Below, one piece after another: positions 1-64,000 of a stretch of 64,000 nucleotides of DNA; positions within the stretch are counted from its first letter, which is position 1, and the number at the start of each line of letters is the position of its first letter. The position numbers and the translations under genes are program-made. Source of the stretch: Ancylostoma caninum (Eukaryota; Nematoda; Chromadorea; Rhabditida; Ancylostomatidae); the NCBI GenBank assembly GCA_037903475.1, contig JBAJFG010000389.1:1054001-1118000 (forward strand). Reading direction: 5' to 3'. A model generated the notes under the pieces. That model did not search any database. It was not told the DNA's origin and saw nothing but the letters and a program-made list of their open reading frames with translations.

Positions 1-3000
1 ATACTGGAGTGTAAAATTGATGCTATGTACTGCTTCGCCTAATAAACAAGTTACGAAAAGTTCTACTCGAGCTACTACTCCGCTTCACAAGCTCGCAGGA
101 TTCAGTTGTTTTTTTTTATTATCCTCTGCATTCTAGGGTAACAACAGTTGAAAAATAACGATTCATCGATTACATCCGTCTTTTCCACGCGAAGAATCAA
201 TGCTCATAAATCTAGTCATCGGGTGATGAAATCTCCGCTATCCGGCAATATTGCGGACAATTGCTATGGGTTATTTAGGGCCATAGACAAGCGTGTACAT
301 GAGTCAGCCCGAAAAAGTGCATAAACTGGTCAATCCATGCAAAGCAAAGCTGTGGCGGCATAGCCACGTCAGACGGGTTTATGAGAGGATGAATAAGTCG
401 TTGGAGCAGCTGCAAAATCGGCCATCGGCTCATACGGTACCATTCCGAAACGAGCGATTTTCATTTCAGCGCCATAATCCGTGCACATTTTCTTGCAGCA
501 GTGCAGAGACATTCGAAAAGCAGATAAGGGCATAATTCTCTGTTCACAGAATATCAAATCTTAATATACCTGGATTACTTAGCACTACTCAAATGTTCCC
601 TTTCTCATGTGCTTTTCCCTACGGCGAAAACAACAGAAAACAATGAAAACTGGATTTAAGGATAATGAATGTTCGAAGAAGCGCATTTCGTTAGATATAA
701 CGGCAAAGTTTCCTCAATGCATGTTCGGCTTTCCTTTCAGATATGCGATAAGAACTTCTGTAGTCAAAATTGTTATCGTGTATCGCATGCCAATTCCGTA
801 ATTACTCATTCCATTGCGTCGGTCCAAGATGGAGTCCAAAACCGGCGGGGCTCTGTTCGAGCGCGTATAAATTATTATCGTGCCTTTGTGCCTCAATCCA
901 TAGGCTTACGCTACACACTCGCAGGCGTCCAGCTTAGACATGCATGTTGGGAGCCATAGTAGAAGTCGTGGAAAATATATTGGGGATAGAAACATGAGGA
1001 TTCTCTTGTTTTCTCATCACTCATAAGAGTTATATGCTATTTCGAAAGCAAGCCACCTTCCTAAATTCAGAAAAGAACGCAAAGAATTTCCTTGGCCGAG
1101 GGTTTTTTCCTCTACACATAAAAATTGATAGGTAAAATTAGATGAGTATGCTTCTTCCCTGATCCAAATTGCACTTCCATTCACAATCCACAAAAACATT
1201 AGGAAGAAGGGCGAAAGATCAGAGAGCCCTTTCGATAACTCACTCGGCACGAGGATAAATCACTCGGCGATTGTACCGAAATGGCGTTGCGACAGTCTGC
1301 GATACGTGGCGTGATCTTCGCACGATCGTGGATAACATGTGTTGCTCGTCTTCATCTGGAACACCGTTCCGATGTCGTTTCTCACGGAAGCCCACGGATG
1401 GGGTGCCTATTATGGAACTGGCTTAGAATGCCACCACTTGCCATTCGTAAAAAGCGTACATTTTAAGCAAAAGTGCGAACTATCCTACTGACTTTGTTTT
1501 AACGCCAAAATTTTGCATTGCGGCGAATTGAATGACATGCTAACCACAAATTCGGCGGTGAATTTTTTCTGTACCGCAATTTTGGTAGGCTTACGGTAAC
1601 TAGTTGTAGAGGTTGTACCTCCTGTACTGTATAACTTATAATGTTTATTAACTGAAGCGGATAACACGAACTTGAGATCTGCGTCACAGGTTACATATAA
1701 CGAACTATGCGTCTGTGAAACGTCATGTTCACCTTACATCCTCCGCTCCTAACTAAGGCAACAAAAGAATTCGCTGTCAACATTTCCTAGAGCGGAGTCC
1801 AAAGCGGGGTGGAAAAAATATGTAGGAGGCATACATTAGATCACTGGAAGATGACAGGCAAATGGGAACATCAATCTATAGCAGAAATTCGTTTCAAAAA
1901 ATGAAGTAAGATGGATTGTTTTACGCAGCATATACAGAAAAACCGTTGGAGAGGAATGAAACAAGCACAACGTCGAGAGATTGAGGTTCTTAAAGGCAGA
2001 GCAGCAGAAATACGTTGTTTCAACAAAGCAATGTTCCCGTAGGAATAACTTACTGGAATGGAAATCCCAGCAAAAAATTAGGCAGGCGGGAAACGGTCCT
2101 CTTCGCTTTCCTAGCTAAGGGACAAGGAAAACGGTCTAGGATCAATTAAAAAGCTTCTTTGTGATCATCATCAACATTCCCTCCGGTAGCCCTTCGTCAG
2201 TTAGGATGAGCTCCAACAATGTTTAACAGTATAGATTCAAAGTTATATTGACCAACTGAATAAATTCCAAGCTGTCAAAACTTTTCACGCACCCTGTATG
2301 TACATAAACTCAAGGAATGAAGTTTGAGAAAGGCAAAAAAGGTCATACGTAGGACATCAACTGCGAGTTAATCTTACAAAATCAGATAAATTAGATTTTT
2401 ATCGTTTACACATGCACAACCAAGGATTCCCAGCCAGCTCACAGTCATTCTTTTTCCTCATTTTCACAAATTTTCAACTACCCAAATTCAGTTATTGAGA
2501 GACAAGTCTAAAACCAATATGTCCATCTAAAGCATTTACGTCGTAGTATTAATCAGATGAGTAATCATTCATCTCATTCCGCGGCCCGTCGTCCTTTTCC
2601 TTATCGGAGGATAGGTCTGGGGCTTGACGAACAAAACATGTATTTCGCAAGAACTTCAGCCCATCAACATGTGAACGTCACTGCGTAGCTGTCATTGACG
2701 TCTCATAGCATCACCTGCTTTTTTTTTTTGGAACATCAGGGATCATCCACAGACGCTTTGATTTAGAATAACAGAAAAAGAGGCTTTTTCCACATGACTG
2801 TTGCAAGTAATTTTGGAGCGTCAAATTTGTTCAGGATACCGTGACTGGTTTTTTTACCGAGGACCAGGAACAGAAACTCCACAATAGGGGCTCAAAAAGG
2901 GCTCAAAAATTGAAAAATGAGACTTCACTCCTCCTTTTACGTTCTCGTTCCTTTTTCTTTATTTTTAGAGGAATCAGAAGTACGAGTGATGGCAACAAGT

Positions 3001-3733
3001 TATCTTCTAAATCATTCCATTAGATGAGAGCGAATTCCGGAATGTCCGACTTGCAGTGATATAAGAAGTTATCCTTGAAGTAAATGGAAACTTTGCCTAA
3101 GTCAAAGCTAAGCTTCTGAGAAACGCAGAATTCAGGATTTCATTCGGATTCGGAGCTTTGAGATGAAGGACGTCAGGACCACGGAAGCAACACAGTTTCA
3201 GAAGTTCGCTGCCAAAATCCTGGATGTCCACAAAACCCTGAATCAAACCGATAATTGGTGTGTTATTCGTTCGAAGGGCATGAGCCATGCGAACAATAAT
3301 GGAAAACCAAATCCGCCAAACAATACATTCGCACATCTGTTGATGTTCTTCTCTGTCTAAAAAAGTAGGAGTGGAGCATTGATAAGTACACTAACATTAT
3401 CGTTGGGCTAATCCTCTAAAATCCGTAGAAATCAAGAGTACTACATCATTGTTATACACAATATTTCATCTTAATCATAAAACAGTTTCCAACTCCAGAA
3501 GTACAATCAAAATGTCGAATGCACCCATTTCGTTCCTACAACTCCTGTACAAGTCGAAACTGTATTCCTTCTTTGCAGGAGGATTTGCAACGAGATTCCC
3601 CAGAGTTATCGGAGGGTGACTGGTAATCGCATGCTATTCACACTCATTTTTCAGAGCCCATTCCGTAAAGTAGGAATGAGTTAGGAGGCTATCTGGATTG
3701 CTCCAGAATTACCGTTTCTTTCGAAAGCACGTC
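1..3733. other. Gene-poor left flank
   Basis: No protein family is recognisable on either strand. The most coding-like stretch is a minus-strand reading frame at about 369-520 that ends at a TGA and could be a 3'-terminal exon, but no partner exons upstream look convincing. The rest is AT-rich with homopolymer runs and only short random-looking frames. Confidence 0.4.
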
Positions 3734-4300
3734 ATGCTGGCGGGGATTTTCCTTGGAATATTTTTATACTGGCCGGGAACAGTTCTGAAAGACGGAAAGG
3801 CGGACAATCACATGGATTTTTCTCTCAAAAAGCTACGATTCCTGAATCATATGAGTGCTTCCGATTCCAGTCTTTCTGAAGTTGCGAAACTCTTGCAGGG
3901 TCAGCAATCATGTCAAAATCAATGTTTAAATTCAATTCACCTGAGAAAAATCATTATTCTCCTGGGTTTTTTATGCTGATTCCATTAGAATGTTACCAAC
4001 GTCGTCTCATTGAAAAACGACCATTATCTCTTACGAAATGCTTTTACCACTATGCATCCATCTTATTTTATGTATATTCCTTGAATTCCAAGCAAAATTG
4101 CAGGTGTACGAACCATCGATCCGCATCCGGCGACGACAAATGAGGTCGGTTTCACCTTGACGAATCATAAAAGGGGAAAATTTTATACCGCATTGTCAAC
4201 ATGATGTCGTCTCGTTCTATTACTCTTATCAGATCTGTACGAGCGTCACGTACACAACGACTACGGAAGTAGTCACGGACATGGTAATCATGGTGGTCGC
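3734..4300 (+). CDS. Tentative small multi-exon gene, unidentified
   Basis: Not recognised. An ATG at 3734 opens a frame with a hydrophobic N-terminus (MLAGIFLGIFLYWPG), which could be a signal anchor, followed by a polar stretch to a possible donor after CTCTTGCAG near 3899. Further candidate exons follow standard acceptors: one after AATTGCAG (about 4104-4143) and one after TTATCAG (about 4233-4301), which ends at a good GTAAGT donor. The last exon is either Thr-rich or His/Gly-rich depending on phase, so the reading frame is unresolved. No 3' end was found. It may be a gene fragment or chance. Confidence 0.2.
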
Positions 4301-4728
4301 GTAAGTAGAGCGTACACAAATTGTGCACATCGTTACAAAAAGGTCACTCGATACATCATAATTATCCAACTGGGTCTGTGTTGGCACTTAGCGATCGCCA
4401 ACCGCGAACGCAACGCTTACTGCGCACGATCGTAACGTGCACGCTGCGTGTCAACCCGTTACGCACGATGAACGCATAATTGCCGCCAGCTATGGTGAAA
4501 ACGAGTTCCGTTCTCTGGACTACCAATGCCCCATAACCGTGCTCCAGATTGTTGAATGCCGCCAAACTACCGATAAGCACGACAGCACGGAAATGAACGG
4601 TCAATCGCCTGGTGCTCACATGGCACAAGTTGTTTATTTAGTCACGGTGATACTGGTGAACAAACGCAGTGAAACGAAAGTGATGAATTGTGAAAACATT
4701 CAGTAACTCTTCTCCAATGGGTATATAC

Positions 4729-4995
4729 TAGTGGCGAACCTAAGGGGGAGGGGGGGGGGAGCGGTGGTTCGAAATTATTTTACAAAATTAAAAGCAACAT
4801 TGTTTTTTGGTTATTTTAATGGTTAATCTTTTCCTATTATATTTTAATAGTTATTTTTAATCATTTAATATTTAAAATAATATTTTTGTCGTTTTTAATT
4901 TTCGTCTTTCCGTCCGGTCTGAGTCACCAGAACAGGTGAGACCCCCTTTTCCCACTTCCCCTCCCCCTCCCGCCCACTTCCTCTAATCTCCACTG
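4729..4995. mobile_element. Old hAT-type MITE copy
   Basis: A diverged relative of the two near-identical MITEs at 38.0 and 54.4 kb. It has a TAGTGGCGAACC-like left end followed by a G-run, an AT-rich centre, a CT-rich right arm (accccctttt... cctcccgcccactt) and a CCACTG right end. The flanking octamers GTATATAC and GTACATAT match at 6 of 8 positions, consistent with a decayed 8-bp target-site duplication. Confidence 0.6.
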
Positions 4996-5003
4996 GTACA
5001 TAT

Positions 5004-6254
5004 ATACTTCTCTGAAGGCAATTAAATTACTCGAAAAGAAAATAGAACTACAAATTACTCGATCAAACTTCCAATTACTCAGAAACGCAGCAGTTAGATA
5101 TCCGTTCCCATCGAAATTTATTAGAAACGACCCCTGGAGGTAATCTCTGGTAGAAATTACGCGTTTTTTTTTTCACGAAGACGTTGCATGTCCATGCCAG
5201 TTTCTAGATTCTTATAGATATTTACCTTACTTTTACGGGAGCTGATATTCTATGCTAACACCAGAAATGTCTATTTAGAAACTTGAGGATTTTCCAAAGG
5301 TCCCCGTGAATAGTCCAGGAAAGGTGCTTGGCCCTTGTAATATAAAAGATTTTGAAACGAAAAAAGGATGCAGGATGCAAAGTAAGTCCTCTTCCTAGAA
5401 GAATAAACTCAGTTGAAGAAACAGATGCTCCATTATATTTTGTATCACCAATGTCTATCCTAAATTAACGCCCATATTATCTCAATTTGTGAGAATGCAT
5501 GGGATGTGAAAGTGTGGATTAAGCAAGTTTCCAGAGAAAAATTTCTGTGTGTGCCAGTAACAAGGTAAAATTTTTAGTTATACTGCCGAGGAAATCCAGG
5601 GCGTTAGACCTTCTACCGGAGCTGCATTCTCGAGCCTCACTTATTCAAAGGAAAAAACTCCGGATCAAAAAAAAATGAAAAAAGTCTCGCTTATCCGTGG
5701 GAGGTCTAAAAATACATAGTACATGCTGTTGAATCACTTGCGCCTCAATTCTAATGGCGTCAGTACATATGTAGTTCTTGAAGAGTTCACTGTTGTGTAA
5801 AACTTAGCTCAGTGCGATGAAAAGGCACTGACGGAGGGGCTTTGCAGATGCAAAATCGCTTCCTAAGGAGATCCTGTAAATATCCTTCAGAGATCCCGTG
5901 AATCCAAGTTAATTGAGATTCTTGACACTTTCTGCAATGATGAGAACCAGAAGTGTTGGTGCCACGTAGAATGTACACTTTCCGTACTCCTGAAGGAGGA
6001 ACAGAGCTCAGCAAGGATTAGTTCGAGCCATATGCAGCCACAGTACGTTTCATAATTATAAGGATAGAGGATAAAGTTAATCAATCCCAATTTGTGGAAT
6101 GTGCCACGGATTCGACTTCATCTGGATATCGTAGCGGCATTGAATGTGTATGTGCCCTGTACAGCAACTTGCGGGGGTGGGGGGGGGGGGCATTCGATAT
6201 ACCGAGTAAGTGCTTCATCCTCCTAGACTCCTCTGGTACCAATTTACCGATCCC
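5004..6254. other. Intergenic, nothing assigned
   Basis: Only short overlapping frames without family resemblance. A run of G residues near 6176-6190 precedes the tRNA-like segment. No gene is supported. Confidence 0.35.
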
Positions 6255-6261
6255 GAGGATG

Positions 6262-6345
6262 GTGGGTTTGTTCGGCCTCGGGCGGGATCGAACCATCGAT
6301 CATATCTTGTGCAGCAAGCCTCTTACCACTGCGCCACAAGATCAC
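6262..6345 (-). repeat. tRNA-derived SINE-like segment
   Basis: Read on the minus strand there is an A-box-like stretch (TGGCGCAGTGGTAAGAGGC) and, about 35 bases on, a B-box-like stretch (GGTTCGATCCCGC), the internal Pol III promoter layout of a tRNA. The 5' and 3' ends do not pair into an acceptor stem, so this is more likely a tRNA-derived short interspersed element or a tRNA pseudogene than a working tRNA. Confidence 0.5.
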
Positions 6346-7747
6346 GATAATTATAAAATCACTCCCAAAATTATGAATTTTCCGGAGAAGCAGCAATAAG
6401 GGGAATTTTCTGCTATATGTAACAGATTCCCCACATTGAAAAAAAAAACAAGAATAGTTATAGGAAGTGCGAAATGGGGGCTCTAACGGATCACACCACA
6501 TTGCTCAGAGTATTTTCCAAAAAAAAAATACAAGGAGATCTCGAATGGAAAATGCGCAGTTCCCATACGTCCCCGTACGTTTTTCATTCCCAAGAAAATG
6601 AGGACCAGTTCCCGCTGAGGTTTCATTTTCCAGCTTAATAAATATGCAATATTAGAGAGCCGTCAGAAAACCTCAGGATCATCCAAAGAACGGTCGTTTT
6701 CATCCGACATGTAATGATGGACAAATTAGTGATGATAATAATGATAATTTAAACCGATACCATTACAGTTCTCCGTGCACTAAGTACAAGATGGACCCTC
6801 CAAGGTCTGTTCCATAAATATCCAGATGAATGTGGACGAATTAATGGTGATAATAATGACAATTTCTCTGCAGGTGCAGAAATGATAAGATGAAAAGAGG
6901 CACACCTTAATCAGGTCATACAGAGTAAGCGAAACAGATAAAAAGACGAAATGAACAAATACTTAGAAGTAAAGTACTTGGAAGTAACAATTACTAATAT
7001 GATTTAAGAGGAGGATAGTGCGGCGCCAGAATGACTCGTTTGATTTACTGAAACAAGCAGATTTTACGATGCAGGAGAAGTACGGTCAGCGATAAGCACT
7101 GTGACAGTGACCGATGTTTTTGAAACATTTCATAATCAAGCTCAAACAGATGAGTCACTTTACAAATGTCCCCCGCGTTGCGATTTTCACGCTTTTTAGC
7201 CTTCTTACTTCTGACAAAAATCGATTAACGTTGCATTTGTTGCTTGGATTAAGTACAATTTCTAAGAAAAATAGTCGAGGTTGTTGGAGGGTATGTGTGC
7301 CTAGAAGACTCAAAAGATTTATTATACCTTACCAAAAGATCATTGGAAAAGTTCTGGATAATTTGCGAAGAAATTTTTAGAAATATCCAGCATCACTTCT
7401 TATGATACGTTTACAAAAGAAATGTCTTATGGATAATTACCCTCAAACTGTTTTCACGAAGTGGTTTGAATAATTCAAATCCACAGAAATATGAGAGAGA
7501 GAGAGATTTCATACATGCTCATTGGGATGAGTTAGGGTCAGGTTTAAATGCTGCACCTTTAGTATTCCATCTGTACACATTGAATATCAAGTAACTATTA
7601 CTGTCCAGTTTTATCCTGGACGATTCCTGGTACTAAATTTTTTAAAACGCATCATATGCCCATTCAAAGTCGACGAAATTCCTCGCTCTTGTCCTTGATT
7701 TAGCGTGATGATCGCCTTTGTGTGGGACACGCTGAAAAAAAAAACGA
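6346..7747. other. Intergenic 3' of the fucosidase gene
   Basis: No gene is seen. Two imperfect copies of a roughly 40-bp AT-rich unit (gatgataataatgataattt type) occur near 6710-6750 and 6827-6866. There is a short GA microsatellite near 7493-7506. Confidence 0.35.
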
Positions 7748-10700
7748 CTACCTTAGGTCGTGATCGCAGTAACAGAACGGCCCAACAAAGACAATTACCA
7801 TTTGCGAGGCGGCGTTCTCAATTTTCAAGACCATAACATCGTTGCGAACTAAGTGCCGCCATGGAATGCGCTCAAAATTGATGATCAGGGACGATTTTGC
7901 TCCTGGCTCGAAGAAGGCATCAGTACCGAGGAACGACACCTTGGTCTGAAAAGCAAAGTGTGATACGAATGTGCACGAATGCGCATGAACTTGCATGGGT
8001 GGATGATTTGTACATAGGATGAAATTTGTAGGATAAGTCCACGCATTCCCAATACAAACCGAATCTGTGGTCTTTATTTGTTTCAGTTCCAAATCCTTCG
8101 TTGGCATATCTAATATCCATGCGTACACAGTTGTTTCACTCTCAACCTGTGGATTGAACAGCCTATCAGGTGGGAAAACACTTGAACGAACTCTTGATGT
8201 GTACCTATAAAAGAAATAAAATGAAATTCTCCTCAGATTCAATATGGAAAGAGTGGAAAAGTTCACCAGGTATTCCCAGTATCATTCTGATGAACCCATG
8301 GCTTCGTGCCGTAGATTGCTTCCGAGTGTGAGCTCAGGAATCTGAAAAAATTGTTCATCGTGGTAATTTTTAATAAATTTAATTTGAGGCAAACTGTAAT
8401 CCAGAATCCAAGTCCAAGTCGACATAAAAGCCATTAAGAATTTTGCCCTTTTAGTCGCGTTTTAAGGTGCTATTCAATATAGGTACGTACGTGACTGTTT
8501 CAACATGACTTCCCAAGATCCTTAGCGGGTGATGATCCTAAAACGCTGGTCCATGTTTGTGAACTTGTTTGCGCACCTGCCTAGCTCTCTGAGCCGATCC
8601 TCAAATATAGGAGGAATTTTTCCGTGCATATCTGGACCAACATTTAGCAGAAAATTTCCGCCACAAGATATAGTTCTCGCCAATTGTTCAATCAGCTCGT
8701 GGACAGTGTAGACGTCTGAACTCTGAACCATGATAAAAATTAGATGATCATGGATCATGTGCAGTTTCTTCATTGTTCCAAACAACGGGCTAAAAATCTA
8801 TTTTTCCCACTTTTCCTTTTTTTCTTTTTTTATAAGCTTCGTCCCCATAATAAATAATCAACTCCGTTATTGGAATCTCAGGAACAATTTTTTTGATTGT
8901 ATAGAAGCGCAATCTTTCCTGAATTCCCGTCGTCGTGCTCAAGCGACTCTACTCTACTGTGTGCGACATTAATACATGTTTTTTTCCTAAACCAGAGGAA
9001 ACGGTATTTCCTGGGCTTGCTAGCTTTCTAGAACAACGGCCTAATGCACGTCCGCTGAAAATATTAAATGTGATAGCATTGAATCTTTTGGTACAGAAAC
9101 TAAAGGACGACGCAAATATCATTGCAGCAGATGTGAGAAGGGCACGACTGAAAATTAAGTGTCTGCCTAAGCCGAAAAGTGTCAGATGGCTCATGATATT
9201 TTCGAACTAATTTAGTCATGACCGTGACATTATTGGATGATGATTGGAGCATCGTAAGAAATTAAAGAACGGTGAGGAAATGTTAGTGCACGATCTGCGA
9301 TGAGCATGTTTTTCTTCTAATCTCCTATAAAGTATGTATGTAGTACTTCGCAAAATTAATTTAGCTACACATGGTGTCTTTTCACTCTTTTTTTATGTTG
9401 TTAATTGTTTTCCTCCCTACTAAGTTCGTATCTCCCGGAGATGTCTAATTTCGAAAGCCATCAAGAAATGCGAGGGAATCAAATTTTTAGCGGTCTACAA
9501 ATCTCACCATAAAGATTCATGCCATCGTGGAGGTTCCCCAGAAAATGCAATATTCAAATGTAGTACAGTCTCTGCCCTATTAATCGACGGGTTTGCGACG
9601 TAAAAATTTGGTAAATCTGAAACTTGGCAGTAGGGATCCCTTGCAAAAGTTTTGGTCAGAATGACTACGAATGAATACCAAACTTCCACTGCACTGCAGA
9701 AATATATGAGTTGACTTATTACTTATTCTACATTAATTTAATATTGCAGCAATTTTGCTGAGACCTAATTTCTATATTCACTGTTTTACAACCTTATTTG
9801 TGGAGCAAAGCAAAAGTAGAATTCTATAGAAACTTCCAAACCTTCATGGTTCTTCTGTTGCCCCACGATCCCTTATCTAGTGTCATGCAGTTTTCCCACT
9901 TTCTGCTCAGCAGTTTACCTGAATTACAAGGAATATGTTTCTAAAGTCTGTGGTTGACTTATTACAGAATCTTCAACAAAACCTTTATGCATACCTGGAT
10001 CAAAGTGATCAGCATATGTAAGGAATCCTCCATGCTTACCGATTGAATCACCACCCCAGCGATCGTTTACCACTACAACGTCTTTCACTGGACTATAAAA
10101 AGGAAATTTTCTCTTGTAGACCAGATCAACGCGTTCTGGCCACGCACTATATAGTCGGATACAATGCCGGTGAGGGCACTCACCTGGTATTGTACAACCA
10201 AGCAAGGAATTCTTTGCTCCTCCAATACTCATCGGTCTTACCCCAATCACCGTCGCTCCACACTATTTCCGGTTTGTAGCGGTTCACAATTTCCAGCAGT
10301 TGTGGAAAGGAAACATGCTGAAACACTCCATGCAGTTTTTTGTCATATCAGTGTTCAGAAGCATACATATGTATATGTACATCAACATATGCCGTAGTGT
10401 TATATTTGCCATCATCAAGGAACATCGGATGAAACCACTCAAACAGAGAGTAATAGAGGCCGAAGTGGACATTAGTTCCTTTGAAGGAGTCTTTCAGTTC
10501 ACCTTAAAGAATGTGGTCAGTAGTGACCAAAATGACCAAAATGTGGATGAGTTGATGCAGGATGATTAATGAAAAAAATATGTGGAATAACTCACCGACA
10601 ATATCCCGTTTTGGGCCAATATCGATCGAATTCCAGTTCCAGCTTGTTCTGCTTGGCCACATAGTGAAGCCTTCGTGATGTTTACTAGTCAATACGAAGT

Positions 10701-11741
10701 ATCTGAAGAAAGGTAGGAAAATATTAAAGGAAAATGCGTTTACTGTAATATTTTTATAAAACTGTATTGTATAAAGATTGTGGTGATTATTATAAAGGAG
10801 ATCTCACAAGATATGACTCAGGACAATTGAGGTCATAACTTAGTAAACAGAAGCTATAAGTGTGGGAAGTATCTCACCCATTTTTTAAAAAAATATATTT
10901 CATCTATACGTTACAAGAACACGATGGACATCAGAACTAATTAATACAGTCAAAGGTGGACAATTAACACAGAAGAAATACTGCATTTGAACAATACACA
11001 CCAACAGTTACACTAAAATTTGATGGGATTCTCAATAAATTTCTTTAGATTATCCCGTTGTTAAGTTGAGAAATTACAGGAAAATATTCGAAATTCTAGT
11101 TGGGATGTAGCCTTTATTACCTTGCTCCGGAAGATTTCACGATGTCAGCGAACTCCTTGGCGTTGAAAAGTTCAGCGGTGAACTGAAATTTCTCACTGGA
11201 CTCTCTCTTCCTCATCTTTCAGGAAAAAAAACTTTTGAATACGTAACTATAATCTAAGTAGGAAATATATCCTACAGGTACATAAATACCCAGCACTGAC
11301 ATCTTTGGCAAAATCAGCATAAGTGGTTCCAGGTTTATAGTTGCGATTGATGTAATTCACAACATCCTTGTCAGGGCTAGTACCTTTCCAGTACCACCAC
11401 AGCCACTCAGACCTGAAGATTTTGGGCACTCTCCATTTCATATTGAATTTTCAAGCTGTAGGTGTACGGAATAAAATACTCACCTGAAGGCAGGTACAGA
11501 GTAAACACCCCAGTGGCAAAAGATGCCAAACTTAGCCTCATCGTACCATTTTGGCAGCGGTCGAGCATCCAGGGAAGGCCATGTCGGCTTAAAAAAACTT
11601 CTTCACCACTCATATTTGAGGCAACATGGTTCTGAGGTGTAGGAACCCTATAAAAAGACTTACCTGGTACTTTGCAGAAATGTCCGAGAAGCAGACCAGC
11701 AGAAAGAGGACAGCTAACATGACAGCAGTGCTTATTATCAT
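7748..11741 (-). CDS. Alpha-L-fucosidase (GH29), secreted/lysosomal, 13 exons
   Basis: Hydrolyses alpha-L-fucose from glycoproteins and glycolipids in lysosomes or secretions. Exons (high to low): 11741-11664, 11587-11484, 11412-11301, 11182-11121, 10702-10596, 10502-10381, 10317-10184, 10092-9995, 9918-9842, 8722-8577, 8341-8267, 8204-8060, 7945-7748. They join in frame to 485 codons plus stop, the usual family length. The start is the ATG before a clear signal peptide (residues 1-23). Landmarks: [42 protein letters not shown], then WSDGDW, whose first Asp (residue 217) matches the known nucleophile (human D225). After that come VVNDRWG, KWENC (E281, near the human acid/base region) and SCGGN/LLNVGP. 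The C-terminal beta-domain follows. Exon 3 uses a GTCAGT donor and exon 9 a weak GTTTGG donor. It looks functional. It lies 1.9 kb downstream of CDC50 on the same strand, too far for an obvious operon. Confidence 0.95.
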
Positions 11742-12711
11742 GGGGTCATTGAGTTTTAGATAACACTCTTAGGTGTTCGTTATCAAGAGTGGCCACACAA
11801 ATTGTGCAAAACAATTGAAAATGAGTCCAAGGGAACGCTCACAGTTCCTGAAAATATCCAATGACGCAGCGAGAGATGACGTGACCTAGTAATAGTACAC
11901 TGGTATCCAAAATATCACAAATATTCAGAATCCAATGTATTCTTCAATGTGGTATGCGGTTTCCAAGCTGGTCTTTCCAATCGCAAGAAAACGAACGAAA
12001 TTTGAGCCTGATGCAAAGAGTCCACTACTTCCTGTCATTTTGGAGAGGCAGCCCATCCCTTCTTTTTTCTTGCTTACCATATGAAGAGCGATGTTTTCCT
12101 TCGAGATGTTCATTTGATTTATTTGTTTGTTTTTACTTCTGTCCTTTTCATCTCCTTAGATTCCCATAACAATCTGATTTTCACGGAAAACAAATTGAAA
12201 AGCTTCGATTTCTCCGTTGATTTGCAAGAATTGTGCAGAGTAAAGCCTGCAAAGACAGCGTTATTTCTGAGCTGCTGACCCACTCCAGGTTCTCTCTCCG
12301 AAACCTCTGTCTTCAAGTGTTGAATAACTATACCAAATGCAATTATCCATCAACCTTGTTTTTATTTGGTGAAAAGAAACAGTGCACAGAGAAAGAAGTT
12401 GAAAACTTCTCAATAATTTGGGAGAGGAATAACTGCTTTTGTCATACCAGTAAATTGGATTTGAAGGCAAAGGCCACCTCGTTCATCGCCTTCGTGGCAT
12501 TAAAATATCCTAGACCTTCTCTCCGTGTTGGTCCCAGTAATCTACATCAACAGGCACAAAAGCGACGAAAGCCCCGTTCTCGAAAGGGTCGAACTGGCTA
12601 CATCTTGGAGCAGGGAGGCGGATCGCTCCAAGCTACACTGGCTACCCGCCAATGCGCAGCGTTAGCCAACGAGTCTTGGCGCGTTCAATCGATAAGATCA
12701 ACGGCTCCACA
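11742..12711. other. Spacer between fucosidase and CDC50 genes
   Basis: Presumed promoter side of the fucosidase gene. A plus-strand open frame runs through 12233-12805 but has no recognisable domain, no clear splice context, and its end runs into the TTCGAA minisatellite, so it is not called as a gene. Confidence 0.35.
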
Positions 12712-13425
12712 CGAAATTTTCGAATATTCGAATAATTCACTCATTCGGCTTTTCAAAGAATGGGCATATTTGAACTATTCATTCATTCGGGTTGTTTATA
12801 ATTAGAGTTATTCGAACAATTCGTTCATTTGGGCGCTTAGAGAAAGCTAGTATTCGAACAATTCGTTCATTCGACTGTGTGAGAAGAGGCAAATTCGAAA
12901 TATTCGTTGATTCGGCTTGGGAACATTTGACATTTGAATAATGATGGCATGATGGCTATTATAGAGAGTAGTGGGTATCCACTAACAAGGTTATGCCTTA
13001 AAGGCTCGTTGCGACTCCAGCAGTTCCCGCAGATCGCCTGACAGACCCTGATATGTCCTAAGACCGATCTTTGCAGGTGCGAGCAACAAAGGTTGATAGT
13101 GGCGGCCAGGAATGGAAACTTTGAAAGCTATGGTTGAAATGGTATTGGACTGAATGTTCTATTCGAATTATTCATTCATTCGGTGATTTCAAAAAGTCGG
13201 TTATTCGAATGATTCATTCATTCCGGTAGCCGAAAAAGTCCTACATTCGAATAATTCGTTCATTCGCATATTTTGTAAACACCTTATTCGCATTATTCAA
13301 ATGTTCGAATTTGCAAAAAGCCCCATATTCGAACTATTCAGAATTCGAATATTTCAAATTTTCTATTTTTCGAATTATTCAAAAATTCGAATATTTCAAA
13401 AATCTTCGAATGTTCCAATGTATAC
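12712..13425. repeat. Degenerate TTCGAATAATTCATTCATTCGG minisatellite
   Basis: At least ten imperfect units built on TTCGAAyaATTCrTTCATTCGG, spaced about 45-60 bp, occur in two blocks (about 12715-12920 and 13150-13425). They flank a non-repetitive insert (about 12950-13140). Related single units appear inside the CDC50 gene near 14702-14740 and again near 23345-23395, so the motif also disperses. Confidence 0.7.
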
Positions 13426-13630
13426 TTTACATGTCAACTTGCTTGAGCAAACTGTAGCAAGCTCCGTCTTGGAAGAAGGGTTTGAAGACCGTTTCGAGAC
13501 AATTCATGTATACAGCTGGAATCGGCGTGTCGAGGAGATGCAGAATCTGCTATTAGCTCAACCACGAGGTGGACTCCAGCCTTTGGAGAACAAGCACTGT
13601 GAATACGAACTACACAAATTATCAAGATCT

Positions 13631-16600
13631 TTATTCCGCAGGTTTCTTGAGATGCATCACAGTCATGATTATTCCAACTATAACGTACATAGCTCCTACC
13701 ACAATGCTAACTATGCTCATGAAGCTATCTCGACCTCCGTACCAGGAAGGACGTAGCATTTCGAAGGCCTTGCCGGCCAGCTGATGGAAAGATAGGTCGT
13801 AATCTGAATGTGGCAACAAGTCGATCTTAAATATATTAGTGGATAGTAAGCGGAGAGGAGCAAACGTACTGTTTTCTATGTATAAACGGTAAGCTCCTGC
13901 CGGTAATCCATCAGCAAATGTACCGCTATTGTTGAGAATTCTATGAAGCTTCTTGAAGTCGGAGTTGATCACCGGACGCATCCACACGATGAAGTCTTTA
14001 TTTTTGTAACCACCCATCTCGCAAATGTGTTTCTTCCATCTATCCGGTTTCACAGTGTCTTTGAACTTTGCGTGATGTTTATAATATTGTCTTTTGGTTG
14101 GCTTATAGGGTAGGAAGAATACTCACAATCTCATGGTCACACCATGACTCATTCGGAGCAAGTTGGGCATAATAGGAATAGTAAAGCTCCTCAGCTTCAG
14201 AAGTTATTCCCTTGGTTGTTAAAGGAACCGTCTCTCCAGTGTTCAAGTACTTGAGTGTGAAAATATCTAAATCAAAGAAAAAGAGAAGAATAATGCATAA
14301 AAATCCGTGTTTGTGGTATTTGCCTACCGTTGAACATAATTGCTGCATTCACTCCCATTGGTGCATAGAACATGGTCCCGTTCTCGGAGGTATTACTGTA
14401 GTGGGATTTACTTACGTGCACACTCTAGATTATTACATGGGGACCTTTCGCAATGAAGCCCTGTCACGGATGAGTCACTACTAACATGTTTACAGTAACT
14501 CGGATGAAGACCTATGAGCTGTTCCCTGCAAACGTTTCTTTGGATCCGACGGTGGGTCTTGTAGAAGTGACGCAGTCGATAGTAGAAGTACACTTTGCCC
14601 TGAAATGCCGTTGAAGTTTCGCCGTTGGAGGATGGCTCACGTCCATTACGATAAAGAATGTGAGTGATATAGTAAGGGCCAAATAAAGTATCAGACATTT
14701 TCGGATTTGAATATTCGACCTCGATAAGAGCGAATATTTGAACGCTTGGTGAGATGGGAGAACTACGGCCCGGGAGGAGACAATAAAAAAGGGGAAGGAG
14801 AAGGGGGAGGGAGGTAAGCAATCCCTTTCTTCAATGTTCGAAATTTGGAATTGCCTTGCAAGGCCTTTGGTGAATCAATTGAATTATTCGGTCGGTCTTG
14901 CGTATAATGACCACGCGTCAAGTCATCCCCTCGTTGTCCATCTACACTCAGGGTTTGGGATTACGGTAACTTTTGAAACAGATGATACATACTATAAGAG
15001 ATCATACTGATGAACTCGTGGTCTATTACTTCTCAAACTGCAGAAAAGCTCGCCACAAGTCGAAAAGAAAGGAGCGAGTTTTCATACACCCCATTCGCTT
15101 AGCTCAAAGGGAGGGCCGATGAAATGATGATGTCTGCAATTACAACCGCAGTAGTTCAATCGATGGGAGGACGCCGACGGATGGGCCTGAAAAAAAGTGG
15201 AAAAATTAAATCAGATGGCCGACACCGTAATGGTCGCAATTGAGGACAAAGTCAGAGCATCGGCTCTCTCTTGGTTAAGAGACCACCTCGCTGGAAAATG
15301 AGTACTGAGGTCTTTTGGTATCTCGAACAGGGTAGTTGGGTACACACTATCCTTAAGGGCTGATTCTCAAGCAAGAATCTTCCGGAAGAACCTGACGGAA
15401 ACAGAGCTACACAAAAGACCACAAAACCTGGATGTACCTCTCTGTTCAAGGGTTTTTTTTTTTGTGAGAATGAGAGGGACTCTCTCCGGGGAGCACCAGC
15501 TCTACGGCTTGTTCTGCTTCATTGATTTCCGCAGAGTGATATACGATTATGACACGTGATCGTACACGATCGATTTTTGTGGTCAAACCCCTGAGGCTGG
15601 GATTCATGAACCGATTACGTGCAAACTAACAATGGTTGACTTAATTGGTTAACGTATATACTAAATTATACTAGGAGACACAGGACGTGAAAATTGTAGC
15701 TGATAGAGAAGTATTTTCTTACATCATAAGTATAAGATAAGACGAGATCTTCCAAGATTAAATTTGTGGTTGCAGACAGGCCCCAGCACAGGTCTTCCCG
15801 AGGGCAAGCTGGGCTTCGCAAAAGGGTCAAAAAGCAAAGAAGGTTCCGTACTGCGGTCCGGGGCGAGTCCTCGAAAAAAAATGTGGTTTTGTTACTTCTA
15901 AAGAGGACATCACGTTTATCAGGTGAGATATGGGTATTAAATAACTAAGTGATCGATTCACTGAGAGACTGCTCTTGCTTTGAGCGGCGCAATAGGGGCG
16001 ACTGAGGTCGAAAGACGGCTGGCGAGGAGGCCGCTCGTGCTTTGAGCGGCCCGTCTACGGTCACTTACCACCCGCACGCGCAGCGTCAGGCCGTTTTGCC
16101 TTTTTGGATTCTTCCCAAAACAGCCGTACGTGGTTTAAAAGATGCCCTAGGTCACTACAGCGTCTTATTAATCACTTTAGATCAAAGCTAAGCTATCCTT
16201 AGTGAGGAAAGAGTGAGAACAGCACTTTTCTCCTACTGTTGTACCGGGGCCTGACGCGCCGCGGGTGGTAAGTGTCCGATAATCTTCCGGCGCAGTCTAG
16301 ACGCAACCAAATGACATGATATCTTCTTTAACGAATGAACTAAGGGAGTACTACAGGTATTTGAACAGACGGCCAAAACTTATGTACTGCACGAAAGATA
16401 TATGCGAGAAACGCTTCTTCCGGAAATTTCATGGAGCTGCTGGGAAGTCCAGACTTCAAGCAGCTCCATGAAATTTGGAGTTCGGCTTGAAAATTGGAGT
16501 TCGGGGAGACCTAAGAGGGCACAACAACTGCATGCTCAGTATTGCCAAAACCGATGTACGGCACACACTTTTTCCTCAGGGTCCGCTTCATCGTTCAAGC

Positions 16601-18156
16601 ATCTGATGGATGCAATCCATAAAGTGTGGAATTCCTAGGAGTTCTTGGAGTGTTGCTAACTAGCGGTAATTTGGCACTCAGCGTACATAAGGAGCATACA
16701 CTTTTTTAGTTCACATAAGTTTTGATCATTATGAGCAAACACTTGTAGTACTCCCTTAGTTATTTTGTTACTGAAGATTTTAATTCATTCCGTCGCGTTT
16801 ACGCTGCGCAGGAATCCTTGGAATACTACGGATCCCAAGCCAGTAGAATATGTGCTCCAATCGAACGACGCAGCGGACTAGTTTCAACGCGTCTTGCCTT
16901 GTAATCAGGATCACCTGTTCATCCTCGCATGTTCCAATGACCATTTCAAGGGCAATCTATCGGGTAATTTATACTAGCTACGTGCGTCGGACGCACGCGT
17001 CAGTTTGCCAATGATCTACCGTGGAGACCGGTCAACGCGGCATGTAAATCCTCAATGCATATACGTACGACCGCCTCGAGACCCCAAACGCGTGTCCCTG
17101 AGCTGAGACAGCGGTGCGACTGACCCCATCCTTCATCATGCAGACGCACGCGCGTCAGACGCACGCATCTAGTATAGATTGCCCTTTGATCTGTTCAACT
17201 TCCTAGTCCATTCCTTTTCGGACTAGAATTTTTTTCTTTAAATTCATGCTTTTTTGCGTCAGAATGTTGTGCCTTCGCGTTCCTCACATTATAATTCAAA
17301 CAGTGAACTCGTTCCCCAGCAATAGCTGTTCTTCGGGACTCCTCCCATTTTCGAAGTTTGTTAATGTTTCCTTTTCGTTTGCATGCTCAAAGGGGACTTC
17401 GTAAAATTTTGGTTTTTCAAAGGGGGCTTCGTTTTGATTTTGGCCCCGGGGAAGACCTCGTTCCAGGGCCTGGTTGCTGATAAAGGCAGTCTAAAAATGA
17501 TGTGTACAGCGAACTCGAACTGCCGGTAAGGCGCAGTACATTCCGCAACGGTGTGGGACTTTTCGTTGCACCGCATGCGCGATGCTCGCCCTCACAATGT
17601 TAACCGCGCCGCGGCGTGGTGTACTGCGTCGTGCGGGATTCGACAGCTAAAGCTACCTACACATATTCTAAACCCTCTTCATAGTAATGAAATACGTAAT
17701 ATCGAAATAACAATATCGATGACGAGTGGGAATGTTGTCAAAAACAAACCTCCCATGGTTGCTCCAAGACAAAATCAATTTCACATGTGCATCCTGAGCA
17801 GTTTCCATATTCAATCCTGTGAAACAGCACTGGAAAATAATAAGGGCTACAAGAAGGCATACTTCATTGAGGACATGCGTTTGCTATAATTATCTATGTC
17901 ATTGTCAAATTCCTGTTCCAAGATAGGCGAAGCAATGCTTCTTGCGCTTCTTTAATCTTTCGTTAACTATTCAGCCCAAATGATGCTAAAGCATCCTTTC
18001 TGAATGGTTGTGTACAATTCTAAAAAGTAAAACTGTGAAAAAATTACTCACCGTCAGAATTCGCTGCTTGCAGTACACATCCCAGAGCTATACACAGAAG
18101 ACCAATTAAGATCGTGATTGGTAGAACGAATGCAGCTGTGGGCAGTGGATAGCATC
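13631..18156 (-). CDS. CDC50/TMEM30 family, P4-ATPase flippase beta subunit (5' exon not found)
   Basis: CDC50 proteins pair with P4-ATPases for folding, ER exit and lipid flipping. Well-supported exons: 18156-18052 (first transmembrane segment, PLPTAAFVLPITILIGLLC), 14599 to about 14480 (GKVYFYYRLRHFYKTHRR, matching the family's YY.L.NFYQNHRR block), 14395-14328 (YAPMGVNAAIMFN), 14266-14127 (DIFTLKYLN...), 14065-13870 (GYKNKDFIVWMR... GLPAGAYRLYIEN) and 13803-13631 (SWYGGRDSF, second transmembrane helix, LKKPAE stop). Phases agree for the last four. The link between the first helix and GKVYFYY is unresolved. The donor of the GKVYFYY exon is also unclear: the strong GTAAGT at about 14416 would leave an intron of only 20 nt, so a weaker GTCCCC donor is more likely. 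The initiating exon, with the family's N-terminal KNT-FKQQ segment, was not located upstream. Confidence 0.88.
15111..15234. repeat. Dispersed repeat, copy 1 (in CDC50 intron)
   Basis: Shares an ordered series of blocks with 24163-24273: gagggccgatg, tgtctgcaat-acaaccgca, aaaaaagtg-aaaaatta and atcag-ggccgacacc. Too diverged to assign to an element class. Confidence 0.55.
16062..16274. repeat. Inverted repeat, about 30-bp arms
   Basis: The left arm cacttaccacccgcacgcgc (16062 on) is the imperfect reverse complement of ggcctgacgcgccgcgggtg (16248-16274 region). The spacer is about 155 bp. It is probably a small foldback/MITE in the CDC50 intron. Confidence 0.55.
16338..16761. mobile_element. 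424-bp MITE with AACTAAGGGAGTACTACA termini
   Basis: The left end AACTAAGGGAGTACTACAGG and the right end, read on the other strand (AACTAAGGGAGTACTACAAG), agree for about 25 bp with two mismatches. Inside, 16427-16482 forms a second near-perfect hairpin (aaatttcatggagctgct and its complement). There is no coding capacity. Target duplication is not clear. Confidence 0.7.
16948..17187. mobile_element. 240-bp MITE with AAGGGCAATCTAT termini
   Basis: Terminal inverted repeats: AAGGGCAATCTAT at the left and its complement near 17174-17187, continuing into actag...gtgcgtc-gacgcacgcg on both sides, about 45 bp with one 12-bp indel. It sits in the CDC50 intron. Confidence 0.65.
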
Positions 18157-19145
18157 CTGACAAACGTTGTTGAGAGAGAAGATGACCTGGAAATACTAAC
18201 AGCGCTCTCTAGAGTTGAAATTAACGCGTTTACTTGCTCTGCCATACTTCATTTCTTTTTTATTAGCTGTCCTCAATTCTACCTGCTCATTTCTTCAGGG
18301 TACGTGTTCTATTGTCTAAATTAGATGTGAACTGTTAAGGTTTCAGCAGCTTTTTTGTCCAAATATCCTAAATAAATAATATTCTTATTCATGATCCTGC
18401 AAGAAGCTAAGTTTATTACTATCACCAACAAGGCAGGGAACTGGTAGAAAGTTCACCAAATATGCAACGATAAAGAAAAGGAAAAGCTATTCACCGATGA
18501 GCGCAGTCTTTTGCCGTATAGGCAAATAGGTTTTAGCGAGAAATTTCTTTGAGAACTGATGAAACTGAGAAGAATAGAGCTCGAACAATCTGTATTGTTC
18601 CATTTCAGGAAGATTCCAGACTTGCGAAGACGGCGAGTGCAAAGTTCGTGTGATTCAGGCTGTATGAATAATATTCCATTCGTCTGAAGAATCAGATGAG
18701 CAATTGCGGCTTAGTGTAGGAAAAATAGCTTCTATCGAATCTGTCCTTTCTTATCAACAAATACTTGTAGGTCTTTACGCTGTTTTATTATGAACACGAT
18801 GTATAACTTCGAAGAATCGTAGAACAGTAACAAATGAACTTCAGGAATGAACTGAAGTCAAGTAGAAAATATAAGCGTAAGCGAGGGTAGTGTAGTAGTA
18901 AGAGTAGGAAAGTAAAAGTAGTGAATAAACAATAAATAATCGAACAATCAGTAGTAAAACACAAGGGTAGAATATACACGATCTCCTTCAACATTTGAAT
19001 GAAGATGCATTTAGATGTAGTAGTTTTCCACGACACCTAAACTTCCTTCGAGGCATGGAGGCATTGTTTCACCTCAAAATTCTTTTTGAGAATTTTATAG
19101 CCAAATAACCTGTAATCGCATAGTACACATACGTCACAAAACTGT
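18157..19145. other. Region upstream of the CDC50 first-helix exon
   Basis: The missing initiating exon of CDC50 should lie here or further up, but nothing with the family's N-terminal motif was seen. A block at about 18640-18730 (gtgtgattcaggctgtatgaataat..., gcaattgcggcttag) recurs in diverged form at about 23200-23290. Confidence 0.35.
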
Positions 19146-19325
19146 AGAAAAACCGTTTTTGAGCTTATTCTTCTGTAGGGAAAACGTGCGCTCATCAAGA
19201 ATTTTGCCAGAACGAGGTGCTAGGTGCCAAAGATGGGTGACACCTGTTGCGCAACCTCGTTACAGGTGTCTGAATGAGTACTTTGACTTATTAAATGAAG
19301 AAACAGCTCAAAAACCGGTTTTCCT
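19146..19325. mobile_element. 180-bp MITE with GAAAAACCGTTTTTGAGCT termini
   Basis: The left arm gaaaaaccgtttttgagctt and the right arm read in reverse (ggaaaaccggtttttgagct, then ..tttcttc) pair over about 27 bp. A third half-copy of this end (gctcaaaaacc) lies near 27236. There is an internal shorter palindrome aacgaggt/acctcgtt. Confidence 0.55.
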
Positions 19326-19739
19326 TCATTTTCATAATGCATCATATGCATCACTGTGATTAGCATCGCCTAAAGAACCTTTGTACATTGTATAAAAATC
19401 TTAAAAAGGATCGTAAGATGAGAGACCGCCTTCAATGTATTCAATCTTGCGAATAGTTGGGAGAAATACAATCTCGGCAATACAGATAGCGGCATAAATT
19501 CCGTGTAGGCTTCCACAGAAATGAGCGTATCAAGCAGTGGCTTTCTGAAATCCACAATTACTTACTTATCCCTTTGCTGGCGTCTGGAGGAGCGGTATGG
19601 CAATCAACCAGTACACCACTGTAGGTACCACTGGAGTACGCCTGAGCTATAACCTTCCATTCTTGACGATTTGCAAGAATAACTTTAGTTCCAACGACTG
19701 TGCACCATAATGTCATCAGATCTGCCTCGACTTGCTTGA

Positions 19740-20130
19740 TCTAAGTTTTTTTTTTTTGGTGTCACCCGCTTCTATCTTGGATAGGTCGTTGTCTCCATAG
19801 AGGACGGTGTAGTAGTCGTATGGAGTGCGTTCTGCAGACTAATCCAAATAATCGTGGTCTTCATATTTGCATTTATTCTCCAAAACGGGCTATTGTCTAA
19901 AACTGTCGTAGTTTCATTTCAGATGCGGTTTGCTATCGTTATATCTAGGATCTGCCAAAGACATCGCATTTGGATAGCCTCGAGTTCGTTAGCATCCTGC
20001 TTTGTGAGTTGTGAGCGAGATGCTGTTTTCCTTCCAAACACACCATTTTAGCAAAGCCAACGGTGTGGAGGTCTTCCCCATCCTAATGTACACACCGCCT
20101 TCTTTTTTTTTTCGAGGGAGATTATAGGTG
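19740..20130 (-). mobile_element. LINE reverse-transcriptase 3' scrap
   Basis: Minus-strand translation around 19923-19997 reads NELEAIQMRCLWQIL, resembling the ELExFxMRCLRRILG block near the C-terminus of nematode non-LTR retrotransposon polymerases. Flanking translation has stops and frameshifts, so this is a decayed fragment. Assignment to a named LINE clade is not possible by eye. Confidence 0.4.
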
Positions 20131-21147
20131 CATGAATTCGTGTATCTGTTCGAGCTGAACTCCCGCAGGGTAACGTCATGATCTTCGTCGTATCCCGCTT
20201 ATTGTTAGCCTGTGTGACTCTGGAATTCGTGCAACTGAGTCAACGATGTCATTTGCTTCATCATCCGTATTGTCACGTTTGTGTAGGTTCTCATGGACAC
20301 CAACGAGCTACGGTTGTACATACCGTATACCATTACCAACCCTTTCGAATCCTTTCCCCACAATTATCCAGCGAGCATCTGCCGTTGAAACACAATCACT
20401 TCATGAATAGAATAAGACTCTAAAGGGTGAAGCTCATTGTTTTCCTTTCGTGTTTGGAAGCCTGCAACAGCCGCTAATTTTTTTTTGCTGACTTGGCGAA
20501 GCCTCTGCGGCCAGAACAATCACGTCAAAGCAGGATATTCGTCTCTATATATCAGTCGTACGTCACCGATATTCCTTTACAACATCAATTAATATTCCAT
20601 TGAAAGGCATAAATGCTTAGCGCTAAAAACAGGACCTTCTCTTTGTCCTAATGCATTTCATTCTCAATTCTAACAACCGCTCCGGCAAAAATTTGAAAAA
20701 CCCTTGGTTTTTATACAAAACGGCTATGAATATACACGCAGTAAGTCATTATCAAGACTCGTTATCACACGTGCACAAATCTGAAGCTCTAGCAAGAGCA
20801 AGGTGAAACCAGCATGGCTTTCCCTCCAAATCATTCCGTGTTTAATTGTTCAATCAATCGAAACATTATTTTACAGCTTGTTCATACATTTTCATTGTTC
20901 ACTTCTTTATCCATTCATTAACAGCACTCAAAGATCCCATTCAGTAATAAGCTATACCGAGCTCGTGTGTATCCTTCAAATTTCCGATGCCCACGCAACC
21001 ACTTCCACAAAACTATTTTTCACAGTTTCTCAGGAATGAATGGATTTCGTACGTATTGTCTCTCACAAACGCTAACTGTTGAACTCTTACATACCTCTAC
21101 TTACAATGTGTTACTGTTCTAATCCGAAACTTGTTTATGTTCCAGAC
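20131..21147. other. Intergenic, nothing assigned
   Basis: Short frames only, with several T/A homopolymer tracts. No domain or splice-consistent exon chain was recognised. Confidence 0.3.
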
Positions 21148-21515
21148 AATATGCGGAACATTCTTCTACGCACTATCCTCTTCTTCGTTTTTCTTCTTCT
21201 AAGTCTATTAACGACAGTATTACTTGAATCCACACTATCCATACTTCAGCTTACATCACCGTTAAGACTGTCTTCTGCAAGAAGAAATACCCCTTACCCC
21301 ATGCGACGAGATAGATGATGAACAGTGCGATACAAACACTGGCATTTATCGTCCTTTTCGTCAATTAGATCCCTACTAACTTGTAGGGGCTGTTCTGCAG
21401 GTTAGACTTTTTCCTATTACTTGTGCTTTACACGAATATTCTTCGCTACTTGCTCCACTAATGTAGTTTTGATGTTTAGATGTGACTATCGCTCCATGTT
21501 CGTGGAACAGCATCT
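21148..21515 (+). pseudogene. Decayed paralog of the cysteine-repeat secreted genes
   Basis: It begins with an ATG and a hydrophobic leader (MRNILLRTILFFVFLLLSLL). A homologous second exon follows a TTAAG acceptor as in the 25.2-kb gene. That exon keeps QCDTNTGI and RPFRQLD, but the cysteine between them is Tyr (GIYRPFR), the CPxGT core is lost, and a stop falls where the paralog continues into its next repeat (ccctactaacttgtaggggctgttctgcagg aligns with ccgaccttaacatgtgggacttgtcctgcagg). A remnant of the third exon is visible at about 21479-21510 after a TTTAG acceptor. The lesions imply loss of function, though expression of a short form cannot be excluded. Confidence 0.6.
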
Positions 21516-23739
21516 GCTGAGAAGTGGTACTTTGCCAATGAAAAACTTTAAATAAATATTGGTTGCATCAAAAGCTTCTGCTGCCTGCATGATTCTAACC
21601 GCACTTTCAAAATATCACAACACATATACATTGTTAGTATGTAGAAGAATATGTAACAGACTTTTCCGTTACTGATTTGCCCAAGCGCTGGCAGCGCCAT
21701 AGCGGGGAATTTTTGTGAGGGTTATGCGCATACTGTTGTATTACACATGTATTCTATAGGTATGTAGAATCATAATTAGATTTCAAACTTAATACACAGC
21801 GGCTGTTTCTCAATGAATGAATGGATCAAACGAGGGGCTCTTTTTTTATGGAGGCGCAGCAAATTCATTGTAGTCGGACTGTTTCCATTACTACTATAGT
21901 TGCCTTGCATACTACCTCTACGTGCCATATCGAAACCAGGTGAAAAACGTAGGAAATGCAAGGCAACTCTAGTATTAATCCAAGTACATAGCCAGGCTAT
22001 AATGGCTTTGCACTAGCTGTATTCCAGGTATGGGGGGAGGGGGGTGGATAGCATCCTGACAAATGTTGTCATGTTAAGAAGATACCGCCAGAATACAAAA
22101 AAAAAAAATCGCGACAACACGCCTTTCTCATGATAGAGTTGAGCATTGAGAAACACAACCTAACCTAGAATGTGAGGGTTTTAACACTAGTTTTGGCTCC
22201 TGAAATTGACCATTCTGAGTTTCTCTACACTTAATCAGCTTCGTTGAGCATCTAAGGGCACAGAATAGGAGTGTTTTTCGAGCTCACTTTACTTGCTGAC
22301 AAGCTCTGCATTAGGAAGAGGAGTGTTGAAACCGAGAATAATCTTGCCGACAACACCGGACAACTAGACTCAGCTAAGCTTCTCCAAATAAAAAGGTGGG
22401 GAAATGCAGAAGGAGATACAAAGATGCAGGGATTTTTTTTTCCGTTTTGGAGTATCGGACATTTATCACACACGGGCGTCAGGCTCCCAATAGGAGAGTA
22501 AAAAACCGCTTTTCCGTTCCTTTCCCGGAAAGAGTGTTCAGTTTTGTTCTGAAGTAATCATTAATGTAATGAAGTGACTGATGGCATCTTTCGAACAAAG
22601 GATTGTTGTTTTTGCAGAGTTCAAAGAGGCAAAATGAACTGATGCTAAGCGCTCGGGTGGCTCAGTCAAGACGGCTGCGTGACAAGAGGCACGCTGCTGG
22701 TCTGTGATTGCTCGATTCATGTGCGAGTCGCGGCTGCAGTCTTCTAGGGTACGAGCAGTTCTGCGTGGGTATGGACAACTTTTCTAAGCTTTAGTGGGAC
22801 AGATGAGTGTTTTCGGAACACTCAAACTGTGAGAAGGTGGCCACCGATGTCATTCAGTGCGCGAATTTGAAGAAACAGCTTGAACCTGAAAAGCGTATGC
22901 TCGCGGTGCGGTCGCGTCGCGGCGTACGTCTTGACCGCCACCCCAGTCCAGACGGATCGCGGATGCGGTTCCACAGTTGCGGCTGCAGAATCGTGGCGGA
23001 CCTATCCGACTCTCTCACTTGAAGGATGCTCTTTCTGCATCCATCGTTCATGTTTCACAGCGTTTCTGCAGTCACAAAAAGTGTCCGCGAACGAACCAGC
23101 TCCCGCCTCGACCAAAGCAGATGATCAGGCTCTGTTGCTGCGTAGCCACTTTCGATTGTAGTGAAGAGAATGTAGGTCCGAAGAATGCTAATGTGATGAG
23201 AGCAGAGTCAGCGTGAATCAAGCTCTATGAATAATCTACTCATTTCACTCCGAACAGTTGAATTAGCAACTGCGACTTAGCAGAGTAGAGTTGCATTTTC
23301 TCCGCTTCGCACTTACCCATAAGAGTGTTATGTTCAAGCATATTTTTCAAACTTTCGAATATTCGATCATTCAAATTTTATTCGGTTTATTCAAAACTCT
23401 ATTATCCACAGGTGAAAGCTTATATTGAAAACTGTCCTCGATTACTTGCCTAGCTTCTTCAGTTGTCGGAGGGCTTTGCTGTGAACTCGCTAACGAGGTA
23501 GGTCAAAATTGGAGTGCCTGTGTTGTAAATCAATTTTGATCTGTGAATGATCGATGTGAATGAAGAAAGTTGACATCTCGCGCATGAGAATAAAAGCTAA
23601 TATGGTGTGAAGAGTAGGTGCAGAACCACAATCTTTGGATAATTAAAGCATAGTCGTTAATTTGGGGAATATTATTAATAAGAATAGCTAGTGTAAGCTG
23701 TGACACGTAATCTACATATTACAGAGCATTCACCTCGAA
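21516..23739. other. Intergenic with dispersed repeat fragments
   Basis: A hairpin lies at 21893-21976 (actatagttgccttgcat and its complement). A fragment at 22040-22065 (gtggatagcatcctgacaaatgttgt) copies the acceptor border of the CDC50 first-helix exon. A block near 23200-23290 resembles 18640-18730. No intact gene was found. Confidence 0.4.
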
Positions 23740-23916
23740 GTTAAACATCGCATTGCAATACGCGCGAGCTGATCCATTCCAATAGATCCAATTCTCAGTC
23801 GAAAGGCTATGTGCAAGTGGTTTTTAGCGATTCGGGCGTAGCCTTTCGATTGAGAATTTGATCTATTGGAATGGATCAGCTCGAGCGCGTATTGCAACGC
23901 GATGTTTACTCCGAAA
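23740..23916. mobile_element. Foldback element, about 80-bp arms
   Basis: The left arm (tcgaagttaaacatcgcattgcaatacgcgcgagctgatcc...) and the right arm (...ggatcagctcgagcgcgtattgcaacgcgatgtttactccga) are nearly perfect complements over about 80 bp. A short loop lies around 23815-23840. There is no coding capacity. Confidence 0.75.
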
Positions 23917-24162
23917 TGGCGGAGTAGGTTGGCGGAAAAGTCTAAATTTTTTCAAAAATTGTTTTTACCCTGAGATTCGATGTGACAGACTATATTGGAG
24001 TATATTTTCTAAGCTATTCCCCAAAGAGTAGAGAAGGCCAGCCGGGTTACTGCTGCTCAGCAATGCCCTTAATTAGTGAAGAACTTTTTTTAATCTCCTA
24101 TTTTGAGCTGCTGTGGAGCCCCTTGGTGAGCGCTGAGGCCGTCAACGGTCTGTTAGTTCAGA

Positions 24163-24273
24163 GAGGGCCGATGGAGTGACTTTGTCTGCAATAACGACCG
24201 CAAATGGAAGGCATCACCCCACATGGATATCAAAAAAGTGTAAAAATTAGATCAGGGCCGACACCTGTGATGA
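24163..24273. repeat. Dispersed repeat, copy 2
   Basis: Counterpart of the copy at 15111-15234, in the same orientation, with the same ordered conserved blocks and small indels. Confidence 0.55.
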
Positions 24274-24311
24274 AGTCGTAAGTGCAGATATAGTCACACT
24301 ATCGGGTCTCT

Positions 24312-24740
24312 TTAAAGGCAGCACTCACGGAAATTTTCACTTCTCAAATGAATCGCTTACCATATAGCCGGCCGCTGGACAATCGCAACAATAAGATGAA
24401 CACCTTGAATGGCCGCCTACCTGCGAAGATACCGCCGTGGACACATCTGCTGCTCTGGACATTAGGGTTCCGTCGCGCCACCTAACGCCGTTGACAGGGT
24501 GTGCGCATGTGGTTCAGCGAGGGCGTGTTTATGAAATTCGTACCATTTGCAGGGTTCCGTGGCGGGACCCATCACGGAACACTCGTCCGCGCTGTGGATA
24601 CACATGAAATACCGCCGTCATTTTCTGTGTCTTCGCATGTTTCACGCAACTTCATCGTTGTTGATGAGTTCATCGTCTCTAAAAACCCCGATATACCGCG
24701 AAATCTTCAATCAAAAAGTTTCCGTGAGTGCTGCCTTTAA
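24312..24740. mobile_element. TTAA-flanked MITE (piggyBac-like)
   Basis: The ends are TTAA|AGGCAGCACTCACGGAAA and, in reverse, the same 18 bases, a perfect terminal inverted repeat. TTAA lies on both sides. TTAA target duplications are a hallmark of piggyBac-type elements. The 421-bp interior has no transposase. Confidence 0.7.
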
Positions 24741-25245
24741 GCTAACAGACTATACGCATTCTAGGAAACTGTCGCCAGGTATCCCACACGACGTGCTCTG
24801 ATCTGCTCTTGCCCAGCATTTCATCTGCCAGATTTGAAGCATGGCACTTTCACAGTACTACGTTTTTTTAGTGCATGCTATACTTTAACTAGGCGCCATT
24901 GTTTGCAGGATTTATGGAGTATCTATGTACATGATTCGCATACCAAAGTGTACGGCGAACGGTTGCGTTTGCGCGTGGATAGACACTATTTGCGTATCTA
25001 CTTTGGCTCAGAAATTTCGGGAGCATTTCCAAAGATGTACGAGCGCTAATCATTAGCTAGTCTCACCAAACTGTTGGACTCATATTGCTCGAAAATTCCC
25101 TCGCAATAGATTACGTCACTGATTAAAAACTTGTTGGTATAATAAACTGAGTACACGACAGTGAGTCAATCAACTGGCTTTGAGTTCAGCCGGAAGCAAA
25201 CAGTGCACAGTCGTCCTCCTTGCAGACGCGCGACTTCCACGTAAC

Positions 25246-25746
25246 ATGCTCTACGTCCTCCTTCTTGTTGTGAGTTTAGGAGTAAAATTGTTATTCACGT
25301 ATAAGTTCCGACTTATACAATCATTAAGGTTGTACTCCTTTTCCAAGAGGCATTTTCATCCTGCGGCATATGTCCCGTTGGCACAAAATGTGATAGTAAT
25401 ACTGGCATTTGTCGACCTTTCCGTCAATTAGATGCACCTCCACCGACCTTAACATGTGGGACTTGTCCTGCAGGAACGATGTGTGACTCCAATACTGGTA
25501 CAATCTAGAGTTTCCTTCCTTTTCTCCTTACTAGATGTGTTGGTTTCCCTTTGATGTTCAGGCGTCTGTCGTCCATTCCGTATTCCTGGAGACACGGTTG
25601 GTCAACTCTTGTCTTCCTTTTATACTTAGTAAAGGCATAGTAAACTGTTGAAATTGAAGCCCAATCTGAATCTCTGTGCGGGTGTCACATGTCCAGCTGG
25701 ATACCTATGCGACAGCAACACAGGTGCATGTAGGAAGTTCAGGTAA
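25246..25746 (+). CDS. Small secreted cysteine-repeat protein, 108 aa, 4 exons
   Basis: Function unknown; likely secreted. Exons 25246-25281, 25329-25497, 25562-25596 and 25660-25746 join in frame to 108 codons plus a TAA stop. Residues 1-23 form a signal peptide (MLYVLLLVVSLGVVLLFQEA). Three modules follow, each like C-x-x-CPxGTxCDSNTGxCRPFR: SCGICPVGTKCDSNTGICR, CGTCPAGTMCDSNTG/VCRPFR and CAGVTCPAGYLCDSNTGACR. The second module is split at the Gly codon (phase 1), the same place as in the larger paralog at 29.7 kb. The start is chosen because it gives the signal peptide and correct phases. It lacks the TIL domain of the larger paralog. It could be a short family member or a truncated duplicate that still reads cleanly. 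Confidence 0.75.
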
Positions 25747-28114
25747 CGATGATTCCAAAGAGTTTAGTCCTTCACTTTTCCAGTAATTCAAATTTTTTTT
25801 TGCTGAAGGTATGCTTTGAGCTATTTTCCACCCCTCAGAATTTGCCAACTCTTCTCACATATACCCTGCCTTTCTCAAAAGACATTCGAAATCGTCATCA
25901 AGTGGCTGTCATTGTCTGCGTTTGGAGTGCGGCAACAGCATAGCATTGACGGTTAACATTCGGAAAAGAAGACCTAACAATGCTCGATGACTGTGAAACG
26001 TGTAGCGACGAAAAAGTCATTACATATCACCTATGACTCACGGTCACGTTGACCAAACTCCAAAAAAAGTTGTATGAGTAAGATATTTACAGTATCCCGG
26101 CGCGTGGGGAGTTCCCATTCATCCTTGGCGAGGCACTTGTGCTGATGCTTTGTGACTCTTTCCTAAAGCTGCTATTGAGCTTAGTATCCGTTTTCTTTTT
26201 GGAATGACTGAACTTAAAAAGAGCTTTTGCAAGCATCTCCACATGTATAATAAAAGAAAAAAATGAAAATCAAAAAAAAAGGAATGGGGAAATAACTTCG
26301 AGCATGTCAGAGCTATTGTAGCACATCATACTGTCAGTACGATGGTTTCATGATTTCCATCACGAGATAATCGTCCACTCGACTTTCAAGTTCTCCTCCA
26401 AGCCTTATTTGAGATTTGGTCGGGTTTGTTGCCTGTTGCGAAATTTCTGTTTCTCCTGCTCAGCGGCGGATCTGGGATTTCTTGGTGTTCTTGCGTTTCA
26501 CTGATTGTTTGTCAAACTTGCTCACGTATAGATCCAGAACCAGTAGCGTATGTATACACTATCGTTAGCCGTGCATACGAACGTTGGACTCACAACGACA
26601 AATATTATAGCTTCTTTCTATTCTGTTCTTCTTTTATTAGCAGACATCACATGTGAAAGAACTCCTTTGTAGTGACTCATATCTCCGAAGTACATCATAA
26701 AAATGCTAATTCCTAAGGACTTCTGGGTTTTTCTTGATACTTTCTTACATGAACGGTAAAATGCTACATAACTGTAGCTGATAGTACTGCTCTAATTATA
26801 AGGCGAACCGAAGCGAACTTTTGGCTACTTTCTCTACGACTACGGCTGTTACTCAATTACTGACAGGTAAAAAAGACAATGAAGGAGGTACCCCTCTATC
26901 AAAATCAGACACCTACTAAGCAATTCCAAAAAACATTCTAGATCCGCAAAACTATTTGTAAGCTCTGAAAGTTAATCTACCATAGTCTCCTAAGGACAAT
27001 GAAACGAAAGCAGCTCTTGCGTATTCTATATTTATAAATAGATTACAAAATTATACAAAATTCTGTTTTGAGAAATTTAAAAAGTTAATAAAATTCCATA
27101 TTAAATCTTTTCAATCAGGTCCATCTTCATAAGCTTTTCGTTTAAGTTCTGATCATCAATGGTTCTTTTGCACGTACTTCATGAGAGTGGTTCTTTCTCT
27201 TGCACAAACGAGTGGAGGCATCTCATCAGAAACTGCTCAAAAACCATTCGAAAACAAAACTCAAACACGCTGTGATCCGATTATCGGGGAGGAACGGGTG
27301 CTAGTCCGGATCATCCAGACCGGTACGCTGCTTTACGGAACTGAAATAATTACTGAGATTGAAATTCCAGAGTTTTGTTTGACTTTCACTCGCAGACTCA
27401 GCACACTGTTTTGATTCTCTCGAAGCGTACACAGTCACAGCTTGATCTATTCTTGGCGCACTTGCTTACAACTGGACGCTGTGGCCGTTCGCTTGAACTG
27501 AAGGATAGGAGCACGTATATTGTAAGAACGAGAAGTAAAAATAAAAATAAAGTAAAAATAAAAATCGAAATTTGTCCATTCAATAAGGCTCAGGATGTTG
27601 GTCTCACATAAAAGTAAAACATCGAGGCAACATAATCGCCACGCATCAAGAACCCTTTGTCTGTCAAACGTACACTGGGTGGCAACAGAGTCTTCGGCTA
27701 AACTTGGCAATGCATAGAAGCTCCTGTTGGTTAGGCAAGCAGATCAAGATTTTATATGAGTTCATTGGATGCGTGACCTCTAACAGTACTCGTTTAGATT
27801 TCAAACAAACTCCACGATTTCTGGTGTAGGCCTCTAGACGCGTACGAGCCGCATAATCCTGAGACCGCATCTCCATGGGGGTCATTTTTATCCTACAATT
27901 TTCATAAGGTTCCAGCGATGGGTCCAATATTTTCTATGAAGAAGGTTAAGGTCAGCACTACAAGGAGACTAAACAGCGATACCCAGATCCCTTGATATTA
28001 GGAATTTTCAAGAATATCCCATGAATATGTTAATGGCAGTGTCCAAGCTCAGGATTAGGGGTATTTAGGTATCAGGTTTTGGAGGAAACGTGCAGCCGGC
28101 GCATCGACGGCTCC
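25747..28114. other. Intergenic between cysteine-repeat genes
   Basis: No further CDxNTG modules or other domains were found. An A-rich simple repeat (aaaaataaagtaaaaat) lies near 27535-27562. Confidence 0.35.
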
Positions 28115-28258
28115 CACGGAGTTGCGCCGCAATCGATCGATGCCATCGCTGCAACTCCATGCTGGGGTGGAGGTGTAGTCGGATGGAAGGCGCCGCATGC
28201 CGATATGAAGTTGCATCGATCGGTATGGAAGCTGTCACTACGTCTGCAATGGCAAAGT
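28115..28258. repeat. Dispersed repeat, shares blocks with 28905-29105
   Basis: Matches the second copy in order: gagttgcgccgcaatcgatcgatgcc, gctgcaac, gggtggaggt, gaaggcgccgcatgccgatatgaagttgcatcgatcggtatgga and gctgtcact. The second copy carries an extra hairpin insert. Confidence 0.7.
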
Positions 28259-28891
28259 CTATGTAAAGATGAATTTCGTCAAAAGCCTATCAATTCCGTA
28301 TAGAAGTGCAGCGCATAAAAAAGTCAAACCTAATAGTAGGGGTTCGTTACGTAAAGGTATCTGCAAGTCTATACGCTCTCTCCTGCTTTAGGATGATGGC
28401 GAGAGGTGGACGAGTTGTTCTGTCAGGCTGACCCAGGCAAACCTCGACGCGGCGTGACCGTAGTCGGGTGGTAGTAACGCGCCCCAGACTCAACCTTTCT
28501 ATAGCGCCACCCGAAGAATCGCGCCATACGACCTACACAGAAAATTAATGACAGTCCGGAGGGGGACATCTGCTCCGACCGTACCCTGGACAGCTACATG
28601 CTAAAGATGCAAAAAAAGTGAAATAGGAAGCGAAGTAAATTACGTACAAATCTATTCATAAGGAAATTGAAGTACAACTTGTGAAATTAATGCATATTGT
28701 TTCAAAGGCACTCAATTGACTTACTTCTGCTAAAATTGCCATTTGATTGGGTTTGGTTCGCAGATTAGAGGATTAGTGTACTATGGGAGCAGATACACAT
28801 TTGAAAATACGAAGACTTTGATGTACATGGCACTGAGTAAGGTCGGAGTAGATGTCCCGCCGGACTGTCATTAAGTTTCTGTTGCGATCTA

Positions 28892-29105
28892 CACCCCTTG
28901 TACACGGAGTTGTGCCGCGATCGATCGATGCCGTCGCTGCAACACCCTGTTTGAGTTGCCGCGACGGCATCTATCGGTCGCGCGGCAACTCCGTGTACAA
29001 GGGGTCATGGGGTGGAGGTATGGTCGAATGCAAGGCGCCGCATGCCGATATGAAGTTGCATCGATCGGTATGGAGGCTGTCACTCAATACATACATCTGC
29101 AATGG
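28892..29105. mobile_element. Foldback plus shared tail (copy 2)
   Basis: 28892-29005 is a long hairpin: accccttgtacacggagttg at the left and its exact complement at the right, with arms of about 50 bp including gatgccgtcgc/gcgacggcatc. It is followed by the block shared with 28170-28250. Confidence 0.7.
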
Positions 29106-29390
29106 CAGACGTAGTGCTGCAGTGAGAGGTGCCGCAGCACCGGTGTCGCTGTACTAGTGGGTGCAGCAGCACCAATGTTGCTGCGCAAACCACTAAGCAG
29201 CATCTCCTCGTCGGTGTAGTGAAGGTGTGACGTCACGTGTTGTTGCGTTACAAGCGAGTAGCGGTGGCAATACCATGCATCGGGACACGTACGATAACCT
29301 GCTAGCATTTCTCTTCGAAGCTTCAGGAGCGCTCTCAAACTCGGGTTACGTGATGTACGTTTAAGTTACATCACAGAGAGCACACAATCT
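29095..29390. repeat. Dispersed repeat A, copy 1
   Basis: Shares many ordered blocks with 32550-32850: tgcaatggcaga, gtgctgca, gccgcagcacc, gcagcaccaatgttgctgcg, gtcacgtgttgttgcgtta, gcggtggcaa and gcgctctcaaa. Identity is roughly three quarters by eye. No coding content is recognised. Confidence 0.6.
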
Positions 29391-29733
29391 CTATATTGAA
29401 AGTTTTGACCAGACCTAGCCTTCAACGACAAGCTCTTCCTTTAAGCAGTGAATACATCCTCACCGCCATCATATTGACCGCAGGAATTTCTAAATCTGGT
29501 GTAATATTGAAAACAATTTAGAGTATCGTTCACACCACTTCTCATACCAGGCGTCCTTTCCAGGAGAAGTTATCTCAGCTAATGCAGTGGCATGTTGCTA
29601 TCATGTGCAGATCCTTTCAAAATTATCTGAGCGAATACTATGCTTTAAGATATTAGGAGATGCTCACTTTAGATGAATTCAAAGCTGTTCGATAGCTCCT
29701 CCTTATGAAGTAAATTTGAGAGCTGAGAGACCG

Positions 29734-32700
29734 ATGCTCTATGTATTACTGGTATTTTTCACATTTCTTTTCCTTACTCACTCAAAGCAAGTATTTCTCA
29801 GGCTACCTACATTGTCGACATACAAAAGAAGTCTCAAAGTGAAGAAAGAAAAGATAAGAAATAAGAGGAACGCGAATCCTTGCTCGAGCATTCTATGCCC
29901 GCAAGGAACTCAGTGCGATTCCAATACAGGTGAGCTGTTTGCCAATACACCGAACTGCTAACACCAGTTTTAACGCACTAGATTGTGCTGGATGTGTCTA
30001 CTTGACGAAATCATACAGCTCGACTTCGGTTAAGCTTTCGAAAAAAAAAAAACTCATTGGCACAAGCAATTGTGGAGATTTCCACGAAAAATGTTGGAAT
30101 CATTGTGTTCAGAAGTTTTATTTTAAATAAATAAAGTAAATAAAGTAAAGTAAATAAAATTGGGCATTGTCTGCAAACCCTTCTATGTTGCTAGAAATGT
30201 CTTCAAAGTAATGTATTGTCAAAATTGCACATTTTGAGCCTTTGCACTTTGCATAACCCAGTCTGCAGTTTATATATGCCACGACAGCACTTATACATAT
30301 ATCATGTATTTGCGAGAGGAGACATACCTGAAGCCGCTGGCGGAAGGAGCGTTCGTCGTGCTCAAAACTGTGTATCCGCTGATAGGAAGTTTTCACTTCT
30401 AGGAATATGCAGGCCTTTCCGACCATTGCCCAATTATCCAGCTGCAACTGATCCATGCTCAGGAGTGGTATGTCCTCAGGGAACACAGTGTGACACCAAC
30501 ACTGGTAAGTTCTGTTCATTGTGGGCAAGCGTAGCTTCGAACCGGTTAATCTCGTTGCTGAAGAGATCAAAGTTATGCTCCTGCCTAACGTCTATTAGAT
30601 CCCTAACTTGCCCCACGAAATAGGAACTGAGCCACGAATATTATGCGTACTTGTCTATTTTGCCGTTTATTTACTAATTCAATCTAGTAATCAGCGGAAA
30701 AAATATGACGGGTTAAGGAGGAGCGGTCCATGTGACGGCTCCACCTCCCCCACCCCGCAGACGCTGAGTTGGTCAACGTGTCATGTCCTGTTCGATCGAT
30801 AAGATCAGACTGGATATATAGCTTTCCAAATTAATTTGACTCACTCAACTGACCCCGCTCCGATAAACAACGAGTTTGAAAGCCCTACTCAAAAATTTTG
30901 GGTGCAAAATTTGTTAGTAGCTAACAAGTCAATGTCTTCTCAGGAATCTGTCGACCATTCCGTCCCCTGCCCAACCCTCCAGCTGCATCGGATCCATGCG
31001 AACGTGTCTCTTGTCCACAAGGAACAGCATGTGATACAAATACAGGTAGTACAATAAGCACATATCACGTATCAAGTATCAAGCACATATCAAGTATTAC
31101 ATGGTGGTCTCATTACATACATATTACCACTAGCTGCAGTACCCGGCTTCGCTGGGGTGTTTCACTACCTTGGCTACATCATACTGCTGAGGCCAATTAC
31201 TATCACCGATAAATTCATTAAAATCTCCATAATTTTGGTGATCAGTATGTTAGCGAAGCCCAGGTGACCCATTATCACCGACCATGAAAAGTTAGCAAAA
31301 CTACTTCGATGACATTGAATCGACGTACTCGTACAAAGTTGTTGTCATATTCATACTCAGCGTATCGAGGAACCCCAGGAGAAATGTCTTCACCACTCCA
31401 TTGGGCGAAGAGCCAATAAAATCGATAAATCGATATTCCATGCAAAGCGGTTGTCATATTCGTATTCAGTCTATTGAGGAACCCCAGAAGACATGTTTTT
31501 GTCCGCCCCGAGCGGAAATGGGAAAAAATCGATAAAATCAATAAATCAATATTTCGTGCGAAGTGGTTGTCATATTCGTATTCAGCGTATTGAGGAACCT
31601 CAGAAGACATGTCCCCACCGACCCTTGTGCAGAAATAACGAAAAATCAATACAATCGATATAATCGATAAATCAATCGATAATCCCAGGTGCAAAGTAGC
31701 CTATAACCTCCGCCGGCCCCTCACGGACCTGCATGCAAAATTTGGTTCGGATCGGTTGACTCTTCGCGATTTCTATTCGGAACATACACACAAACACACA
31801 AACTTTCACTTTTATATATATGTACAGATAAATATGACGTTTTTGCCATTCTCTACAAGCTTAGCTTTTTTCACACCTTTTAGCATTAGTAGGTAGTGTT
31901 GCTCATGAACATAACCAGTGAGGAGAGATAGTTCCTCAACAAAGTCTTTAGGAATTTGTCGCCCGTTCCGGCCGCTGCCTCCAACTGCTGCAGATCCGTG
32001 TGATAGTGTAGTCTGTCCACAGGGAACTCAATGTGATAGAAATACAGGTAATCGCTTGTTTAAATTCTGAAAATGTCCGGTCAAGTCCTATGCTTCCTCA
32101 TAGCTCTTCTAGAACAAACTTCTGTATAATATTAGGAAAACGGAGGTGGCGGATGCAGGGGCGGGGCGTTCGAAATAACCTTAGCAAACATATGGACATT
32201 TTGTATTGATTTATTTTTTATTGCTTATTTCTGCTATTTTTTTCAAATGTTTATTTATATTACTAAATATTAAAATCGATAATTTTGGCATTCTTATTAT
32301 TCCATGCGGGTATATGTATACTCGGAATGGCGGATTGCCACTTTCTTTCCCACGCCTGGCCTGGGATTTCTCGCGCCCGGAATGTGGTGATCATGTCAGT
32401 GGAACCGTAAATGCAGTTTTTCTTTTCTTCTAGTTATAATGAATGACTGAAAAAGATTCGTCAAATCGAAGTGAATGGCTGCCGTTTTGTGTTGCACACT
32501 TGCAGAGTACGTGCGAGTGCACGACGACTATACAGCGAGCTACATAGAACGTGCTGCAATGGCAGAAATAGTGTTGCACTGGAAAGTGCAGCACCTCCTA
32601 TCAGTAGATGCCGCAGCACCAATGTTGTTGCATAAGACACTACAGCAACACCACCTTGTCGCTGCAGTAGGATCGTTACGTCACATGTTGCTGTGTTAGA

Positions 32701-34087
32701 AGAGAACAACGGTGGCAGCACCAACCAGGCCGGAGCTCCAGATACCGTAACTCTGAAGCATTCTTCATCGGATTGACCTTGATAAGCGCTCTCAAAATCG
32801 ATCTATGTAATTTTCGGGTGGGTTGCATCACGAAAAGCCTAAAAACTGCATATCGAAAATTTTGATTGGACCTTGCCTTTAAAAGCAGTGTCCCACTTCG
32901 TCTTCGCATTAAGGCTCTCAGAAGATTCTGGATCTCCTCGATAAGCTGATGCCAGCGGTATACATAAAATATGTCTCTGAACGAGTTTCTTTGAACGTTT
33001 TTCCAGGAAGGGGTCTATAGTAGTTCGCTGCACCAAGTCAGCGTATAAAGTCATTGATCTTATCGATCGAACTCGTCAAGACTTGTTTTCAGTCGCTGCA
33101 GCAGTGACGGACAGCCACCACATACGCACCGCTCCGCCTAAATGGGGGCGAGAGGAGGGGGGGGGGGAATTTTCTGGAAGAAAAAAGAGGGACAGAGGTC
33201 TAGCGCTGTCCACATTCTCAGTCTCAAGAATTCTGGGAATTTATATGGATCTTATTCGTTTGCCCATACGAAAATAGTGCTCATCATTTATAATGTTCAC
33301 GCAAAAAAATATCCGTTTGCCTTTTAAAGATGCACGAAAGTGAGAACACTGTATAAATCCGAGAGGTTGGAACGAATCATTGTCATAGTGATGTCCTATC
33401 TAAATACTGACTCAAATTACAGGGATATGTAGACCATTCCGGCCACTGCCAGATGCACCAATAGGTAAATGCCAGGGAGTTATTTGTCCACAAGGAACTG
33501 AATGCGACACGAATACAGGTATTTGTGCTGCTATCTGTAACCGCTGAGAAAAATCATTGCAAATCATCTGTTTCAGGTATATGTCGACCTTTTCGGCCTG
33601 CGGATAGCACCACAGCATCATGTCCTGCAAACTCTTACTACAGCGATTGTGCTTCACCCTGTCCACCCACATGTACGGAGGCAGCCACCCGCTGCAGGTG
33701 GTCTTTGAATGTCGTAGATTCTCTAATGTTCTTATTTATTGAGTTATTGTTACCTTTTCAGTCTTGCATGTATTCCCACTTGCGTCTGCAATAACGGATA
33801 TACACAGGCCAGCGCAACCGACACAACTTGCGTTCTATCCACTCAGTGCAGCGTATACCAGGCAGACCGTAAGCCATCTGTCTTGAAGACCAGTATATAC
33901 AATTTCCAAGTAGCAAAACTGTTCAGGTTGCACTGCTTTGCAATGTCCATCGGACATGACATGTATCGACGGTTACTGTAATCCTAGGCACTGTCCAATG
34001 GTGGTTAAACCACCAATCCGTTCCGGATGCCGGTACATGCTCACAAGAAACGTGAACAATTGCCTTACGATTGATTTGTCTTGCTGA
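29734..34087 (+). CDS. Secreted cysteine-repeat protein with TIL (trypsin-inhibitor-like) domain, 326 aa, 8 exons
   Basis: Probably a secreted protease inhibitor or binding protein; the target is unknown. Exons: 29734-29929, 30403-30504, 30944-31045, 31952-32047, 33423-33518, 33577-33697, 33762-33868, 33927-34087. They give 326 codons plus TGA, in frame throughout. A signal peptide and a Lys/Arg-rich linker (to about residue 48) precede five modules of the form PCxxVxCPxGTxCDxNTG-GICRPFRPLP, mostly one per exon. The introns between modules split the same Gly codon in phase 1, so exons 2-5 are symmetric 1-1 units of 96-102 bp. Exons 6-7 encode a TIL domain with the full ten cysteines (CPANSYYSDC...C...CIPTCVCNNGY...C...C). 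The last exon has a CP-x-MTC-x-GYC and GCRYMLTRNVNNC tail. A polyadenylation signal AATAAA lies at 34171-34176. TIL domains inhibit serine proteases or act as structural modules; the repeat module itself has no assigned function here. Confidence 0.88.
31130..31830. repeat. Dispersed element with internal tandem units, copy 1
   Basis: It starts near ctagctgcagtacccggcttcgctggg and ends near cacttttatatatatgtacagat. Inside are three imperfect units of roughly 110 bp containing ggttgtcatattcgtattcag, gaggaaccccagaagacatgt and a run of atcgataaa. It lies in intron 3 of the TIL gene. A second copy with fewer units is at 38395-38885. The long minus-strand open frame across it arises from the tandem units and is not a known protein. 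Confidence 0.7.
32143..32390. mobile_element. Old hAT-type MITE copy
   Basis: The left end GGTGGCGGATGCAGGGG then ttcgaaat, the AT-rich interior and the right-arm trace (gaatggcggattgccactttctttcccacgcc) align with the intact copies at 38.0 and 54.4 kb. The right terminus is eroded. It sits in intron 4 of the TIL gene. Confidence 0.5.
32550..32850. repeat. Dispersed repeat A, copy 2
   Basis: Counterpart of 29095-29390, in the same orientation, inside intron 4 of the TIL gene. Confidence 0.6.
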
Positions 34088-34686
34088 TTTACTTACTGCC
34101 TATTCTATGTGTATGTGCGTATTTTAAGAATTTTTGCCAGTGATGTATTTGACAACACTAACGATCGGGAAATAAATTAATCTCATCATTCTCATCTACA
34201 AATACAACAGAAGAGTACTTTATGGGCTTGCATGCAAGCTGTATACATGTTGGAATGTAATCTCACCCTCTGTTCTAAAACTTTATCCCTAAATTTCTAA
34301 AGCTTCCTAGCAAAGGCGCTTGCGGGATTTGCTAGTAACAAAAGTAGTAAGTTACGACATTCACCTTTATAATATTCACGCTCTTCTTATGTTATTTAGG
34401 ATAATCAAAACAGAGCGGAAAATCCATTGTATTATTGATTATTATTGAGTTAATACAGTAAGACGACAGCTTCGCTGTTGTTGCGGTCTGTTAGATCAGT
34501 TTTTCTATAGACATAAAGAGAACACACAAATTTGGCATAATCCCGAACTAGAGGCATGTTCGAGATGGTTCAGATGCGATTCAATGATAGTGATTCACTT
34601 GGCGACTTTCGTTGATCCACCAGGTTCGCAGGTTGCGAGTGCCGCGATTTTATCTCAGCGGTCTTTCCGGCATTCATCCCGAATCA

Positions 34687-37600
34687 ATGCAGCGTTTCAA
34701 GCATTTTATACTTAATGCTGAAAAATCTCTTCCTCTGCTTCTCACATTCACATTTTATCTGCTATTCCGGTCGACAATGGAGAAAACATCAAGGGATTTT
34801 CCGTAAGTACTCAACGAGGATAAGCGGAATCCCTACCTCTTGTATCAGAGGTTCTTTGCAATTTTGACCTCAAATCTCAGTTCTCAGAGTTCTGCCTACT
34901 AGTTCTAAATTTTATGCAACACTTCCGCTTATCCTTGGTATTTATATGTCATGGATTAGGAGACTTTTCCATGCTTAACGTCACATATATTTTTTTAAAG
35001 TGATATCCTTCCGACTGCTATCGAATCAATAAATATTAACTGCGAGCCTGTGTTGAGCGGTTCTCGTGGTATCGTAAAATACAAATACTGGACATTCAAC
35101 TACGACGCTATTGAAAAGGAGCTGTATGAGAGTGAAAATATGTAAGCTTTTTTTCCTACTTTGCAAGCCCTAAAAATTCAATGTCGTGGACCTGAAACTA
35201 TGATCACCGTACTTCAGATGTGATACCATCCATAAATATTTTTTCTTCGAGAAGAATCCTTTATCTCTTGAAGAGCAGGCATATCCCTTATCCTACGGAC
35301 TGGTTATTTACAAAGATATTGTGCAGGTGAGCTCTACCTTTTAATTGTTTTGCCTAGTCTTTCATCCTTTCCGACTCATACTTTCATTTGCTTTTTATCA
35401 AACGGAGGTCTACAGAAAATTAAACGTGAATAACTCTAGTTTAGGCAACAGAACTACAAACATGTTCAAAATATTTCAGGTTTTGCTGGAGCTCAGCATA
35501 TTTTATCAACCTCAAAACGTCTACTGTATTACAGTCGACCAAGGCGCCAGTAAAATTTACAAGAAATTTGTAGAAAACCTACCCAAGTGCTTCAAGAATA
35601 TCAAAACATTCGTGAGTTTCTCAAAAAAAAAAAATCAAAAACGGAATAAATTGTTGTGAAAAGAAAAGGAAACATAGCGATGAAGCTTAGTCCTAAGTGA
35701 TCCGAAATCTATCCGGACACTACGTCAGAAGATTATTGCACGTAAGTATTTTATCTTTATTACAAATATCCGAGTTCTGCGGCAGTAATGACTCCTGAGT
35801 TCAATTCTACCTTTTCGTCATTGTTGACTTCCGTTTCTAAAAACCATGTCAAATTGCTGATTATTCCCGGTTGGTGGCAAATCGCTATGGGGCTCTTATG
35901 GAATTCTTCACAATGTGCAAAAGTGTTTTGAATACCTTGCTAAAATTAGACATCCATGGCGATACTACCAGGTGAGTTCCTATGATGTGTTTGTGGGAAT
36001 CTGTTCTCCTTTTTAGAGGATAACATCGATTCCAGTACTTATCGGGTACTGACCTGCCATTGCGCACGAATCTGGAAATGGTACGGATTATGAAAGCGTT
36101 GAACGGATCGATAAACACGGATGTTGAACAGTTTGAACAAGATCGATACCGAATCATGGAGGTGATTTTCTAAATCGTTTTTTGCATTGTCGTTTTGTTC
36201 ATGGTGAAGTTGAGATCTAATTTCCTGCTTATTTGAACTAAGTTGGATACATACTTCCGGAATGTGCGGTAGTGCTATGGACCTATTACTTGATACTGCG
36301 GCTTCAACAGTGGTGGGCATGAGCTGCAATTTTCATCCTTACCATATAGGATGACTTAAACTAACCATTGAAGTGCAATGGGACATTCGGGGCTACTCTT
36401 GCCTGAAAATTTGGTTCACGTGTGAGAAGTGACCGGTCTGGGCCGCTATGGCCTAAAGCGATGAGACAATTCATGGGGTGTATAGCTCACTGCACCTGTT
36501 TTGCTTGAGTCCCACCAATTTGGTTGATTATCGATTGTGCAAGGGTCGTGTGACAGACACACCAGGCAGGCAGGCCAGGCTGCCCACAATCGATAATCCT
36601 CACAATCGATGTAGCCAGGATCGCTAGCACAGGGTGCTACACTCCACATAGAGTGTAGCAACAGCTACAGCGCAGAAATACTCGCGAGCAGGTATCAGTG
36701 CAAAGAAGGCAGTCTCTCACTCGGAATTGAGCATACTTTCCCGTGGGAATGTGAGCAGTTCTGTAAAAATAAAAAATAGCAGTTTGCACTGGCCTCTCTC
36801 CCTTGTGATCGATCGAAAATCGAGTGTTATTGGGTCTTTACCAGGAATTTCACTTTATAACAAATTTTAGGCTTACATAGTATTCTATAACAAGTTGGTC
36901 ACTTTTGTTTCAGGGCATTCATCCACCTGTACCGCTTTACAAATCTGCAATGTCAGTTGCGATTCCACGAAGAGCAGCAAATTTCATGATTCGCAGCAAA
37001 AAAGTGAAAAAATTACTCAACTACCTCAGCCATACCTGGATTCCGGACGAATCATTCTGGACATCTGTTGCTGGGAATGCAGTCTGTGAGCATAAGAAGA
37101 GTTTTCATAGCAATTTCTACATTTTACCTCATTTTCAATAGTGATGAAAGTACCTGGGTCCTATCGGGCCAGAGATATTCTGTGGCTTCGAAAACATCTG
37201 CTTATGGAACCACCTCGAGAGCATACCATCAATAACGTGGGAACCTCCTACATCGGAAGATATCAAGTGTGGGAGTGGCAAAAACCCTGCTTCGGTACGA
37301 TAGCTTCATTTACAATAGTAGATTTTAGTTATTGTATGCACACTACTTTGTTTTTTTTTTCAACTATATTTCAAAGACATGATAAAAGCTATAAGCTTCC
37401 AGATGCGTGAAGTTGCTGCTGTGTAAGAATCACGGTTTAACGGACCATCTTGTTTTTTTTTCATTTTAGGCCGTCTTACGAGCTGGTCTTGCGTGTTTGG
37501 TGTGCTGGATATGCCAGAGGTTGTGAAACGGCCAGAGCTAGTTGCTCACAAAATGTACCTTGACACCGAGCCAGCAGCATTCATATGCCTGCTCAAGGTG

Positions 37601-37869
37601 AGCCTCAGCTAGTCGATTCATTGATTAAGAGAACACAGCTCTGAAGCTCAACCAATGCAGAAGCTATGAAAGAATGGGGAAAAACTTTTCAGGAGATTCG
37701 GAGAAGGAGTCGCCATCCAGTGGAATTTGACGCGCAAAGCTATGCTGAAATGCCTACCGTCGAATTAAGTAGTGGTAAACGGATAACCGAACTGACACAT
37801 CCTGAATGGTTGATGAGGAGTTCATTTTATAGACCGCCTTCGCCATCGATGCAGAATGTCGCTGTATAA
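34687..37869 (+). CDS. Core-2/I-branching beta-1,6-N-acetylglucosaminyltransferase (nematode type), apparent frameshift in exon 5
   Basis: A Golgi type II membrane enzyme family (Branch, PF02485) that adds GlcNAc branches to O-glycans. Exons: 34687-34802, 35001-35141, 35218-35326, 35480-35611, a damaged exon ending at 35971, 36036-36161, 36914-37085, 37142-37294, 37470-37597, 37693-37869. The start is the ATG giving a short cytosolic tail and signal anchor (LPLLLTFTFYLLF). Family blocks: YPLSYGLVIYKD, FYQPQNVYCITVD, WGSYGILHNVQKC, WRYYQYLSGTDLPLRTNLE, WIPDESFWTSVAGN, SWSCVFGVLDMP and the stop after MQNVAV. All exon phases agree except exon 5. Its WGSYG frame is preceded by an in-frame TGA at 35858 with no AG acceptor between them, while the upstream frame (HVKLLIIP) is offset around ggttggtgg (35869-35877). 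It is either a recent pseudogene or an assembly error. Confidence 0.88.
36524..36661. repeat. Two hairpins in intron 6 of the transferase gene
   Basis: GATTATCGATTGTG at about 36525 pairs with CACAATCGATAATC at about 36585. Further on, tgctacactc pairs with gagtgtagca (36632-36661). Both are likely remnants of small foldback elements. Confidence 0.5.
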
Positions 37870-38029
37870 ATAGTTCTTTTGAATGTCCTGATTCCGCAAT
37901 CATTTATTGTTGACCGGCACAAAACGTTGATTACCCAGTGAACGGAGTAGTCGGTTACATGAAGATGGTACTGTCACGCAGTAACTGTTTAGCACGAAAC
38001 AAACACAAAATTTGTGGATCACTAGATGG

Positions 38030-38041
38030 CAGTGGCGGACG

Positions 38042-38074
<33 letters not shown>

Positions 38075-38317
38075 CCCCCCCCCGAGAATGGGTCGCCAAA
38101 TTTTCGAAATTACTTTACAATACAAATAAAAATCTTGTGTTAGTTTATTTTTAATTGTTTATTTTTATTATTATTTTTAATATATTTTTTATTTATTGTT
38201 TATTATTATAATTAATATTATTATTAATTTTATTTTCCGTCTGGGTCCCCAAAACGGCGGAGACCCCACTTTTCTTCCCACGCCCCCCCTCCCGCCCACT
38301 TTCTGCGTCCGCCACTG
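38030..38317. mobile_element. hAT-type MITE, intact copy with perfect 8-bp TSD
   Basis: 288 bp. The ends are CAGTGGCGGACGCAG and its exact complement. The flanks 38022-38029 and 38318-38325 are both CTAGATGG, an exact 8-bp target-site duplication, diagnostic of the hAT class. Just inside the left end is a run of about 29 G followed by cg and about 11 C. The interior is AT-rich and non-coding. It is nearly identical to 54367-54652. Confidence 0.9.
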
Positions 38318-38394
38318 CTAGATGGGTATTGCAGAAATCTCTTTATCATTCATCAGTGTGACAGAGAGTAGCGCGAGAGACGGGCAAGGTGCGT

Positions 38395-38885
38395 CTAAGT
38401 GACCCTTCCCCATCGACTTGTGGACGAAAAGTTAGCAAAGCTATTTTGGTGACATTGAAACATTGAATCAATGCACTCGTACAAACTAGTTGTCAAATCC
38501 ATATTCAGCGTATCAACGAACCCCAGGAGACATGTCTTCATAGCTCCATTGAGCAGAAGAGCGAAAAATCAATAAAACGGATAAATAAATATTTCGTGCA
38601 AAATGGTTGTCATATTCGTACTCAGCGTATTGAGGAACCCTATAAGACATGTCCACACCGACCCCTGGACAAAAATAACGAGAAATCAACAAAATCAATA
38701 TAGTCGATAAATGAATCGATAATCCCAGGTGCAAAGTAGCCTATAACCTCCGCCGGCCCGCGCAGGATGTGCATGCAAAATTTGGTCCGGATCGATTCAC
38801 CCTCCGCGATTTCTATTCATTGCATACATACACACATACTTACATACATACGAACTTTCACTTTTATATATACAGATATACAAAT
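38395..38885. repeat. Dispersed element with internal tandem units, copy 2
   Basis: Matches 31260-31830 in order, with about one internal unit fewer. Both end with gcatgcaaaatttggt, ttcgcgatttctattc-like sequence and acttttatatata. Confidence 0.7.
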
Positions 38886-39151
38886 AAATAGAGCTAGGCC
38901 TATGGAGGTTGCGCAATAGCAGGGATGGTGCTTGGTGTGACAAGAAATGAGATATAAATGAATAGGTGCTTTGAGGATTGCGTAATAAAAGTAACGGTTT
39001 GTAAAATTGTGAAAATTCTGGTTAAAATTTTTTTAAAGATTGGGGCGGATCTATATCGCTTCAGTATCACTAGATATTGAGGTTGAGATAAGGAGTGCAC
39101 AAAAGAGGCTGAGGTCTCACTTGGCATTGTCAGGTCAGCGCGTATCATGTG
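38886..39151. other. Short intergenic stretch
   Basis: No feature recognised. Confidence 0.3.
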
Positions 39152-39228
39152 TTGATGATTTATAGATCATCAACCAAATAGTCCTAACTTGTAGGTCCAA
39201 AGATCAAGTGTACATTTAGCAGCTGGGC
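39152..39228. repeat. Partial LTR-like direct repeat (left)
   Basis: tgttgatgatttatagat.atcaa.caaatagtcctaacttgtaggtccaaag.tcaagtgta is repeated in the same orientation at 41466-41545. The two flank the BEL/Pao fragment, foldback and CCHC unit. Only the first roughly 80 bases of the right copy are represented here. Confidence 0.6.
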
Positions 39229-39259
39229 ATACAGTCGGCTTTCCTTTCAATGAAAACTG

Positions 39260-40044
39260 AAGGACAACTTCAACGTCGCATTTCGCCGCTTACAAGCTCT
39301 CCTTCGCACACTACGCGACGACAAAGAAAAGCTTCGTATTTACGATGACACATTCCAAATTCCATCAAGGAAGGGATTACAGAGGAGTGCGCTTTCAACC
39401 CTGCAGGAGTAACAGCATTCTATCTCGCTCATCGACACGTGCGGACACCTGGAAAGAGCACTGAGCTACGAGTTGTATTTGAAGCATCATCTCATGGAAG
39501 AAACGAATTCAGTCTCAATGATGTCACATACGAAGGCCATGCTCTCACTCCATTGATTCACGAAGTGTTACTGCAGTTCAGTACGCATAAGAACTATGGT
39601 GGCCGACATTTAGAAAGCCTTCCTACAGATAAGGCTGCCGGGACACCATCGTGATGCGACAAGATTTCTATGGATTAAAAATCAGAACTCTTCAGCAGAA
39701 GATGATAACGTCAAGTACTACCGCTTCTACAGAGTCCTATTCGGGAAGAATGCAAGTCCAGCTATTCTGAATCAGTACATTCTCAAGCATATCGAGCAGG
39801 AAAACAGTTCTATAGGGAAAGAACTGTCAAATTCCTTATACGTGGACAACATTCCCCTTGAAGGAGAAACTTCCGACGATTTGATCAGGAAATACACTGC
39901 CTCCAAGCAGGTGTTCTTTTCAATCGGAATGAACCTGCGGGATTACCTGTCCAACTCCTGAACAGTCAACGGCACCATCAGAGAGTCGGATAGAGCAAAA
40001 GACAAGGAGATCAAAGTGCTTGGCCTCAGTTGGAACTCCATCAA
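39260..40044 (+). pseudogene. BEL/Pao retrotransposon reverse-transcriptase fragment, decayed
   Basis: Plus-strand translation in more than one frame shows the Pao-type signature order: an LAHRHV then TPGKSTELRVVFEASSH block, SLNDV, then after a deletion/frameshift near 39640 HHRDATRFLWI, a YYRFYRVLFGKNASPA block and SLYVDN, corresponding to the catalytic YVDD motif but with Asn in the last position. It then reads GMNLRDYLSNS followed by a stop and KVLGLSWNS. The frameshift, internal stop and missing protease, RNase H and integrase show it is dead. It is truncated on the right by the foldback at 40046. Confidence 0.8.
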
Positions 40045-40045
40045 C

Positions 40046-40606
40046 GATACAGTCTATCCGAAGCGACGGGTCCCCTCAGCCGGCGGGAAATCTCGTGGCG
40101 GCGCGGCAGCGGCGCGGCTGTCTTGGCAGCGTACGTGGAATTGATCAGCTGTTGAGATCAACACCGCCACGCTTAATCGACAAAAAGGTGGGTTTTCTGT
40201 GTTTTTATCCATAGTTGTAGTTTCTTTTTTAAACATATCAACACACATCAGGCCGTTGCTTGTCTGAAGCTGTTTTGCACGTTTATTTTTTTTGGATGTG
40301 TTTTTCGTTGTTTTTTCTTTGGCCATGGTAGGAACTACCAAAAAAACACATTCAAATAAAAAAGAAACGTTCAAAACAACTTCAGACAAGCAACGGCCTG
40401 ATGTATGATGATATATTCGAGACAGAAACCACAACAATGAAAAAAAAAACCAAAGAAAACCACCTTTTTGCCGTTTTAGCGTGGCGGCGTTGATCTCCAA
40501 CAGCTGATCAATTTCACGCACGCTGCCAAGATGGCCGCGCCGCCGTCGCGCCGCTACGAGATTTCCCGCCGGCTGAGGGGACTCGTCGGTCCGGATAGAC
40601 TGTACA
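40046..40606. mobile_element. Large foldback element, about 240-bp arms
   Basis: The left arm (atacagtctatccgaagcgacgggtcccctcagccggcgggaaatctcg...) and the right arm are complements at roughly 85-90 percent over about 240 bp each, as far as the shared caggccgttgcttgtctgaag block. The spacer is about 90 bp. It is inserted at or just after the WNS codons of the Pao fragment. No transposase. Confidence 0.8.
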
Positions 40607-40740
40607 TATCGTCAACACCCATACGCCAGAAGCAACCAAGTATTTTTCACACCACTGGATCACCATCATAAACACCTCGCCATCGTATGCGGCACCGCGA
40701 GCACTGCGAGCACTCCCATGAGGTCACTACAAGGCCAGCG

Positions 40741-41397
40741 CCACCGCTATAAATAGCGACCACGAGCACATCGGCATCAACAAAAGATGTCTACTTCGTC
40801 TTGCCCAGCTACACCAGAAGAAGACCTTCTCGATTTGGAGATCAACTACGAAGAGGTCGACTCCACAGCAAAAGAGCCGCCGTCGACCGTCCCAGCTCTA
40901 GTGCAGCCGCCTTCATCAAACGAGCCGAGGCCATCCAGGAAGCAGTGGCAGAAAAGGTCCGCTGACCCAATGGATGAAAACGCACCTCCTGTGAAGAAGG
41001 TGCGTCTATAGTTCCTCATCCTAAGGTGACGTTGAGATCTCAAGTTGTTGCTCAGGCCTACCGCGGAAACGACGTCCAAAAGATGTTCTACCTTATGATG
41101 GACGCCATGGATGAGCAGAAGCGCCGTATGCAAAGACTGGAGGATCAAATGGAGAAGATGATGGAAGCCATGGTGGCGAAGAAACCGGCGGAGCCTGGCT
41201 GCCCTAAGCTAGCATCCTCACGTTACTGTGAGGTCTGCTACGTCGCTGGGCACCAGGCCGCGGAGTGCCGAAGCAATGCAAAGATGGACCCCACACATGT
41301 GAAGAAAATCTATAAGAAAAAGGAATCTATAAAAAATGTCATTGTATTCATTAAATTGTACCTTGCTTTTTTATGTTGTTTATTTAGTTCCTAATAA
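40741..41397 (+). mobile_element. Gag-like CCHC zinc-knuckle unit with own TATA and poly(A) signal, frameshifted
   Basis: A TATAAATA box (about 40750) lies upstream of an ATG at 40787. The first frame (75 codons, acidic, Pro-rich, ending KKVRL) stops at 41011. The next frame, offset by one reading phase, continues with a Met/Glu/Lys-rich coiled-coil and then CEVCYVAGHQAAEC, a CX2CX4HX4C zinc knuckle as in retroelement Gag proteins. It ends at 41394. An AATAAA-type signal is at about 41391. A single-base slip between the frames would join them. It probably belongs to a non-autonomous retroelement; Gag downstream of RT is the wrong order for one intact element, so nesting is likely. Confidence 0.5.
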
Positions 41398-41465
41398 AAT
41401 TAATGAACTGGTGGTGTATTGCTTCTATCCTCTTCGAATGTACATTTTTCCTCGCCGGCCCCGGG

Positions 41466-41800
41466 TGTTGATGATTTATAGATTATCAAACAAATAGTCC
41501 TAACTTGTAGGTCCAAAGTTCAAGTGTATTTATAGCCGCTGGTTGTTTTCCACCAGCATTTGGGCTTAGGTATCTAATCACTCAATTTGGAGTAGCAATT
41601 GAGCAGACGGGGTCGACCCTCAGAGCGGCACCCCTTTGTATCGTTGTAGCCATTTAACCACATCGGTTCCTTATCGGGTTAACCTCGCCCATTTCTGGGT
41701 GCATAAAAGGGGCCCGCGAATGTATATTGTACTTGTCGATTCGTCTGTGTGCAGGGCCAATAAATCTTCGCCCGAAGTCGTCCACCCCACATCACTTGGT
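41466..41800 (+). mobile_element. LTR-like sequence (right)
   Basis: It begins TGTTGATGATTTATAG, contains a TATA-like cataaaag (about 41701) and an aataaat (about 41758), and ends near ccacatca. It is followed by TGGTCGTACCCAAATC, which could be a primer-binding site. The first 80 bases repeat at 39152. The layout fits a retroelement LTR, but the partner is truncated. Confidence 0.45.
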
Positions 41801-41889
41801 CGTACCCAAATCATGGTTCGCCTGCTCTTTTTTTTTTCTTCTTGCTCATAGACTTACTTTGTTTTTGGAACTGTTATCCTATGAGTTCT

Positions 41890-42623
41890 CGTTTCCTCAT
41901 ATTATTGGCTGTTTTTATTTCAAAATATTATTTTGATTCAGGAATGAGTGGAAGTCTGACATCCGAGACATGCAACTGGAAGGAAGATCGTGACTTCCAC
42001 GAACACGAGCTAAAGAAGCAAGGAAGGGAATTATAGAACTGTAGAAGAAAGGGGGAATTGAAGTGAGTATTTGTTAAAGTATGGGGTTGTTGTTCGGCTA
42101 ATAACTGATTGAAATATTCAAAGAAGTAATTGTTTTTTCTTTCAGGAAGAGTGCGATCAGTTCGAAGAACTGATCCTACAGCTCCGCAACCAGGCTGTAA
42201 TTTCCAACAGATATAAGAAGATGTGGAGCGGAGAAGTGTTTCAAGGAAGGGAAGGACATGTAGGCCATGAAAGAAAAAATGAAGAGAGGCGAGAAGACGC
42301 TGGACGGAAAGGAGAAACTATGTGGCGTGGAACGGGCTGAGAGTGGCAGCCATGGAGGAGGTAAGAATGGATAACTATGATACACATTGTAAATAGTATG
42401 TGATTTTATTGTTTTCAGCGCAAAAAAAAAAGTAATGGAAGAAGAAATGGGTAGAGAAAGAGGAAGACGGATCGACAACGAGAATGTGGCCGAGTGGTTG
42501 CAGGGAGAGCAAAAGAAAGTAATGGAAGGAAAGATGCGATTGGACATCCAGAAATGGTATATATTGGTGCTCCTGTGCTTGTCGTGGGCTCTGTTTTGCC
42601 TCTACCTTGGAACTTGGCGATAA
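41890..42623 (+). pseudogene. Possible decayed tail-anchored coiled-coil gene
   Basis: Not recognised. Splice-like borders are visible: tgattcag at about 41940, gaag|gtgagt-type at about 42062, tttctttcag at about 42144, a gtaagaat donor at about 42361 and ttgttttcag at about 42418. The third block encodes a charged helix and the last frame ends in a hydrophobic segment WYILVLLCLSWALFCLYLGTW just before the stop. The first block has no frame open through it, and a ten-A run follows the last acceptor. This is either a dead gene or chance. Confidence 0.2.
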
Positions 42624-43099
42624 GTGGAGTGTAACTTTGATGTTGTGATAAGTAACTTATTTTTTTTCGGAATTGAGATCTTTTTCTTTTTTGAGAAATT
42701 TGCGTTCATTTTGGGCAGAGAATAATATGTTCTGTACCATTAGCCAGCGGTGTTATTTAAGATTTGTTTCTCGCACATGCCGATTGTATGATACTAATGA
42801 CTTAGGTCGGGACAACGCCTTGTTATGATAGTACGCGATTAATTGCATGGATTATTTCGCGGAAGATAAACTATTAAACTATTAGACGCTTTTCATGGCC
42901 ATTCATTCCCAAGCCATGCATGAAAGCTGGTAGAGGAAAATTTTATTAGGGTGGTAAATTGGGAATGCGCGTTTTTGCATGAAACAGAATATTTTCAAAA
43001 GCAAAGCTAAACACACCAGTCCAAGTTTTGTCCAGGATTAGTTGAACATTCAACATCTTCCAGAAAAAGAGTAACAGCTCTCCTGTGGAATGTTGCCAC

Positions 43100-43620
43100 G
43101 ATGTGACCTGAAATAGCGAAATACCCAAAATTTGGTTTCGTCGCGGTTCCGGAGTTTGTCACTGCCATGGAAAGCTTCATCGATGGGAACAACTGAGAAC
43201 TTTGTGGCACCGGTGCACACCCAGACAGGCACCGGTGCCAGTGACGAAATTGACCGCGGCGACGGTAAAGATCCTGGGCCACTATCCATTGGCGACAGGA
43301 ATGGCGACACATCAATGACCGTACAGCGCACGAGAAGTCCACACATAAATTATTTCGAAATTATTTCGCGCTCTCTTCGCAGTGCGAAGTGGCGCCGTTC
43401 CAGGATTTTTACTGTTGCGACGAGTACTTCCACTACTGGCGCCGATAAAGGCACATGTGCCCGTTTGGGTTGGCACCGGTGCTCAGAAGTTTCTGAGAAG
43501 TGCTCGCCTGATAGCGCAAGTCGTGCGCTATGTGGCGGCGCAAGCGCGACTTCTGATTCTGGATTTGAAGGGCAGAACAATCCAAGAATCAATTGACGGT
43601 CACAATTTTGATCCAGTTAT
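43100..43620. repeat. Diverged inverted repeat
   Basis: The left segment containing ggcaccggtgcacacccagacaggcac and gcgacggtaaagatcctgg (43206-43280) is complementary to ccaggatttttactgttgcgac and gcccgtttgggttggcaccggtgc (about 43405-43485). The open frames of 90-150 codons across it on both strands are by-products of the GC-rich palindrome. Confidence 0.5.
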
Positions 43621-44705
43621 CCAAGTTCGGGGCCATTTTCAGGTAGTTGATTGTCGCATGGACTTAGTCGGATAGCACAGCAAAAATTCATGACTCGCGA
43701 TGGTGCTCCGGTACAGTTTCACGTTCTTTAACGACATGAGATACAGGGAATGGAAACTCGGAAATTGCGGCCGTTCTTCTTACTAATTTCATTAAAAATC
43801 AGGAATGAAGTACTATATGAAAATCTGTGCATCAAAAATTTTCCATGAAAAGACCTTTCAGGTACCAAAAGTTAGACTAGAGTCGTTCGGCAACACTTTC
43901 ATGAAGACGTCGAAACTTCAGCGCGCATTCCCAATTTCCACTCTAACATACCCAGGAAAAAATCCGACATTATTCAGCGTGAGTACTACCTTCAAACATA
44001 CGTCAAGAGAGAGTTGCATTAGCGTCACCTCAGTAGTTGCTTTCTGAACATAGCAGGTAGCAGCATTACTGAAAGTATAATCCGTTTTTTTTGCAGTCAA
44101 CGTTATTACATAATACTATTAACAAAGCACGGCAGTGGCCGCTGAGAACAGTGTTACTACTAAATCGTAAAAAGAAAGATCTGGTCAAAATATATATTCT
44201 TACTGGGAAACTTGTAGGTACAGTGGCAGTGGACGTGGATAGCAAAGAAAATCAGGAGATTTCATGAAGTCTGAACAAAGATATGACTGTCCGTTTTTTG
44301 GCTTGACAGATAATGTGCGTATTACAAAAGAGCCACAACACCTGAGTTGTTGCATGAGTAGATACATAGCCTAGTACTTATTTTATAGCATAAGAACGCA
44401 CAGTAGAACTCACTGGTCGCCGCCCCTAGCAAGCACTCACTTGAAATTTGGCACCCTGGTTGTCTACGTTACCACATATTTCGATGATATCACTGCTATC
44501 ATTTCGTCCGATCCTCTTGCTTCTTGTCTAGCCTGGCCACAAGAAGCATGAGGCACTTGCGCGTGGACCCCGAGCCCGGCAGTATCCTGCACAGCAATCC
44601 TGCTGTCGTATGGATCAAAGAGTAACAATACGTCAGGTACTGCTTATTCAAAAAACAACGGAGGTTACGCTGGTTTAGATCGCCGCTATTTCTGAGGTAA
44701 TTTTG
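43621..44705. other. Intergenic, nothing assigned
   Basis: No gene, tRNA or clear repeat recognised. Confidence 0.3.
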
Positions 44706-45475
44706 TTGGGTTGTCGGGAAATGATTGTGACACTTCACCAAAGATTGTTTCTTGCATCCCTCCTACGTGACTTATCTCCATGGTATGTGAGTTTGTGATA
44801 CCCTGCCCACTGAGCATCTGCGCCATGGGTATGTAGGGAAATGGCGCTGCGCCATTTGTTACATAAGCGCGAAAATGGAGGTGCAACCAGTTCGGGCCAT
44901 TCCCTTGTACAAGCTCATAGGGAGCACCAGCCCAAAGCCATTTTCCTAATCGGCGATCTCCTGAGCTAAAGAGCATTATATGCTCCAACGGAGTTACTGG
45001 TAAGCAACTTGATGGAGAACAACAACATTTACAATGGTCAATTTAAGGCGACGGTCTCATGATCGAGAAAAGAAATATCAACGTGTCGAAGTGCACATTT
45101 TGCTCCACAAAATGCACCCTCAAATGACTTTGTTGACTCGTCGACAGTAGAGGGACCACCATACCACATATGCCACCCTTGTCCGACCTTGAGCTTTCCA
45201 TGTAACATCTTATCTGGTAGCTTGAGCACTTCTTGGCCGAGCAGCACTTCGCCAACCTTGACGATTTTCACTCATTGACCGATGACTTCTTCGATCTGTA
45301 GTATTGAACTACAGGTCGAAGAAGGTGCGTACTGAACCCGCAGTGCTGGAACTGTCCCTGATAGGTGGCCCCAGGTGATAGGTTAGTCATCACAGCATAT
45401 TCTGAAGTTTCCTAATAGAAAAAGTTTGGAGACTGGAAAAAAATCCAGTGTCTGAATCATTTCCCGACAACCTAA
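44706..45475 (-). mobile_element. Mariner-like non-autonomous element with TTAGGTTGTCGGG termini
   Basis: The right end (minus strand) reads TTAGGTTGTCGGGAAATGATT, preceded by TA. The left end (plus strand) reads TTGGGTTGTCGGGAAATGATT, giving about 20-bp terminal repeats with one mismatch. TTAGGTTG ends and a TA target site are typical of mariner elements. The 770-bp interior has two minus-strand frames (45038-45271 and 44686-44988) with unfamiliar sequence (KVGQGWHMWYGGPS, GNGPNWLHLHFRAYV) and no transposase motif. An internal hairpin (ttcttcgatctgtagt / actacaggtcgaagaa) is at about 45285-45325. Confidence 0.55.
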
Positions 45476-48400
45476 TAGGAGCACCTCTCTTCCAGATTTC
45501 GGGTTGAACTGAGAAGAGCTATCAATGTCGTACCATGTGATCTACAGTTGGTCTGTAACACATGGAGCACAATGGTTCCACATCGTAAGCTTCGACAGGA
45601 CATTGCTTCTGGAATTGGCGTGCCTCCTCAGACCCAGCGTGCCAGACGAGCAGAGCACTGCTACAGAGCACACGTACGACGGAGATGTTGCTGCGCCGCG
45701 ACGAGATGCGTCGTGCGATGCTGTGGCAGTTCTACTGCTCTTGCCCGTAGATACTTAGGAAGATGAATGTTTCAGCTCAAAACTTTATGAGCTAGTACTC
45801 GCAATCCTCGATATTTCCTATTTTTCTTTGCGGCTTCGGAATAATTTCTCGAAAGATCAATTACTTATGTCAATTACTTACTGCCCTATGTTAAAATGAG
45901 TCAAAATTTGAGAAACATGCACACATAGTTTATTCAGTTAGGACACTAAACAGACCCGAAAAACAAATCACCTCCACTGAGAAGAAACACTTCGATATCA
46001 AAGAGTAATCACTACGGGTAAATAAAAATACTAAGAGAGATCGGTAAAGTTATGACATCGATAATGTTAAATATACAATATGTACACAACCAAGCGAAGA
46101 ATGTCGTTGAAATGCGCAATGTTAAAAAATTTAAGTGAGAAAGAGAAAATAGCAGAGGAACCTTTGTGGAAGACGTTATTCAGTAATGGAAGTAAAACAA
46201 GAACTTGGACTTACGAAAATCAAACATGGACTTACGAAAATCAAACATTTGAACTCAAACAAAACAAGGACGATTTGAAATAAATGTACAGCATAAACAA
46301 AATAAAACTATCCAAATAAGTGAAAATGTCTCCTTTCGTGCCTAAACGCCAAACTTATTCGTGGTATGAAACGGGTCTGTCGTTCACCTTCTTCTCAGGG
46401 GTTAAAATTAACCTCTGATTAATTTTGTATTCCAATTTTTGTTATCCTCCCCACAGATCACACCCGCGATAAGCAAGAAAATTTATCTCAAGTAAGTCAG
46501 ATCTGGTCGTAACTGGTGACGGAAATTTAAAAAAAAAATCCATGAATATGCGGATGAATTTCATTGTGGTGCAAGCATGAGATTAAGTGGACTGTAGTGA
46601 CTGAGTTCTTCAAAGATAAAATGAGAATGAAAATAGAGGGCGCCGGTAAAATATTACAGTTCAGCGCTTCAATTCAGTGATACAATATTTAATATCCTGC
46701 GATTCACATATTTTGACTACTTACCTTCAACTTTGTTACATCTAGAATTGTGAAACTAAGCACATGCTTTCCCACCCTTTCTCAGAACTGTCATCCTGAG
46801 AGGTTTCATATACTGTATGCCTCCACTTATCTTCTCTCTCTGATATCTTTAAGGAGTAGCTGTTCAGTACCATATCAATTGCAATTTTAGCAGTCAAAAA
46901 ATATGATTTGTGATGGTAATTTCTCAGCCATACTACTATAGCGCTAAAGACAGATTTGAAAAGGACGGCTGTAGATATGAGAAATCGTATTATTACGGCC
47001 TAGTAAGTGTGGTAGCTCCGCCGGTGTACTGTGCATAAAGGACTTCCACCTGGTGTTAAAAACAAAAATATAGACATGCCCCTCCTTGAAAAGTTGGTTT
47101 GTCATCTCTCAAGCATGAAATTACTCTCAGAGCTCCGCTTCCTATTCTCTTATTTTTTAGCATAACAGAAATGGATGTTCAGAAAGAGTCCACACAGTAA
47201 GTTACGAATGAGGAGTATAAATTTGTTCAACGACGAATTTGTTGGAAGTTGTTCCTTTGAAGTCTTTGTTGGATAGGAAGCTGTCAAGGTTTCATCCAAG
47301 CACACCCAATAAATAAAAATCCACCTTAGCAAACTAGTACTAGACCTTCAGCTTAGTATAAACTGGCTCTTATTTTTGTTGGTGGGCATGCGAAACATGA
47401 GAAATGGGTAATCATGAGTGTACCAAAAGACATACCCTGAACGTTTGGAGATGGAGATTTTCGAATATCCAAATAGAATCCAAAAATTCTTTAACTGATT
47501 TGTCTTAATCAAGCGAAAATCAAAATTTTCATTGACTACCAGTAAAAATGAAGAAGAGCTGGTCTTGGATTGAAACATGGAGTAATTTACGAAGGCGTTC
47601 TTGAAATCAACAGAGTGACAAGTATTCTAGAAGCGTCAAGATTGAAATGATGGCAAAAGCATGGAAGTACCAAGAATTTGGCGTGGTACACTCACTGAGA
47701 ACTTTGCAAAATTTTTGCCCGGAAAAATTGCAATTAAGAGGCAAATTCATGGAAACAGTGCGTGCAGTCTCAAACGGCACATGTACACAAAAAGAGATAA
47801 TTTTGGAGACCGTTGCAAAAAGCATTCACAAAACGCATTCAACTTCTAGTTCCCCACAAGAATCGAAGCCCGAGTAAGGCTTACGTATAAGGCGCAAAGT
47901 TATGTCATGACCAGATTTTTCGAAAATATCAATTCTCCAGTTGTGTGGATATTTAGCTGCACTTGGAGAGCAAGATTTACATCCAATAAAATCGAAGAGA
48001 AATATTGTAAGGAAGGATGGTTGCCATGAGCACAGCGAATGCTCACCAAACTGAAGTATTTTGCGACGTTGAAGAGAGTAGCGGATCAGGTAAATTGAAT
48101 GAATCTAGACTCGTTCAAGCCAACTAGTGCAAGCTAATCAAGACCATTTTGGAAAAGGGAACAACTCAGTGTGGACGAATTACTCAAGTTCAAATCCGAA
48201 AGGAGAGAGGTAAAACGAAAACATATGCATAAAACGTGTCTTTTCAATTGAAGTTGCACTTCCGATTCACTTCCTTCTTTAAAAAAAAACGAGTAAAAAA
48301 CCGATCAGTATAAAATCATGCAACGCCAGCGTTGGCTATGTTGACAATTTTAAACTCTTCATGTTTGGAAAAAAAAGGAATATAAAAGAGATCAAGAGCT

Positions 48401-48589
48401 ATCTTTTCATCAACGACTAGACATAGCTCTCGAAATTGACCCGTAATTCGCTTATGAAGAACAAATAAAACGTGACGTTATAAAAATAGAACAACGCAAA
48501 GATATACAATTTGCAGAACGTAGATAGAAATAAAACTCCATGAGTCAAATAAGGAGGTTAAAACAGGCGGAGTAGAACTCTAACTTGAA
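45476..48589. other. Intergenic region 3' of NELF-A
   Basis: AT-rich, with no recognised gene. A 21-bp unit, tggacttacgaaaatcaaaca, is repeated twice in tandem at about 46206-46248. Confidence 0.35.
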
Positions 48590-51289
48590 TTATGTCGGCT
48601 GCTGTTGTGCTTGTGAATGGTAGTCTTCTGGTGGAACAAACATGTACTGTTCACCAGCATTGTTTAGCTCATGTGGCTGAAGCAGTCGACATTTACGTAG
48701 GCGTTTCCATTCACCACTTTGGTAATCCATCTTAAATGTTGGATATACGTTAGTGACATTTTCAAGCTATGTCAGTAAAAAGATGTAGAAGCATAAGGAA
48801 TAAGAAATAAATACAAGTGATCATCACTCGAGCTCTGGATTCCTTCGATCCTCTAACTGACATCAAAGGAGCTTTTTAAAGATTCATATTAAAACATCTT
48901 TCTGCAATAATCTTCGCCCGCAAAACAAAGCGAGGGTCAGGAAACAGACCTGGAAGAAGGTTTCGACCTTCATTTTGCACATTTGATTATCCGCAAGTCC
49001 ATCTTCGATTGTTTCAGAAAGCTTCATTGTTATTATGTGACCAAGTTCAGGACGTGGGTTACCTATAACAAGTTTTGGCACGCATCAACATGATTTGCAA
49101 TGAAAATAAATACCAATTTCAGGGGATTTAGTTAATCTTGATGTAACTATTGGGACAGCTAACCTTACAGAATTCTAGATAATCAGCAGAATTAGAATTT
49201 ACTGCAACCTCCCCTCAGAAAGGAAAAACGAACCAAAACAGACTGACACCACCAACTCACATTTGTTCCCTGTCATGAACGCCACCACTAGCTGCCGCCC
49301 ATTCTCATCTAATGAGTTCGCATTGCGAAGCATCTCATTGCATTGGTTCATGATGGCTGCTTCCCGAGCCTGAAGAGGTGCCAGTAGTAGTGAAAATGTA
49401 CAAATAAGCTATGTTTTATGGTATATGAGTTTTACTGAGAACTTACTCGTTGGGCAGGTGTTCGCTGATCACGTACAGGAGTAGAAACCCAGATCTGATT
49501 CGCACCGTAACCAGGATGAGGGGCTCGATGAACCATGGATGGCTAGAAACAATCACAAACAGATTGCAACCACGACGTTAAATCAACGAACTACAATCCT
49601 CAATTACAACCCCGTCCCTTTCGCCAAACAGAATGGAAGTTATAAAAACTGTACAAATTAGAACTAACGTGTTGAACAGGATGAGCCATGTACTGTTGAT
49701 GAGGTGGATGCGGATTATTCTGCATGATGCGTGGATGAGGTTGAGATTGATGAGGAACGCGATCCATGGGCTCTCTGTTCATGTAGTTATCATGCTGAGG
49801 TGGCATCTCTTGTTGGGATTCTAATAACGGCTGCTGTGTTTCCATTCTTTCAGGATAGCTGGGGTTCGAAGAAACAGAAGGCTCGGACGTTTGATAATCA
49901 GACATTGAGGGTGCAGTAGAATTGTTGTCCTGCAACGTATTAAGCTATAATATCTGAAGAAGAGACAGACTACAAAGAAAGCGGTGATTTTGGAAATGAT
50001 GAGAACAAACTACCTTGTCGCTCTCTTCGCTGATAGAGGGATTACGCACATTTTCGATGCGTGGTTTCTTCTCAACAGGTTTTTTCGAACTCTCTTGAAG
50101 CTTTTGCTGCGCAGCTCGCTTGGCCTCCTTAACAAGCAAAGCTAGGTATTCATACAAAAGCCATACGAAATGATCAATATATGTATGTGAAGCAGAAAGA
50201 TGCAGTTGAACACCAACCTCTCGCTCTCGCTTGTCTTCCAACGCCTTCTTTTTAGCTATTTCCTTCTCCTCCTGCTTTCTCTTTCTTTCTTCAATCATTT
50301 CTTGCTGACGGCGTTTCTTGAGGGATTGGGGTAACTCACAGATATCTGAAAACACAAAGATGTGCTTAAGACACAACTCTGCTGAATTGACAAGATGTTT
50401 CGAGTTCATGTCGTGTTAAGGATCGACGGCAAAAACTAATGAAAATATCCTAAGTAGCAATGGACGTTCAAAATCCCAATACAATTCAATTCAGTGTCTG
50501 AGCATCTCTCTTCTTTCATGCATTGAGTGCAAAAACTACACCAACCTAATAATTTGGCTCCACCTTCACGTTTCGAAAGTTGTCTCTGGAACTTCTTCGG
50601 TTCATAAGTGAATCCTGAATTCAGCTTGCAAGTGTTCTGAGTCGGAATCCCTTTCATGGGTACTGAAAGAGTAACAATGTGGGTAGAGGTACCAAAGCAT
50701 CACAATAACAGGCAAAAGAGAAAGAGGTAAGTGAAAACCAACAATCATTGTTGCCTGTGCGCAGGGTTGATCGTATCTTTATGGGTACCGATGCACTCCA
50801 AAGCCCACTGTTCCGTTCGCGGTTTGTATCAGCCAACTTTGCACATTCTGTAAGAATAGAAAAACTAATAAGAAAATGGAAGAGTGAAAATCGCAAATAA
50901 TTGGAAAAGGAGCCGCCGTTACAGCCGCTGTACAGACAAAGGACGCATCAAATGGATGATAAACAGTCACTTCTTCAAATGTATAGAAAGAAATGTGGAA
51001 CTCCCCAGCCGTGAACAAGTAAACTGCAACTAAATCCACGAGATAACGTACAGAGCCTTATTAAAACAAGGGAAAATAGAGAATCTATTCTTCGAAATGA
51101 GAGTGAATATGAAAGGATTATTAGAATTCGCTATCATTCTTGGCAGTACACTGAAATACAGTTCAAACAATAAAATTTACCTCAAAAACGACTCTGTCTT
51201 CGCAATACCACCACAGTGATTTTTAATGCTAGTCAAAGCATGAGAACACGAGAGACACAAAATGCAAAAATTGATAAAGCTTCGGTCAA

Positions 51290-51365
<76 letters not shown>

Positions 51366-54310
51366 AAATGCTAGACTATAACAATTATTCCCACTGACAA
51401 GAACGACAGGTGCTAGCTAATCCGCAAGCTTATACATCTACTTCTGTTCTACATTGTTATGCTCGAACAAATGACATCTTCCCCTCATCTTTACATGATC
51501 CCTAACTTTCAAATAATCTGTGTTCCTTATCGAGCCAGAGAGAGAATAAAGTGCATGTTTTTGATTGAGTCATAGGTAAATTAAAAGCAGAGCTCATAGA
51601 TTCATCCTATGTACCGAACACGCGCCAAAAACACAGAAAAGTGGAAAAATGAAAATTAATATGTATGCTTAAGGTGGCACTAGCCAGAAGCAATGCACAT
51701 GAAGATGAAGAATAAGAATGACAGAACGGCGAAAAAAAGGTTACTAAGACAGCTGCTGCCTAAATGTAAGCTTGTTTTCGATTTGATGGAAGATAAAGAT
51801 TTGCTGTTTAAGTGCCTTCAATATTTAACAGACACGAAAAGTTAATGATTATTCTACACATCAAATGCAGATAGCTTTCACTACACGCAAGAGTTATCGA
51901 ACTAATAAAGGGAGAATGGCGCAGAAATAAGAAATGGGAGTATGCAATCCCTTAGAGACTGAACCCACTGGAATTTTCGCTTCCGAAGTGAAAAATTTTA
52001 TCTATAAAGCGATTTTAGAGCCTTTTACTGTGAAGGAAAACAAGTAACCATCAAACACCTTTGAATGTACAGCATACCCAGATCTGGCCAAGGAACGACT
52101 ATATACTGGTATTTGTCAAGACGACCACAATACAAAAAAGGGATCAGCAAAATGGCTAGAACAAGAAGCAACACTTTCAGACAATCGTGTCGGAACCATA
52201 TAGCATAAACGGCCTCGCCATTTGAGGGAGTTCTTGTTCTAACACGTTAGCTAACTCAACGTTTGTCAAGAAGTGTGCTTTACTTTCTTTCTTCGTCTAT
52301 ACTGATTTCATGGAGGGCAACTGATCGGACAATCCACCAAAAGCGTAATTCGATGAAGTTTGTACGATTAACGGTTAGCTACACTATGTACATGTAATTT
52401 AATAGCGTATATGAAATAAAAACTATCGCCGAACTGGCACCGTCAGGAGGCAGCGCAAAAGAAGCGATTTCACCAACTGAAATCATTTTGCCTTCCTTGC
52501 AGTTGGTATAGAACTTGTTCTACGTCACGATGCGTAATGACAGAAATGAGCGGGACCTTTTCATCAACAAAGTAGTCAGCATTCGTACATCGGCATCTTT
52601 AACTTAATGAACATTGAAATCTTTGAGGTTTATCCTGAAGAGGCAACAAGATAGTGTTTATGAGGCCTCTCAAGTAAAATATACACCTATATGAGATCAG
52701 TTTATACGAAGGGATAAAGTAGCGCACACTTCTTTACAAATGTACGAGTGATCTAACGTGTTAGAACAAAAAAAAAAACCCCTTTGAAGAGCGAGGATGA
52801 TTCCTTTATGTTGTCCCAATACTATTGTCTGAAACTGTACCTTCTCGTTTTCGCAGTTTTGCTACTTCTTTTTCTGTGACTTCAATGTGTCCTACTATAT
52901 CCACGAGTGATTCCGCGGTAGCATCCACAATGTCGCAACAAGTACCCATCCTTCGTTTATCCTTATCTGTTTGAAGTATCTACGCGAGTGGGTCATCTTT
53001 TCTAGTACATTTTCACGGTTGTGATACTCCGACAATCTTTTGCGCGTAAAACAACTCAGATAGGAGATGAAAAAATTCGTGGGAAAATGCTGATTGGAGT
53101 GAAACATGAAAGTTGGAAAATGCAGTTTCGTCTACAAAAGACATGAACAAGAGAGTGACTTCCACCACAAAGATATTAGGTTGTAGAGAAAATTCTCGCG
53201 GTTTTTGGAACATTGCATTTTCTTGACGTTTCGAAAACAGAAAAGCACATTAAGAAATGTATAGAACACCATCACGTACTATTACTCTTCGCTCATTTTT
53301 GGAAAGCCTTTCGATGCCCTCGGCATAGAACAATTTCGGCATTGAGTCAGAAAAATTGTCCAACTAGCAATCCAAGTCATCTTCATTATCGAATGCTCTA
53401 CCTTGCATGGAGTCAGAGGGGGACAGGAGAAGGTGGTTATGTTTCAAGGCAAGGTAAGGGCTGTACGTTGAGCAAGTCAGCAGTTCCCATCCAAAGCCGG
53501 GTAGCTTCTGGAGAGTCACACTTTCAATATGTGGCCGTCGTGCAGAAATCGGAACTTTCCGTGATTCGGACTCTTCTCTGCGATTTTTGCGGCCAGTCTA
53601 TCCGGCTGCTGATAGCACAGGTCTAGCGTGAGGGGCAGTGGCGGTTAGTGGACGATGCCTTTGCTGTGACACCGAGCAGTGACCAAAACCTTCAAAGGGT
53701 GATCACCCGTCTTCTGCTGCGGCTCAGGCTGCTCATCCTTGTCAACTCAGTATCGATGGTGCTGGGTGTTGACGTACAGACACCATTTCTCACCTCCAGT
53801 GAAGATGGACTTCAGCTGGTTTTCAGTGCTCCTGTACGAGAGCAATTCAGTAGCCACCTCTGCTCATCACTTGAGATCGCACCCGGTCAGATCATGATAA
53901 CTCACTGTGACAATTTTTGTCCAACTGACGCAGGTGATCGACGATGATGGCAAAGTGAACATCCGAGACTTGCGTCTTTTCACGCGAAGTTTGCCATGGA
54001 TCCGAATCCATCAACTGCCACAAGCGATCAGTGGCGACGCCGGATGCGCGTCCCGGCTGGGCGGAGACATTGAGGTTGATGTCGCCAACAGGAAGGTGTC
54101 TGGATCAATCCTGTGCAGTGCGTTCGAATCCTGTACCGTCCCCAAATACAGCGTTAATGCGGCAACTGGATGCGGCTGCTGATTATCCAGACTTGAACTT
54201 TTATACGGAAAGGTGGCAAAATTTCTGTTTTGAAAGTTCCATATTCCTGGACGGGACTGTGCAGAAGTTTGCAGAGTGATAGCAGTAATAAACTTGCACA
54301 TACCTGGCCT

Positions 54311-54369
<59 letters not shown>

Positions 54370-54649
54370 TGGCGGACGCAGGGGGGGGGGGGGGGGGGGG
54401 GGCGCCCCCCCCCCCCCCGAGAATGGGTCGCCAAATTTTCGAAATTACTTTACAATACAAATAAAAATCTTGTGTTAGTTTATTTTTAATTGTTTATTTT
54501 TATTATTATTTTTAATATATTTTTTATTTATTGTTTATTATTATAATTAATATTATTATTAATTTTATTTTCCGTCTGGGTCCCCAAAACGGCGGAGACC
54601 CCACTTTTCTTCCCACGCCCCCCCTCCCGCCCACTTTCTGCGTCCGCCA

Positions 54650-54695
<46 letters not shown>

Positions 54696-55931
54696 AAAGA
54701 CAGATTGCTTCAAGGCAGCGCGGTGTTTAAAAAAGCACACTTTCTAAAAAAAGCGCGAGAATTTCCACTACAACCTAACACAAATGCAACTATTACCATG
54801 AGCAAAACATTGCAAGGGCGAATAAAATGGGAAAGCCGGCAGAATGCAAACTCACGCTTTGTCATTTCGTTTGAGAGATTGAAGGACTTCGGCTTTTTGC
54901 GAAGTATAAAACATTTTTGCAGTTCAGGAGCAGCGCCGAAACTTGCCTAAACGTAGACAAAAACATGAAATAAAGAGTGACGTACGATTTAATTGAAAGA
55001 AAAAGGAGTTGAAGGCAATGTCATACCTTGTTGACAGATGTGCTCGCAATGTTGTGTCCCTCAGGTGTGAGTTTTAAATTACCAGCTTCAAGATGTCGTT
55101 GGACTGAAATATTTCGAAAAAATAAGCTCATTAATACTAGTCCAATACCAGTCTAGAGCAACACTCACAACATTTCGTTAGGTCATCCAGTGTTTTAGCA
55201 AAATGGGAATCTTTGTTAGTAGAGACAGGAATGATCACTCCAGTTGACGTTATATCCCTGAAATGAGTTAATAGTTTGTCCTCATCAAAGCTAGTTGTCA
55301 GTAAAATTGATTGAAAAAGATGAGAATGACAAGTGAGGAGAAGAAGCCTAACCTGTACATATCGGCGATCGTTTCAACCCAGTCATCAGCATCTTTGCTA
55401 GCGAGGTCAAGCAAGGTGGTTAGAGCAGCGTGAGTCTATAATAAATAACTTGTACGAACAATTTAATACTGACCACCACAACACAGATGAACTCACCATG
55501 CTCATTTTTCGCGGGTTCATATGAGGTATACAACAAATTATTTTGAGTTTCGTTTGAACGTCAATGGCCTAGAAAATGATCAGTTGAACGGAGGGGAACT
55601 TTTAAAAAAGACATATTGGGAATAGAAAAATGAAAGGAAAAATTAGGTAGATCACAAACCTGGAAACAAGTTTCTAACTCTTCAAGCATTTCTCTGGACA
55701 ACATAGAAGCCGTCATTCGTCCCGACCACACACCGGCATCATTCAACTTCTTTTCTAACCAATTCACCTAATTGCGAAAGTACGAGTTCAATATGGAAAC
55801 TAAGCATTAAGAATTAAAAGCAAAAGTTTTGAAAAATTCAAAAAGGTCCAACTCACCAAGTCCATATCTTTGAGTAATGATGCTTGAGATGAACTAGGAA
55901 AATAAACACCAGTCCTCCCTGGGTCAGCCAT
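48590..55931 (-). CDS. Negative elongation factor subunit A (NELF-A), 592 aa, 16 exons
   Basis: NELF-A is the subunit of the nuclear NELF complex that, with DSIF, holds RNA polymerase II at promoter-proximal pause sites. Exons (high to low): 55931-55857, 55767-55660, 55568-55497, 55435-55353, 55257-55169, 55103-55027, 54946-54856, 50847-50743, 50662-50546, 50345-50218, 50127-50014, 49929-49669, 49542-49447, 49369-49261, 49062-48950, 48730-48590. All phases agree and give 592 codons plus TAA (human about 528). Matches to human NELF-A in order: WLEKKL (27-32), VQTKLKIICCIPHM (human AVKLKLLLGTLHL), LASKDADDWVETIADMY (LASLDSDPWVLMVADIL), FILRKKPKS (FQLKRKPKS), PMKGIPTQ (PLKGIPKQ), LLDICELP (LLDISELD), a Lys/Glu coil, a Pro/Gln-rich linker, NQCNEMLRNAN and VVAFMTGNK (ILGFMAGSR), IITMKLSETIED (VIQIKLSEHTED) and MDYQSGEWKRLRK (MNYATGQWTRFKK). 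Intron 7 is about 4 kb and full of transposons. No lesion seen. Confidence 0.95.
51293..51361. repeat. (TA)n microsatellite
   Basis: About 34 uninterrupted AT dinucleotides in intron 7 of the NELF-A gene. Confidence 0.95.
53230..54215 (-). pseudogene. Mariner transposase pseudogene
   Basis: Minus-strand translation, with frame changes and stops, shows the mariner order. An N-terminal RLWQLMDSDPWQTSRE block is followed by GEKWCLYVN (family GDEKW.LY.N), a VDKDEQPEP-like block with a stop for the conserved Trp, then KGIVH. The C-terminal part has LPGFGWELLTCSTYSPYLA, where the last catalytic Asp of the D,D34D set should follow but the sequence has drifted. After that come FDNEDDLDC-stop-LDNF and FYAEGIERL. 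At least three in-frame stops show it is inactive. Confidence 0.8.
54367..54652. mobile_element. hAT-type MITE inserted in a (TA)n tract inside the mariner
   Basis: 286 bp, with the same CAGTGGCGGACGCAG termini and the same interior as 38030-38317. The two copies appear to differ essentially only in G and C run lengths. It is flanked by ATATATAT on both sides, consistent with an 8-bp duplication of the TA microsatellite (left tract about 54316-54366, right tract 54653-54692). Confidence 0.9.
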
Positions 55932-58900
55932 ATTCTAAACAGAAGATTTCTCACATTAACCGCAAAGTACAGTAATACTTCAACGTGAAGTGACAGTCGA
56001 ACTGAAGAAACTGACTTAGAAGCCAGGCAAAGCGAAAGGGGAATACCGAGCAGTGCAGATAGCGGTATCTGAAATAACAGCGAATATGGTCAGCTCTTCT
56101 TGCACAACAGAATAAAATGGTCCTCCAGAATAGAAGCTATTTATTCGCGAAAAATCAATGGGGAAACTAAACGGTTTTATGCATACATTCCGTTAACTAA
56201 ATTGCAGCTGGCGTAGTCACGGTCAACACTCTCGCCTGACGCACAGAAAGAATCATATGCCAATTTTGGAGAACAAACCACAAGAACATCAGCAGCGTCC
56301 GGATGGGTTCCAGGCATTGATTTTAAATAAAACAGAAACCTCTGTTTGTAGAATTTGTAGTGCCGGTACTGTAAAATCCACTGCTGTTTGTGGGGCTTCT
56401 GTCACTCGGCACTATTATTCGGCTATGTACCTCCACTACAAAAATTTCAGAAAACGGTTTGTCTACACTCCTCTGAGGGACTTATTTGAGCTAGTCACGA
56501 AAATCATACTCATTTCGTACTGTGGCCCGTACGTACAGAGTAATGGCAGGTACTGTCAATTTCAATAATATTGAGTACTGGACGTGTTGTAAATTCGAAG
56601 CTGGGACAGGCAAGTAGCACCATTTGGCTCATGTCCACCTTTATAGAGAATACCATTACGTGTCGAGTGAAAAACTGATGATTCATCGATGATATGTGGT
56701 AGATACGACATCTCAAAGAATCTTCTGAAGCTTTGAGCAGTGCGGTTATTTAATATGCTCATCACATCATCAGTACTGTATTACATACATACCTCTGCCA
56801 CTCTTTTGCTTAAATAATCATTTTCTTACATTTTCTTGCAGCGCTGCTCAAGAATATAGGCGCCGTTCTACGAAACAGATCATACTTTGCAAAATCCATG
56901 TTTAATGTCCGAAACAACCCCTGCTCCCATCCTGTAGTTTCAGAGTTTCTGTGCGGCACCGTATCCAAAGTTTACCTGATTTTTCTTCTGAAAAACGAGT
57001 TCCAGAACGAAATCAGTATAGTTTCCGTGACCATTCCATTAGATAACACGTCCAGGCAAGGCCTGAGCGATTCCCTTAGATATCTAAAGCAAGAAAGGCC
57101 GAATAGTTCTAAGCAATTGGTTTTTCCGTTTGGCGATTCCAAATTAGGTGATTGATGCAACTACCTTCTACAAATTTATCTACAAACCTCTGGCTGGACT
57201 TTCGAACAGCCTTTGATGCCCTTTTAGCCGGTCCTCCTTCAGCGGAACTATGCCGCCATTATCTATAGTCTGTTTCATTGTGGACGACTGTTGAAGTAGC
57301 GCCAGAGAGAGGAAGAGCATGGGAAAGTGCACAACAATTTGAGAGGGTGATGAGAAAGACAGGCAATACTCCTCGATTATTTAAGTATCGCCGCATTTGA
57401 AACAGAGTATAACAATGAGTTCTCATCTGTTCAGCAGACGACTTCATCACCTTGTCATTGGTAGCCTGAGTCGGCAGTAACTAATAAAGCTTCGCGACAC
57501 AATCAGTCGCAGTCAGTCACAATCAGTCGCAATTAGTTCATGGGAATTTGTTGCAGAAGAGAAGTGGAGAAAGGGTCGGAATAGGAAAAAATAGGTAGTT
57601 GCAGAAGCGAATCGGTTCCTTGGATCGCGAAGCAATCAGGATGATCCCACGGACGACGAGCGCCGTCAGAGTTAACTAGACGATGAGGCGACGGAAGCAA
57701 CCTCTGTGGTCCCACAAAGTCCCGCTCTTGTGGGCTCATGGAAACAGTGTAATGTTGTTCTCAAACAGAATTTTAATAAGAATTTTTATTCACTTGATAA
57801 CTACATTAGCTCTCGTCTCCAGCATAGAAGGGATAACTTATCTTATGATATTGGGCTGGGGTATAAGTTCGAGCGGTTTTTTATGGGTACAGGAACGACT
57901 AATTTCCACGAACATTCTCAACCACACTGAATGGGTTGCATAGCTCTTTCCGTCTTCTATTAATGCTGCCAGAGACAGGGCAGCTTGTCAGCTCCATGTC
58001 TACGAAAAATTACTTTGTTTGAGACGACTAAAGAAAGTTGATGATACGACATCGGGGATTTCAATACTCTGATATTCCAGAGTCTGCGCAACGAAATAAG
58101 TTGTATAGTCTTCATACTTAAGTTCTCAGAGAAAATTGTTTAATGTACGTTCTGTGTTCAAGATAGTTTCGAACATGTACGAAATTCGATTAACAAATTT
58201 GTACAAACTTTTGCCATCCAAAACAAGAGGACTTCCCTTCAAGATTTCATATCCGAAACCAAAAAGAAGAATAAGGCAGCAATCATTTACTGCTTGTGCA
58301 GGGTCCGTATTTTTGCAATTACGGACAGGTTTGACACCCTGCTGGAAAACTTTTGCATTGTTCAAACGAATCTCTGCACGCGTCCTTCTAATGTATTAGA
58401 TTGTGTGCTTCTGTGTATACCTTGTAGTGTATTTTTTCATAATCAACTGTAATTTTCTTGAATAGTTTGTTTTGTATCGCGATGTAACCTTATCTCACGA
58501 CTGTCTTAAATAGTCGTAATAAATCTATTTATCTATAAAAAAGCTATGCCCTAAACCTGTGGAGTCGGTAGTAGTGAAAGACCTCTACCTTTTTTTTGCT
58601 AGTCATTTTGATGAAATTTGCGTGAAGAAATCGAGCACATCCAATGCGGACGACCACGTCATATCGAGCATTTTGGGGTTTTGCAAAGAATGCGTACGCT
58701 AAACCCAAACATTGCTGAGAATTTGCATTAGCAGTGGTCATTCCTTAGATCTGAAACAACTTTAGCGGATAATCTCCTTTATGTCCCCAAAAACTGGGCG
58801 TTCAGAACGAGAAGCAACTTAAAAGCCAAATTTGCCCTGTCTGAAGTGGATTTACCATTTCTATGCTGTCCTTTCAGCAGTAAAGGTCCCTCTCCAAATG

Positions 58901-59408
58901 TCGTTGATATCCCTAGCCAATTAAGCCACGATTGATGTCGAACGATAGTCGCTTGCGGAGAGGTTCAATTTTGTCGACTTGGGTGGTCACAATTCATGCA
59001 GTAGAAAGCGAGAAATGAAAAATGAGGTTGAGTGGTTGCAAAGACCAAATCAAGAGCTACAGAACTGTGGTGGCAAGTGAAGCAAGGTTCAAACCATGAA
59101 AAAACAAGTTGAAAAAACCGCACGAACTTATTCCCCAACCTAATATATGATTCTAGATCTGTTGTCGCTTTTCCGAATCCGTGCTTTGATGTTGTGGATG
59201 TAATTGCACGGTTTGGTCTTATGACGGAACTCATGAACGTTCCCGGGAAGGATCTGAGCTACCCGCTCATCTAGAGAGCACGAGTTTCGCGAACAAAATT
59301 TGATCTATCTTTTTATTCTTACTACTGTTTATCATTACTGAATAAGATGAGCCAAACTATGCTCATTCTCACCCGGAAAACTCGTCCACTTTAGAATAGC
59401 AGGGAGGT
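55932..59408. other. Gene-poor region upstream of NELF-A
   Basis: Includes the presumed NELF-A promoter. No further gene was recognised. A short tandem array of caatcagtcgcagtcagtca type lies at about 57500-57535. Confidence 0.35.
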
Positions 59409-60015
59409 CTACTCAGACAATTTTTCGGAAGGACCGCAGCAGAAAACCGGAAGAACCGATAGGTGACCTGCGGTCCTTCCTGTTTCCTGCTGCATTTCTT
59501 CCGAGTAGCTGCTGCCGTCCTTCCGAGTAGCTGCTGCGGTCTTTCCGACTGGATACGGGGATGTGCGCACCAATTCCGCAGAACTGCTTTGGCAACCAGT
59601 CCACTCCTGTGGGACGACCACGCGACTGTAACCACACGCAAAAATGACAACCTCGCTGAGGTTCACTGGCTCTACGATCCGATATATTCATGAAGCGAAT
59701 TTCCCACTTGAAGTTCGAAACCACTGGATTTTTGTTGGTAACAAAACTGAGCTCCGTACATGAGAAGGGTATAATGACGTTCATTCGCTCTCCTCCATTC
59801 TGCTGCGATCCTTCCGGTTTCCCTTCCGAATCTTCCCCACACAAATCTATTCTGCTGCGGTCCTTCCGAGCCACTCCAGCGAGATTCGGAAGGACCACAG
59901 CAGAAAACTTTCTGCTGCGGCCCTTCGAGAATTTTTATCTCTGCGTCTCCTGCTTCTTAACCACATGAGCGCGATCTCTTTCTGCTGCGGTGCTTCCGAC
60001 AATTTGTCTGAGTAG
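59409..60015. mobile_element. Foldback-type DNA element with ten copies of a CTGCTGCGGTCCTTCCGA motif
   Basis: The ends CTACTCAGACAATTTTTCGG (59409) and, in reverse from 60015, CTACTCAGACAAATTGTCGG form terminal inverted repeats that run on into GAAGgACCGCAGCAGAAA. The same 18-22-base motif recurs in both orientations at about 59423, 59468, 59487, 59509, 59531, 59798, 59850, 59886, 59909 and 59979. No transposase is present; the motif clusters resemble subterminal transposase-binding repeats. The open frames of 85-161 codons inside contain the repeats in translation and are not called. Confidence 0.7.
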
Positions 60016-62852
60016 CCATTTCCGGAAACGTACATGAATTCCGCCATTGAGTAATGCAGCATTCAAAGAAACACAGATAAATTTTGAAAAGGTCAAAGAA
60101 AACTGAAGTTGGTGAATAGTTTTCTGAAGTATTCTAACAGTGCAGTTTCAATCCTTACTCTTATCATGCGTCATTCAATTGCGGACGCAAGCGCGACTAT
60201 AAGATCGGAGAGTTGTTCGCGTAAGCAAGTCCACCAGCGTTTATAGCCGACACAAACTCCGTCTGAATAGGATGCGTATCCATTCGCACTCACGCATTTA
60301 CAGCTTTTTTCAATCACATCATCTATCCCATCATTTTCATGCACAACACAGCGACTGCTATCTTGATGCGAGAAACCACAGGGAAATTTCTATGGCTTCA
60401 ATGATGGTAGCATGGACACACCCACCGCTCAGCTTTAGCCAGCATCGTCATGCTGTTCTGGGAAAAATCATCCTCTTTTACCACAGAGCTTGTACAATGC
60501 AAGAAAATGTTCGGTTATTTGTACTTGCATGTTTTAAACATGGCGACCATGGATATGACCTATAAATGGCGTAAATTTGTTCTAAACTAGGCCGTGGCGG
60601 CGCGCCTTATCACTCTGTGGAGCTCCGACCATTCTTATACAATCCTACCGTATCCTTTCACTTTTTTGGAGGTTCCTCAAGTGATATGTCTGAAGTTTAC
60701 TCTTTTTTCATTGTTCTGTATTAGCTACTTCGTCATCGCTTCGTTGGTGACAGCCAGCGCCATGGAAGAATCACTCATCTGACCATTAAGTAACAGTTTG
60801 GATGACGCTACAGAGCGATGAAGCGATAAGTGGGAAGCTGTCAGCAAAGACTATAACTGCTTAGTTATATCTGATTTTTGTGACGAAAGGCAGAGAATGC
60901 GAAGTGTGGCGTGCATGCGCGATCCCTTTAATCGCGACTTGATGCGCATACAATGGGATGACCTCCATCGAAAGTACCATTTCTTCCGACCTCAAACGCC
61001 AAATTTCGAACCAAGTTTTGGACGATGTTCTGTATCATCGTGCTAATGATATGTCTCGGCTATAATTGCAACACCAGCTTGACCCGTTTTCCAAGATGTA
61101 TCTTCAATCATATGCTTGAAGAAGATGTTATGCAGCTTTGTGCATTGCAGATCTTCTGAAGTTACTAACTATTCGTATCTTCCTTGTTTTTCAATCACTC
61201 TCATATTTACCTGATTTGTTATCTAGTGTAAAAAATGCATTTAGAGGGTATACCTTCAGCGAAGACTCATTTCAATAGGATTTGAAAGATAATATTCGTA
61301 TTTGTGTGCATCAATTATATTCACTATTTATATTACTTGTATTTACGTATATTATACACTTCAAGGAAACCATCAACTACTTCAGAGTAATTTTTTTCCC
61401 ATGCAACGATGAACTATGCGATGCTATTCCTTATTGTACCCAGGGAAACATGTAACATTTGTAACTGTTTACTAAATTGAGTTTCTGGTGTTGTCCTCGT
61501 TTTTTTTTGTGGACACAGGATTTTTTTGGGATATTTATTAAATATTTCCTTGGTGTATTTTTAACAATATTTTCCTACAAATTTGTAGAACAACGTGAAT
61601 TCGAGAATGAATTACAAAATGTACTCTTCTCATGAGACTCTTCCGAGACCTGAAGCTGTATATGTTCGCCTAAATTATCCACAGCTGGGATTCAAAAGTT
61701 AACCATGCAACCAAAATGGTTAGCGCGATCGGTTATCCTACGCATTACTTGATGTTGAGAGACTGAAGAAAAGAAAATTGGTTTTCTAACTTGATACCGC
61801 TCAGTTATGTATTCACGAATCCAAGCCCAGGATTCATGCGGAAAATAACTGTATTTCATCATAGAACATCCACGTTGAGTATCGCGAAGTGACTAAGTCA
61901 TCTTCGGAAAAGTGTTGATCTAAGAACAACATTTTTAGAAGTGTGGAAGTCTTGAAATTTTTACAAACAAAAATAGTGACAGTGATGTAGCCTCTGCGGA
62001 TGTGTTATGCGAAGAACGAGCTGCTATAATAAAATGTGCAGTATCGTGGACTTCTGGCTCAGGAAATGAGGTTTTCAGTATAGGACTTTTTAACAGTAGA
62101 CATATAGGTAGTCCGGAAGGAGTATAGTATTCTGCTTAGTGTTCAATTCTCGAATTCGGGTTTCGTTCTTCTTGCTGAATCATCGCGGATTAGATCGGGG
62201 CTGATCGGCGCTCCCGCGAACGCAGTGAACGTGTTCTCAGCGCCTCGTAGACGCGTCCCCCGTCCAATTGGCGGCTATCCATGTTTCGCCGCGAACACAC
62301 TGCCACAACTTCTGCTACAGGGCTCACCTTCCGTATCTTCTCTCTGTTATCCCGTGTATACAAATCGTTCTGGATGTGTTGCCACGTAGCATTCGTGAGT
62401 ATGTCGCGACAGATTTCTCCGCGCCGATATCAGACATGATAGGATACGACCTTCTCCTCAGATTAAAACATACCAGTGATCGACCCGAAACGGCGACCCA
62501 TTCCTGGCGTTTGAACCGCGATTGGGACCACCGATTTGGTGTTACCCCCCTGAATTCTTACACCTTCAATTATTCCCTATTCCTACGTAATTCTTTCCCT
62601 TTCTCTCTCTTCTACATTCGTACATCCGTGTTCATTACTATACGACGCTCCCATACATTTCTGGGAAGATGTGCACTTTAGGAAGCTGCTTTCGTTTTTT
62701 ACACAAACAACGTTCCTTTCGTAGTGACCATTAGAACCAGTTTCTCGCATCGCAACTCTAATTATCTCTAATTTGATCGAGACCGGTTCGGCGTAAAGCA
62801 GAAATCTCTGATTTTTTAAATGTCTCTATTTTAAGAGCTGCGGTTGCGCGGC
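60016..62852. other. Intergenic to the right-edge gene
   Basis: No recognised family. A plus-strand open frame of 137 codons (62268-62681) starts without ATG, has no domain, and is not called. Confidence 0.35.
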
Positions 62853-64000
62853 ATGCGGTTACCAACAAGCCGCAGTATTTTGGCACTGTGGCTTTTGACG
62901 TGTTCACTCTGTACCGGAGTACTTGCACAGGATCATGAACACCACCACCATGAACCGATGTCGAACGACTCTTCCAAGGAACCTTTCGAGTTCACAGATG
63001 GTTTGGATATGAGCGAGCAAACCAATTCTTCTATGGCAGTGCCACGACCAGAACCAGAACCAGCAAGTGTGAAACCTAAGCCTGAGCCGCATCCACATCC
63101 TGAGCCAGAGCCGGCACCGAAGCCAGAGCCAGAACCTGCTCCCAAGCCTGCTTCTTCTCAACCACCCTCATCTGAGGTACCGGTGCCAGAGCCTGAGCCA
63201 GCAATAAAATTCGACAATATTCAGTCAGAAGATTACGGAGATGTTGTTGAACTGGTATGTTGACCTCGAAGCTGCTTTTGTGCAACTTTAGTGTAAAGTC
63301 TTTGAACTGTTCTGATCGGTGGCATTGCAGAAAAACCAGCCGGATGACCTTGACACGGAAGTTATTGAACAGCTGGTCGATAGGTTCCTCAATACTGGCT
63401 CACTATCAGTTTGTCTTTGAATTCTAGTTGTAGAATCACCAAATTTCAGCGAAATTCCTAAAATAATTTGCAGGATAAGAATGCTCCAAAATTTGCAAAT
63501 CCTGCCGCCCAAGCACTTGTTGGTAGCAGCAAATACTGGAATACGGAAGGGCTCAAAGTAAGATGATCGACTAATCACTCCTATAATATGATTCCTGATG
63601 AGAGCTCTTTCAGGAGCCAGGATCAATTAAGGATGAGAAGGTCATCAAAGAGTGGATAGATGGATACCAAATTGAAGCTCAAAAGGTAGAAATGAAAAAT
63701 TCTCGCAGTTGGCCACTTTTTTGTGTTATTTTTTGCTTATATATTTTCACTCTCTTTACTCATTAGACTTCCTGAACTCTTTCAATTTAGGTGCTGAAAG
63801 AAGTGGCTCAGTCTGGGTGGAAGTATTTCAGCCATGCATCCCCAGGAGCTAAGCAAAGCCTGAACGAAGCCGAACAGGTATGACTAGCGTTAGGCTTCAA
63901 TTCATGTTATCAGTTACCATGAACGAGGTTTGGCGAATGATCCATATAACAGGTTCTATCTCGCTTCGTGCGTTCGACTTCAATGCAGGCTAAGCAGTTC
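62853..64000 (+). CDS. Secreted Pro/Glu-rich protein, 5' part, runs off the window
   Basis: Not recognised. The ATG at 62853 starts a signal peptide (MRLPTSRSILALWLLTCSLC, cleavage likely after VLA), then a His cluster (HEHHHH), an acidic stretch and a low-complexity PEPEPAPKPEPEPAPKP region (about residues 68-126). Exons 62853-63254, 63331-63408, 63474-63557, 63614-63685, 63791-63877 and 63989 onward are all phase 0 and encode about 26-residue alpha-helical-looking blocks (DDLDTEVIEQLVDRFLNTGS, GSSKYWNTEGLKEPGS, EWIDGYQIEAQK, EVAQSGWKYFSHASPGAKQS). The regular exon size suggests a helical-repeat extracellular domain. The 3' end is missing. Confidence 0.75.

Follow-up and report, generated by a model that had tools for sequence, protein, structure and literature searches.

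On the minus strand of the window, the whole stretch of 64,000 nucleotides that was analysed, lies a NELF-A gene made up of 16 exons and 15 introns (Table 1). The introns all have GT...AG ends and their phases close a single frame, giving a coding length of 1779 nt, or 592 codons, with zero internal stops. A sequence-only reading had described a 592-codon, 16-exon gene with consistent phases; rebuilding it from the minus strand gave the same gene. The N-terminal, middle and C-terminal conserved blocks named in that reading are likewise all present, each being recovered in alignments to human NELF-A and to the homologues described below.

Table 1. Features of the NELF-A gene and other features of the window (window coordinates)
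Feature	Position	Strand	Remarks
NELF-A gene	55931..48590	-	16 exons, 15 introns
Acceptor-like site	55935-55939	-	TTTAG
Exon 1	55857..55931	-	start codon 55931..55929
Exon 2	55660..55767	-	NELF-A N-terminal domain; W39, aligned with human W24
Exon 3	55497..55568	-	NELF-A N-terminal domain
Exon 4	55353..55435	-	NELF-A N-terminal domain; W104, aligned with human W89
Exon 5	55169..55257	-	N-terminal domain / extended region
Exon 6	55027..55103	-	extended region
Exon 7	54856..54946	-	extended region; basic FILRKKPKS motif
Intron 7	50848..54855	-	4008 nt; TA repeats and palindromic insert resembling a mobile element
Inverted repeat in intron 7	54326-54693		76-nt arms
Exon 8	50743..50847	-	middle block
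Exon 9	50546..50662	-	middle block (PMKGIP ... KREGGAKLL)
Exon 10	50218..50345	-	middle block and charged helix
Exon 11	50014..50127	-	charged helix, then variable linker begins
Exon 12	49669..49929	-	variable linker
Exon 13	49447..49542	-	linker
Exon 14	49261..49369	-	C-terminal block, helical part
Exon 15	48950..49062	-	C-terminal block, beta strands
Rejected extension of exon 16	48731-48766	-	alternative in-frame acceptor at 48766
Exon 16	48590..48730	-	C-terminal block end; stop codon 48592..48590; start set by homologues
Searched for poly(A) signal	48001-48589	-	A[AT]TAAA absent
Open frame	8525-8797	-	alpha-L-fucosidase (PF01120)
Open frame	10507-10803	-	alpha-L-fucosidase (PF01120)
Open frame	30925-31209		cysteine-containing
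Cysteine-rich stretch	33465-33791	+	cysteine-rich, trypsin-inhibitor-like
Open frames	39349-39958	+	reverse transcriptase, read by eye

Gene model and integrity

The start of the last exon was set by comparison with homologues. An alternative in-frame acceptor upstream would add 12 codons (604 in total), but the added residues are absent from all 25 homologue rows and this form was rejected. In 21 of these 25 aligned homologues an ETFFQ-like motif is directly joined to MDY (or MDF, MNY), which makes 48730 the first position of exon 16; of the remaining four, P0032 and P0034 are without the block, P0004 is without the motif and P0026 carries a different insert of 7 residues. If stops were as frequent as in intron 7 (187/4006 triplets), 592 codons would stay open by chance with a probability of about 5e-13, a figure which overstates the case because the exon ends were chosen by hand to keep the frame; for the same reason, the gene call rests on homology and not on this number.

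A stronger control on the gene model, at the level of the encoded protein, is its agreement with an independently deposited protein of A. ceylanicum, P0001 (hypothetical protein Y032_0028g1717 / HDAg domain-containing protein), which is also 592 residues long and identical to the window protein at 575 positions (97%). Identity to the Necator protein is 516/592 (87%). Of the 17 substitutions relative to A. ceylanicum, 13 fall in exon 12, where 74/87 residues are the same, compared with 92–100% in the other exons; the C-terminal exons 14, 15 and 16 are identical throughout (36/36, 37/37 and 46/46). Exon 12 coincides with a low-confidence stretch of the predicted structure, and the clustering of differences within it is as would be expected under purifying selection.

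Intron 7 contains an inverted repeat whose arms are 92% complementary, the flanking TA repeat included, and whose inner part starts CAGTGGCGGACGCAGG. This inner part resembles a small non-autonomous DNA transposon, hAT-like by eye. At the other end of the gene, an acceptor-like site lies 3 nt ahead of the start codon, directly before AATATG, and suggests that the NELF-A mRNA may undergo spliced-leader trans-splicing. Between the stop codon and position 48001 the poly(A) motif A[AT]TAAA was not seen, and a variant signal may be in use; in other respects the gene looks intact.

The repeat insertions in this 4 kb intron, together with the missing A[AT]TAAA signal downstream of the stop, could be taken as marks of a decaying pseudogene. 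Set against them are the 592 codons open from end to end, the intact splice ends, and the confinement of most differences from A. ceylanicum to the disordered exon 12. On these grounds decay was rejected as an explanation and is considered very improbable.

The rest of the window holds several further features. Two open frames on the minus strand match the alpha-L-fucosidase family (52.8 and 62.2 bits; cut-off 25.2) and are probably exons of one gene. A cysteine-rich stretch resembles trypsin-inhibitor-like (TIL) domains at 20 bits, below the Pfam cut-off of 24.5, and a cysteine-containing frame had no Pfam match. Other open frames read by eye like the reverse transcriptase of a BEL/Pao-type retrotransposon; the two of them scanned had no Pfam match either. 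Searches of the 64,000-nt window with Rfam at gathering thresholds and with a tRNA scan returned nothing.

Identity as NELF-A and its predicted role

The product belongs to the NELF-A family. In a Pfam scan a single family was matched, NELF-A_N (PF23553), at residues 27–154 with an E-value of 1.2e-13 and 51.6 bits, the cut-off being 27; the query was the 604-residue form, in which the 12 added residues are remote from this domain. Human NELF-A (6gml_U; E 2.8e-25, residues 20–558) ranked first among 177635 distinct PDB sequences, and with it the N-terminal domain, the KGIP...KLLDI middle part and the C-terminal block are collinear. The identity proposed in the sequence-only reading is thus borne out by the profile search and by the best PDB match.

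The same assignment was reached from structure, using a model predicted for the 97% identical A. ceylanicum ortholog in place of the window protein itself. This model has a moderate mean pLDDT of 61, with disordered linkers, while the N-terminal domain and the C-terminal block lie mostly above 80. Five PDB chains matched it with E <= 0.001 (9j0n_U, 6gml_U, 5l3x_A, 8uhd_U and 8uha_U), and all belong to entries whose matching chain is NELF-A, as named from the PDB sequence search. Human NELF-A (6gml chain U, 5l3x chain A) and the hookworm protein therefore have in common the order of their blocks and, by way of the A. ceylanicum model, their fold, whereas their linkers differ.

Residues known to make contacts in the human protein are kept in part. 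In a crystal described in a passage of PMC4940160, W24 and W89 of human NELF-A enter pockets of NELF-C; W39 and W104 of the window protein align with them and are invariant in 25/25 aligned sequences. The basic RNA-binding patch given in the same source comprises R65, R66, K146, K161, K168 and R175. In the alignment to human NELF-A, the counterparts of R66, K161 and K168 are basic in the window protein (three of six), whereas R65, K146 and R175 align with P, S and S, so half of the patch is not kept in the hookworm.

By homology with the human protein, the N-terminal domain of the hookworm protein most likely binds NELF-C/D, where its two tryptophans would occupy the NELF-C pockets as seen in the human NELF-AC structure. 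RNA polymerase II would be overlaid by the middle and C-terminal parts. Together with NELF-B, NELF-E and DSIF, NELF-A would then keep the enzyme paused a short way downstream of promoters until CDK9 released it. Membership of a NELF complex, pausing and release in the hookworm are all proposed on this homology.

NELF-A across nematodes

Thirty-eight homologues were recovered in a protein search. Seven of them are nameless, and the 31 named rows, which represent 29 species, are without exception nematodes; scoring was limited to the 7995 candidates with the most words in common, so the search is weak on non-nematode relatives and on absence. PF23553 is present in 37/38 homologues, the exception being P0009, in which the beginning of the domain is missing. 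Among the species are Steinernema, two Mesorhabditis and Caenorhabditis bovis, together with strongylids, ascarids, filarial and other spirurids, and plant-parasitic and other tylenchine worms. Two deposited models of Mesorhabditis spiculigera (P0027 and P0036) have a long N-terminal extension that is unlike NELF-A and membrane-like by eye, and are probably fused gene models.

A first tree was built from the window protein, 25 of the 38 homologues and one sea-lily outgroup, which came from the search with the C. bovis protein described below (27 rows); the 13 left out were the 7 nameless proteins and 6 named ones that were short or near-duplicates. In this tree the window protein pairs with A. 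ceylanicum (support 100/100), within the hookworms (100/98) and within the strongylids (100/99). The spirurine rows group together at 96/98, the tylenchine rows with Steinernema at 87/94 and the clade V rows at 93/92. In a second tree, restricted to the N-terminal and middle part and built from the window protein, 19 of the 38 homologues and the outgroup, the clade V rows again come together (86/77), but the spirurine rows do not form one supported group. On balance the trees argue that NELF-A was inherited vertically in nematodes.

The source organism is very probably an Ancylostoma, and hence a clade V strongylid, because of the 97% identity to A. ceylanicum and the position in the tree, and a species other than A. 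ceylanicum is the most economical reading; the strongylid conjectured in the sequence-only reading is in keeping with this. That the locus is host or other metazoan DNA contaminating a nematode assembly is very improbable. Nothing was found in its favour, and it was rejected on the identities to A. ceylanicum and Necator and on the nesting within the hookworms at 100/98 support; moreover, the contigs that carry the deposited orthologs reach 35.5 Mb.

The presence of NELF in a nematode, by implication a surprise in the sequence-only reading, has precedent. A passage of PMC4940160 reports NELF-A and NELF-C of Loa loa, the only explicit nematode NELF among the literature passages compared, and the Loa loa NELF-A in our set (P0020), from a filarial worm, has the same family and block order and shares 43% identity with the A. 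ceylanicum ortholog. Passages of PMC6436959, PMC7917550 and PMC3687364 describe C. elegans as being without NELF, and secondary loss of NELF-B and -C/D in that species has already been proposed (in a passage of PMC11482795). Given these reports, and with all 31 named rows being nematodes, neither nematode NELF nor its secondary loss in C. elegans is new. A passage of a 2026 preprint (PMC13131478), in which nematodes in general are written of as without NELF, sits badly with the NELF-A genes found here. Among the literature matches listed, none announced a map of NELF across nematodes, and no paper on NELF in C. bovis was found.

Caenorhabditis bovis and the proposed loss of NELF

The C. bovis protein (P0034) has 667 residues and is encoded on a contig of 10.06 Mb. 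It matches the window protein at 198/592 residues, including 28/38 in exon 9 and only 4/46 in exon 16. The two have in common the N-terminal fold, the tryptophans and the middle motifs: P0034 contains PF23553, the key tryptophans W64 and W129 and the middle motifs, and its predicted fold has five PDB matches with E <= 0.001, to the same NELF-A entries as the A. ceylanicum ortholog. They differ in the tail, where the deposited model of P0034 is without the C-terminal block and has Q-rich predicted helices instead; the block may have been truly lost or may have been missed by annotation, the protein fitting both.

In the trees P0034 joins the strongylids within a clade that also holds Mesorhabditis, with support of 94/88 in the full alignment and 89/86 in the N-terminal and middle part. 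In the latter its end branch is 1.84, against 0.00–0.31 for the other clade V rows; those of Steinernema (0.95) and Meloidogyne (0.84) are long as well. The protein falls where its species belongs, albeit with moderate support, a long branch and, in the first tree, an unusual letter make-up. Contamination from a sampled strongylid was considered for this protein also and rejected, because its identity to the strongylid rows is 36–43% where they match and its contig measures 10.06 Mb. Passages of PMC9682657, whose tree included 36 Caenorhabditis species, and of PMC7991662 place C. bovis in a basal group, or in a separate basal clade, of Caenorhabditis.

Two further searches started from P0034. 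One with the whole protein, in which only the 7996 candidates sharing most words were scored, missed Mesorhabditis and Ascaris, both present among the 38 homologues above; the Q-rich words of the query may have crowded out relatives. The other, with residues 45–345, had 5828 candidates and reported no cut among them; it yielded 11 proteins, none from a second Caenorhabditis. Absence of NELF-A from other Caenorhabditis is suggested by this result, but suggested only, because the same search also missed Mesorhabditis, as well as the named ascarids.

The sequence-only reading had held that, were the species a strongylid, loss of NELF in Caenorhabditis would be secondary and recent. The absence in C. 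elegans does look secondary; a loss covering the genus is too wide a claim, since C. bovis carries NELF-A. We lean, by a little, towards a loss of NELF inside Caenorhabditis after C. bovis had split off, with the C. bovis protein as a fast-evolving intermediate which has kept the NELF-C-binding fold and lost the C-terminal block. Until a proper survey is made, the better place for the loss is inside the genus and not at its base.

The C. bovis protein also bears on whether NELF-A might persist without the rest of NELF, in another job (RNA binding or Integrator contact, for example) taken up after the complex had dissolved. As the sole Caenorhabditis match, with a long branch and a deposited model without the C-terminal block, it looks as if it were partly unconstrained. 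The tryptophans of the NELF-C interface are nevertheless invariant in every aligned row, exons 14–16 are identical between the window and A. ceylanicum, and Loa loa has NELF-C besides NELF-A (in the passage of PMC4940160), all of which make such a solitary role improbable. We are highly confident instead that the window gene, carried by a hookworm that is very probably an Ancylostoma, is functional, orthologous to metazoan NELF-A and vertically inherited within nematodes, and that C. elegans lost the gene secondarily while C. bovis keeps a divergent copy.

As a gene, the window NELF-A is an ordinary ortholog, and its interest lies in the corrected map of NELF. C. elegans has been studied as an animal without NELF; because 29 named nematode species have NELF-A, its absence there looks like a local loss, and related worms with and without the gene offer natural comparisons. 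It has been suggested, in a passage of PMC6436959, that the lack of NELF speeds the production of piRNA precursors in C. elegans, and this suggestion is open to comparison with those clade V worms that keep NELF-A. If the loss within the genus is true, a series running from the full NELF-A of Ancylostoma or Mesorhabditis through the reduced one of C. bovis to its absence in C. elegans would reveal the stepwise cost of discarding NELF, and the stepwise comparison would extend to the piRNA precursors of clade V.
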